NCBI RefSeq assembly: GCF_020921035.1
Contig: NC_063150.1
Span: 4,526,001-4,590,000, forward strand
Reading direction: 5' to 3'
DNA: 64,000 bases
From: Rhodamnia argentea
Lineage: Eukaryota > Streptophyta > Magnoliopsida > Myrtales > Myrtaceae
Positions within the stretch are counted from its first letter, which is position 1. Every line of letters starts with the position of its first letter. The position numbers and the translations under genes were made by a program. Of this stretch, positions 1 to 64,000 are shown piece by piece. Under the pieces are notes generated by a model. The model had not been told where the DNA came from. It saw nothing but the letters and a program-made list of their open reading frames with translations, and searched no databases.

Positions 1-480
1 GTTTCCTTTTTTTTCTCTTTTTTCCTTTTTTTTTTTTTTCTTTCATAGGTTTTTTTCCCCAACGGCCGGCGAGGGGCCGCGACATCTTACCAACAGCAAG
101 AATGGCCCTCACCCAAATCTAGGCAAGGCTACCTCAATGCAACCAGCAAGGGCCATGCGACCTTGGCCTAGTGGATGGCAAGGGCCTCACAACCCTTGCC
201 GTTAGCTTAAAAAAAAACATAAAAGAAAAAAAAGAGGAAAAAAATAAAATATTATAGAATATTATTAAAAATTATTTACGTCGGCGCCGATCATGTCACA
301 TAGGACGACCGGCGCCCATGTCAGATATTTTTTATCAAAATAAGCTAGATGAACTTAATTAGCAAAAAGTGAAAATGTTTATGACCGAATTGATAAACTT
401 AAAAAGTTTAAACAGAATTCGCATAGGTGCAGTAAGTTTTGGATTTTTTTGACAAACTTTCCTTGATTTTTCTTTTAAAA
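1..480. mobile_element. Partial foldback (MITE-like) element cut by the window edge
   Basis: A T-rich tract, a GC-rich core (about 60-205) and an A-rich tract are followed by a right arm at about 280-450. That arm carries the 'cgtcggcgccgatcatgtca' type block and the 'atgaccgaattgataaac' type arm end seen in the other foldback elements of this window. The left arm is outside the window. No coding capacity is visible. It looks like a non-autonomous DNA element; the assignment rests only on similarity to the copies at 10.7-11.2 kb and 55.7-56.3 kb. Confidence 0.5.
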
Positions 481-1254
481 AAATTTAAATCTCATAGGTT
501 TTTTAATATGTCGTATTATGGAGGGTGGCGCCATCTATACTGACGGCAAAAGAGTACACGCACGTGTACGCAGCCGCGCAACGAATAGAAATTTTATAAA
601 AGAAGACGAAGAATGGATTATTTTCCAATAGCATACACGTGCTTGTTTTTTAGGATGAACAACAGCATATCCTTAAATTATTTGTAATCAGCAAGAATTA
701 ACACGTAAAATTACTATGGTATAGTTGGATATTTGTTCGATGGCTAAGGTGAATGCGGCCGCTAATGCCATTCACAGGCCGCCGGCGCAAATGGAACCAT
801 AAATTAAGTAGTCGATTGGTACTTACTTCTGTGCAGATAAGAGTATCGACCGTGAAATTTAACAGATGTCATAACTTCTATTACAAATTTAGCTGTCACA
901 TGATAGTCGATCGAAGCATCGGCTCACAGCAATACTTAGATAACGCTCGACCAGTTTCTTACTTTCGAGATGCGTCCGCTTTAAATGAAGATATGAAGGC
1001 AGCGATTCCCGGCACGGCTACAATTCAGCCACCATACACAAAATGCTAAGCGCTAAGGCATATTCTAGTCACGGTGTCCTTCAAGGACTGAAAAGATATT
1101 GTTCCAACGCTCCACTGTACCTTACCTTTGACGAGTTCATTTGAGAAGACATCTTCATCACCACCAGGGAGAAAGTTCAGCAGTAGGAATTTTTTATTTT
1201 TTGGTCGAACAGCAGTAGGAACTAGACAATGGCTGAGAAAGATGTTTCGGTAGG

Positions 1255-1900
1255 GGAAAAGTGTTAAAAAAATCCTAAACCTATTACATTAGTGCCAATT
1301 CAGTTCTAAATTTTTTTTTTGTATAAATTCAGTCCTAAACCTTTTGTATTTGTGCTAATTAAGTCCTAAACATTTTATTGATGCTAATTTAGTCATAAAC
1401 CTTCAGTATTGTTACCAATTCAGTCCTAAATTTTTTTTTATATATTTACCAATTGAGTTAATCCGGCCAATTTTGACCTAAAATCGCCGACGTAGATATC
1501 GATTGTCCTACATGGCACGGCTAACGCTAACTTGGACATTTTTTAATATTATTTTAATATTTTAAATAATTTTTAAAGCATTTTTTTGGTTTTTTTTTCA
1601 AAATTATTTTTAAAAATTATTTAAAATATTAAAAATATTAAAAAATTTATTCACGTTAGCGCTAACCGTGCCACGTAGGATAATCGACGACCATGCCAGT
1701 GATTTCCAATCAAAATTGGCCGAATTGACTCAATTTGCATAAATACAAAATTTTTTAGACTAAATTGGCACTATTGTAAAAGGTTTAGGACTGAATTGGT
1801 ATTAATAAAAGGCTTACGACTTAAATAGCATAAATACAAAAGGTTTAGGACTGAATTGACACTAATACAATAGATTTATGACTTTTTCGACACTTTTTCC
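1255..1900. mobile_element. Complete foldback MITE, Mutator-like ends and target duplication
   Basis: The left end begins GGAAAAGTGT and the right end, read on the minus strand, begins GGAAAAAGTGT. The arms remain complementary with mismatches for well over 100 bases, through blocks such as 'attagtgccaattcag', and again in the centre (about 1480-1560 against 1640-1710). The flanks repeat TTTCGG(T)AGG at 1245-1254 and TTTCGGAGG at 1901-1909, a target duplication of 9-10 bp as is usual for Mutator-like elements. There is no open reading frame of note. Family placement is inference from the TIR design and duplication length. Confidence 0.7.
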
Positions 1901-1909
1901 TTTCGGAGG

Positions 1910-3090
1910 CGATACGGAAGATCGCGGGTCGTCTTGACCTTTCGGAATAGTTTTGGCTCGCTTTGATGACTCCGGTGATTAGTGTTGGATGCCACGAGGT
2001 TATGCTTGTGTACTTCTTCTTTATTCGCCTTCTTGGGTCATTTTCTTGATTTTTGCTGGCTGTCCTGCTCATCCAGGCCATTCAGCTCCGCCAATCCCGC
2101 GACAAATTCGATACGCATCGCATGTGATTCGCGGGATTCGCCGGTCCAAATGCGTTACAGGTTGTGCAGTACCTTTGCCCCCCCGTGCTAGGGTCCCCGA
2201 TTGATTGTGCCGTATTTTAACTTATCCGGTGATGGGACTAAGGGAGAAAATTTGAAGCTTCCAAGAGATTTCAATGCAGACAAAAACGTAAGACCTCAAA
2301 GTTGAGTGAGATTCTGTGGTGAAGAATGTTTCTACGAGGTATCTTTCGAACGAGGCAGTCCCAAAAAATCCTCCTTTTTCCCAAAGTCGATTGATGGAGA
2401 CAATCCAGATAGATGATGCAGTCACTATCTTCACCTCGGCTGACATAATTAGGTTTAACTCGAGGGTGCCAAATAAATTAAGGGAGGAGGACAAAATGGA
2501 AAATCATGCTTAACTTCACTTTTTGTATACAGAAAATCGAATATTAATGGCAATTAGGGTGTCGATTATTAGAGTCAGCCCACGAGACCCGCCTATGTTC
2601 TCGAGTCCCGAAGGAAATTCAAATGGGTTCGGGCCAAAATCTTACATGGAAAAGCCCGGCCCGCCCGTATCGGGCCCTGAGCCTGGATAGTTATAACCTA
2701 CCTGGTGTAATTCACCTATGAATGCATCCAATCACTATGCAACACCGTCTATGAACAGAGCGATGAGTTTGACCTGTATTCGCATCAAAGTCTAAGAACT
2801 GATTTGGCATCAGGATAGTGCTGCTACTTGCACTCCAGTAGTCTGAAAAAACAAAAAAAAGGACATGCGTTTCTTCAGGCAAAATGAAAAAAAATGTACA
2901 TTGACGCTATGTACAAAAATGGCGAAGCCTGTACAGTCACAAAAATCGAGAAAAATTAACAACAACGACTAAGAAAGCTGAAAAATGAAGTGTACATCGT
3001 GTGTTTTCGAGTTATTTTCTTTCATTCAGGTGAGCGCCAAACTAAATTTCCCGATTTCACATCTGTCATTCACGACCGCAACACCCGGGT
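1910..3090. other. Intergenic stretch without a recognised gene
   Basis: Short open frames occur on both strands (for example 2316-2513 on +), but none shows a recognisable domain, intron structure or codon pattern. The last part lies downstream of the leftward DUF789 gene and may hold its 3' UTR. Nothing else is supported. Confidence 0.5.
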
Positions 3091-3096
3091 AGTTCA

Positions 3097-6000
3097 CTAG
3101 TGTCTTCTGGACAGGAAAAACTCGTAATCGGGTTGTCGATTCACCATGCTACGACCTCCTTTAGTGACAGCAGCTGTGGCCATCAGCGAAGCCACCTCTT
3201 CAAGCGTCCTCAACCGCTCCTTCAGGATCTTAGACGGATCTAAGCTTGAGACTTCCTTTCTCTGGCTTAGTGCAGAGGGCTTCAACTCGAACCAGCACTC
3301 ACTCTGTTCATATAAATGAAGATCAAATGAAGGTTATAAGGTGTGCCGCTTTGTGCAACATGCTTGAAGCAAGATCTGAATTTCATCTCTCATGGAATCA
3401 TCAGTTCTTGCCCTCGTTTTTAGACCAATGCTGCTACCTGACCGCTTCTTTTAGCAAAATATATTTGCACAGTCGAAATGTAATGGTCAGAACCCAACAT
3501 AAAGTATTGTTAGGTTCTCACAGAATCGATGAGGAGATATTTCAGTATACCCCCCTGAGCATGAATAATTAGATGCCTAATTCAGCACCTCCATGCTTGG
3601 TCTGAACAAACACAGGGTTAAGCTACGACAAATGGAAATTAATTTTTCCACCATTGGTTTTGTTTTGAAAGCTATTGAGCATGATTTTCTGGATGAATCA
3701 AAAAGCGTCGTCAAAGCATCACATCCACACACAATTGGAAACCGAAGGAAGCAGGGGAATATAGTAGTTACGTTACCTGGCAATTGTAACTCTGCAGACC
3801 TACTACGGGACATACTACACAAGGGTTCACATTGACAGAATCAAAAGTGGCTTCTCTACAAATCAAGTTCCCAAGCGAGTGGTACGTCAGAAATGCTGCA
3901 CGGAAATTACCATCAGGAATCCTGTAGATGGGATACCACGCTACTGAGTACCTGAAATGGCAGAGGATATACGCATGATTTAATGATGACAACGTTACAT
4001 GCTATTAAAACTAAAGATTTAAAACTCTTGAGACAAGGTTTGATTCAATAGATACAAACCATGATCTTGGGTCCAAATCACATAGATTCGCAGAGTCTAG
4101 TTTTGAAGGATCTCCATAAACTCCGGAACGAGATGGCCCACAACCTCCAACAAGCTCTTGAATCCTGGAATGAACATTTAAACATTACCATTTTCCAGTA
4201 GAGAAGGCCAACCAATTGCGAGTCATGAAATAAGCTAAGAAAATAACCCAAGGCATAAACCTTCACAGGAATGTGGCATGCACTATTTCGATTTTCCTGC
4301 TGAGAGTTATTGTAGCAAACAATTCAGGTTCAAATCTTCCAAAGAGAATAGAGCGGCATGTGACCAGTAGACCTGATACTTTTCTAACAAATAAATCTAA
4401 GTTCCTCTAACAGTAATACAATACTACTTTTATCCCAATTATCCTGTCAGACGTCGAGAAGTTCTCTTCATCCTACAATCATAGTTCATCCATCCATGTA
4501 AACGGATAAAGCCAACAAAATTTACCAGTCACAAGCAAATGGAAAGAAAAAACGAACAAAAAGTAGGCAAAAACGAAACGACTATGCATCTTTCACATCG
4601 AACAATATTTGCAAGAACCACAGAATTCACAGTTGACCAAAAACCACGAGACAACATAAATTGAAGCCCCAATGGTAGGTTCATGAGAAAAGAAGACTCA
4701 ATAACTAATTCTAATTAAAGAAACGAGCAATAAGTTAAAACACCTATCTATGAACTCATGGTTTGTATGATCTTCCAACCGATGACTTCCACCTTACCAT
4801 GGTGTTATCCTACTGCCGAGCTAAACGGGCCCATTTGATCCAATACCAGGAAGGATAAATTAAATGCCTAGCTCAGCAAAATAAATAAACTTACCTATCA
4901 TATAAAGGCTGCCTCTGCTGAGGTTGCTCCACCTCAAAATACTCAAAGAGCAGTTCTAAATCCTTAAAGTGCTCATTCTCAGTAGGACTGGACATGTTAT
5001 TTCCAGAAGAAGGTGAAGATTGACAAGTAGACACCTTGTTTGCACGAAGAAACTTTCCTGCAACTCCATTACGAGCCTGAGGTACTAGTAATGAGAACAT
5101 GGGAAGGCCACTGAAAACAGATTTTTCAGATCTTTCATTAACCTCCAACTCAGATCGGGGAACCCCATTTATGCTGCGGGCTGATCCGCTGCTGCATTTC
5201 TTGAACAGCTGGACAGCTGACAAATAAGGAACAAAATAGGCACGAAACGCAAAACGATCAACACCTATTCTACTTGAGTTAATGTAATCTTCACCCCTAA
5301 CTTCCAACCCATAACTTGTATGTTTCTTGTACCACTGCCACAGGCATCCCAGAGATACATTGGGTCTCTCATGTTGGCAGAGTAATGAACCAACAACCCG
5401 GTCTCTTGGGCAAGTATTACAGCCAGCCGTAACCTGTGATTGGCAAAGAACTGGAGAAGAAAAACATAGCAGCCTCTCAAACTCAGCAATGGGTCCACCA
5501 GTTACAAGATGAACAGCTTCTGATGCCAACTGTATCCTATGCACTTCTTGAATAGCCCTTGTTATCTTGTCTAGATGAATCTGAACCACAGAGCTTTTCT
5601 GATTTTCTGATTCATCCCTTGAGAAGCTACAAGGCACAACCTCGTGATTCTGCTCCTTAAGCATGCATGATTTCTCATTTGTCAAGGTCTCAACCAGACT
5701 TTCATCATCACAGGGAGGATAATTCTCCTTTCTAGACTCCTCGAACCTGCACGTGACTCCTGTTTCAATATCATTTCCATCATTTGAGCCTATTTTATCT
5801 TTGGGAAACAGTAGAGTCCTGTCTTCAACAGTTGCATCACAAGAATGACCCAGACAACTCTCAGATCTGATGGGGTCTGTTGATAGAGGATTCTTCATGC
5901 GTACAGGCACCCATTTCTGTGTAAAAGATCCAGGGCTACACCTCTGCTTACTACAGTCAGCTACAGAAACTTCTTTTCCTAGCAGAGAAATTTCATCAGC

Positions 6001-8255
6001 TAAAAGATGGGGAACTGATGCTGAAGATTGAAGCTCAGAATAATTGATATGGTTAGAGCGAGCGCAATATATTGGTAATGAACTATCCTCATATTTTGCA
6101 TCTTCATTGTCCAGAATAGGAGCAACACTGTAAACGGTCCTTGGCGGTTTCTGAGAGACAGATTTTGATTCAGTCTCCCATTCAGTTTGATCCACTTGAG
6201 ATGGCACTGTAGTTTTGTTCGTACATGGCCGGATCTTTGTGGAAGCACTTGATTTTTCGAGCTTGGCCTTGTTAGTGAAAGATCCCTTCCTAGAATAGTC
6301 ATCAGATTCGGTTTTTGAATCTAAGAAACCTTTTCGTTTCAACTTACGTGAGAATTCAGGATGTGGCTGCTGCTTATTTTCGGTTCTAAATTCCATATTC
6401 CCCTCAGCAACTCTGCCATTTTGTTTAAGCAACGAAGCCTTTCTCCAGGAAGTGTCAATTTTTGACTCAGTAGAACATAACTTCTTCTTCTCATCCACGC
6501 ACTCCTGGTCATGTTTCTGCTGTACCTTCTGCCAAACAGGATAACTAGTACCTTTCCCGGCATGTTGATGTGAATTCCCAACACTACCCACTTTACAGGC
6601 ACTCAAACGGTTTGATTCTAATTCTAATTTATTCACCCTATTATCACAGCAAGGGACGACCAGGGGCATAATGATGCTGCTATCCAAATCCTCATGCCTC
6701 TCTGCACAACGACCATGAGAATCTCCTGCATCATTTATCAAGTCACAGTCAGAGGAGCATTCCTTTCTGAAGCTCAATGCTTGAAAATCTGCATCACAGT
6801 TTGTTGCTGCTGACTTCATCAGATTCAATCACATGGACTTGAACACTCACATGTTCATTTGAACTGATCAAGGATACATCCAAATCTAAGGAGCCATTTA
6901 TGCCTGAGAGTCTATCCTAGTTTGTAAGATAAAAAACAGCATCTATTTTTACTGCTTACCTCTTCCAGATAAAAGCAAAAAGTTCTGTATCATTACCTTT
7001 GAATTCATGCCCATTGTTCTCCCCATGGGTATTCTGAACAAAAGGACCGGCAGCCGTATTTGATGTGTCTCTTCCATAAGAATTAGAGATGCTCGTCTGT
7101 GGTGTTTCAGAGCAGTCGATGCCTTCACTCTTATCATCATCAGCACAATTTTCAGGGACTCTAGCAGCTTTAAGCTGAAGTTCTGAACCAGTCCCACATG
7201 GAACTGTGCCTTCACTATCAACCTCATTTTTCATACCATAGGTTCTGGATATTGAGCTTCCATGGTCAAAATCCTCAGCTAAAACTTCCAATTCCCTCAA
7301 ACCACCATTAAATGGAGGCCTTTTCCTTTGTTTCCCTTTTCTTCTTGCTTTATTTCTCGAAATTTTGCTCGTAGCCTTGTCAGCCTTGACTCCATCAGTA
7401 AGCTCTGCAGTGGAATCATTTGCACAAGGGTCTCCTTGAAGCAAACGAGGATCACAATTGGAGGTTGAAGAATTTAGACCATAGTTACAGCCAGAATATT
7501 CAGCCTTGTTTGGCAAGGCCTTTTTATGAGATTGGCATCTCGCATCTGATTGAATAGACTTTCTCGCTGTACTCGAGTGCATTAAGAGAGACCCACCACC
7601 TTGAGGCCCTTTGTGTGCTTTTCGTCGATTATGATTAGTAGCATTAATAGCTGGGCTAAATATTGGGTGCAGTCTATCCACGTTTATGTGACCAAAAAGC
7701 AGGTGGCCTCTCTGTTCAGGATATTGAAGAGGTACAGTGACAACTCTCCAAGTTCCATCAGATTCAACGGTAAGGAAGGTCAACACGGTATACCTGACAA
7801 ACTCAGATAAAGAATGATCACTTGCAAATACAGAACATGAAGAAAACAAAAACTGAATATAATGAAATGAAGTGTAGTTTATGATATAAACAATGGACAA
7901 CAAATGGTGCAAAAGCTTAATAATCTTAACTACAACAATTGCTTCAAATTACGTTCTTTCTGCACTCTTAATGGTTCAAGAGAAACAGTGATGAACTGAA
8001 AGTGGCTCCTTACCTATGATTGGAGATCCCCAAAAAGACAGATCGTGCCTGGTCCTGATGTGGAGGACAAATGAGAAACAAATTAGCAAAATGTTCATCA
8101 AGCAAAAGCTCAACAAAATTACTTGGCTTGAGTTAATGAATGACCTCTGAATTTCTGTAATTATTCCCATATGGAGATTTCATCAGCAAGGAAGCATTCC
8201 CACTGTCAGAGACAATCTGAACATGGCCATGGGACTTTTGAAGAACGCCATGCAT
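3097..8255 (-). CDS. Long DUF789-family protein, about 1116 aa
   Basis: Function is unknown; the family is plant-specific. Seven coding exons are proposed on the minus strand: 8255-8145, 8054-8014, 7793-6997, 6809-4895, 4164-4060, 3951-3777 and 3303-3097. All junctions are GT-AG and the sum is 3351 nt, exactly 1117 codons. The DUF789 domain is the carboxy-terminal third: LGCLWQWYKKHTSYGLEV, AYFVPYLSAVQLF, LFEYFEVEQPQQR-PLYDR, then YGDPSKLDS, YSVAWYPIYRIPDG, AAFLTYHSL and the end KGGRSMVNRQPDYEFFLSRR. The amino-terminal part has a YTVLTFLTVESDGTWRVV block followed by a long polar, Lys/Ser-rich, probably disordered segment with an RRKGKQRKR basic patch. Start ATG at 8255 is the first in a short exon; the exon begins at 8267 after a 5' UTR intron. 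The fourth junction has an alternative reading (see findings). Confidence 0.85.
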
Positions 8256-8267
8256 CTTTTCTTGATC

Positions 8268-9950
8268 CTGTAGAAGCCACTAGCAATTAAAATGATGCTG
8301 CCAGGAAAATATTAAAGCCTCTGACGATGCTTCACTTGAACACCCTAGTTCTCAAACATACAAACTTTCAACGTCAAGAGGCATTAAGAGATCTAGCAGA
8401 AGAACACAAATTCTTTGCCTGGAGGAAGTCTATTCTATCTATAGACATGCTGAATTCCACAAGTAGAAACTTTTGCAAGGAAGATACGACATATGAGCAA
8501 CATCACTAAGAGCAAGGATTTTAGCATGGTCATTAATTTATGTAGTTAAGCAACAGCTGCAGAATGTGGACAATGAGATCACCAGTGGTGGAACAATTAG
8601 AAAGAGGCATAACAGAACAATCATTTAACCATTATTTGTACGACACAAAAGCTTTCTCTGTCCAATCTCTAAGGTTTGGCATATTGATGGAAGGATAGAA
8701 GCAACCGATTGAATGATAGTCTTCATTCCTCCTTTTAAATGTAAGAGATGTTATAATCGCAATAATCCATACATTAATGACATGCGAACAAATCATATGC
8801 AGAAGTTTTAACATGAAATTGACCAACGAAACAGACGGTGATCCAAAATGTCATCAGAAAAATAAAAGTAACGGCCTCAACCTCCGAAACTCATTTGTGC
8901 TTCATGCTAACATGTTAAACATGCTGATACATATACTACACAAATGCAGCAAAAAATGTTCATCTAAAAACTTACATACACTCAGAAAGCAAATGGCATT
9001 ACCTTTAGATGCCAAGTTTCTAACAGAAACTACAAAGCTGTCAGCCACAGACCATCAAGCAAATCATTTCACTCTGCCTAACACGTCTAGTTAAGTTTAT
9101 GATGCATACTTATGCCAAGATCATATGCAGTGGTTCCATTGGTATTGCCATACAAATTTTTCCTTTTTATCTGAGGAAAAGAAGAAAATCGAGCTCCACA
9201 AAACCCATAAAAATTTTACCTTTCACTTGAGACAGCGAAAGGAATGACATTCCCCACGACTCTTGAAACCAGATTCCAACCACAAGCAGAAAAGAAAGAA
9301 GCAATCAAACCATGACCAAACACTTACCCCAGTAATCAATACAGAAGATCTTTAATCAACACTGTCTCGAAAAGGAGTTTCTGCTTGCCAATCTTTCATC
9401 TTAAAGATAACGAGCCCATTGACTAAATTAGACTAAAGGGACTGGAAAAGAGGAAAAAGAAATGTAAAATGGGTGGAGCCCATTTTTATCTTGCATTTGC
9501 TAAAAGAAGAGATTCCCACCAAATTTAGGTGTGAGGCTCAGATTTTCGGTACGATCACCACCGCTATATATATTCCGATCGCCACTCACGTTCCAAATTT
9601 AGATGCCCATTGAACTCAAGATACTGTCCAGTCAATGCCAGGCAGTAATTGATCTCGAACATAGATCCTAAATAGAGGCGACGGATTGTCTGTGCAAGGG
9701 TTAAGCTGATAAAATAATCATTCGCACATTAAAGAGAACAAAACAGCAACGAGGATCGGGAAGAAGTGAAGGTTGGTCTCAAGAAGACTAATTTATCGCT
9801 GCATTCACACCTAAAAGAGCCAGAAACATTCATTCAGCTAATACGCAATTGATTCTGCACAGAGAGAGAGAGAGCGAGCGCAAGCTAACCATGAGGCAGG
9901 CTCTCGGAAGAAGAAGAAAAACCGAAGCCGCTTCAATTACCGACACGCGC
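8268..9950 (-). other. 5' UTR exon(s) and intron of the DUF789 gene
   Basis: A good acceptor (TTCTACAG, ending at 8268) precedes the first coding exon, so the transcript must begin upstream. The candidate leader lies near 9840-9950, where the minus strand is a CT-rich tract (AG repeat on + at about 9861-9885), typical of plant leaders. The stretch between is AT-rich and has no recognisable gene. The transcription start is inferred, not seen. Confidence 0.4.
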
Positions 9951-10290
9951 ACACACCCTCTATCAAATCCTCCGTGAGGCCATAAGTGCGACGCGAGGGA
10001 ACATCGACCATCAATCTTTATGCGATATCTTTTGGTCCACTCTCAGTCGCTTTGGGCTCCGGGCATTTGCCTTTTTTCTACTCTCATTCTTCTTGGTTCT
10101 TTTCTGGCTTTTGCGAACGGCGATGGGAGGAAACCTTAGTAGTGGATCAGTGGATACGGAAGCGACAGGAAAAAGGTTGGTTTGATATGAAACGTGAGTG
10201 TAGGATTCGCCGAACAGACGAGGAGGGTTAATATGGTCACGACAATGACCGATGTCCAACCTCGTAGACATGGAAGGCGCTGTACACGCA

Positions 10291-10318
10291 GAGAGAGAGA
10301 GAGAGAGAGAGAGAGAGC
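10291..10318 (+). repeat. (AG)n microsatellite
   Basis: A run of about 13 AG units sits at the left edge of the first copy of the 10.3-11.9 kb duplication. A shorter AG run occupies the equivalent place before the second copy (about 11341-11350). Confidence 0.9.
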
Positions 10319-11337
10319 ATGAGATCAAACAAAAAGATCACAACGTTAATGTCACATTGTCCCAATGAAGCAACTTGATTAGCAAAGTTAAGATCCGCCT
10401 AAAGCATCCTTCTTAAGATGGATCTTCGAAATACAAATTCGTTTTCAACCCCCGATTCATTTGAAAGATCTTCGGGCACAATGCGTTTAAGATGAAAAAG
10501 TTAGAAAATGATCGAATATCTCATCGTCTTGATATAATATCCATAATGAAGTAATATTTTTTTGAAAGAAGACTAAGATGGATGAATTTCTTTCAGTAGT
10601 CACTTATCATATCTATGAATCTCTATGCCAAAACCTATAGAAAATACATGTGATTTTAAAATCATATTACAATTGTGTCAATTCGACCATAATTTTTTTT
10701 TCAATTAAGTATTAAAAATTTTACAATTATGCTAATTCAATCCATTTGGCCAGTCGGCAATTATGTAGCAAATTTTTAATAGTATTTAAATAAATCTTTT
10801 TTAAATAATTTTTGGTGTCTTTTTTTTATTTGTTTTTATTTTAGGGTTTGAATTTGGCGGCCCATCGACCGAGGGTCGTGAGCGAGCCCTCGCCCAAGGG
10901 CTGGCGGAGGTCGTCGGCCCTCGGCCAGCAACTTCCTGCCAGTCCAAACCCTAAAAAGAAGAACATAAAAAAAGATAGAAAATTTATTAAAAAATCAAAA
11001 ATATTGATATATCATTAAAAATTTGCCACTCGGCGCCAATCGCCCAAATGGACTAAATTAACACAATTACAAAAATTTTATGACTCAATTCGCAAAAAAA
11101 AAGTTTAATACGAGATTGGCATAATTACAATAGGTTTATGAATTTTTTTTTTATAATTTTTGATTGAGTCCTCTTTTTATCAAGAATTAGCAATGTTGGT
11201 TATTCTTTCGGCCCAAGAAAAGCCCATTGTCCATGTCAACCAAACGGGCCTTTCTTCATGCAAAGACGATATTGGGCTCCGATCATAGATATTGTTTGAG
11301 GCCCAAAAATAACCAATGAAGGCCCATCACACGGTAC
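10318..11337. repeat. Tandem duplication, copy 1 (carries a foldback insertion)
   Basis: The segment starting catgagatca matches 11384 onward through shared blocks such as 'attgtcccaatgaag', 'cgcctaaagcatccttctta' and 'ctctatgccaaaacct', and resumes after the inserted element with 'gagtcctctttttatcaag' through 'aaggcccat'. Without the insertion the unit is about 510 bp. The copies are diverged by substitutions and small indels, so the duplication is not recent. No gene is recognised in it. Confidence 0.8.
10655..11160. mobile_element. Foldback MITE inserted in duplication copy 1
   Basis: The outer arms are inverted relative to each other (left about 10658-10700, right about 11110-11155 on the opposite strand, sharing AAATCATA-type and CAATT-type blocks). 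The centre has a GC-rich core at about 10855-10945 between T-rich and A-rich tracts. The matching place in copy 2 (about 11722-11732) lacks it, which defines the insertion. TGATT lies at both edges as a partial target duplication. No coding capacity. Confidence 0.7.
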
Positions 11338-11383
11338 ATGGAGAGAGAGAACAAGAGATTTTTTTTTTTTGGTCGAAAGAGGA

Positions 11384-11893
11384 CATGAGATCACAACCCA
11401 GATCTTTTACGTGTTATGTCATATTGTCCCAATGAAGACGCTCGACTACCAAGGTGAGATCCGCCTAAAGCATCCTTCTTAAAATGGATTTGCAAAATAG
11501 GAATTCATATTGAACCCTCGATTCGATTCGTTTGAAAGTTTCTCATGCACCATGCTGCTAGGATGAAAAAGTTCGAGACCAATCATGTATCTCATTGTGC
11601 TAATGTAACCTCGACGATAAAGTAATATTTTTTTCGAAAGAAGATTATGATGGATGAATTTCCTCCATTAGACATCTCTCATATCTATGAAACTCTATGC
11701 CAAAACCTGCGGACAATACATGAGATTCAGTCCTCTTTTTATCAAGAAGTCAGCTGTTTCGGTTATTCTTTGGGCCCACGAAAAGCCCACTGTCCATCCC
11801 AACCGAACGGGCCTTTCGTCATGCAACGATGAATTGGGCTTAGACATTGATATCGGTTGAGGCCCAAAACATTGAAATGAAGGCCCATTCACA
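11384..11893. repeat. Tandem duplication, copy 2 (empty insertion site)
   Basis: This unit is the uninterrupted version of copy 1. Both copies end with several GGCCCA/TGGGCC motifs (copy 2 about 11770-11890; copy 1 about 11208-11330). Such motifs are known plant proximal-promoter elements (site II type), but no gene start is seen just downstream. Confidence 0.8.
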
Positions 11894-11899
11894 AAGTGC

Positions 11900-13440
11900 C
11901 AACTCCAAACCTACCCTGCCCGACAATTTGGCGTATTAAACCGACTTGATACCTAATACACTCTCGTTCATATGCACCCAACACTTAAAAATTTATAAAA
12001 AGATCTTATTTTGTAGGCCATGACTTAGACTAATAATGTAGCATTGACCGCTTAAAAAATTACATGATTAGCTGACAATTTTGTGGCGGAGGGTGCTCGT
12101 GCCAATACCGATGAGATCTTTTGTATTCTTATGAGATAAAAGTATAAAAAAAAAAAAAACTTAAGAGTATGATAATTCATAAATTGTGCGGGGTTCTGAA
12201 ATTACGCCCTACCACGAGCCCCTTCTAGTATAGTCCTCGTTGACGTATACTTTTCTCTCACGTTGGATAAGAGCTATCGTCGGGTCCATCGCCGGTATAA
12301 AAACATTCTTATACATTTATCGTTAGACAAGCGACACGTGCGTTTAGAGTTAATTCTGTAATCGAGTTACTTTATATGTCAATCATTTAATGGTGAATGC
12401 ATAACATATTTTTCACATTGACAAAGGTGCAGGATAATAAATACATGTTTTTTTTTTTTTTACTAAGCCCATCACTTGGGGTTTGTTTTTTTTTTAGGGG
12501 TTGGCCCAAGAAGGAATTTTGCAACCGTGTGTGGGAGGATGTATCTAATGCTACTGCCCATGCAGGCACGTGCCAAGATTTGGACCCTGTAATAAACCGT
12601 GGCTGTTCTTAAAAGTTTCTTGCTGGTCTTCTGTCAATGACGCCCCCCCACCATCGGCAAGAACTGCACATGTGGGTGTGCATTGACACCAGCATAACGC
12701 TACGGCCGGTTGGCCAGGACCATGGAAAGTAGATCCGCCTAACGGGGTGGATCGAAGTTCCTAGTCCGGCAGGAAATAGTCCAATTCATATAAATTATTT
12801 AATCTGTTTTGGTCCATTTTTCAGGAAAATGCGGATCTAATCACTCGTATCCAACCCATACCGAAAATCGAGATGAGAGTGAGAAGCGAGTGAGCCTGAG
12901 ATCCAGTAAAAACGAGAGAAATAATAAAGAGAGGATCATAGAGATTGATTGGGGTACGTAAATTTAAACTCCTTTATCATCGATTTATTATATATAATTA
13001 ATTTATATAATAACTTTAACTTATTATACGTTGGTTGAGAAATGAATTCGTGGTCCATTTTGATTCGCCAGTCGATAAATAATCATCCGACAATATGCTG
13101 ACGTCCACACGAGTTGGGTGCGCGCCGGTCCAGTCAAAATCTCCCAGGTTCGTGACGGGGACCCCAAGTTGAATGGCCACCCTTTCTTGACTTTTGATTG
13201 CAAAACAGTTGTGACCTGTGAGTGTGAGGTGAGAGAAACAAACAACACTTGGAAAAAAAAATTGAAAATGGCCTTCTGGTTTCTCGAGAGCTAAAAGGAA
13301 GACGATGAGAAGCTGCCGAGATAGCCTGATCCACATTCATATCAATCAGTAGGGACAGAAGACGGATAACAGATTATAATTTCTTATAATTTTTCGTACG
13401 AGAGTTGTAACGCGTCGAATTTTAAAGGCCGTATGATCGA
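11900..13440. other. Intergenic stretch upstream of the GEM-like gene
   Basis: AT-rich sequence with homopolymer runs; no gene, RNA or clear element is recognised. The part just before 13700 is probably promoter and leader of the GEM-like gene. Confidence 0.5.
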
Positions 13441-13682
13441 CCGATGTGACGCGACCGGTGATCGAGGGAGGATCCATTTATCCTGAGCGTGCTTGGGAAG
13501 CACTCCTGATCCCGGTAGCTTTCGCTTCTCCGTGTTCGCACGCGGATACAGTTATGCGGAGAGTGAATGAGAAAGAGGGTCGAAATTTCTGCCGCCGGGC
13601 ATATCTTATTTTAAACGCTGTCTGCGTTTATTCCTGCTTGGAAGCTTTTGCATCTCTTTTCTATGGTCGTCACATTTCCCTA

Positions 13683-13705
13683 CTCTCTCTCTCTCTCTCT
13701 CTCTC
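13683..13705 (+). repeat. (CT)n microsatellite in the probable 5' UTR of the GEM-like gene
   Basis: A CT run lies about 75 bp upstream of the start codon at 13777. A second CT run (about 13941-13967) begins only a few bases after the exon 1 donor site. Confidence 0.9.
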
Positions 13706-13776
13706 GCTCTCTCTATCTGTGACCAACACCAGGAAGATAGTGCGTCTGAAGAACAGTGGAGAAGCAAATTTCAAAC

Positions 13777-15099
13777 ATGAAGGACCAGTACAGAGATCGT
13801 CCTGGTGGGAGTCCATTGATGAAGTCGTGCGAGACAACTCCAGAGAGACCCGTCTCTCTGTCTGAACATCTCAGCTCAACCCAGAGCCCTTCTTCTTCGG
13901 ATGGCTCTCGCTCTCCCACCCCTTCCTTCGACGCCAGTATGCTCTCTCTCTCTCTCTCTCTCTCTCTGGAATTTGTTCCAGATCTTGGTTTACTCATCTC
14001 AAATTTTGGCAGAAATGGTGCAGAATTAGTTCATAGGGAAAAGGGAGAAAGATTGGTCAAATGGGTTGGTTCTGGGACTGTTTTGCGTGTTCATGGGAGA
14101 TTGGTTGTGCTTAGTTCGCTTCTTTCAGCGATTCCTGTTGCGTATGTACTTATCTTGATAGATTGTTTGAACCAGCAGGTCGCTTGGGAGACTGATTTTT
14201 TTTTTATACCCAACACGTTTCCCTGAATCAGAAATATTTCCCACTTCGAAAGATTGATTTTTGTTGCTTCGGAACTGATGCGACAAATTTTCTTTCTCCA
14301 GTTGCAGATGAAGAGGACTCCAAGAAGGGCACCACCAAGCAGTTGGGGAGAAAACACAGCAGCTTCGCATACAGAGTGGTAGATCATGGTAAGTAATCAT
14401 CTTGAAGCTGTGGTTTTCTCTCTTGGCATTTGATTGTCATAGTCTTATTGTAATGAGTCTAGCAGTTCAAATAGAAGGCACTGAGGTGATTTGTGGGTGA
14501 GAAATTCTGAGTAAAGAGTGTTCATGTGGGGAAATTCGCAGTGAAGCTCGGGGCTAAGCTGTCCGAAACCGTGAAGGGGAAGCTGAGCTTGGGAGCCAAA
14601 GTGATCCAAGAAGGCGGGAGGGAGAACATCTTCAAGCATATCTTCGGCATGAGCGAGACCGAGAAGTTCTTGAAGGCCTCACAGTGCTATTTATCCACAT
14701 CATCTGGTCCAATAGGAGGACTTCTCTTCATGTCCACTGAGAAAGTTGCCTTCTGCAGTGACCGATCCATAGATTTCCCTTCCCCTACTGGAGAACTAGT
14801 CAAAGCACCTTACAAGGTGAGCTTTTTTCATGTCAAATTATGTGATGGATCTGATCAGTGCAAGCGTGTTTACTGAGAAATGATTTCTTTCGATTCCTCA
14901 ACAGGTTTTGATACCGACAGGGAAGATTAAATCGGCGAATGAGAGCGAGAATGTGGACAAGCCGGCACAGAAGTACGTGCAGATTGTAACCGAAGATGAC
15001 TACGAGTTTTGGTTCATGGGGTTTCTCAGATATGAGAAGGCCTTCAAGAATCTCGAGAAAGCCCTTTCTGTGGCCAGAGAAGCGAAAGCCTCGTCGTGA
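13777..15099 (+). CDS. GEM-like, GRAM-domain (ABA-responsive) protein, 236 aa
   Basis: Four exons: 13777-13936, 14308-14388, 14542-14816 and 14905-15099; all GT-AG, sum 711 nt. The amino terminus is Ser/Pro-rich and disordered. After VVDHVKLGAKLSETVKGK and the GRENIFKHIFG block comes the GRAM domain (about residues 90-215), with ASQCYLSTSSGPIGG, LFMSTEKVAFCSDR and the second half EDDYEFWFMGFLRYEKAF. The length and block order match plant GEM-like proteins of the GEML4/5 and FIP1 type. GRAM domains bind membrane lipids and proteins; several members are induced by ABA or stress. An alternative acceptor at 14301 would add two residues in frame. It lies beside the DUF789 gene, in opposite orientation. 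Confidence 0.92.
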
Positions 15100-15109
15100 A
15101 GTTTAGTAT

Positions 15110-16220
15110 TGTCTTCTGTCCTTTGGGTGCCCAAAGCCTTGTGAAGTTAGTTGAAGTAAGGAAAGACTCTTTGTAGGTAGTGAATTGTGTGTTTATTGGT
15201 TGGCAGAGCAGAGGAATATGCTCTGCAGGTAACACTTTGGATTTTGTCTGGTGCTTGCAATTTCAAAATGACCAGAAAGGAGTCCATGCTTGTAGCTCTT
15301 CATGTTCAATTATCACTTGCAACTACTCTAGGTGGTGTCTCTTTCTACTAGTAAAGCAAATGGTAACATTGACGAAAACTCTTCACATGAAAGATCCCAG
15401 CAACCTCCCGACCCGCGATAGAATCAGTAACCAGACATTAATCTCTGGTGACAGTGAGAACTAAGATATCTGAGAAACGACTTTCAGCTACTTCACCCGA
15501 TAAACGGAACGCGAGTTCGAAATTTGTCGCAAAATTGTTTCGATGTCAAAGCTTGTTGCTGGACCATTGAATCCCAAGAGCATTTCCTGGACAAACCAGC
15601 ATAAATCAAACTACTTTTTTAATGTAGATGGTACAACAAGCAGACAGAAGTTTTAAACAAAGCAGGAGAGGGTACAAACTTTATTGATCAAGAAGCTTTT
15701 GCAAAATGATTGTTCAAGTACCCAACCATCATCAACAAGCTAAATGATGGTTGAGTAATTAAACCATTGGGGCCATCTATGTTCTGAATGTTATATACTA
15801 CTGGCAAAATAAAAAAAAAAAAAATCTGAAAGTGTAACGAGCCCAATAGCGGCGGATTATCAAATCTACAGAACTTTTGCAAGGATGAGCAGACATTTGT
15901 CCCAACTGAGAGATGCGATTTTTATGAACCATGAATTCTCAAAAGTAAATCAAAATAACAAGGTTTGATCTGCAAGTGAAACAAAGAGTAAGAACCATAA
16001 TTAGTCATCGCATACATCAAAGAATAAGAAGCACAAACCAGAAGTAGCTGCACAGTAAGCCTAACAGTGTGATCATATCTCGTCCCTCTTCTGCAAAATG
16101 TTTGCACATCCTTCTGTGCTGAGTTTGGATTGTTAAATGAACCTTTTCGGGGCATGTACTCTGCATCATACGCATTTTGCTAGATCCACTACGAGCCATC
16201 TTCCACTGAAAACCATGCAT
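15110..16220. other. 3' flank of the GEM-like gene and intergenic sequence
   Basis: The first few hundred bases are probably the 3' UTR of the GEM-like gene. No other gene is recognised. The short frames around 15.9-16.2 kb lie downstream of the TNL relic and show no domain. Confidence 0.45.
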
Positions 16221-16224
16221 GTCA

Positions 16225-17760
16225 TCAAATCCAGAGTCTTCGCAAAATCTCTTTCTGGATATCTTTACTAAGATTCATCGGCCTGTCTGTATCTTGTGGA
16301 CACTTGCAGTATTGCTTTACAAATTCACCACATCTTTCACAGCCACCACTAATCAGGAGTGCGCCGCACTATGCTCCAATAAAAGCTTCTGTTTCCTCAT
16401 CTGTATTGTGAAAGAAAATGTTATCATTGTCATCTTGATCTGAATGGACTTTATATCGCATCTTCGCACAATTCAGATCATTGATCACCTCCCCAATGAT
16501 TATGTTGTCCCTGAACTGACTTTAGGGGAGTGCATTACAGCCACAAGTGATCTAATCCCACTGAACTGAAACTCTTGTAAGAGGAGAACCGTATTATTTT
16601 TCCATTGACGAAGTTTTTCACTTCACAAGATATATCTTGTGTGGTTGATCCAATAACACCAGAGAGTAGGAATGCTATGGTTTTACCGCACGAATGGGGA
16701 GACACCTGGAAAGACATTCAACTACCCCCGAGCTGATGGCTGAACCAATCTGGAACCTTGCTTCCAGGAACTATCACCTTGTTTCAGAATTCCCATGTAG
16801 TCGAAGTTATATGGTAATGAAAAGGCGCACTTGAAGAGTCATATATATTCAGAACCAGAGAGAGATGAACCTGAGTTGGTAACTTGGACACCATTCCCAG
16901 GATTCTCAGCCAAAATATGAGAGTAACTTGCATTGACTCGCCTTATACTTGCTGGAAGCTCCTGGATTTTTTCAAGTTCCTTGCAGTTAACCAACTCCAG
17001 TACTTTCAGGTTAATCAACTATCTTATGCATGCAGGGCGGCAAACAAAATTGTTCCCAGAAAGTTTCGAGATTGACAATGTGGAATAGCAGTCTGGGGTC
17101 TCAAGGAAGCTCATTTCAGAGAGGATACAATTTTGGAGATCAAGTGATTTTACCCAAGGCCACACAATAAAGGGATAATTGATTTCTGAATCAAACAGGA
17201 GAGTTTCTTTTGGGGTTGCAAGATGCAGACTTGTTTGATCTCTAAAACATTCTAAAGAGGAAGAATTTGGATGAAGGCTGTTGTCCGGAAACTCGACAAG
17301 TTTCGGACATTGGCTTGTGCGGAGAGTCTCAAGATTTCGCAACCAATAAAGGGTGTTGAGAAGATGTGAGACATTTTTGCCGGAACCTAAAGCTAAAACC
17401 CGGAAACCGACCAGATTTTCTATTGAAGATGGGCAATTCCTTGATCTCAGTCTCTGACAATTCAAGCCTTTGGAGACGTTCCATCTTTCCAACGAAATCA
17501 GGGACCTTTTCAAGCTTTGAGCAGCCTTTAAGAAGAAGTTTGGAGAGATCTTAGCTTTGATCTGCTTGGGAATTTCCTAAGGCTGGAACAGTACCGCAGC
17601 CGCATAGAGCCAAGGTCATTGAGATAGCCAGTGGAATCATGAACCTCTACTTGTACATTGTTCAAAAGTCCAAATTTTCCAGCAAAGGCATGGATGAGAG
17701 ACCAGGAATCTCCACTAAGGATTTGCAGTTACTGAATTCCATCGGTTTCCAGCAAACTCT
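16225..17760 (-). pseudogene. Decayed TNL (TIR-NBS-LRR) resistance gene, LRR and carboxy-terminal remnant
   Basis: Read on the minus strand, LRR-type sequence is visible from about 17760: SLVEIPGLSSMPLLENLDF, then LLLKGCSKLEKVPDFVGKM, RLQRLELSETEIKELP, NLVGFRVLALGSG, YWLRNLETLRTSQCPKLVEF and LKVLELVNCKELEKIQELP. A post-LRR domain follows (FKCAFSLPYNFDYMGILKQG, FQVSPHSCGKTIAFLLSG) and a tail ending in NLSKDIQKEILRRLWI with TGA at 16227-16225. At least three in-frame stops (after ACIR, after SEYI, after FIGA) and a frame change near 17430 break it. The TIR and NB-ARC parts are absent. It is a host resistance-gene relic, not an active gene. Confidence 0.8.
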
Positions 17761-17779
17761 GCTGAATGAAAGAACCAAC

Positions 17780-18150
17780 ATAATGCTAAGGGAGGAGATA
17801 TTAAAGAATGAATTAGTGTCCCTTGAATTTGATTATAAGTAAATTCTTGAGGATTAACTTAAAATAGAATCAAAATTAGAGAGAAACTTAAAGCTTTGTA
17901 AATGGACATGTAAATGGCTTGATTAGGAACAACAAAGTAGCATTAGGTAATAATGTCGATGGTATGTTTTTTCTAAGACAAGAGGAACATGTGACAATTT
18001 GATTATACTTGAATATGATGACAAGTATCTTTCAAAGGACTAATTGAGATACATTTAATGTGAAGAAGAAACTTTATTATAATAAATGAATTCTCAAAAT
18101 AAACCATATAATTTCCTGTTTTATGAGAAAAGATAGCTTAAGAAATAAAA
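17780..18150. other. AT-rich intergenic sequence
   Basis: No gene or clear repeat was recognised here. Confidence 0.4.
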
Positions 18151-18159
18151 TAAATGGAT

Positions 18160-18815
18160 AATGAAATAATGTGGTCCCTACACTTTGGTCCAATATGCAA
18201 TATGGTCCATAACTTTTAATTTGCTTAATCTGGTCACTAGACTTTTGTACATCTTCAATTTAGTTTATGAACTATATGAAAATATTCAATGTTGTACTTT
18301 CATTAATTCAAATTCGGGGACAATATCGAACATTTCCATAAAGTCCACAAACTAAATTGAAAATGTACAAAAAGTTCGAGAGAAAATTCCTTCTCAAATA
18401 AGGGTTTCAAGTGAACCTTGTTTTAAATAAGGATATAAAGTGTCATTGTTATTTTAATTTCAAAGAATAACCTGGCCAAGGGCATTTTCGTGATTTAATT
18501 TTTTGTATTCTTTTTTCATTTTTTCTCGGTTGTAGCCAACGAGGCCATCCCTTGCTGCAGTCAAGGGTGGACTTGCCTAGCCCTCGCCGATGACCGATCA
18601 TCATTTGAGACCGGTCATCAGCGAAAAGGAAGGGGAAAAAAAAGGAAAAAATAGAAAAAAATAAATAAAAATAAAAACTTATGACAAAAAAGCCTTTGGT
18701 GAGGCTATTATTTATAGTAAGGTCTACTTCACGTCTTTATTTGAGAAAATGATGGCCCTTGATAAATTGTACATTGGATCAAAGTTTATAGACCATTTAT
18801 GTCACTTTTCCTTAA
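18160..18815. mobile_element. Foldback MITE of the 'gtccctacactttggtcc' family
   Basis: The left end (about 18170-18200, tggtccctacactttggtcc) is inverted at the right end (about 18775-18805, ggatcaaagtttatagacca). The block 'gaactatatgaaaatattca' is shared with the element at 47.1-47.5 kb, so both belong to one family. The centre has a GC-rich core (about 18530-18625) between T-rich and A-rich tracts. No coding capacity. Confidence 0.6.
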
Positions 18816-19632
18816 ATAAACAAAGTGAAAAATTCCCCGTTAAAATGAATGATAACTAATATATCTTGAAGATGTTTGAGAACAATTACAAATGACGTAA
18901 GCAGATCTTATTTTCTGCTCACGGTCTTCTTCTTGACTGGTCAAATCAATTCCCTACAAAAAGGTGATGGCCTGAAGGCACCTAGGCAATCGATCGGTGC
19001 GTGGCCGAGCAGTGGGCGGCGGCTTTACGATGCACGTGGAAGGCTCAGCCTCCGTGGACGGTGGCGTCTCTAACAGAGACACCGACTCTCTATCCACCAT
19101 GAAGACAATTCATCTACTTTTGGGGAAAAAGTAAATTCTCAGCACCACGAAAAAGGTCACAGTTGATGAATTCGGGTAAATGGCTGAGAACAATTCTTCC
19201 TCTCGTCTTACTTTTCTAAAAATAAATTAAGACTGATTTGTTTCGAGAAAAAAAAATGAATGATTTAAAAAATTATTATCTTAAAAATAATTACTTGTAT
19301 CGCGCACAAACATGAATAAATAAAACACATTTTCATCGACCACGAAAATATTTAGATATAAACTGTCGTCGATAATGAAAATATTCTTCATTGACTAATT
19401 AGTTCAAATAATAATTTTTAAAAAAATAACTTTCAAATTGTTAACTTTCCACAAAACCCTAATTTCATAGTCCATTCAACAATAAAAACAAAAGGCGGGC
19501 TTGGAATAGGAATTTGATTATTACATCGTTAATGGGTCATAACTTCTATCCAGAGAGAAATTATACGGCCTATATGGTATAATACTTGTACCACCAAAAC
19601 TCGGCGCCAGCCCGAATAGTGAAAGATCTTGG

Positions 19633-20990
19633 ATGACGCTAATAACACCCCCGTTTTGGTTAAGATACTCATTTTCTCTTGTTAATTTACCAAAATATCA
19701 TCCTCTCTCTTTTTCAATTTATTGTTTCTTTTTTTATTAGGCTAATCCACAAACTACCTTTATTTCTATCCATCTCTCTCACTAATTTCACAATATAGAT
19801 GCTCCATTACATCCATCAATATACCAATTTACCATATCTTATTATCATTTTGCCTAGAGAATGTTGTCAATTTTATTTTAAGGTCTCATATTTTTATTCA
19901 CAAGAATTTTTTATTTATGACAGCTTATGAACACAAAGTCAATTGCTTCTTTTTTTTTTTTTTCTGAATTATGTGAGTGAAACTACATTTCAAAAACGAA
20001 AACTAAAATCCAATTTAATATTTAGTCGTTCTTGATAAAAATACTAAAATAAAAATTAATCAAACTATGAAAAATGTTAATTTGTTAAAAGCATGATCAA
20101 ACATCAAATGTATTTATATTTAGGTCATATCTAAATATTTTAAAAAAATGATAAACACATATATAAAAAAACAATGATTTAGAAGTTTCTTAACTCCCGC
20201 TATAAAGAAAGAAATTAATATCGACTGTAAATTCAATCTCATAGCCAATGAATCAAAACTTTAAAATATGCTTAAAACTTTCGTCTAAAAATATCCGATA
20301 AGTTTGGAAGTGCAATTGTATAAATACAATTGTCAACTCCATCATGCAATTTATAGTAAAATATGAAAAGCTCAAAAGAAAGCACAATTAAGCAATGTTT
20401 AACTTTAGAAACCTATAGATTTATTTCTAAAAATCACCCACAAGTTCAAATATGCTAGATAATTAGATTGAAATCTGAAATTTCAACTTCGAAATAAATT
20501 TTCCCACAAACTATTTCACGAACTGTTTACCTTTAGAAACCTATATATTTATTTCAAAAAATCACCCACAAGGTCAAATATGCTAGATAACTAGATTGAA
20601 TCTGAATTTTCAACTTTCAAATAAATTTTTCCTCAAACTATTTCATAAAATTGGGCAATTAATTGTGAGTTCATAAGCCGTTATAGCTAGAAATTTCTAG
20701 CCTTTTATACAACTTTTATATTAAGAAATGAGACCACAAATTAAAAATAACAACATTCTCTGGGCAAAGTGATGACATGATGCATGATAAGATAATATTT
20801 TTTTAGGTGTAATTCGACATTTATATTGTGAAATTGACAATTTAAGAAAGAAAATATAAATAAAGGCAGTTATGTTGGTTAGGTTGATAAAAAAAGAAGC
20901 AATAAATGAAAGAGAGATAAGAGTATTTCGATATGTTAATAAAAAAAAAAAAAGGAGTGGCTTAGCCAAAATAGGGGTGAGAATAGAACT
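19633..20990. mobile_element. Long-TIR non-autonomous DNA element, about 1.36 kb
   Basis: Two arms of about 290 bp are inverted relative to each other: 19633-19925 and 20695-20990. Matching blocks in order include CACCCC(C/T)(G/A)TTTTGG, TTTATTG(T/C)TTCTTTTTTTAT, CTACCTTTATTT against CTGCCTTTATTT, AATTTCACAATATA, TTTGCC(T/C)AGAGAATGTTGT and AAGGTCTCAT against GTGGTCTCAT. The interior holds no open frame, only a direct tandem duplication. Superfamily is uncertain; long TIRs suggest a Mutator-like relative. Confidence 0.65.
20401..20654. repeat. Internal direct tandem duplication, two units of about 128 bp
   Basis: Unit 1 (20401-20528) and unit 2 (20529-20654) share the order TTTAGAAACCTATA, ATCACCCACAAG, TCAAATATGCTAGATAA, AGATTGAA and AAACTATTTCA with scattered differences. 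Both lie inside the long-TIR element. Confidence 0.8.
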
Positions 20991-20999
20991 TACTTGGTG

Positions 21000-23900
21000 T
21001 TATGATGAAGATGAACATTAGAATTTAAAGATAAAAGACTATGGATGATAAGAAAAATTGCAAAAACATCTATTGTAATAACTAGTAAAGTAAATCAGGA
21101 AAATGTGTTTGATCATAATCATCTATGATTACATGCCACGCATTTACGTAGCCTGCCGTTCATTAGCAGTTATTACTCTAAACTCGGTTACAACTGCACT
21201 CATGAGATTCTAAGCCTCTATTTGTACCCTAACCTCATTAACAAACAATTACCACTTCCGAAGCCATTTGGCTACTCAAACGCCCATTGATATCCTTACT
21301 TTCTTGTTCTCCCCTCATTTCCGACACTTAGCCAAATTTTAAGATGGCCAAGCCTTTACTTGCTTCGTCAGTGAGCTCTGTTGACATTTCTCAACTACTT
21401 GTCGATGTCGATTCCATGTAGCCATCGATCATTCTTCTTCATAGATGCCAACATTCGTGTCACATAGTAGTTGCTGATTATCCAATAGCTTGAACGGCAT
21501 TTTCATTGAGCAATCTTCCTTGATCGATCGCATTTTATTGCTCATCAAGAACTGTGTCGTACAGTTATTGAAAGCCACACGTCATGGTCATCGATAGACT
21601 AGTTTTGCAATTGTCGATAACTATACCTATCACATTAACCGAACTCAATTAAAAGAGTCAATTTAAAAGAGTTGGCTATGTCTTTTGTAAGCACTTCATC
21701 GAGGATCCATTGGTTTTCATGGGCCGTTATTCCCTTATTTATTCTCTAAAATACCTAAGATTTTTTAACTATAAATGCATGTCTTTTTCCAATGACAATA
21801 ACTTTGATATCATAATCACTTAATAAGTGATTTAATCAAGAGAGTTATCTTTGAAATTCCTCCCCTCCCCCACCCCCACCCCCACGGATTTTTGCAATCT
21901 CTCTCTCACGCTTTCTCACGTGTTGAAATGCATCATGTCGAATCACGTCAGTCACGCATCACTTAAATCGAAATCTTTGCAAGTAGATTTTCTAAGTTTC
22001 CGTGAAGCCAGATGGCTATGGAAAAGTGATGAGCTTGCCTCGCCGCAAACGCCAACGTAAGCGCGACATAAGAATGAGGTCACTTCAGCATAGGCATTAG
22101 ATGGTGGGGAGATGAGTTGTAGCTTTTTTCCAAGTAGGGTTTTGTGGGGTTATACGTATTGTGTAGTGTAGTGCAATCAGCAGCTTTCTTGCCTTTCCGG
22201 CCACGCACATACCAAATATGAATGCCGAAGCAAGCTTGGAAAGGCATCTTTGAAAACTCAGTATATATTTGAATGACGAGGGGGACAAAATTAATCACTC
22301 TACATGAATTCTTCTTAAACGATGGGATAGTTCGTACGAATCTTACAGTTTTTTAATTATAAGAGTAAACTAAGACGAACAAAAGATAGAGTCAAGTCTC
22401 GCATAATTCAACGGCTCTCGCCTTGTTGCGTGTGAACAATGCGATTGATGTAAGATATCGTCGATATTTCGGTACATTTGTAAGTGAAGGCACAAGCAAG
22501 CGAAACCCTAGACACCGCACGCGGTGGCGTATCGAAGCACAGGCTACTCCGCACGAAGGACAAGTCCAGCAATGTCTCTCGTTAACTTCAAACCCTAGTG
22601 AGGGTATGGATGCGCATGAAACGATAAAAACTTACGTGCGTTGGCCACCGCATGCACACGAAGAAGGGAGTGTGAATTGATTTGTCATCCGCGAAACTGT
22701 TACCGTACTGCGTAAGGAGTTTCTCGTGTTTATTGGGAGGAAAGGCAAATGTCGTTTTGCTTCGGTCTCTGCAGCTTTTATTCTGAGCAGTGAACATCAA
22801 ACGCTTTACATTGGAAACGACAGCTCGTTTTGCAGGAAGATTTCCATGTTCAGATGGGGCAGAAGTCCCCCCCATTTAATTCGTGTCTCCTTCGGAGACC
22901 ACGACCCGTTCATCCGTCGTCCCTTCGTTGTCGTCCCTTCGGTCCTAAAGTAACGTACCTCGTAAGATATTATATCACACATGCTTTCTCTCACCAAAAG
23001 AATTGCTAGTTCAGAGAAAGGACGTGGGAGTTCACTTAATCACATTGATAGGTCTAATGTAAGTGTATCTTTTTTTTTTTTTAATGCGGGTTATTGAAAT
23101 TTTGTATTTTGATTGATCCTCATAAATACACGTAAACCGTCTCGTCCACGTGTATCGGATAAGACTCTATCTGTGGGAGCCGCTGGCGAAAGATCCCGAA
23201 TATGAAACTTTTTACATAAAAATTTATTCTTCTTAGACAAAGGCATTCGTGTGGATGGCAGCTCAAGATCAACCTAATGAAAATCTTGTATTCCTTGAGG
23301 AACTTCTATCCTGTGGAAAAGGCTTATGGTTGAACTTTAACCTTAGCTTGTCGCGACTCCGAAACCACTCATATTGGAGCAAATGATAAGAGAATATTTT
23401 TTGTAATAAAAACCTAATATGTCTAATTATTTCCTTATTCCAGTATCAAAATTTGTCACGAATAATATGGACAAATTACGCTCTTCGTCATATCACCTTT
23501 GTTATACTATGATTAAGATTTCCACGGCAATAGTTACATACTTGAATGAGACTTGGGGAGTTGAACTCGGTCTGATTCGACGAAATTAATAATGCAGTCC
23601 AACCATGATGTCGATAGAAATGTTATAACTAGGTGGGAATGCCAAACAGACGTAAGCTAGATTTCATCACCGAACAAGAGGCTGCCGAAGCCACCTGCCA
23701 AAAGAATCAGAGTGACCCGTCTATCACGGCATATGACAGCAGCGACCGTCTCTCGCCAATCTCCTCCCACCTTGGACCATAGTCATTAATTGGGGTGGTG
23801 CCGGCAAGACCACATTGATTAACAGTGGCGGAACTTCGCGCGGCGACACGTGTCATGATTTCCGCATATTCCTAAAGAAAAATGGCGATCTCTCTTTTGT

Positions 23901-25160
23901 TCCAAATAATCAGTAATTTGGTTTTTGCTGCTGTTGGTTGTGATGATATATCGTCGCCAGCGAGTTCATGCTAATGTTAGTGAGGCAATTAACCGATTTT
24001 CCATGTATGTTAACCTCGTTAATCAAACGGGTCGAGCTTAATGTATCAAAACAAAGAACGAATTGAATAAAGTAACGAAAAATCGCACCTTGAATCGCGA
24101 TACGATGTAAAGAGATATCAAGAAATAGTATCTCAATCATCTGCTCGAGAATTCCCGATTGCGAACCATTTTTAGCTTCATAATAAATTCGACCTTACTA
24201 CTAAGAGATTCACGACGCTCTCAAAATCTTAATGTTAATAACTTCAAGATCATAATTTAACGTGATTAACGACAGATTCCTAACTCGAATGCCCACAAGT
24301 TAGCTCTAGAGCACAAGGAGCCATTACAGGGCAACAAAATTGACTCCAAGGTACCCCCCATCTCGTGTTGTCCACCTTGTCTTCCGTCGTTCTTTGTCCC
24401 TGTCCTCGTCTTTTCCTTTCTGTTCATTTTCTGTCGTGTCATTTTCCTTTGTTCCCCGTGTAGGTGGAAATCGAAAGGAAATTTACTTGACGGAAAGAAA
24501 CAAGCCAAGGACGATAAAAGAGGACATAGAGGACATACGCCACGTGGAATTATATCGATATACGAAATTATATATGTTGGGTCATCTCAAATTATGATAT
24601 TTCTGTCGACTACTAGCGTGATTTCTCATAGTAGTGTGGATAGAACAAATTCAATCTCGCTCGCATGATTTTCTCAAATCTTATCGGTTTCGAGCTAGTC
24701 GCATCCGTATTTCCATCAGATTTGAAATTCTCTTATTAATTTTATCTAGAGTTTGAATCGTAACATTCGAATTACTCACAATATTTCCTTATCCTTATCC
24801 TTATCCTTATCCTATTTGAACTATATTGCCTCGTTTTATTACAAGTTTTGTTGAGACTTAATCGATTGTAATAAGAGAAAATGAGCTAATTCAATAATAT
24901 CATGTTGGCATGTTACATGGCATGGTAATGGCGGCCGCACACAGTCGAATGTTCTTTCGAGCAAATGAAATGCTTGTTTCACCGGACTTAAAAAAAAAAA
25001 AGCAGCTTCCGACCAAAATGCGATGGCAAGATCGGCTCAAAAGATCATTAAAAAACCCAGCTTTACAGTTACCAACACGCAGCTGAATCCCCAACTCGAC
25101 ACATATATCGGCACCCCTTCGCTATTTTATTACAAGTTGAGTGGAACTTTCGATGGGCAG
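21000..25160. other. Gene-poor AT-rich intergenic region
   Basis: No convincing gene was found. There is a polypurine/C-rich patch at 21859-21885, a (CCTTAT)n-like run at 24787-24813, and a possible relic of a nucleotide-binding P-loop near 23800 (see findings). Short open frames such as 22423-22680 have no recognisable domain. Confidence 0.45.
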
Positions 25161-25169
25161 CTTTTACTG

Positions 25170-26171
25170 TCTCCGTCCGTACTTTCTTCTCTTTGGTAAA
25201 GGAATGTCTGGTGTTGGGAACTGAATTCGAGGATGTTTTTTGCTTAGTCTTGCAATTTGGGGCAAAAGGGTTCGTTCTTTCTATTTTCTGTTCTCGGGAT
25301 TTGACGCAGTTGCAGAGTTTCGGCTCCTCCTTTTAAGTAAAGGCGCAAAAAACACAAGCTTTTTGGCTCTTACCCGTGTGCGTAACTTCATTTGAGAAGT
25401 GAGAAAGGTAAGCTCTAATGATTACTCCGTTGATTCGCGAAACCTTGCGTTGCTTTGCTCTCGTTGTGTTCATATTCTCCGGGAACTCCGAGAACCAAAG
25501 GTTGTTTTCGGAGCTGCTAATTCGAATGCACAGTTCGAAAATTTCCTCTGCAATACTGTAAGGAGCTGATCAATATGGGTCACTTTGCTTTCCTGCTAAC
25601 TTTACGATTTGGGTGGTTTCTTTCCTTTTGGTTCTGTTTAACTGGCGAGTTTGAAGCGATTAGCTGAATTTGGTGGGCTCCTTTCTTGAATTTGCGTTGT
25701 TGCGCACCGTCCAACTCTTCTCATTGATCGAGCAAAGTCAAGGAAAAGGGCAATGGGGTTTTAGTTGTTTTCGCTTGTTTGGATTGGGCGTGATTGGAGA
25801 CGCTTTACTCGCAAGTGTTGCTGAAAATTGGGCTTGGGTTGCCTCCGTTTCTTTCCTTATAAGACACCATCAAGAATGCTGATTCTTCTTGGACTTGACT
25901 TCTTTTGCTTTCACATTTTGCTTGTGATGAAGCTTTAATTGCTGAGGAATGGGTGGCTTGTGGTGAATTTGGTCATGCTTCTGGTTCAAGTTGGGAGTCA
26001 CGTATAACTATCATACCTCATGCCTTTCTTGTGATCTTTTGCTACTGTACGAGTTCTTTTTGTTTCTTTTTTCCAGGTTTTTAGCTATATTTAGCGAACG
26101 AATTCAATGTCCAGACATTGCTGGAAGTGTTGACCAATCATTTGAACTATTGAGACAGGAAAGGTGAGATA

Positions 26172-26216
<45 letters not shown>

Positions 26217-26533
26217 GTCTAATTTGGAGTCGGTGGACTCTTCTCGTGAGTAGCTGTTGTTTATGCCTGAATTTTTTTTTTTCCCTTTTTGGTGATAGAT
26301 AACCTACTACTTCTGCTTTAATGGTTGGAGAATTAATTGCCTCATCTTCTTGGCTTGCTTACTGTATATTGTTCATTTTCTTCTGAGGCTCACAATTTAT
26401 TTAGCTTATGAAGTGATTCTGGTAGCGATCCTCTTGCATCTACAATAACATGCAGATACTTGTAAATGCCTTGGTACATGCGTTTCTGAGATTATGAATA
26501 TATTGAATTGACAGTTGAATAAGTCTCAGAAAG
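25170..26533 (+). other. Probable promoter, leader and 5' UTR intron of the BRO1-domain gene
   Basis: Base composition becomes leader-like from about 25170. A donor-like AAAGGTAAGC at about 25405-25414 could open a 5' UTR intron, since a GT/GA microsatellite (26172-26217) and T-rich sequence precede the start codon at 26534. The exact leader structure cannot be fixed from the sequence alone. Confidence 0.4.
26172..26217 (+). repeat. (GT)n(GA)n compound microsatellite
   Basis: A GT run is followed directly by a GA run, within the probable 5' UTR intron of the BRO1-domain gene. Confidence 0.9.
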
Positions 26534-29500
26534 ATGGGATGCCTGGTCTCTACGCCAAAAGATTCTGGTGGTAACAGAAGGATTCCCGGAAACATTGGCG
26601 AAATTTCTGTCTATGTCCCTGGCCTACGAATCCCTAAATCCGTTGATTTTTCTCAGTCGCTTGGGAACCACTTGTCCAGAAACTTGGTTGAACGGTTATC
26701 TGCCCTCAGGACTCGCATAGTTGTGATGGCTGGTCAGGAAGCTCCAACAATCACAAGAACAAGGAGAAAAAGTGCCACGCAGCATGGTAAGTTGTGGCAA
26801 ATTCATAGCTAGCTTGGCTTGATTATTAGTTACTACGAGCCAAATGTTTTATATGTGAATGAATTGGCTACAGGAGGTTCAACATTGGCTGATCTTCTGC
26901 AGGCTCTTGAAGATTACTTGCCTGTTCTTCTGGGAATAGTTAAAGACGGTAAATCATGTCTTTTTTATTTTCTGTACTGTATGTTACACGATGAAGAATC
27001 TAAATCTTTGCTGTCAATGGTGGTGAAGGGAGCCCATTACAACACAAGGTGTCATTTGTTTGGATAAATCAGGAGGATGACGCAGAGGTAGGAGAATAAC
27101 ACGCTCTTTTTCTTGTTTTTTCTTCGTGTTGGTTATAGCTTATACATGATCTTGGTTTCTTTTTCAGGAAACAGCCATATCTAATGCCTGGTACGAGGTT
27201 CTGTCAGTGCTACACTTGATGGCAATGCTAGCATTATCTCAGGCCAACTTACTGCTCCTTCCAAGAACATCTGCTGATGGTTACCAGGCCAAAGTTTCAG
27301 AAGGTAGGTCTTTTAAGAAGCCTTCCTCTTCCGTCACGCATCACATCCTCTAGAGGAATTAAATAATAAGGCACCTTAAATTGGAAGTTTAGGAAAGGAT
27401 CAGCTAATCAAGATTGAGAAGATAGGTTAAGTTTGCAAACTGATCTAGATAAGCTGACCATTAACTAGCTTTCAATGTGTTCTTATGATAGTTTTTTTTT
27501 TTTTTTTTGGTAAGGTTGTTCTTATGATAGTTGGTGCTTCAGAAAATCATGAATTGATGTGTGGGTTTTGGATGGAAATATTTGTTGGAGGATACTATCC
27601 ATATTCTTTCCCCATGTTATGGAATGGCATGAGACAGTCATGGCCTCACATTAAAGGCACTTATGCAATCAGAAGTGCATTTGCAAAAGTGATCTAGCAA
27701 ATTTCCAACCTTCAAGCTGTTCACCTGCTAGAATTCTTGACAGCCCCCTGCTTTTGCATGAAAAGAACGATAATTGTTGATATTCGGACTTGATGACATC
27801 TTATCGGAAGTAGTAGTATAAATTCATCATGGCTGTCAATCTAATCCATTTTTTGCTGCGACAGTTATGAATTTTGGAGCAAAATTGCATGATTGATTAA
27901 ATGAGAAGCTAGATGATTGAGACGAGTGTGAAATGCATCAGGTTACCGGACAAGAAAGAGTATAGTTGTGTAATTGAAAGAGGAAGGTCAGCAGTACAGA
28001 AAAGGCCATTGTATCGAAGTAGAAGGTAAAAGAAGAAACTTGATGTCTATAATGCAAATCAATAGTAACTCTTAGAACTTGGATTAACAGATTGGTACTA
28101 GAGTGAACGATAGAATGAAATCCTTTGATGTTTCGTTCCTAATATGACTGCTGCTCTGTGCACCTCTGCTCAAGATATATTCGTCCAGTAGCTCTGATCT
28201 TGTTTTTGGTTGTATCATCTCTCTCTCTCTCTCTCTCTCTCAACAGGAAACAGGCGAGCTTCCGTTGACATATTCTTGAAGGCAGCGGGGTATCTGGACT
28301 GTGCTGTTCGGCATGTCCTACCACAGTTATCGGCTGAACTCAGGTTTGCTATATCTGTGATATTGTCATGACATGTTTATGCTGGAAGTACAATTCATCT
28401 TGTAATTCCCTTTTTGTATCATATTTATAGGAGAGAATTACCAGTAGACCTTGCAGAAGGGGTTCTTCGAGCACTTTGCCTCCAAGCACTGGGGCAGGTA
28501 CTCTTCTTATATTGTATATAGCAATTGATAAACCATTAGGCTAATTGTGTCTCTTCCAAACTCATTTGTTAATCAGTGCTTCTACAAAGAAAACCAGGTC
28601 GATACACAACAGGTGTAACATTACTTTAAGACCCAAACAAATTGTTGGAGATACTTTTTTTAAGACTTTCTTCTAAATTTACCTATGTCTTCTGCGCGAT
28701 TTTCTTTAACTTGTCGTATATTGAAGGAAGATGGAGGGATTAAATCATGCTTAATATGAAAATCCAAACAAGAATCACTTTCTCTCTATATTCTTGATCC
28801 TTTTAAGATTTTCCTTTGAGCTTCCGAATTATTAGTTAACTTCTGGAGAATTCAGTGAGGAACTAATCTTTTTGATGTTTTGAGAGTTGGTACAATCACA
28901 TGTTATTCCTACTGATGTTCTACATTTTTATTTTTAATGATATTTGTTGAAGCAATTTGAAATCCATTCTGGAAACTGAATTTTCCGTTCTTTTGAAGTT
29001 CATTTAATAGTTTCTCCCACACTAATGATAGTTGGGGATTTGCTCTCCGATGTTTGGTGTAGGGTGCAGATGTCCAACTTGGAATGGCAATCGAGAGCAC
29101 AAAAGCCACCCTGGCAGTCAAACGTAGGCTTGCTTGTGAGATCGTAAAGTACTGGCAGCAGGTATATGTCAAATCCCGTCTTATAATATTTGACCACGCG
29201 TCACCCATGAATCTGAGATAAGACTCAGATTTACGGTGGATGGTCAAAATGTTTTGCACTCCGTTCAATATTTATTGGCTTGGATAAGGTTTCTCTGATT
29301 TTCATGTTGGAGCTCCTCTTTCAGTGCAGTTCAAAACGTCTCACTCACTATGGCTGGAAAAGAAAAAAATGTCTAGGAACAATTAATCTAATGTATTGCA
29401 TCGTTTGGTTTGTTCTTGCTTGGAGTACTTTTATTCATCTTCTCTAGAGTAGTTCTGTGGTGAATCACTTGAGCATCTCCATGCATAGTGAGATGTGTCC

Positions 29501-32206
29501 ACAGCATCCTGGTAGCGTGGTACAAGTGAAGTGGAACAGCAAAGACTCCCTTATCGTTCTTTTTCAGAGTCTGAACTTGAATAATGGAAATGCAATTAGT
29601 TATTTAAGCACTTCAACAACAATGAATCGTGTAATATGCTGTTGAAGTCCTATATGAAAGGTACCATCATTTCTAATTCTACATACGTATGGAGTGTGGA
29701 CATTCATGTACAAGAGTATTAATCCATAAGCTTCATATGCATTTGTACATATTAGTAGTGTGTATATTAATTTGTGTTGTCCGCCATAATATGTAAATGC
29801 ATTTCTATATCCTTATTATGTTAGTGAGTATCAAGAAAACAAGAAAAATAGGTCTGCATTGGTAGATCATTCATGCATTCAGCCTTTCGCTGGTCATCTT
29901 TTTAGATAGGTTGTTTCCTCCATGTATTTATTGGCATATGCGACTATGTAACAACAACCTTGGCAACACGTGTGTCTATAATCCTATTGGCAACTGTTGA
30001 TGTACCTTGAGGGACCTGGTGTTTTAATTCATGTGTTTGCAGAATTCCTTAAAAACCTAGTTCATACCGTATAAGTTTTTCCTACTCTCATGCCACGTTA
30101 CCTATGTCCTATTAAACTAACTTCTTTGTTGTTAGTCTTTAATGGGGAATTGATTGTTCTGCACATCTTCCTTTATAGGCTCAAGATAACCTAATGAACC
30201 TTCCTTTGACAAATGGTTGGGCAGAAAAGCATCGTCTTTACGTGAAGTGGAAATATAATGAAGCGAAGGTATGACGTGATGTATCATTCCCTGTTTACTT
30301 TTCTCCCTAGCTCAGGTTATGTTTGCAGAACTTCTAAATGTAATTGCTTCATTTGTGGTCTCTTTATCATTCTTGAAAGACGACATGATATTTAGGTTTG
30401 CATATCTGATCAACTCTGCACGGTGATTGGCAACATGTAATCTGTACACTGAAGAATTTATCAAGAGAGAGAAACCGAAGTCCTGGATGGAAAATTTTCT
30501 TCTGGATTGTGGATGATAAGCTAATTATCAACTTCTAAATTGCATTTTTTTCACATTATACTGATGACTGTCTGATTATTGTGGTTTGAGTGAGTTACTT
30601 ATGACAATAGAGATGTCATACTTGATCTGCTATCAAACTAAAGGCGAATCTTTTGATCGCATGGAGAAGTGAGGATTCTGGTTGTATTCATGGCATTTTT
30701 GACAGTTTAACCGAATTAAAAATAGCAATGGAAGAAGTTGGATCCAAAGAATGATTTGGCTTATGATTACTCTTTGAAGAGGATTAATGTTCCAATATCA
30801 TACAAATGGCAGAAAGAAACTTAAATTCCCTTTCCAATATTTTGTCCTTGGCCTGTTGAACTAGTCACACTTCTCATGTAGAAATTTCAACTCCTATTCG
30901 ATTCTTCTTATGAAAAACCATTGATGCAGAATGGAAGGATGTAACCAGGCCATATCTACTGTATGAGTGGACAGACCAGACAAGCGTGTTTTGTTTGCTA
31001 CAATAGCAGCACTAGAAATATTTAATGGGAAATGTAAGATATCAGAATTCCAAATATGGAAGTAATTATTCTATGAAGACTTGCTTGCCATCACTAAATT
31101 GAGGAGTCACAGGGCTAAAATCCCCCTACAGCATGTACTGGTTTTTAGTGTAGTTGGTAAAATGATTGCTTATATCACATTTGTGCATCAGCAATACAGT
31201 GAGACTATTCCTAAAATCTTTTCAATCAGGCTGCAGCATATTATTACCATGGATTGATTCTGGATGAGGGAAACACAGAGAAGTCTCATGGAATGGCAGT
31301 AGCTGCTTTACAAGCGGCAGATGAATATCTGAAAGAAAGCAAGAAGGTCTCAGAGGCATTTAATGCGACGACTCCTCTTTCAAGGTAATCTGGTTAAGCA
31401 TTTTACCTTTTCCTTTCAATGCATTAGCTAGTTTTAGTTGATTGGCTTGCCAATATATAAATTTTCTTATGGATGTAATTTACTGCGAACTTTTACCCCT
31501 TTTTTTTTTTTGCCTCGAACCGAATAAATTGATATGGTATAGACCACACAGATGTCCTCATATGCTTCAGTAGTACAGGAAAGATGCGTTTTTAGGCAAA
31601 TTAATCTTCTTTTTCTTTCCAGGGCAAGCAGATATGAGTTAGTGCACAGTAGAGAATTTTGATTTCCCTTGCTAGAGAGGTAGACCTTGTATCTGCTACT
31701 TGAAGATAGTTTTCGACTTGCTTCTTGGTTATTATCTCCCTGCAGAGTGGAGATTCTCATGAATAAAGTGCATTATGTCTGCAAAGAAACGGAGAACTCA
31801 TTCTCCCGTCATGCTGACATTCTCTGCTTGCAGGAACCCACCGCCTTGGGGAACCATGAAGTTTCTCTGTGAAAAAGTTCCAAAAGATACTTCGAGCAAG
31901 GTTCGGATAAACCGCGATCTCTACACTTACGAAAAGTAAGATTCAATACCGACTTAAGACTAAATCTGAGTTTGCATATCTACTCAATTCTAATAAAAGC
32001 AGCAGGTGAATGATTTCACTAGTGACTTTCCTCATGTGATTCACGACAGGGTCATGGAGACTGCACCTACATTGCCTGACTTCGCCTTGGCCTTGAAACC
32101 TGACGATTATCAACTCCCTCCTGTGGATAACTGCTGGGACGAGAATAACGTTAATGGGGGGCACTTAGGCCCTGGCCAACAACCCGAGCGACAGAAGATG
32201 ATGTAG
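26534..32206 (+). CDS. BRO1-domain protein, 429 aa
   Basis: Eleven exons: 26534-26786, 26874-26948, 27029-27087, 27168-27303, 28247-28343, 28431-28497, 29063-29161, 30179-30268, 31230-31384, 31834-31935 and 32050-32206; all GT-AG, sum 1290 nt. BRO1 domains bind ESCRT-III and occur in endosomal sorting proteins such as Bro1/ALIX. The family is recognised from ADLLQALEDYLPVLLG, FVWINQEDDAEETA, NAWYEVLSVLHLMAMLALSQ, YHGLILDEGNTEKSHGMA and the end METAPTLPDFALALKPDDYQ. The protein begins MGC, a typical site for amino-terminal myristoylation with nearby palmitoylation, which fits membrane attachment (inference). It is a single short BRO1 domain without the ALIX V-domain. AATAAA lies at 32389-32394. 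It is convergent with the cwf18 gene. Confidence 0.92.
28219..28241 (+). repeat. (CT)n microsatellite acting as polypyrimidine tract
   Basis: The run ends immediately before CAACAG, the acceptor of the fifth coding exon of the BRO1-domain gene, so it occupies the position of the polypyrimidine tract. Confidence 0.9.
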
Positions 32207-32388
32207 CATTTAAATCTTGGAAAATACATGGGGCACACATTCATGGAAATCCTCATTTATAGGAAAGTCGGTTCTGGTCTCCCCAGTTTTCCCTCTGTGC
32301 CGGTTTGTTTCTCCGTGTCGCCATGATCCACTCTCATGATAGAGCTCTCTGTACAAGCGACTGTTGTGTGCAATTCCTCCCTTGTTGA

Positions 32389-32394
32389 AATAAA
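32389..32394 (+). terminator. Polyadenylation signal AATAAA of the BRO1-domain gene
   Basis: AATAAA lies 183 bases after the stop codon. A second AATAAA-like site follows at about 32418. Actual cleavage sites are not visible. Confidence 0.5.
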
Positions 32395-32449
32395 ATGGTT
32401 TTCCTTTGAAGGCTTTGAATAAAAAGGTTTACAGGGTTATGCTTGCCAT

Positions 32450-33095
32450 ACGCTCCTGTGCCTCCGTTTTGCTACACGATGTCCATTGGTGCTCCCTTTT
32501 CTTTCTGATTACGTGGACTACTAATTCTCTTCTCCATTTATCACAATAGACATGGAAAAATCAACCAAAAAACAACCTTTGACCGTCTTAGGTTTTTTTT
32601 TTCCCTTCCTTGGCCAGGATTAACAGATTGCATTCCTTGTGTTAGATATTCTCAATTACTTTCCCAGCAGGGAGAAACTAAAGAACTCCTGCCCTCACCT
32701 TCTTCTGGTTCTTCGCCTGTTCATGTTAAGGTCATTTCTTTTGAGCGTTCCTGGCAGCAATTGTAAAACGATGGAAGAACATCAAAGGCCAAAACTTGGC
32801 ATTCCTCGGTCTATCGGCTTTAGGTGCAGGGGACAATTGGTGTTATAACATATCCCAAATAATTCACAATTGAAGTCTAATGTAGAATCATCTGGCAACA
32901 TCAAATCAACTATAAATTAAAAAGACAAATCATGAAGGGGGAGTTTCAACTTCATTTTTTGTTCGCCGGTCGATTCTATTTATGGCCCTGCAAGGAGATG
33001 ATTCATGAAAAGAAGCCAGCCAATGTAGCATAGCGTAGTAAAAAGTATCAGCTCCCCCATCCAGTTTGTAGGTTACATAGCCAACAAGTTTCACC
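32450..33095. other. Gap between convergent genes
   Basis: This stretch separates the BRO1-domain and cwf18 genes and probably includes the 3' UTR of each. No gene is recognised in it. Confidence 0.5.
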
Positions 33096-33160
33096 TTCCC
33101 TAAGCTTTTTCTTGACGTACATTTTGACCTCATTTTAGTACAAAAGCATCGAAAATAGAA

Positions 33161-35325
33161 CTACTCGCTAGCTCCATTTTCGCCATCTTCTTCAGCCTTC
33201 TCCTTTTCTTTCTCCTGCTCCTCTGCACCAAGAAACGCCAAGTTCCATGTAAATAAATATGATTGTAAACCAATTTTGTCACTCACGAACAGCAGAAGAT
33301 AAAAAGGGGAGAAACTGAAAATGTAGACAATCCCGACCTACACAAGATTCCATGTTTATAGCTAGTGAGATCATCAATGGTGATTCATATCATTGATGTG
33401 CTCTAACGAGGAACTGAAGATGATTAGTGTATCCCACAATCCTTAGAATTTTAGAATAGCGTGCTTATCAATTTGCACTTTTTCGCAAGAAAATTAAATG
33501 CAGAATTTGACAATGATACACTGCACAGGCTACATTCTCTCTCCTTTTATGGAATATAAGTATTTTGTCAACAGATTCACCAACCATCATGTGAGAGAAG
33601 ATTAAAAGAGCCGGCATATTTGGAAGGAAAGATGCTTTTTACCCCCATGACAGTAAACTCTTATGCAACTACTCATAGTTTCTAAAGGGAGAGGTAAATC
33701 AATTTCTGTATCCTAACAGGTTGTGGACAAAATAACTTTCCCCTTCTAGGACCACAACCAAATTGAAACATTTCTTCGACGATAATACCAAATTCTCCAG
33801 TCTTATTTCCTTCAAACGCATCATAAATAAAAGACAACACTGAAGTGGCAAACCTAGTGTGGCAGGAATAACCGGGAAGACAAAAGGATGGATGAAATTG
33901 GAACTAAGCCTAGCTGTTAAAAGGTGTGGCAACTGGCAGGCTTAACTTGATCGGTTCTTCTATTTGGTATGAGGCACAAAAGATAATCTATTAACTCCTT
34001 TTCACTCTCTAGGCAGTGCTTAGCGCCATGAATGACAATCAACTTCTAGACCTTCAGCAGAGACAAATAAAAGATGTTTCATCCACCAGAAAAGAATATT
34101 GAAAGTTACTTACGAACAATCTTATACATTGCCTTCTGTGTGCGTCTTTCAAGCTTATCAAGCTTCTTCTGGACATCTCTCCTTAAGTCCCAGTTAGGTT
34201 TTTTTGGAGCAATGTTTATAAATGGGTCCTACAGAATATCCACAATGCGAATTATTATTTATAGGCACCATTGGAAAGCTGGAGCACAAGCGCTGTACTC
34301 AATCAAATCAAAACCCACCTTCTTTTCAGCTGGAGGAGGTTCTGTTGCAACTGGGTCTTCAAATTTTGGTAGAAGAGGTGGTGCAACCTTTCCCTCCTGA
34401 AGTTGCTTATCTTGAGGAACATAGTTTCGGAATTTCATGCTGGGATTTCTGCACCAAATTCAAGCATCCTAATTAAAGCAAGAGCCAAACTAAGCACATA
34501 TGCTCAGTATTAGTGGCATGAGTGATGACAGAAAACAGACAATGCACTCCCAACAACTTGTCACCTCTTTAAATTATTTGTTCATGAGAAATCTATCGAG
34601 TAGGTACACCAGACAGAAATTCATCAGGTGTCAAAATTCAATGAGACTTCAAATATTATACATAGATCTTTCTGCTAATTACTAATGCTTCCCTAAGTGA
34701 AAGAAAGTTTGTATCTAGGGTTGTCAAAGGCTAAGCACCGATGTTTCCATGAAACAAAAATAAGTCCCAATAAGGATGCAAGAGGACAATGAGGGCAAAG
34801 GATGCAAGATAAGTTTCTGAACAGCCTATAACAAATACCAAATAAAAACAAAATATGTCAAATTAACCCATCGGAGTGCAGCGCAACAGACTCCCGTTCT
34901 AATCAAACGCAATGGCATTGGTAACACAAGTACTATGAATGGACATCCTAAATTCATCTCTTGCCCGCCAATCAGATAAGCAAGAAGGATATGGTCATCT
35001 GGCTCGGGCAGTTTACTAAGCACAAAGTAAACTGCCAAACACGAAGAACATTACCAGATATGACGAGGAAAAACCCGAAACAAAGAATTTCGGGACTATC
35101 GCTAGAATCATCTGTGAAAAGAAAAGAAAGAGAAGGTACAAGAAGCACTCACTCCTCTTGGGCGTCATCCTCATCAACATCATTCTCACTGTCCGATTTG
35201 TCATTAGCTTGAGCAGCAGAATCCTCACTCGGAGCATTAAGCAGCTCCTGAGCGGCCCTGAGAGCTCTCAGCCTCTCTCTCCTCGCGGCAACAGCTTGCT
35301 CGATCGAGTCATCTTCCGCACCCAT
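33161..35325 (-). CDS. cwf18/CCDC12-type pre-mRNA splicing factor, 159 aa
   Basis: Four exons on the minus strand: 35325-35153, 34448-34319, 34228-34114 and 33222-33161; all GT-AG, sum 480 nt. CCDC12 (fission yeast cwf18) is a small spliceosome-associated protein found with activated complexes. Features: an amino-terminal helix ARRERLRALRAAQELL, an acidic linker NDVDEDDAQEE, the conserved block MKFRNYVPQDKQLQEG, the PPPAEKKDPFINIAPKKPNW segment, DLRRDVQKKLDKLERRTQKA and a Glu/Lys-rich tail. Length is close to the usual size. The start is fixed by the first ATG after an acceptor (TTGTGTAG, ending near 35334), which implies a 5' UTR intron starting near 35690. Confidence 0.92.
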
Positions 35326-35339
35326 CTCCTCACCTACAC

Positions 35340-35905
35340 AATCCCAAGGACCACAAACACAAGCACTGACTATTCAAACACATTTCCGCAAGCTAATGCC
35401 ACGCGAACTTCACTGGAACTTGAAACGATACCAAATTCACAGCCTCCATTCCCACGAATTACGCAGGCTAACGACACCAGAAAAACAGGTGCTTAGTGGC
35501 GATTCGTCCCGTGTGGTCGACAAACTAGCTACCAAAAAACCCACTTGAAGCTGGTTTCATTGCCAGGCCATAGCTCGCAAAACAGGGTTCCACGTGTTCA
35601 GCGAGTTCGAGGGAAAACGAATTCCACGACGACCTAAGCTAAAGAACGAATCTTGCGACTCAAAATCTAAAGGGGTGGCGAGACTGACCTTAGGTTTTGA
35701 GAAGCCAAAGGGAAAAGGTTCTGGTACTGGGCGATGGCGGACCCTTTTCCCAGGTGGGTATCGTGGTTCCGTCGGGTTCGAGCAGACGAAGGATTTCGCA
35801 CCAGTCTTCTCTCCCGGAGCTTCCCTCTCAGCGCCGTCTCGAACAGACTGGTCATTACCCAAAAGGAAGAACAGAAAATTACCAAACTGGTTCACTTTGC
35901 CACGT
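35340..35905 (-). other. 5' UTR intron, leader and promoter side of the cwf18 gene
   Basis: A donor-like AAACCTAAGGTCAG at about 35685-35700 on the minus strand could pair with the acceptor near 35334. Open frames on both strands here (about 35557-35953) are mutually overlapping, have no domain and look incidental. Confidence 0.4.
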
Positions 35906-36209
35906 TTATCCAAAGTAATAAAGGTCGGTATTTCTTTCCTTTTTCCTAATTAAAAAAAATAGAAAAAGGGAAAGTAATAATAAGCAAATTCAAATAGATT
36001 TTTCATTAATCCATGAAATTCAAATAGGATTTTAAATGTAAAGGAAATGAAAAGGTAAAAACAAACACTTTTTATTTTTTTATTTTAAGCTGAAATAAAC
36101 AAATGGACAATTTTTTCCTACTATACATGCAGTGAAACGTTATCCTTGTTGGGAAGAATCCGTTGTGCCACGTAGACTAAAACACAAAAAATAAATATCC
36201 CAAAGACCT

Positions 36210-36476
36210 AAACCATAAAGGGTTAATATTGCGGAAAACTCCAAACTGGTATACCTCTTACAAATTTATCCCAAACTATGTTTTTGACAATGAAAAGCTT
36301 CAAACTGGTACATTTGCGGCAAATTTACCACGAACTATTTTTTTGACCACGTAAAATTCCAAACTGGTACATCCGTGACAAATTTATTTGTGATAAATTT
36401 ACTCTACGTTAGTTTCCGTTAAACTGAATTAATACAAAGAAAAACCCCAAGTTGATACATCCGTGATAAACAAAAG
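36210..36476. repeat. Degenerate array of about 60-bp units
   Basis: The motif AAACTGGTA(T/C)A followed by 'caaattta' recurs at about 36244, 36303 and 36361, with a diverged fourth unit ('caagttgatacatccgtgat') at about 36447. The units contain no reading frame. The right edge abuts the NHL/LEA-2 fragment. It may be part of a larger repeat element; I cannot define its ends. Confidence 0.6.
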
Positions 36477-36640
36477 CGACTTCTGGTTCTCGGTGCCCGA
36501 GAGGGCACGATGATGGGAGGACCATGACGATGAAGTGGGCTAGTGGCCTTGTCGGAAGCCGGGGCACCAGGAGGCACGAGAGGCACGGTGGGTGGCGATT
36601 CCTCATCTGCAACTGGGTGAATCTTCTGTTGGTCTGCCAT
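36477..36640 (-). pseudogene. Amino-terminal fragment of an NHL/LEA-2 (NDR1/HIN1-like) gene
   Basis: Minus-strand reading from ATG at 36640 gives MADQQKIHPVADEESPPTVP, LVPPGAP and then a Pro/Arg-rich stretch ending SRAPRTRSRF. This is the cytosolic leader typical of plant LEA-2/NHL membrane proteins. It stops where the 60-bp repeat array begins, before the expected Cys/Lys-rich juxtamembrane block and transmembrane helix. The rest of the gene is not in the window, so this is a truncated relic. The upstream side (36640-36800) could be remnant promoter. Confidence 0.6.
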
Positions 36641-36799
36641 TAAGTTGCGACTGCTGCTTCTCTGGGGTCATACAAGTTTTGGACCATACTCTGTTTCTGC
36701 TTCAAAGCAGGGGAGCATATATATTATCAAGTTCTTTTGCTCATTGGGACTTGTCTGAAATGGATTTCCCTCAAATGGAGAAATAGGAATCCAATAGGA

Positions 36800-37960
36800 G
36801 AGCTCCAATACGTATCAATCCTCAACTGTATTGTACCTAATAAAGTCACATGCTAAAACCAGGATGTTTGGGAGGTAGTTGAGCTTCTCATCTGCATGAA
36901 TTGTTTGTGCAAGTGACATGTTGGAATCAATGCCCGTTTTCATTCCTAAATCCAGTCAATCATGGCACTCTCAATCCCCCTAAGTCAGTGAAATTTACTT
37001 GATTCATCTTGATGTGTCCAATAACAGAGGACCACTCTGAATCTCTCATGTCGAACAGACTTACATAGACTCGGATCATTTGGAGGACCGAGTCTCAGCA
37101 GGCATTTGTCATAAGTTTCTTTTGTCTACCTTGTGATCGAATTGACTTTAGGTTCTTGGGAACATCCTTGTGTCGCAAAAAACAATGCCATTTGTGTTGA
37201 TCTCGCTGGTCAATTGCATAGGAGCGAATTCAACAGCATATATACAGTCCCATGTGCTTATCAAAGGTAAACAGGTCAACTACCCACGTTAGAACGAAGA
37301 CAATTCATGTGTACATTGACAACGTGTCCGGTGTTGCAAAATTTCTTGGGAAGCAATATAGCTCCAAGTGATTGTTGGCCAACATATTGAAGGATCCTAA
37401 TTAGGATAGATACAAAACTCTGTCTCAAGAGTAAGATTTAACTCACAATCAGAGAGATGTTTTTAACATGGCAGCTGGTTCTATTGAGTTTCTATGCACC
37501 ATGAATTATCAGACATTTCTCCAGGTACATGCACCTTTTTTCACGCATTTCTTTTTTGCCCCAACATAAAGGAAAAGAATCATATCCATAATACCAGCAC
37601 AGAGAGAGAAATTTCCCTACTCCTAATTCAGCCATAAGGTGGCAGAAGGAGCTGCTGCTGCAGCAGCAGCCACCGCCAGTTACACTATAGACAGAACATG
37701 GATGCAACTCGGCATAAAACCATACTTGGCCTCTTCAATACCAGGGCCGGGTTATCATTTATCAGTTAGATGATATAAGCGGCCATTGACCCCGGACAAA
37801 TCTCACATTTGCTAGAAATTCCACATACACTAGTGAGAGAACAGTTTTTTATTTTTCTTTTCTTTTAAGAAATTAACCAATACCGCCGTTTGTTTATGAC
37901 AGACACGAAACATCCATGGATAATTTACTTGATTTCCATGCTATTTCAGCCTACCTTTAC
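36800..37960. other. Intergenic stretch without a recognised gene
   Basis: Only short incidental frames occur. A CTG/CAG-like trinucleotide cluster lies at about 37650-37670. The right end is near the 3' UTR of the UPF0426 gene. Confidence 0.45.
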
Positions 37961-38000
37961 ACTATGCAGTGAAGGTATAATGCAATAATTGATCTGAACT

Positions 38001-39062
38001 TCATTCAATCTCAATCTCTTGAGGGGCATCTTCTTCTGCTTCTTTGGATCCTTCTGCATCAAGCTCCTCTTGAGAAATCCCTGAAGCGTCCACTGTTCTG
38101 GTAACCCATTCCCTCAGTGGATCTTCATTCAGATCGAGCCTCAGAAGACCCGCAAACATCCCACCCATGAAAGCAACAGGTTCCTAAAAAGAAATAGTGT
38201 ACAAATAGATGGTGGCAACTGAATTTGAATCTTTACAGAGGAGCATAGAACATTCTTACTGACTTAGGAGTCAACTGTTGTGAGTGCTAATGCTGCAACG
38301 GGGACAAATTGCAATATAATTTTTCCTCCGAATTTGTGTCATACAACAATCAAGATCTTTTTGGCACATCATAAGATAGACAAATAGGAAGCTTGTTTGA
38401 CTTAAAATTTGTCACTCATAAGCATCTGGTGAAATTACATAGTCAAGGATTAACTGGATTGGAACGGAAATCAAGCCTAAACATAAGGTTTTTGTCCTGG
38501 ATTCTCATTATCATTCAACATACAGGATAACTACTAGAGTCCTAGAGTCCTAGGGATAAAACTTTTAAGACATTTGAAACTCTTCAAAGAATGGCATTCT
38601 CCATGATCTACCTTAAGACAAACAAGCTCAAGGCCCTTCTATGCATGCTTCGTAAAATTTGCATGATTTAATCAAGTTTCCCCCTTTCTCCTCTTGATTT
38701 TAACAATGACAAAGCTGCTTTAACTATCAGACTCGTTGCTTTCACCAACAGAATTTACTAGCTCAAAACTTACAACTAGCTGGACCCATAAGACAAGCCA
38801 GGTCTTACAACCCCTTTTTCCTTCTTACGTCTTTCTTGAAGCTTACAACCACAAACAGTAAAGCCTCACGAGGGGACACCTATCTAAGACTGTCTTTAAC
38901 CATTATAAAAGAACTAGTTAGATCCCTTCCCTTATTCAATCCAAATTCCCATATGGAGGACAAACCACAATCATAAGAATCAAACCTGGGTCTAACACAC
39001 CCATCCGGATCCACCCTTGATAATTTCTGCTACCAAGCAAAGTGAAAGTCCTCAAAAGAAAA

Positions 39063-39101
<39 letters not shown>

Positions 39102-40397
39102 ATCCCATGATCAGCTGTTGCTTAGAAACTTTCTTCTGACCCTGGCCTTGTGAAAGCAGGCCTTGAGAAATCTATATACCAATCCTTGCCTAAAGAGATA
39201 CTTATCAGCTTGAGCCTATGAAAGAAGGTCTGACCATGGAAATTTAACTATGACAACCCTCTATCTGTGCTTTTGTTCTTTGCGTTCGTTTGCTTGCATA
39301 TCAGGATGACAAAGCAGGACCAGTGAGTCTGCTCCCTCCTATCTCAGGCTACTCAATATACAAATGATTGAAACAACGCGATCACCTCGCATATAATAGG
39401 CCCATCCCAGAGGAATCCCTTCCATCAAATGATTCCGAAGCCTTGAATAATTACTTATTAATGTGTTTCCGCAATACATACACATCAACAAGTCCCATTG
39501 CAACAAGTGTTAATTTTTAACCTTTCTTTAAGCTCTTGCATATGCAGCAATTCAGTTTACGTCAGGTTAATGTTTTGGCAATGCCCGACGATGCACCTCA
39601 ATCTAGTGGTAGCAGATCAATCTTTTGATCTCGTTTGGTGTAAAAAACAGGGAAAAAAAAAATCTCTGAAGAGGCAATATGTTTGGCATACTAATATCTC
39701 TTACAGGTAACCCCAGAAAATCATCAAAACTTTTTCACCCGCAGAGAAGGCTCCAAGAAATACTAAACACCCAATTTTCAAATCCTTTAAGTTAGAGCCC
39801 CATGATTCCTCTTAACCATGTCTAATCTCATCTATGCTACTAAAGTCTACACCATGCAGCTTCAAGGTTGGCACATCATTCAGCTAGTTCAACATAAACA
39901 ACTGCTGCTTAAATCCCAGGCTAATAAATTATTAACCACGTTAAGGCTCTCTAATTGTCCATCCCAATACCTAATAGCAACCACCAAGCATTTGGCCACA
40001 ACGCATGAATCAAGTTAATCACGATCCTCGTCGCAAACTAAACCAGTGAAAAAGGCAGAGAAAAGCTAGAGACTTATCCGGTCCTGAAAAGGAGTACCTT
40101 GAGAGCTTCCTTAATGATGCGTTCTTCAGTGGGATTGAGGAAAAACGCTCGGACGCCATCCCTACGGCAGCCGGTGCAGTTTCTGCGGATGCCCCTCCTT
40201 TGAGTACCGAAAAGTGGAGACTGCGACGGAGGGTTGAGTCTGGTACGACAGCCCAAATCGGGTTTCCTCAACTTCTGCAGCGGAATCCCAGAGACAATTG
40301 GAACGAACTGCGTAGACGAGAATCACGAATTATGTGGAGGAGAGAGGGATGGATGACGAACCAGTACGAACGTAGGAGAGTTGACGAGGAGAGACAT
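38001..40397 (-). CDS. UPF0426 chloroplast protein, about 159 aa, with an in-frame TGA
   Basis: Two exons on the minus strand: 40397-40098 and 38183-38001, joined GT-AG at phase 0 across a 1.9 kb intron. The mature part is recognisable: FFLNPTEERIIKEALK in exon 1 and EPVAFMGGMFAGLLRLDLNE, DPLREWVTRTVDASGIS in exon 2, ending in an acidic tail. Function is unknown; the family is plastid-targeted and found in plastoglobule or thylakoid studies. The start MSLLVNSPTFVLVRHPS looks like a transit peptide, but the same frame meets TGA at 40325-40323 before reaching the rest of exon 1, and no other ATG lies between. Either a small 60-nt intron (see findings) removes it, or this allele is broken. I think the gene identity is safe and the coding integrity uncertain. 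Confidence 0.8.
39069..39099 (+). repeat. (AG)n microsatellite
   Basis: It lies in the long intron of the UPF0426 gene; on the transcribed (minus) strand it reads as a CT tract. Confidence 0.9.
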
Positions 40398-40519
40398 TCT
40401 CGAGCGCTGCGATGTCGGAGCTGCTTCACGATTCGACAGCTGCGGAGGACGGACTGAGAATCCGGAGTGTCCGCTGGAATTTGCCGGAGAAGAAGAGACG
40501 TGTCGGGCTCGAGCCTGCT

Positions 40520-41440
40520 TAAGTTGATAGAATTTTGTTTAATTCCTTCCTTAAAAATTGACAAGGTCAGGCATGCAATTTTTTTTTGCCTTTTTGTGGT
40601 GATTTTCATGATATTAGAATTTCTTTTTCTTTTCCACGGCATGAAAAGAGTTATAATTCCAGGAAATTCACACGAATAATTACAGAATTATAAATGTTCA
40701 AATTCAATTTTAACAAATGAGGAACTTATTAGGTAAAAAACGATAATCGCAAAGTTAAATTTTTTTACACAAGACATTATCATTACAGAAATATTTTCAA
40801 CACATGAGCTTTCGTGAAGTTTTTTCAGGTAAATCACTTGAACTTAACGTTTATCTTCCAACTTGAAATTTACTTTATCATAAAGACATATTGCTTTTTA
40901 AAAAAAAATTTAAAAAGATGATTTTAATAGTCACTATTTTTCATTTTTAAGATAGTTATTTCATAATTCGATTAACTCAAAAAAGATGTATAAAAAGAAA
41001 TTGTTAAAAACTTCTATCAAAGAATTGCCAATTTAATATTCGCCAAAGTTTGTGTCCTGGTGACGCAACCTTTTTTTTTTTCTTAATTGGGACGAAGCCT
41101 TTGATTGGTGGTAGATTCTCGTCTAGAAAAAAAAAAAAAACTATTTGCGAATAAAAAGGATGATGCATTTGTATGTACTTTACTTCAATGAGATGGACAA
41201 ATTATTTTTTGAAAGGAAAAAAGAATAACACACGAAAATGTTATTTATTTTTTTTCAATTTTCTTTGCAGACGATATTCAGAATAAATTGTTATACGATG
41301 GATAAAAAAGCCTATTATGTGAAAAATGAAAATGCACACTTCAGAGAGAAAAAATTTCGGTAATGGCCATTAATTTTTACTTTGACCTATTGATGTTTGG
41401 AAGTTTAAAATTGAACTCTAGACACCTCAAATTCTAAAAA
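40520..41440. other. Intergenic region between divergent genes
   Basis: AT-rich sequence separates the UPF0426 gene from the U12-intron gene. The part from about 41430 to 41825 is GC-richer, with GGGCC and CT-rich stretches, and is probably promoter and leader of the rightward gene. Overlapping frames on both strands there (41405-41783) are incidental. Confidence 0.5.
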
Positions 41441-41825
41441 CGGCCGGTTTGGTTTGGTTCGGTTCGATCCGGTTCCCAGGCTGGACCGGGACCGGACCCC
41501 TAGATATGGCTGCGAGCTACTCGCGGGCCGGGCCAAACCTGACAGACGAGGCCCGAGTAAGGCGGTTCGGACATTTCGGGCTTCGACGGGCCTGCTCTTA
41601 AAACTCCTCGCACCACCGACTCTGTATCTAGGAGATTCGTTTCTCGCTGCAGGGTCCTTCCGTCTCGTGTTCCTCTCGTACTTGAGGATTATCCTCAGCT
41701 CTCTCGCTCTCTCCATCTCTCTCTTCCATGCAGATTTCGCTTGGTTTCGATTGCTCGAGTGTCGTTGTTGGTGGTGCATCTAGGGTTTCGGCGTCCGCTG
41801 GTGTTCGGGTTTTGCCACGAAATCG

Positions 41826-44182
41826 ATGGCCGGAAGGGAAGTTCGCGAGTATACCAATCTCAGCGATCCTAAAGGTAGGATCTCCGAATTTGTATTGATT
41901 TCTCTCTCTCTCTCTCTCTCGCTCGCTTGCTCACTCGTGTCCATTGCGGTTCGGCTCGCGGTTGTTGTTAATTTGATTTGTGGAGATTGTGGATTGAAAT
42001 GGAATTCTGTGTTTTCACGTGAAATGTGAGCAGATAAGAAATGGGGAAAGGGGAAGGACAAGATAGACGATGAGGACATCACGTTCCAGCGCATGGTCGC
42101 CAAGGTTAGCCCCATCCATCTCCCCTTGTCTTCGATCTCTTCTGAACCTGATCGAGTTAAGTTTTGTTTGGTGTGTATTACATACTAGCTCCTGGCCTCC
42201 ATAGTGCTTGGAACAGGTAGATGATCGTTGGTTCAATTTGGTTTTGTTTGCCCGGTGGGATGATGTTGAGGGGTGCAATTTTTGAGTCGTCCTTAGGATT
42301 TTCACAGAAAATATAGAAGATGATGGGATTAAGTGAAAGAAAGGCTCCAGTGGATTGAAGTGTGCTGTGCCTTAGGAACTACACAATGAGGTTGTCCTAG
42401 GCTGGGAACTTGGGTTCCTCTGTTCATAAGTTTTGGATGCAGAAAATTACGTGGTTATTGTTTGCAGTGATCATGTCTGTGGTATTGATGGAAGGAATAC
42501 GTGCATTAGCTCTTGGTTTACCTTTGGTATAAAATGTAGAAATATGCTAGTTAGTGCAATTTATGGTTCGTGCAGTGAAGTGATAGGTTATAAAGACTGT
42601 TTTTTAGTTAGTGGGTGGCGGGTTGGAGGCCAGGAGTCTGGGTCACCATACTAACCGTACTTCGGTCCTGATATCCATTAAGCTTTTGCATGAGGATGGT
42701 TTTCTGATAACATGCCCGGGCAGGGATTTTGGCCTTTACCGGGTGGCTGATGCAAGCAGATGCAAGAGGTTGCTGGAGAACGGGGAGGTTACCTTCATGG
42801 ACGAGGAGGTAGGCATAGTCGCAGACAAACTTTCCCTGCGGTGCACCCAGCGAAGTGATGGGAAAGCTTTCTCCTGGGTTTTTTTGCAGTTTTATATCTT
42901 TCCTTTTTCTTTCTACCTTTAGTTCCTAGAACTTTGTCTGGGTTTGATTGTGCAGCTCTGGACAGTGATGATCTGCTATATCTCAAGGAACAAATGGAAG
43001 CTGAAGAGGATGCAGAACGCCTCCTACGCCGCACTGAAAAACGAGCATTTGCTGCGTTTAAAATATCCTTCAATGTTTGTTCTTGTTTTTGGCGAAAATT
43101 CGATGCATTAATGTTCGAGCATTTAGATTGGCGAGGTTAATAATGTGAAGATGATGCTTATTTTAGGTTTTCATTGCATTTGAAGGAGTGTACTTCACTG
43201 TCGATATCGGCTAACAAGATTAGTATAGGTTTATACTAATATGGTAATTGTGCAATGAAAATTTCCTTACTTGTGCTGTTTGGGGTTGGGCATTGTATGA
43301 GGCCTTCATGGGATATTGTGCACGATTCTACCTAGGTGTTCTGGGGTTTTTGTGTTTTGGCTCTTCTTTGGCAGCAGTTCATTTTAGTTAATATCAAGAC
43401 AATCTAGCAGTGTGATCTCAGTTTCTTGTTATTGTTACAAAGTTGTATCTGCTTGAACAAAGTATATGTATTGGATTAATTGTTTCTTCTGGCATGTGGA
43501 TTGTAATTTTTTATTAGGATCTCTTTATTGTATATAATGATTAAGTTGCAATCTAAGTCCCCTTGACTGGGAGAACAGAGAGCTGATGGTCAGCTTTGTT
43601 GTTGTTAGAAACCTTGATTGGGATAGTTTTTCGACATCGACACACAAATTCTTGGCTTTAAAATGTCTCAAAATGCTTCTGTCATTGTGCATGTAGATGT
43701 AGAGGTCATTAAAAGAGGTAAAAAGGAATCCCTATCACAGTGCTTTCATCTGAGTCTTCTCCTTAATTGAAGGATACAGAGCTGCGAGTGTAGCAGATTC
43801 ATCTCCTGCATCCGTGCCTTTGCCTCTTCGTGTTGAGCCAAAGCCAAAGAGTGGGATCAGGTATTGTCTCTTTTCAGTGCATGTGCAAGGTTAGAATTTT
43901 TGGGTTTCTTCCTCTTCTTAACAGTTTTCAATATCAATCTAACGCAGGCAGCAAGATCTCCTCAAGAAAGTTGTGGAAATCAAGCCCAAGCGGCAAAAAG
44001 TTTCTAGCCCGCCAAATGTGAATCGGGCAGCCACCATATCCAATGATCATGTAACTTCTGAATCGAAGGTTGACCATTTGAAGGAGGAGCCCACGCCAAC
44101 AAAAGCAGAGGATAAAACTCAATCGTTAAATCCTGTTAAAGGCTTGCTGGGCATAGCATATGAAAGTGATGATGAGGAATGA
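41826..44182 (+). CDS. Small conserved nuclear-type protein, 197 aa (tentative FAM192A/Fyv6-like), with a U12 AT-AC intron
   Basis: Six exons: 41826-41874, 42034-42104, 42760-42808, 42956-43062, 43778-43860 and 43948-44182; sum 594 nt. Introns are GT-AG except the fourth, which runs ATATCCTT to AC and is a U12-type AT-AC intron. The protein has a charged amino terminus with GKGKDKIDDEDITFQRMV, a glycine-rich GERGGYLHGRG, an acidic helix LKEQMEAEEDAERLLRRTEK, the block AFAAFKRAAS created across the AT-AC intron, PKPKSGIRQQDLLKKVVEIK with a KPKRQK nuclear-localisation-like patch, and an acidic end GLLGIAYESDDEE. The order (FxxMV, acidic helix, KxKxxxQxxLL, Ser/Asp/Glu end) resembles FAM192A/PIP30 and Fyv6. 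That link is inference and needs a profile search. Confidence 0.85.
41901..41922 (+). repeat. (CT)n microsatellite in intron 1
   Basis: A CT run starts about 25 bases after the first donor site of the gene at 41826. Confidence 0.9.
43063..43777 (+). other. U12-type AT-AC intron
   Basis: The donor is ATATCCTT (43063-43070), the exact U12 AT-AC consensus. A branch-site-like CTCCTTAAT lies at 43759-43767, about 11 bases before the terminal AC (43776-43777). No GT-AG pair at these positions restores the frame, whereas this pair joins AAA to AGA in phase 0. Confidence 0.9.
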
Positions 44183-44199
44183 TTGAAGAATGATGAGTG

Positions 44200-45200
44200 G
44201 ATGCACGTGTGCGGTTCTGCATGCTAAGTTTTGATGTTTATTTGAAGTAGGAAACGTAGTATAAGACATCGAATCTGGCGTAAGTGTATCTTTTGGCACC
44301 AATTTATGACCTGGCATTGCAAGCCTACCAAATTTGCGCCTCGATTTGGTGACGTTCTCTCTTTCCATTTAATCACCGAGAATGATTCTGATTTGGTTCA
44401 TGGCCTATTAAAATGAAAGGTGCTTCGGTGCCCATCACTCCAGCAATGGCACCGAAGACCATAATTCAGGTAATCGGATATTTACTTTTTTTATGGGCGC
44501 TTTTGAGCTTTCAGAACCAACCTTCAAATGGCCAAGCCCCTTTCCCTGCCCTCGTGCTCACGATTATTAGAAGTGGACGATAAAGTGGTCGTTTTTTTTC
44601 ATCGAGACCTAGTTTCAGCAAGAAAGTATTTCGATTGCGAAGGATTCAATCCAGCCAAATATCTTAAAAGAGTATCGCTGGACTGTTTTGTGACGGATTT
44701 ATTGTAGAAAACTTGGAATTGACAGTCGGGCATTGCGTCAACATTCTTCACGATGAGTTGACCAGGATTTGGTTAAAGTCCAACTTACTCTGGTATTCAA
44801 TAATAACTTTTGCATATACGGACCCAAGTCTAAGCAAGTTTCTCACGAGAATGAGACGATGTCCTTCCAAGAAGCTCATGATCCAGACTATGTAACTTCC
44901 GAGAGAATTTGTTCGGCGATTTGGTTATTAACAAACAGGATCCCAGAAGAGATGAATCTCTGCTTTAGCTACATGAATTCAGATCGTGGCTCAAAGAGAA
45001 ACGTGCGTGTCAATGCAAGAATACTAGGCTTGATGTTCAAGTGAAAGTCTTATTCCAATACAATAACACATGCATCAACTGGTACACAAGTCACTGCAAT
45101 CTAACTCAGTGTGTCCTTCTCCTCCTCCTCCTCCTCCTTTTACCCTATCACAAAGTTCTGAACCTCTCAACACTATTATTCCACTAGCAACCGTACATGT
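44200..45200. other. Gap between convergent genes
   Basis: The left part is probably the 3' UTR of the U12-intron gene. Short open frames at 44713-45044 have no domain. A CTC trinucleotide run lies at about 45118-45138, near the 3' end of the root-cap gene. Confidence 0.45.
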
Positions 45201-45224
45201 ATTCCTTTTCCATGGCCCAAATCT

Positions 45225-46553
45225 CTACCGGCGGCAGACTACTCCCCGTCCATTGCTGAACTTGCTGGTGCACTCCATTGCGCTTGCCGTCTCCAATGCC
45301 AACGGCTTCACCTCCGCGGACGATGCTGTCTCTGGGTCGAAGATGCAGTACTGACAGTCCGCGGACGAGAGAGAGGACGTCCTGTACTTGTTCTCACCTC
45401 CCATGATCGGCATCGCGACTCCTCTCTTCACTGGGTTCTGGAAATCGGGCCTGTAGGTCTGCCCCAACACGCCCTCCACCCGCTCTGAGAGGTCGAAGAA
45501 CCTGAACTGCACCTCCAAGTGCGCGAAGCAGTCGTCAGCGGGGATCTGATAGTTGTGGATCCTGTCGTCTTCCTTGGTGATCGGCACTACGCTCGCAGAA
45601 ATTTCCAGGACGCCAGGAAGAGTCATGGTGATCGCATTCTGGTTAGCTGTCCGCTCCACGGAGAGAGGGCTATCCGGAGCCGACCAGCTCGAGAGGTGAC
45701 CGTCGGTGATGTGGACCAGCTGGTCGTCGTAGGTGAAAGCGAGCTGGTCAACTTTGTTGTCCCAGTGGGCAACCTTTTTGGCGGAGAGAGTGAAGGTGTG
45801 GCGGTTGAACCTGAGGCCTAGGGCTTGGATCCACGTGTTGTCGCGCTTCCTTCCCTCTGGGCGGCGACCAATGAACCGGGCATTGATTTGGAGGTTCTGG
45901 TCAGAGACGAGAGCGAAGTGGCGGTTGGTCTCTCCATGGAAGTAGAAGACTATACCGTCGCCTCCAATGAATCTGGGGTCGCCGCAAGCGGAGCCTACTC
46001 CATTGCAGTTGGCCGTGCGGTCTGCAATTAAAACACCAGCAATGGTTGAAATGGTTTAATCATGTTGCATTACTAGATAGTACACTAGTATCTTTGAGAT
46101 TAGTATAATTGCCATTACTCAAGAAATTGGATCTCTGACAGCATATAACTGCATGAATTTTTCAATGCTATGAATGGGACTAGCACATATATCTTCTCTG
46201 CATGGAAATGCATGAACAAGAGGGACAGAGAGAGACATACTCTTGCAAGTAGCTTCACATTTGGGGGTGTTGCAGTCAATAACACAGGCCTTGGCAGTTG
46301 GGTCAGCAGGCTTGAAGGATGGGCACTGCTGAGGGCAGGTGATGTTGTGCCCGAAGCACTTCGTGAACCGGTCATTGCACAGGACCGACTGGGGCGGGAA
46401 CACCTTCCCGGCCACGGCGGAGGGTGGAGGCGGGGCCAGCCCGGCTGGCGGCGGGGGCGGCGAGGGGTTGCCGTAGAGGTCGGCATTGCTGAGGGCGATG
46501 GAGCTCAACAACAACAGAAGTGTCATGAGCAGTGCAGCACTATGGGCCTCCAT
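45225..46553 (-). CDS. Root-cap family secreted protein, 369 aa
   Basis: Two exons on the minus strand: 46553-46241 and 46021-45225, GT-AG, sum 1110 nt. It starts with a signal peptide (LLMTLLLLLSSIALSNA) and a Pro-rich spacer (PSPPPPPAGLAPPPP). A Cys-rich region follows (CFGHNITCPQQCPSFKP, ACVIDCNTPKCEATCK), then the long Root_cap domain: CGDPRFIGGDGIVFYFHG, FALVSDQNLQINARFIGRR, KVAHWDNKVDQLAFTYDD and the carboxy end with YQIPADDCFAHLEVQF and ADCQYCIFDPE. The family is known from root-cap and related secretory tissue; molecular role is unclear. The signal peptide indicates export to the apoplast. A (GAATT)n run lies in the upstream region. Confidence 0.9.
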
Positions 46554-46701
46554 GTCTAACCTAAACTGTGTTACTAGGCAACACTAAGGGTTAGTGAAAG
46601 GCCTCAAGAAACTTGCTTCCCTACCCTACTCATTTATAGAGTGGGGAAAGAGAGATAGAATTGAAGTAAATGAAGTAAGCTGGAAAACCTTGGATCTGCT
46701 G

Positions 46702-46727
46702 AATTGAATTGAATTGAATTGAATTGG
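46702..46727. repeat. (GAATT)n pentanucleotide run
   Basis: About five units lie roughly 150 bp upstream of the start codon of the root-cap gene, in its promoter or leader. Confidence 0.85.
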
Positions 46728-47111
46728 AAGTAGCAACTGGGGTTTGACGTTTCATCTGCATTGGGTGTAGAGGAGGGAAATCTGCATACAATTCCTTATC
46801 TCAAGTACATACAGATCTTCACTCTCGAGGAGTAGAAACCCCACCATGTGCAGTCATGAGGAGTTTGCATGTGTAATTTGCTTATTTTTATCTGCATATT
46901 AACCGCACAGAATGAACCGGAAGATCAAGAAGAGCCAGCTTATCTACAGTTCAACTTTGAGGATTATATTAAATCCGGAGATGAAAAGATGGTCCGAGGA
47001 CGGTGCTTTCTCTCACACCATGCGCTGTCAACCCTCTGATTCATTTCATCTCAGTCGATCTAAACATCCGTCCATACACATAAGTGAGTTGAGTTGTGCA
47101 TTGTCTACATG

Positions 47112-47495
47112 GGGATAAAGATACAAACGGTCTCCGAACTTTAGCCCAGTATGAAATATGATCCCTTAACTTTAGCCTAATGTTCAACGTAGTTCCTGAA
47201 CTTCTAGTACATATTCAATTTAATCCTTGAACTATATGAAAATATTCAATATAGTCCTTCCATGAATTTAGGTTGAGGGACAGCACAAAGATTTTCATAC
47301 AGCCAAGGGACTACATTGAACACGTACCAAAATCTCAAGGGTCATATTGAACAAATTAAAAGTTTATGAACCACATTAAACATTAGTCTAAATTTCATGA
47401 ATGACACTTAACAAATGAAAAGTTCATAAATCACATTGCACGTTGGACTAAAGTTCATGGACTATTTTTGTGATCTTGTCTTATACATGGGTCCA
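47112..47495. mobile_element. Foldback MITE, same family as 18.2-18.8 kb
   Basis: The left end (about 47115-47150, ggtctccgaactttagccc) is inverted at the right end (about 47440-47490, ggactaaagttcatggacta). The block GAACTATATGAAAATATTCA is shared with the element at 18160-18815. No GC-rich core is present here, so this is a shorter member. Confidence 0.65.
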
Positions 47496-47864
47496 CGGCT
47501 ACGAGAAGGAGGGTCTTCAAAGAAAGAACAAGCATGGATGAAGACTATGTGTCGTGATCTAATGAAGCTAGAGAAGCTAAATTTGATTGGCTCATCGTAC
47601 GTAGAATCAACGTAAAGGATCGACCAAAAAGGGGTTCAGATTCTCGTCCCGAACCTTGCATTCTACGGGATCTCGGGTGTAGAACAGCCTCAGTTGTTTC
47701 ACTTTTGTGTCGAGAAGGCAGCATCTGGTGCTCTCTTGATTTGCGTTGCACGCTATTTGGTTGCTTAATGATCTTTCTTGAAATTTGCAAGTTGAATTCA
47801 CTTTTTTTCAGCCGACGTGATAAATCTTAGCCAACCATAATCTACGAAAGTATAAAAAATAAAG

Positions 47865-48005
47865 CTTAAATGGAATTCCACGTCAGCGCCGGGCGTCCTG
47901 GTCAGCGATTTCATAATAAAACGGCCCGGATCGACTCAATTGGCATAAATACAAAAGATTTAAGACTGAATTGACATCAATACGATAGATTTATAAAAAA
48001 AAAAT
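47865..48005. mobile_element. Solo right arm of a foldback element
   Basis: The block with 'ccacgtcagcgccgggcgtc', 'gactcaattggcataaatac' and 'aagactgaattgacatcaat' matches the right arm of the complete element at 1255-1900. The left arm is missing, so this is a remnant. Confidence 0.55.
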
Positions 48006-48349
48006 TTTACACTCTTCTGCGATTGATCTGCTTCAGCGGTGAAAGATCAATTTACAAAGTTGTGATTTGATTTAATTTTCCCATTGATTGAGTAATTTTC
48101 CTTAAGTACTTCCCAGCTATTCTATGGTGAATTTTTAACCTAGAACGACTCGGTGGAAAATCAACATTTTGACAACGGGGAGAGACACGAACGTTTTCAC
48201 AGACCGAAGAGATCTATAAAAGCACTTGGCTTTCCTCTTCCCAGAGAGGGAGTCGCGATTTGCGCTTTTAACTAAGACTTTCAGCTCAGAAACAGATAGA
48301 TCGGACGTCTGTTTCTGCCTCGAGAAACTCGGGAGCTAAGTCGGTGGCT

Positions 48350-48478
48350 ATGGCGGTGGACTATCATGCTAGTTTCCCTTCCATGTCGCCGGCTAATCAC
48401 GGTTGCGCTCCGGGGTGGCGAAAGAAAACTTCGTCATTCGACAAACTGAATTCAGGGAAATTGAAAGGATTTGCCTGA
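48350..48478 (+). other. Short open frame after a leader-like CT-containing region
   Basis: An ATG at 48350 opens a 42-codon frame (MAVDYHASFPSMSPANHGCA and onward) ending at TGA 48476-48478. The upstream 120 bp look like a plant leader. I do not recognise the product. It may be a truncated gene or first exon whose remainder is lost, or it may be incidental. Confidence 0.25.
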
Positions 48479-48829
48479 CCACACTGAACAAATCTCCAAG
48501 GGCCATCTCCAAAGGTGACTACTGGCCAGAGTGTAGTTTGCATTTCGACATTATTTTTATGAGCAAGTCATTAAATTACGATTGTCCTGCGCATCGAATC
48601 CAAGGGGAGTTGGAGCGTTAAACACGGAATTGAATGCTAAACACATTGTAAATCCCCAATCGCTGTATCCTAAGTCAGATCTCCACACAGTCAAATTCGC
48701 CCGAGGAAAGATGAAGAAAGAGTTTCGAGGCAATCAAGAGAGCGTCCACGTTCAATTTGCAATAACGTGCAAGAGAAGAAACATCGACGAGCTTGGCCAG
48801 TTAGATTCATCCGACTGTTGATACGATAT

Positions 48830-50230
48830 GCGTAGATTTCGACGAAGGAAGTGACTCCGATGGTTCATAAGAGTCTTTAACTCTTTGCCGGATCTCTATG
48901 AGATTATACGGTTTATTTCAGAAAGATATGAGGTTGGACTCATTTGAAAATATGGGGGCAATTTACTTTATAGTTTTCCAAAGATCAACAGTGTTTCGTC
49001 GCACTTTCTGGTTATCGATAGAAGACGCTCCGATCCCTCCTATCTAAGTTGCGTGAGTGATGATGCACCACAGAGGTTAACCGGGTCTCCTTTGATTCGG
49101 AACTAAAAGGTTCAATTATAAAGAATGAAGTGCAGTTTCACTCGTTTCCCTTTCCGATGAGATCTGGTTCTCGAGGTGGGTTCAGACTCGGATGAGTATA
49201 TCTCAACTGGAAACCTCAAAGGCTGCTTCAAACCGGGTCTCCTCCGAGCGGGAAATCCATAGGCAGAGCAGATATCCCTGTTGACATTAGGCATTTTAGC
49301 ATCAACAGATTAACAACTTAACATCCCATGGTGTAAAGTAACAAAGGAGGACAGGCTCGAAACACAAAGCCCACCTAAAAAAATAGCCGACCACACCATA
49401 AGCCAGGCTGCTATGAACAATGCAAGTTCATGAGTCGGTGATAAACAGGAAAGCGCCACATATGCCTCTACGATTTTCATTTGCTAGCCAGTCGATCTTC
49501 AACAAGCATATTGATATTACTTTTCTTGCATAGCATTTTACCCATCCAAGGCTATGTGAACTGTGTAGCAAAATGTTCATCCAAGCATATGAGATCAATC
49601 GGAATGGACCTGTCATTTCCTCAATGGTGAAGCAAGGACCACAGCTAACGGATCATCATCCTAAGCCTACCTCAATGGCCAAGTCTTGCACTTCAACTCG
49701 CATCACTTTGGGTTTCTTGCCCTCGTCTTTACATATGAGAATTGTACGTCTCCAAAGACGATTGTCAAGAGACATGAAATCTACAAGAGAATCACTTTGG
49801 GCGCATATGAGATTGTATGTCTCTTAAGAGGATGGTCAAGAGACGTACAATCTACAAGAGAATCAAGTCCTGGGCCAATTGCCATGTCGCAGCTCCCAAA
49901 GCTAGGAAAGCCACTTCTGCAGTTCTGGTCTAAACGATGTTATCTGTACAAGACGAGTGTATCCAATGAACTGCTTGGAAGCAAGCAGCACAATGGTACC
50001 TGAAACTTGAAAGCAGCATAGTAGCGAAACATGCAAAACACTCTTATTCAACACTTTGAAGGATTCGAGAGCAGAACAAATTGAAAATTGACTTGGTTGA
50101 ACACACAGACGAGACTGTGAAGCCCAGATTAACCACTATTTCATATGAACAAGGAAAACATCTTCAGATCGGGGTTGATCATATAATTACTAGCCTCGCT
50201 GCGGACATGCTATCGCCGTCAGCTAATACA
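48830..50230. other. Intergenic region without a recognised gene
   Basis: Only short frames are seen, none with a domain. It holds the 72-bp direct duplication at 49732-49875. Confidence 0.45.
49732..49875. repeat. Direct tandem duplication, period about 72 bp
   Basis: The two units start CATATGAGA (49732) and CATATGAGA (49804) and share TGTCAAGAGAC / GGTCAAGAGAC and ATCTACAAGAGAATCA. Confidence 0.75.
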
Positions 50231-50259
50231 TTACCGACGTACTCGAGCTCCAGCAAGTG

Positions 50260-50261
<2 letters not shown>

Positions 50262-50290
<29 letters not shown>
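50262..50290 (+). repeat. (AG)n microsatellite
   Basis: AG run about 700 bp upstream of the LRR receptor gene. Confidence 0.9.
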
Positions 50291-50990
50291 TCACCTCTGC
50301 TGGACGCCGGCTATCGGAACTTGGTCAGGGAGGGAGGGAGAGGGCTACGACGAAGCCACTCTGCTTCGTGAAGGCCGAATGAAGAGTGACCGTGCGCGCC
50401 CACAAGCGGCGGCGCTCCTTCGAGCACTGCCGCCGCTTGTCATTTTCCAATGGGACGAGGCCCAAATTTACTTGCTAGCATCTTCTCCGGCCCGCGAGTT
50501 CAGCTCAGCCTTCATGGCATGGCATGACAAAGGGTCGAAACCGCGTGGACCCACCACGTATTTATATGATCTTGGTCGATCTCTTGAAAAAAATCGAACA
50601 TGGCGATGCATGTCGTCGACGAGCGACAACTAAAGTTTGTGCTCGAGCACGACTCTGTCTTTTCCCTCGAACAGTATTCCATCTATGTCATCTTTGCTTC
50701 CCACGAACTATGCTTTCCATGCTGAATTGAAGAAAGAAAGAAAAAGGCCCGATCAACGACATAGCTGTCGATTTGACATAGAAAAATCGTTGCCAAATAT
50801 TCCTCAAAGCTGTCCCTTGTCATAAATTTATTATCAACTCCTTGTTCCCTCCGCTTCTGAGCAGAATCTTGCCTTGCACAATTCGTCAGAGGGTGACGGT
50901 TAACAGGTATGAATTTCTGCAAAACACACAACCCGTTTGATTTTCCGAAGAAAAACATGCCTGTTTTCATCTTTAGTTCCACCATTGATC

Positions 50991-53189
50991 ATGAACATGG
51001 CTTCTAATGCATTACTTGGCCTTGCAAATTTGATTCTTATGGCTCAGTTTTCAAGTATTACACTGTGTACGTGGTGTTTATTACGCTTACGAAAGGGATG
51101 ATTTGGTGAGGCTAAGAGATTATCTGAAGTCTCCTACGTTTAACGTGAGAGGAAATTGGTCAGGACCGCCTTGTACCAACAACAGTAGCAGATGGGTTGG
51201 TGTTTCTTGCTTGAACTCACATGTTGTCCACCTTGTGCTTGATGAATTGCACCTCACAGGGTCTCTCCCTCCTGGATTCCTGGAAAATGTTACTTTCCTG
51301 AGTAGACTTAGCTTCAGAGACAACTTCATATCCGGTCCCCTTCCTAACCTTACAAAACTTGTATACCTGCGAGATGTGTTGCTCTCTGGTAACCGGTTCT
51401 CAGGTCCGATCCCTCTAGACTATGTCGACCTGCTGAGATTGAAGTATTTAGAGCTGCATGAGAACAATTTGAGCGGGCAGATCCCGCCTTTCGGTCAATT
51501 GACTCTGGTAGGTTTCAACATCTCGTATAATCGTCTCGAGGGCCCTATTCCACAAACTCGTGTTCTTCAAAACTTTCCAAGAAGTTCCTATGATGACAAC
51601 ACGGGTCTTTGTGGAAGACCCCTGGAGACTCCATGTCCAGTGGCACCTTCTCCATATATTCCACCAACACCAACTCCTGCACCTGTTCCATTTATTCCAC
51701 CACCGGTCCAGCTAACGAAAGGTCTACGAGCATGGATTATTGCTCTTATTGCTGCAGCGGCAGTTCTGGTTCCTTTAATTAGTGTGGTCATTTTCGTGTT
51801 CTACTGTAAAATGGGGTTCAGTAGAAAAGAGCAAGCAAGAGAAGATGAGGACGGTAAGAATGGATAAGACACTGAGTCTTGCCAATAAATCCTAGAAACT
51901 AGCAGCGCATTCTGTAATGAATTTACGTGAACTTTCTGACTAGTTCATTCATTCATTTTATGCTTTGACAGTTGAAAGATGAAAATAGCTTTTAAAAGGT
52001 CTTTATGCTCTGAGGTTGTCTTTTTCAGTCAGTGGTCCGGTTGAGATGATGGAGAGAAATAGGCTTCATTTAAAGAGCAGGGAGGATCCAGAAAGGACAG
52101 TGGAACTTGATATTTTCAGCAGGGAGATTCAAGCTTTTGACTTGGATGATTTACTGAGAGCGTCAGCTGAAGCACTCGGAAGAGGGAAACTAGGAACTAC
52201 TTATAAGGCGATATTGGAGTCCAGTTCGGTCGTTGCCGTTAAGAGACTCAACAACATGAATGGGCTGGGCAAGAAAGAATTCAAACAGCAAATGCGTACG
52301 CTAGGAAACCTGAGGCATGAAAACCTTGTCAGGGTCATCTCCTTTTACTATTCCAAGGAGGAGAAGCTGGTCGTCTCTGAATTTGTCTCTGGTGGCAATG
52401 TGTTCGAGCTTTTACATGGTTAGTTCAGATTCCTTACCATTCCAATTTGATGCTTTGAAAATCACTTGAGTGTTTTCCTCTGTCAAACACCAATGAAAGG
52501 CTTTATTGTTACCGTTTTTGTCGTGTCATCTAATTACAATTGTGTTCGACTTTTACAATTAGGCTTTGAATTCTGTTTTGTGGGTATCAGAGAACAGAGG
52601 ACCTGGAAGAGTACCTCTGGCTTGGGACACGAGACTATCCATCATTAAGGACATGGCCAAGGGCCTGAGTTTCCTGCACCAGTCTTTTTCATCTCAGAAA
52701 GTTCCGCATGCAAATCTCAAGTCTTCCAATGTTCTTCTCTCTCGTAGCAACCAGAACTTTTGCACTAAGTTAGCAGATTTCGGGTTCTTTCCATTACTTT
52801 CACCACGGAAGTCATCAGAAAATCTGGCAGTTGGAAGGACGCCGGAACTTTCCCGGGGAAAGAAGCTTACAAACAAATCGGACATCTACTGCTTCGGAAT
52901 AATAATACTAGAGCTCATGACTGGTAGAATCCCGGGGGAGACCATGGATGATGATCAGGAATTGGCCAGTGATCTTTCGGAGTGGGTGAAAATGACGGTG
53001 CACGGTGAGTGGTCCACTGATATATTGGATGTGGAAATATTTGCTGCCAAGGAAGGGCACGATGACATGCTCAAGCTCACAGAGATAGCTCTGGAGTGTA
53101 CGGATTTAGTTCCAGAGAGGAGACCTGAGGCGAGTGAGCTTCTTAGAAGAATAGAAGAGATCGAGATCGGAAACCAAGATAACAACTGA
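50991..53189 (+). CDS. LRR receptor-like pseudokinase (class III type), start region unclear
   Basis: Exons: first exon to 51853, then 52029-52418 and 52591-53189; GT-AG with matching phases. The extracellular part has LRR amino-terminal sequence (WSGPPCTNNSSRWVGVSC) and a few short LRRs (LHLTGSLPP, NRFSGPIPLD, NNLSGQIPPF, NRLEGPIPQ), then a Pro-rich juxtamembrane region and one transmembrane helix (AWIIALIAAAAVLVPLISVV). The kinase domain has LGRGKLGTTYKAI, the Lys in VAVKRL, ADFG, and HANLKSSN in place of HRD. This loss of the catalytic Asp is usual in class III LRR receptors and implies weak or no catalysis. No in-frame ATG precedes the exon 1 frame; nearby ATGs at 50991 and 50997 are in another frame (see findings). 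Likely a plasma-membrane co-receptor type protein. Confidence 0.82.
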
Positions 53190-53259
53190 AGAACCCATGA
53201 CCGTTTCAAGTAAAGAACTTCAAGTTTTGCTGCTCCAGCAACGGGTGGACCCAACTCTT

Positions 53260-55650
53260 TAACTCATTCTTTCGACGCAAATTCTGCGCATTCGTATTTC
53301 TCAACAGGCATCTGTATGATATTGATTGCAGATGCCACATGAAATCACTTCAACCCCACGGTTCGTCTTTTGACTCAAACACAATAATTATCAGGCCTGG
53401 CCTAGCTACAAGAATGAAATTCACGTTCTTGTAGTATTTGGCGATCGCTATCATCGATGGACAGCTTAGACATTGATCCTACTATTCTTTCATGTAATGA
53501 GCAGTAACAAAGCCTCTAATTCAAAACTCTGGTTCTGGCTGGCTTCCAAAGATTTCTATCTGTTGAACAGATGGACAGTGTCTCATTCATATTATGCATT
53601 AGATTGCACGATGATGTTTGTTCGAGGCCAGAATGATTATTCCTTTAGGTGGTCCTTTTGATGTCTGAAGGAAGCCATATTCAGGAGACAAAGGAATGAA
53701 TCCATGAGAACAAGCATGCAAAGAAAAGTATCTGCCTCAGTTATCAAACCTGATTGGGAATGCAAAACGTTTGTCAATAACACTATAATAAACGAAACAA
53801 GGAAATAAATATGACACCAAATTCACTTGATTTATGAAATAAGGAAATAAATATGACACCTAATTTACATGATTTCGGTGGATATTATAACCATACTCGA
53901 GTTACTTAAACACTTTTTGTATTTTCCAGCTCTGGTTATATCCATAAGGCTACGCTTGACCTTAAAGACAAAAATTAGCATATCATATCCTGTGTTTGGT
54001 AGATATCTAGGATAGGATAAATGGGATATAGCCCGGATAAAAAATCCTAGGGAGGGGAAGGAATAGACCTGGATAGGATTTCTCAAGAGAGTAAACACAA
54101 GAAGAGCCAAGCTTTTTCCACAACCACCACCTCTCCTCTGCGTCGGGCCAACTCTCCGCCGTACTAGGCCGCCTCTCCGGCGGCAGCGACAATCAAGTGT
54201 AGCCACCTCTCGGGAGGCATAGCCGAGTATCTTCACAATCTCCTTCTTAAATCGATAGTTTGGCGTGATATTAGATCACTTCCCTTGGTCTTTAGTTGCT
54301 CAAGTCTTTTCAACATTCGAAAGGAATATCAACGTGTTATGAAGAACTCGAGGTTAATAATCGACTTTCAAGGTAGCTCTTTTGGACGATCTGCGCGAGT
54401 GCATCTTCAACTTGTGAAAAGAGACTGAATAATTGCATTGTTCAGCACTTGTTTACTCATTCGACAGGATAATGAGTAAGATCAGTGGGTTATTTTCAAA
54501 GTTTTTACTCCAAATCAATATCCCTGGTTCTACTAGGTCTGCTCAATCGACATCACACTTGAATTTAGATGGCACAAATATCTGCTCAACAATAACTCAC
54601 TCATTAGAATGCATCATTAAATAATTTCAAAAGTATTCTGATATTTTAGCAAAACATAATCGATCTTAACTGCGCCTTACCTCTATTTATCCGACATTAT
54701 ATCCTGTACTCATTAAACAAGAGATAGTATATGACATCCATAGATTTCTTATCCTATCATATCTAGTTCTATTCTGATTAGAAATCCGGACGAACATACG
54801 CAACCTGACTGTAGGGATTAGTGCAAGTCAACCAAGTCCATGTTCGACCTTCCTTTTCTATTTTATTATGCCGACTCCTGTACGGAAAGAAATTTGCGTG
54901 CCTCCTTTTTTCCTCTTTCAATTTCACGGTCAAGAAGTCCGAAAAGAAGTCATGTAATTCACCTTTCACGTGACCGGATTTTCGCCACTTCAATTCGGTA
55001 CGGATTTCCTTCACAAGCTAAAACTCGATATATAATTCTTACATAAAAATAATTGTGGCAATTCTATTATGTCGTGCCATTTGAACTGCTCCATTTGTTT
55101 TGCAGAAAATAACTTTCATGAATGTTTTTTATATTTTCCGACGTAAGATTCTCGAAAGATAACGAGTCAATAAAAACATTTTCTAATCATGAAAAAAACA
55201 CATTAAAAAGTGAGGACATTTTCCTTCATCTTTCCTTCTTCCATTCTTTCACATTCATTTTTTTTTAATTATTATTATTTTTATTTTTTAAATTATATTA
55301 TTGTCTCTCCTTCTTGGGCCGGTCACCGGACACAGCCAAGGAAGGTGATCGGCCTCGAACAAGCGAGGCCGACGAGCTCGACCTCGCCGACAAGTGGCGA
55401 GGATCCGGTTCTCCTTTAGCCGGTTGCCGACCGTCGTCATGCCGGCAATCGGTCAAAGAAGAGGGGAAAAGGAAAAAAATGAAAAAAGAGAAAAGTGAGG
55501 AAAATAAAAAATAGAATTTAAAAAATAAATAAGCAAATAAAAATAAGATTTATTAAAAGGGGCATGCGGGAAAATCAAATTCGATTTTCCAAATCGAATG
55601 GCGAAAAAATTTTCAGGTTTCGACTTAACATCGAAAAATATTGTCATTTT
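53260..55650. other. Intergenic region without a recognised gene
   Basis: The first part holds the probable 3' UTR of the receptor gene. Short tandem similarity occurs at about 53790-53870 (AGGAAATAAATATGACACC twice). A GC-rich patch at about 55315-55460 lies between T-rich and A-rich tracts, like the cores of the foldback elements, but without clear arms. Confidence 0.45.
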
Positions 55651-55664
55651 TCTGAAAAAATATT

Positions 55665-56335
55665 TTCACATTTTGTCAATTGAGTCCATCTAACCAATTT
55701 TGATAAGAGATTACTAACATGGACTTTGACCATCCTATGTGGCACGGTGAGGTCAAGCTAAATATTTTCAAGAAATAGAAAAGTAGATCACTAACGTGGA
55801 CTTTCGCCGTCCTATGTGCTCGGCATTACCGTTGACAATTTTAATATTTATTTTAATTATTTTTGAATTTATTATTATTTATTTATTTTTGTTTCTTTTT
55901 TTTCTTTTTTCCTTCGCCAGCCACTACCGGGCCTCGTCCATGGCCGACAAACATTGCGGGCATCGGGCAAGGGACACCCGAGCCTAGGTTGACGAGGGCC
56001 GCCCATGCCCACCCTCACATGGGCTAGTGTGGGTAATCCTCGCTCTTGCATAGGCGACCGCCGACCATCGACAAGGTCCGACGGAGGCAAAAAGGAAAAG
56101 TAAAATAAAAAATAGAAGAAAAGACAAAATCAAAAATAAAAAAATATAAAATATAAAATTTTTATTAAAAATTATTCACGCCAGTCGTGCCCCGTAGGGT
56201 GATCGACGTCCACGTCAACAATTTTAGGCTAAATTTGATCGGATGGACTCAATTAATAAAATATGAAAATATTTATGACTCAATTAATAAAAGTAAAAGG
56301 TTTATGATTTAATTGACAAAATCTTAATTTTGAGA
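55665..56335. mobile_element. Foldback MITE with GC-rich core
   Basis: The left end (about 55670-55700, tttgtcaattgagtcc) is inverted at the right end (about 56270-56330, gactcaattaataaaa and ttaattgacaaaat). Inner blocks with 'cctatgtggcacggt' and 'gtgccccgtagggtgatcg' are also inverted. The core at about 55910-56090 is GC-rich between T-rich and A-rich tracts. No coding capacity. Confidence 0.6.
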
Positions 56336-56506
56336 CAATTTTCTTAAATTTAGAAGATAAACACGAAATATAAGATTGAATGAACACAAGATGATAGATA
56401 AGACTATACATCTCCCAAGGAAACAAGAAGGAATGAAAGAAAAGAACGAGCAAGAAACGAAACGATAAAGACGACGGACCGTTTCATGTTTGGAACAAAG
56501 ATTGAT

Positions 56507-56596
56507 ACGTGTCGCGGTTCCTGCACCCCAAATCACAAGTGTCCCGCACGAGTCCAAGGCTGAAGCACCAAGACACTTCCACCTCGCCGCCATGCA
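56507..56596 (+). promoter_or_regulatory. ABRE and RY motifs upstream of the TIP3-like gene
   Basis: ACGTGTC (56507-56513) is an ABA-response element core and CATGCA (56591-56596) is an RY motif bound by B3 factors of the ABI3/FUS3 type. Both lie within 330 bp of the start codon. Such a pair is expected for seed-maturation genes, which fits the known seed expression of TIP3 aquaporins. Function here is inferred from motif identity and position only. Confidence 0.45.
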
Positions 56597-56832
56597 AAGA
56601 AGCGAGAGCAGCGCAAGTAAGCCACCAACCTTCCATCGTCATCCATCTTGTTTATTATACTCTCTGTAAGAGAAGAGAAGAGAAGAGGAGAAGAAACGAA
56701 GCCGTGCGAGAACGAGCGGAAGGAAAAGGGAGATCCGAAGCCGAGTGCTGCTGCGAAACTCTCTCGTTTGGGGAACTTGGGACAGCGTGAGGACGTGAAA
56801 AAGGGACATAAGCTAAAGCCCAGCCGACAAAG

Positions 56833-57982
56833 ATGCCGCCGCCGGTTCGGAGCTACGTGCTGTGGAGGGACGATGAGGCCACGCACCCGGACTCCATCCG
56901 GGCCGCCTTGGCCGAGTTCTTCTCCACCTTCATCTTTGTCTTCGCAGCCGAAGGCTCCATCTTCGCTCTCGGTATAATCCTCATCGTTTGTTATAGTTTC
57001 GACACGAGTACAATTGGTTTTCCTTCCTATTTGTATGTCTAGCAAAGTAGAACTTATGATTCGTGTGCCTCTTGATACGAACAACATGAGAGTAATGTTT
57101 CATATGGTTAAGGATTTTCTCCAACAATTCAAAGGCCATGCGCCGTTCGAATAAATTTTAGTTTTAAGGAGGATCTAGGTGTTCATAATGTTTCTTGTCC
57201 CCCTTTCCCGTTTTTCTTTTTTGTCAGATAAGATGTACACAGACACCGGCACGACAGCTACTAGTTTGATAGTGATTGCGCTCGCATCCGCCCTATCGCT
57301 CTCTGCTGCCGTCGCATCCAGCATCCATGTCTCCGGCGGCCATGTCAACCCGGCCGTCACCTTCGGGGCGCTGGTAGGAGGCCGGATCTCACTGGTCAGG
57401 GCCACATATTATTGGATCGCGCAGCTCCTTGGCGCTATAGTAGCCACGCTCCTGTTGAGGCTGGTCACTGCAGGAATGGTACAAACTACTAAATTCTCGT
57501 ATAAGCTACTGATAGATCGATTTTATCACAATTTTCCTTTGTGCGCTGGTTTAACAATCAATTGGAAATGCGACGATATGCTCTGGCAGAGACCGCTCGG
57601 GCTCATCTTGGCCTCCGGAGAAGGCGAATTGAGGGGGCTCCTCTTGGAGGCGGTGATGACGTTCGCGCTGGTCTACACGTTCTACGCTACTGCGGTCGAC
57701 CCGAGACGCGGGAGCCTGGGGATCATCGGGCCCCTGGCGATAGGATTTGTCCTCGGGGCGAACATCCTGGTGGGGGGCCCGTTCGATGGGGCGTCCATGA
57801 ACCCGGCGAGGGCATTCGGGCCAGCGCTTGTGGGGTGGAGGTGGAGGCACCACTGGATCTACTGGCTGGGCCCGTTCATCGGGGGCGGGCTCGCCGGGCT
57901 GATCTACGAGTTCATGGTGATACCGACGATGGAGGCGCCGCACCGTCCTCTTCACCAGCCGTTGGCTCCGGAGGATTACTAG
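56833..57982 (+). CDS. TIP3-type tonoplast aquaporin, 260 aa, unusual filter residue
   Basis: Three exons: 56833-56971, 57228-57478 and 57590-57982; GT-AG, sum 783 nt. Aquaporin family with six membrane helices and two NPA boxes ([37 protein letters not shown]). TIP3 identity comes from [61 protein letters not shown] and the end [12 protein letters not shown]3 proteins sit in the membrane of protein-storage vacuoles in seeds and pass water and small solutes. The helix-2 filter position, His in TIP3 proteins I know (ALAHAF), is Ser67 here (ALASAL). The loop after helix 1 is short (DKMYTDTG). ABRE and RY motifs lie upstream and AATAAA at 58081. Confidence 0.92.
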
Positions 57983-58080
57983 GGTTTCATTTCAAGGGGG
58001 GGATGGATTTTGGGTTTTGTCTCTTTTGCATATGAAAGGTAAGCGAAGGACTTGTTGTGAACTTGGGTGTGGCCTTGTGT

Positions 58081-58086
58081 AATAAA
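58081..58086 (+). terminator. Polyadenylation signal AATAAA of the TIP3-like gene
   Basis: AATAAA lies 99 bases after the stop codon. Confidence 0.5.
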
Positions 58087-58099
58087 ACACCATTTCTAT

Positions 58100-59080
58100 G
58101 GAAGCAAGCAATGAGTAAGAATGCCACTACAAAATGGATGCACACCATAGCCAGCATCCAATAGAATTTCCACTGCTCGTGTCTAATAGTTTCACACAAT
58201 CCTCGTTTCGCGACATTATCGATATTTTACGGTTAAAAGGTTAATATTACGAATTTTTTTTATTTAATATATTTATGATTAATTTATTTTAAATTAATTT
58301 TTTATTATTAAAAATTCTAAATTGATATATAAGTTTATTTTAAATTAATGTTTTGATCATAAATTTTTTTAAATTAATATACCTTACAATAAATTTATCT
58401 TCCGTTTTCATGGTATTAGCTTTTATAATAATTATGATGATTTTAAATTTCTAATTTCCTCCGTCTTTGTGGTATTAGCTTTTATAATAATTATGATTTT
58501 AAGTTGCCGATTTCATAGTGAAGTTTTCGTGGCACTAGCTCTTATAATAATTGTGATTTTAAATTGCCGATCTCACAATGAATTTATGAGGTACGCTGAT
58601 AGCGAGCACCATTTCAAATAATGCACTTCAAATTCCGCATCGGTAATATTGGCATCCCTACTCCCAATCCCTTTATCAAGGTGTGCATGGCAATATTTTT
58701 GGTTCGTAAATCAACTTCTAGTCGAAGTTAATTTTTCTGCTCGAGAAAGTAGAAGTTAATTTTTTTATTTTTTATTTTTACATATTCAAGTGGTTCTAAG
58801 ACTATTTCTAAAGCATTAGAAATAAAAAAAAAATGAAGTTGCGTAACCAAACGAATTTCTGCTTGAAAAATTATGTTACCGGATGGATTTTTGTTTCATA
58901 AATATTTCTGGAACAGAAATTCTACTCCAAAAATATCGTCATACAGGTTTCGTGTCCCTCGTTTAGGGCCGGTAAAATGGGTTTTGTGGATCGGATTCAA
59001 TGAGCCAAGTTTTGGCGCGGATAATTCGTTTTTTCTTTTTCATAAGACCGAGTTAAAAAAAAAAAAAAAAAGCTCGAAAA
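58100..59080. other. AT-rich intergenic region
   Basis: No gene is recognised. It contains the 60-bp tandem array at about 58408-58590. The end has a TATAAAAG box at about 59088, upstream of the duplicated non-coding locus. Confidence 0.45.
58408..58590. repeat. Tandem array, three units of about 60 bp
   Basis: The motif TTAGCTTTTATAATAATTATGA and relatives recurs at about 58417, 58477 and 58537 (the last as CTAGCTCTTATAATAATTGTG), each followed by TTTTAA and TTGCCGAT-like sequence. Confidence 0.7.
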
Positions 59081-59296
59081 ATAGGTTATAAAAGGGCCAT
59101 TTTAGCGATCGGTATCCAAAACCCTCGCCGCCGCACCCGAAACCAATTTCAAAATCAGGGTCTCTTCTCCGCCGTCGTTTTCCCCCTCCTCCTCCTCTTC
59201 CTCCTGCTTCTTCGTATTCTTGGCATCCTTCCTCTTCTCTTCCTGCTGATTCCTCTGCTTTCGCGTTTGTTTGCTTTGAACGATTATTGCCGTTTG

Positions 59297-59715
59297 TGTC
59301 ATCTGTCGGGTGATTTTCAGCAGTGATGATAAATGTTCATAATCCCAGCTCTACGAGACCCTGTCACAGGGTCAGTGAGTTGAACTCTTGTTTCCAACGT
59401 TTATCTGAGCCCGTGGAAGTCACCTGTTTTTTCCTTCTTCGCAAGCCGATTTACGACGATGGATGGGTTCCCTTTGTCGATGCGGGAAGTTTCTGGGTTT
59501 GACTTCTGATTTTGATTTCTCGTTTTGTTTCGTGTCTGATTTCGATTTCGTTGCTTTCATGTCTGGGTCGATCTTATATGAGCGAAGGAAGTGAATTGAA
59601 TGGTTTCTGTCTGTTTCGAGTGGCTCTTCTTGATGCTGAAAATTCATCCTTTGAGGCTCAGTGAAGAAGGCCCGTTTCAAAAGAGTTGTTGTGTGTTTGT
59701 GGCCACAAGGACAAA
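59297..59715 (+). repeat. Direct duplication, copy 1, of a non-coding locus
   Basis: Matches 60050-60530 in order: the candidate snoRNA block, 'cttcttcgca', 'gaagtttctgggttt', 'tgatgctgaaa', 'attcatcct', 'gaggctcag' and 'gtttgtggcc'. Copy 2 has an extra segment of about 80 bp near 60300-60380. Upstream, 59088-59150 shows a TATAAAAG box, a GGGCC motif and AAACCCT (telo-box-like), as at plant snoRNA and ribosomal-protein promoters. Confidence 0.75.
59323..59408 (+). ncRNA. Candidate box C/D snoRNA, copy 1
   Basis: Box C GTGATGA at 59323-59329 and box D CTGA at 59405-59408 enclose 86 nt. A possible C' (GTGAGTT) lies internally. The terminal stem is weak (GC against GC). The second copy keeps both boxes. 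The guide target is not identified. The proposal rests on box spacing, conservation between copies and promoter-type motifs upstream. Confidence 0.35.
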
Positions 59716-60049
59716 TATTTCTGCTTTAAAGGTGAAATGAGTGTCAGACCATTTTGGATCCGATTGCCGGCTAAACCCTTACTTGAGGAGTTCTCTAGGT
59801 GCCCATTGCATTGAAATGGGTCAAAACGGGATGGGACGGTAATAGTTGGATCTTTTTTTTTTTTGCCCGGTCCGCACCCTTAATGATTTCGGTCAAAACG
59901 GGTTAAATGAGTTTATATAAGTTGGATCTTGGATCCTTTTCATGACATTTCTATAAATTTTCATTACATTGAAATAGGTCAAAATGGATTAAGTGAGTGT
60001 ACTTGGTGGTCATTTCATCTCGCGTTGATTGCTATGAATAATTATAGTC

Positions 60050-60530
60050 GTCGTAATTTGTGGGGTGATCTTAGCAGTGATGATGAATGTTCATAATCCC
60101 AGCTCTCCGAGACCTGTCACAGTGTCAGTGAGTTGAATTCTTGTTTCCAACGTTTATCTGAGCCCCGTAGAAGTCCCCTGTTTTTCTTCTTCGCAAACCG
60201 ATTTGCGAGGATGGATGGTTTCTTTTCCTGACATGGAAAGTTTCTGGGTTTCATGTGTCTGATTTTGATTTTCGTTGTTTCATGTCTGTGTTGATCTTGA
60301 TGAATACGTCCGCATGGTTATATACCTAGTGATGATTACGATTGAACCATGCTAACGTACCTGATCTTATGTGAGTGAGAAGTTTGTTTCCAGTTGCTCT
60401 GAGGGAAGTGAACTGTCTGTCCGAATGGCTTTTGTTGATGCTGAAATTCATCCTCTGAGGCTCAGCGAAGAAGTCCTATTTCAAAGAGGAGTTTTGTATT
60501 TGTGGCCAGAAGAAAAAAAGGTTCTGCTTT
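60050..60530 (+). repeat. Direct duplication, copy 2, of a non-coding locus
   Basis: See copy 1 at 59297-59715. The two copies are about 755 bp apart, start to start. Confidence 0.75.
60077..60161 (+). ncRNA. Candidate box C/D snoRNA, copy 2
   Basis: Box C GTGATGA at 60077-60083 and box D CTGA at 60158-60161 enclose 85 nt. The interior differs from copy 1 at only a handful of positions, fewer than the flanking duplicated sequence appears to. Confidence 0.35.
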
Positions 60531-62224
60531 CAGAACTTAGGTTGGTGATATGGGTCGGGCATGGATCCAGCATGGTCATTAAATTCTCGGGTATGATCAT
60601 TAAATTTACATCGAATTGAAAATGATCAAAATGGATTAAATGAGTTAATACGGATCGAATCATTTTTTACCCGTTCCACATGTTTGCTGGACCAACCCTT
60701 ACTTGACCATTTGTATAAATTTTATTGAATTGAAGATGGGTCAAAACCAGTTGAATGAGTTAATTTGTGTTGAGGATCCACTCATTTGATGATCCAATCC
60801 TCATTTTTTTGAACTTTATTGAATTGAAAATTAGAAGTAAGCATGGTTAGAACCGAAACCGGAACTGGTTTGATCAAATTCATATGCTAGTTTTGATCCT
60901 CAATGCCCTTAAAAGTGTTTGAAAAACGTATGTGGTGCGCAGACGTCGAGAAAGAAGAAGAGAACGAGGTGAGCGTCATCTGAGTAAGGAAGAAAAGTCG
61001 GTATATAATCAAGAATCACTTGAACGAAGTTTCAGCATTTTTATTTGTAGTGCGGATACTTTTCCTCCGCTTTTACAGCAACTTTTAAGGTTTGTCGAGC
61101 CTTTGTCTCTGCCTCAAATGCTAGATTGGTTTTAGGGATATCTCTGGGTGTTTGTGATTTCAGAAGTGATGTAGTCTTGATGGACGAGAGTGAATTGCAA
61201 GTAAAGGTAAAGCTCCTTTATGACAGGACATTTTGATCTCAAAGTTACTCTTAATGGTTTGATCCCCTCTGGGCCAACAAGTAAGTTCTTAATAGGTTGA
61301 ATGTAGAGCTTACGGGTATAAATATCTATAGGAGATGGTAAAGGATAGAAGAAGAGGTTTCTTCAAACAAATCATGAACTGGTAATGTAAGTACTGTGGT
61401 ACAATTTTTCATGGAGAATTGGAAATCGAAGTTTTGTGATTTTACATGTTTTTCTTTCATGAATTAATGTCATTTTTTTTTTGTTGCGTTCAGCTTCACG
61501 TTTTGCTTAAGTGAAAAAATGTCAGATATTGAAACCTTACAAATGTCGGATGAAATTTAAAACTGCTCACTTTTATTGAAAATGGGTAGGTCAAAATGAG
61601 TTAAATGAGTTAATATAAGTCATACCATTTTTTACTCGATTCACCTATATGATGGCCCAATCTTTATATGATTACTGTAAATTGTATTTGATCTATAAAT
61701 TTACATTACATTGAAATGGGTCAAAATAAATTAGAAGAGTTTATATGGGTTTAACCATTTTAATCCTTACTCAGCGATTTCTATAAATTTGCATTATATT
61801 GAAATTAGTCAAAACTGGTTAGATGAATTTACATGGGTTGGACTATTTTCGTCTTGATTCACCCGCTTATAGCTCGATCCTTACTCAATTATTTCCATAA
61901 GTTTACGTTGAGATAAGTCTATAAGTATTGGACCATTTTTGTCATGATCTATCCATTTGATGGGCCAATCCTTAACGATTTCTAGAAACTCATTGGATTG
62001 ATTATATAAGGGGCGAGCAAGATGGACCGATCGGATCAAGAATTGTCCGAACTGGTCGGAATTAGACGGTTTGGTCCTATTTTGGAGGTCATCAATCCGG
62101 TCCACGGATCTTCAAGGTGAAGCTGTTGTTTGGGTGGTATGGTTCTTGGTTCCAAGGGAAAATCGGGCCGATCAGACCGCACAAAGATAATTTTCTTTTT
62201 TATTTAAAAATAAAAATAAAAATG

Positions 62225-62690
62225 TTGAAGAAACAAGGGGAGCCACCACCTTCAACACATCCTTCCTCTCTCCTTCATGCGCTTCGAGCACCACCACCTT
62301 CGGCACTCCATTCCTCATCTCCGCCTTAACCTCGTCTAGCCAATACAAGTTGGGGGGCAGGTCGATCCTTCTGGAGTACCTCCGCCGGCCCTCCTCCTTG
62401 CCCACCTCTGGCCCCCCGCCTTCTCCCCTGACGATCAGGGTGTTCTGCTCCACCAACACCTTCACGTCCTCCTTGCTCAGCCTGGGCATGTAGATCCAGA
62501 GTTCAAGAGCCTCGTCGTCCTCCTTCACGTCCCAGTCTCTCCTCAGAACGCCGCCGAAGCCGCGGGATGCCTGGAACGGGTCCTCTGTTAGCTAGTCCAT
62601 GAGGTTGAGGACTTGGCTCAAGCTCCTTTTGGGAAAGAAGGGATCGAACAGGTCTTAATCTCCGTAATTCGACCATTCATCAGCACAAAT
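62225..62690 (-). pseudogene. Broken organellar-type small heat-shock protein (HSP20) gene
   Basis: Minus-strand reading shows DLFDPFFPKRSLSQVLNLMD, a TAG stop at 62594-62592, then LTEDPFQASRGFGGVLRRDW and the alpha-crystallin domain (LWIYMPRLSKEDVKVLVEQ, LIVRGEGGG, RRYSRRIDLPPNLYWLDEVK, AEMRNGVPKVVVLE). A TAA at 62657-62655 precedes DLF. The usual transit peptide is missing and the carboxy end (normally a short VKVE-type tail) diverges at KVVAPLV into unrelated sequence. Resemblance is strongest to mitochondrial 22-24 kDa HSP20 proteins. It is a decayed host-gene copy; no function is expected. Confidence 0.75.
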
Positions 62691-62699
62691 CAATATGTT

Positions 62700-64000
62700 G
62701 GTTTCTTAAAAAGGGCCGATGATCGGTCCGGTTTAACAGAAAATCGGATCAATTCGGACTATGCTCACCGGTAGCTTATTTAATAATTGTGTGGACCTGA
62801 CCTTCTAAGCATGGATTATCCGAATATTAAAATTTCCCGTCTTCGTGTCACATCATTCGTGATAATTGATACGCACGTACATTTATAGACACCACCAATT
62901 TAATTATCTCAATGCTTTTCAAAGCGAAGGCGACCCTTGCTCGCTTGACTTGAAGGTCTACTCGTCCATCTTGGAGATCCTTAATCTGATTGGGGGAGAT
63001 GAATCTATTCAAAAACGCAGACGACTTTGGAGTCAAGCAAAGACGACGATGCGTTTCCGTGGGCTTCTCGATTCCCACTCGATACGGCGTTTCACTGTCA
63101 AAAGGTGGATGCGTGGTGAGTGGTGACAAAGTCCGAGTCCAACCATGCACATGACATCAAAACGCATCCTGCTGCATGCAAACGGATAAAACACGCAGCA
63201 AAAAAGAGTCGAGAAATCCCACGAACCGATCTAAGAACTAAATTCCGCCATCTTACAATCAATCGAAATGCTACGCTCCGCCGATGTTTGCCATGACGTC
63301 GGACGCAAGCTGTTGCCCAAACCGGTAAAACCCCAAATCAAGTTTCCATTGCAAACACGCATGGCAAACGGAGTCGATATTCGCGGTGCTTCATCATCCT
63401 TTAATCGGCTGTTCGATTAGACCCGTTACAGTAAGTTATGTGAAGCTTCCATCGCTAGAAAGATGATGAAGTTGCAGTGATTTTTCGGGTCGAGGGAGGT
63501 TTCAGGGCAACTTGTTAAGAAGCTTGGTTAATTTACCAAAACAATGGAACAGGGCACCCAGATAGAGAAAGTTGGATGGACCCATCTCGTGTTCTTAGGA
63601 ATTATTTTGTTAATTTCGGTTTTTAACGAGTGACTGCATCATTGGACCAAGGTAAAATCTCGTTCAGGCAAGATCTCAAGGTCCCGACAAGAAAGTCTTG
63701 CGCGTAAGACTCGACAAAAACCTTAGGACCCAGTCTCACAAAACATCACGAGAAAGAAAAGGAAACAGATAATCTTAAACAATTTGAGCGTCGCGACCAC
63801 GGTCAGTGTTCTCGTGAATGCGAACGGAGGGAAAAGGAAAGGTTGCACATGCGTACAAATCCCCACGTTCAATCATCCCAGAAATTAAATAGAAATTACG
63901 ATGACAACGAGATGAGGATTGGTTGCGACCGAGCATTAAGTTCTTCTGCATTTTGTTGTTGGTGTTGTTGTTGTTGTCGGTTTTCAAAGCTGAGCTGTTA
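62700..64000. other. Intergenic region to the window end
   Basis: No gene is recognised. Short frames at 62848-63150 and 63775-63987 have no domain. The right end may lie near a gene beyond the window. Confidence 0.4.

Follow-up and report, generated by a model that had tools for sequence, protein, structure and literature searches.

The gene described here lies on the + strand of the window (the whole stretch of 64,000 nucleotides analysed), and its fourth intron is, to judge from its sequence, almost certainly an AT-AC intron of the U12 type. AT-AC minor-class introns are rare; they start with AT, end with AC and are removed by the minor spliceosome. The exon boundaries were set from reading frames and splice signals, giving a gene of six exons with a predicted protein of 197 amino acids (Table 1). 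The other four introns of the gene (introns 1, 2, 3, and 5) are all GT-AG and all end in CAG.

Table 1. Predicted exons of the gene and splice signals of intron 4, in window positions
Feature	Position	Strand	Basis or remark
Exon 1, coding part, MAGREVREYTNLSDPK	41826..41874	+	Open frame, GT donor
Exon 2	42034..42104	+	Open frame; flanking introns 1 and 2 with ordinary GT-AG ends
Exon 3	42760..42808	+	Frame and splice signals
Exon 4, terminus ...RRTEKRAFAAFK	42956..43062	+	Frame and splice signals
Intron 4, predicted AT-AC U12-type, 715 nt, phase 0	43063..43777	+	Signals, frame test, chance calculation
Predicted U12-type 5' splice site ATATCCTTC	43063..43071	+	Possible pairing with U11 (+3 to +8) and with U6atac (UCCUU)
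Predicted U12-type branch site TCCTTAAT	43760..43767	+	Presumed branch A 43766; possible duplex of TCCTTA with TAAGGA of U12
Terminal AC of intron 4	43776..43777	+	AG at 43778-43779 adjoins (ATACAG); frameshift if used
Exon 5, first residues RAAS	43778..43860	+	Frame and splice signals
Exon 6 including stop codon, C-terminus GIAYESDDEE	43948..44182	+	Frame and splice signals

Splice signals and chance expectation

Intron 4 opens with ATATCCTTC and closes with TCTCCTTAATTGAAGGATAC; its coordinates, donor, and terminal AC are all as given in a preliminary description of the window, which had proposed an AT-AC intron of the U12 class at 43063-43777. The published U12 consensus comprises a 5' splice site |ATATCCTT and a branch site TCCTTAAC located 10-15 nt upstream of the 3' splice site (PMC2426677). 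The donor of intron 4 matches |ATATCCTT at eight of eight positions (43063-43070), while TCCTTAAT matches TCCTTAAC at seven of eight. The second A in CTCCTTAAT at 43759-43767 corresponds to position 43766 and lies 11 nt from the last base of the intron; this spacing is within the 10-15 nt range and agrees with the distance of about 11 bases previously proposed for a motif near the intron end. Joining exon 4 to exon 5 in phase 0 yields the anticipated block AFAAFK|RAAS, in frame with the 197-residue protein. At the predicted boundary, the GC content drops from 46.7% in exon 4 to 35.8% in intron 4, and a helix comprising residues 60-99, predicted in a single-sequence structure model of low overall confidence, spans the K92/R93 junction.

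As a measure of how readily such signals arise by chance, we counted them in the genome (346.7 Mb, the same assembly as the window) and in simulations. The string ATATCCTTY has 11,005 sites on both strands of the genome as opposed to 7,093 for the reversed string and, because it is this common, the donor by itself proves nothing. The combination ATATCCTT...TCCTTRAY...AC, with the motifs 60-2000 nt apart, is present as a single pair in the window (one on the + strand and none on the - strand); simulations gave a mean of 0.09 such pairs per single 64 kb strand, with at least one pair in 13 of 200 simulations. When an in-frame junction of exons 4 and 5 is also required of the U12 donor/acceptor pair, a first-order Markov model of the window gives a chance expectation of 1.3e-5; this value was computed post hoc, with the feature already known. 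Consensus, spacing, and the chance calculation, together with snRNA genes in the same genome (see below), thus back the assignment of this AT-AC intron to the U12 class.

Alternative readings of the exon 4/exon 5 region

The preliminary description had also argued that only this pair of splice sites restores the reading frame, and in this it was wrong. Among donors at 42957-43159 and acceptors at 43650-43857 with five types of ends, 139 pairs are open and in frame (27 GT-AG, 43 GC-AG, 65 AT-AG, three AT-AC, and one GT-AC) and, therefore, frame does not prove the AT-AC intron. We considered in particular an ordinary U2-type GT-AG intron, in which exon 4 would extend to, for example, 43135 (GAG|GTTAAT), exon 5 would start from 43773 or 43797, and the U12 motifs would be coincidental. 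Both pairs keep the frame open, for a protein of 223 or 215 amino acids; moreover, by a crude scoring against a splice-site consensus, the donor at 43135 agrees with six of nine consensus positions (compared with 7, 7, 6, and 6 in the gene's other four introns) and the acceptor at 43797, a CAG, has a score equal to that of the intron 2 acceptor. However, this reading leaves the U12 signals unexplained, and a chance agreement of donor and branch site with the U12 signals, at the right spacing and in frame, is expected only ~1e-5 times. Moreover, the acceptor at 43773 is a GAAG, in contrast to the CAG of the four ordinary introns, the 73 nt added to the exon have an intron-like GC content of 35.6%, and the added residues include a Cys/Phe/Trp-containing run unlike the remaining protein. 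On balance, we regard a GT-AG intron at this position as improbable.

The two further readings that we weighed keep the AT donor at 43063 and appear to us highly improbable. The sequence ATACAG supplies both possible 3' ends, and AT-AN variants of U12 introns are described in PMC8280824, so that splicing from a U12-type donor could end mainly at the AG at 43779; because this shifts the frame and leads to a stop after 110 amino acids, such an AT-AG intron would be at most a non-productive alternative. Similarly, AT-AC introns of the major (U2) class, referred to as AT-AC type II, do exist according to PMC2831892 and PMC7072748, but the examples in sodium channel genes are stated to have a G at +5 in all cases (PMC2831892), whereas intron 4 has a C at this position, and the presence of a U12 branch site also argues against this class. 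An AT-AC intron of the U12 type remains the reading that we favor for intron 4.

Minor spliceosome components and a proposed course of splicing

In searches with Rfam models, in which the best candidates were scored, we identified in the same genome at least one U12 gene (87.3 bits; cut-off 53), at least one U11 gene (76.3 bits; cut-off 39), and at least three U6atac genes (94.9, 86.6, and 57.2 bits; cut-off 33). The predicted duplexes of U12, U11, and U6atac with their sites in intron 4 have energies of -6.7, -5.3, and -5.1 kcal/mol, respectively. Specifically, nt 4-9 of U11 are predicted to pair with donor positions +3 to +8 (with one G-U), AAGGA of U6atac with UCCUU of the donor, and TAAGGA of U12 with TCCTTA of the branch site; for U6atac, a cruder ungapped register score favored a different register than UCCUU:AAGGA. 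The genes for U11 and U12 and one U6atac copy are preceded by GTCCCACATCG, and a second U6atac copy by GTCCCACATAG; we take both to be the upstream element of plant snRNA genes. In the third U6atac copy (C8:21992287-21992412; L013:1501-1626), the 5' half is kept while the 3' half has diverged; no upstream element was found in the 120 nt inspected, and this copy is probably a pseudogene. The Rfam model for U4atac gave no match in this genome, and the same search gave none in 14 control genomes either; we attribute the missing U4atac match to limitations of the model or the search.

The genome also contains a gene of the CENATAC/CCDC84 family (three exon matches, best E 3.6e-33) and DIM1-family sequences (nine matches), among which DROL1 may be represented. 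CENATAC is described as being required for AT-AN minor introns in human cells (PMC8280824), and Arabidopsis AT-AC introns are reported to need DROL1 (as stated in PMC11039992); by analogy, intron 4 may need CENATAC/DROL1 like other AT-AC introns. A regulatory minor intron is mentioned for plant CENATAC (PMC8280824). Of note, the CENATAC-family gene of this genome contains a donor-like site ATATCCCTA (L016:1977); a search of the three CENATAC-family loci for a TCCTTRAY end, followed by either AC or AG, on the same strand was negative, and these loci thus provide no positive-control U12 intron.

By analogy with known minor introns, we propose the following course of events for the removal of intron 4 by the minor spliceosome. 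U11 would bind the 5' splice site ATATCCTT at +3 to +8, and U12 would pair with TCCTTA, leaving the branch adenosine at 43766 unpaired. Subsequently, U6atac would displace U11 at UCCUU, and cleavage would occur at AAA|AT and at AC|AG, the latter 11 nt past the branch, such that exons 4 and 5 would be joined in frame (FAAFK|RAAS). Retention of intron 4 would lead to a stop at 43138-43140 and a product of 117 amino acids, while use of the adjacent AG (43779) as the 3' end would give a frameshifted 110-residue product. Because both cut the frame short, the AC end would be the only productive one of these outcomes and, for the same reason, slow removal of intron 4 may limit expression of the gene.

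Identity of the encoded protein and significance

FAM192A/Fyv6 is a second-step splicing factor, and the preliminary description had tentatively assigned the window gene to this family. The assignment was not borne out. The full 197-residue protein has no match at E<=10 in Pfam, nor in the PDB, in which the solved PSME3-interacting protein is included. A fragment of residues 1-96 aligned to the FAM192A domain (PF10187) over residues 57-92 with 14.8 bits and an E of 0.034, which is below the gathering cut-off of 20.2 bits. When the same 96 residues were shuffled, four of nine copies gave sub-threshold Pfam matches, none of them to PF10187 (best E per matching shuffle 0.042, 0.32, 0.013, and 0.073), and the E of 0.034 is therefore not significant by itself. 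An alignment with hhalign gave the same gap-free register as Pfam with a probability of 0.8% and an E of 0.072. Importantly, a clear FAM192A-domain gene is present at another locus (contig 10, ~19.609-19.611 Mb), with 63.5 bits against PF10187 and an E of 5.9e-6 against PSME3-interacting protein 7w59_X in the PDB, and BLAST detected no significant similarity between this gene and the window gene. A search of the whole genome for the FAM192A family gave no match; because it gave none in 14 controls and none on the contig-10 gene either, it is uninformative. Given the sub-threshold Pfam score and the clear domain at the other locus, we rule out that the window gene is the FAM192A/Fyv6 gene, and the supposed fit of the intron class with a role in RNA processing loses its footing.

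We also considered a more remote relationship, in which the window gene would be an ancient, highly diverged paralogue of FAM192A/Fyv6 and a homologous intron position would be occupied by a U12 AT-AC intron in one copy and by a U2 GT-AG intron in the other. In both the Pfam and the hhalign alignment, the end of PF10187 (FAM192A/PSME3IP1/Fyv6) is matched, with no gap, by a stretch of 36 to 38 residues that reaches to residue 92 of the window protein, while the first two thirds of the domain are unmatched. In this register, which is not significant as an alignment, the phase-0 intron that follows residue 103 in the contig-10 gene falls at the place and in the phase of the window intron after residue 92. 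The common register and the aligned introns would speak against pure coincidence, but the contig-10 intron is GT-AG (GTATTG...TTTTTCAG) rather than AT-AC. Because both alignments end at residue 92 partly for the reason that the profiles end there, we consider this kinship unlikely. The structure model of the 197-residue protein contains helices at 29-47, 60-99, and 121-127 and nothing else of note (mean pLDDT 59.5, pTM 0.26). A literature search for NIP30 together with "U12-type introns" found nothing, and the window gene has no name under which it could be searched.

Searches for relatives and copies yielded neither a retrocopy nor a paralogue in the genome: among the best candidates scored, the six protein matches are the six exons of the gene itself. 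The 26-nt 3' end was matched at a single site in the genome when as many as three mismatches were allowed. In collections of prokaryote and virus sequences, 181 and 18 stretches, respectively, matched a peptide pattern and, with a query of 110 of the 197 residues, none was confirmed. The neighboring gene in the window (45225-46583, - strand) encodes a Root_cap domain (PF06830, E 1e-29) in a single open frame at 45225-46055; a frame at 46119-46583, upstream of the Root_cap frame, begins with a hydrophobic segment, continues with a proline-rich one, and has no Pfam match.

The predicted intron 4 resembles plant AT-AC U12-type introns in its donor ATATCCTT, its TCCTTAA branch site, the distance of 11 nt between branch A and terminal AC, the in-frame join, and the presence of the snRNA partners in the genome; it differs from them in the final T of the branch site, where the consensus has a C and which is its sole branch-site mismatch, and we saw nothing else unusual about it. 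In Arabidopsis, the number of U12 introns identified exceeds 200 (PMC2831892). According to PMC7367187, AT-AC introns account for 26% of this class in Arabidopsis, with lower shares in soybean (23%), rice (22%), and maize (13%). Because AT-AC introns make up about one quarter of the U12 introns in Arabidopsis, intron 4 would be a further case of a known kind of intron. More than 50 putative U12 genes are stated to encode proteins of unknown function (PMC4892727), and it is to be expected that one more AT-AC U12 intron should turn up in a gene whose function is unknown. A gene finder restricted to GT-AG introns would mis-model the window gene, and the AT-AC assignment fixes the predicted protein; beyond annotation, the finding has little import. 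If the kinship with FAM192A were true, the gene would be another case of paralogues with different intron classes at one position, and a relative of a factor of the major spliceosome would be under the control of the minor one.
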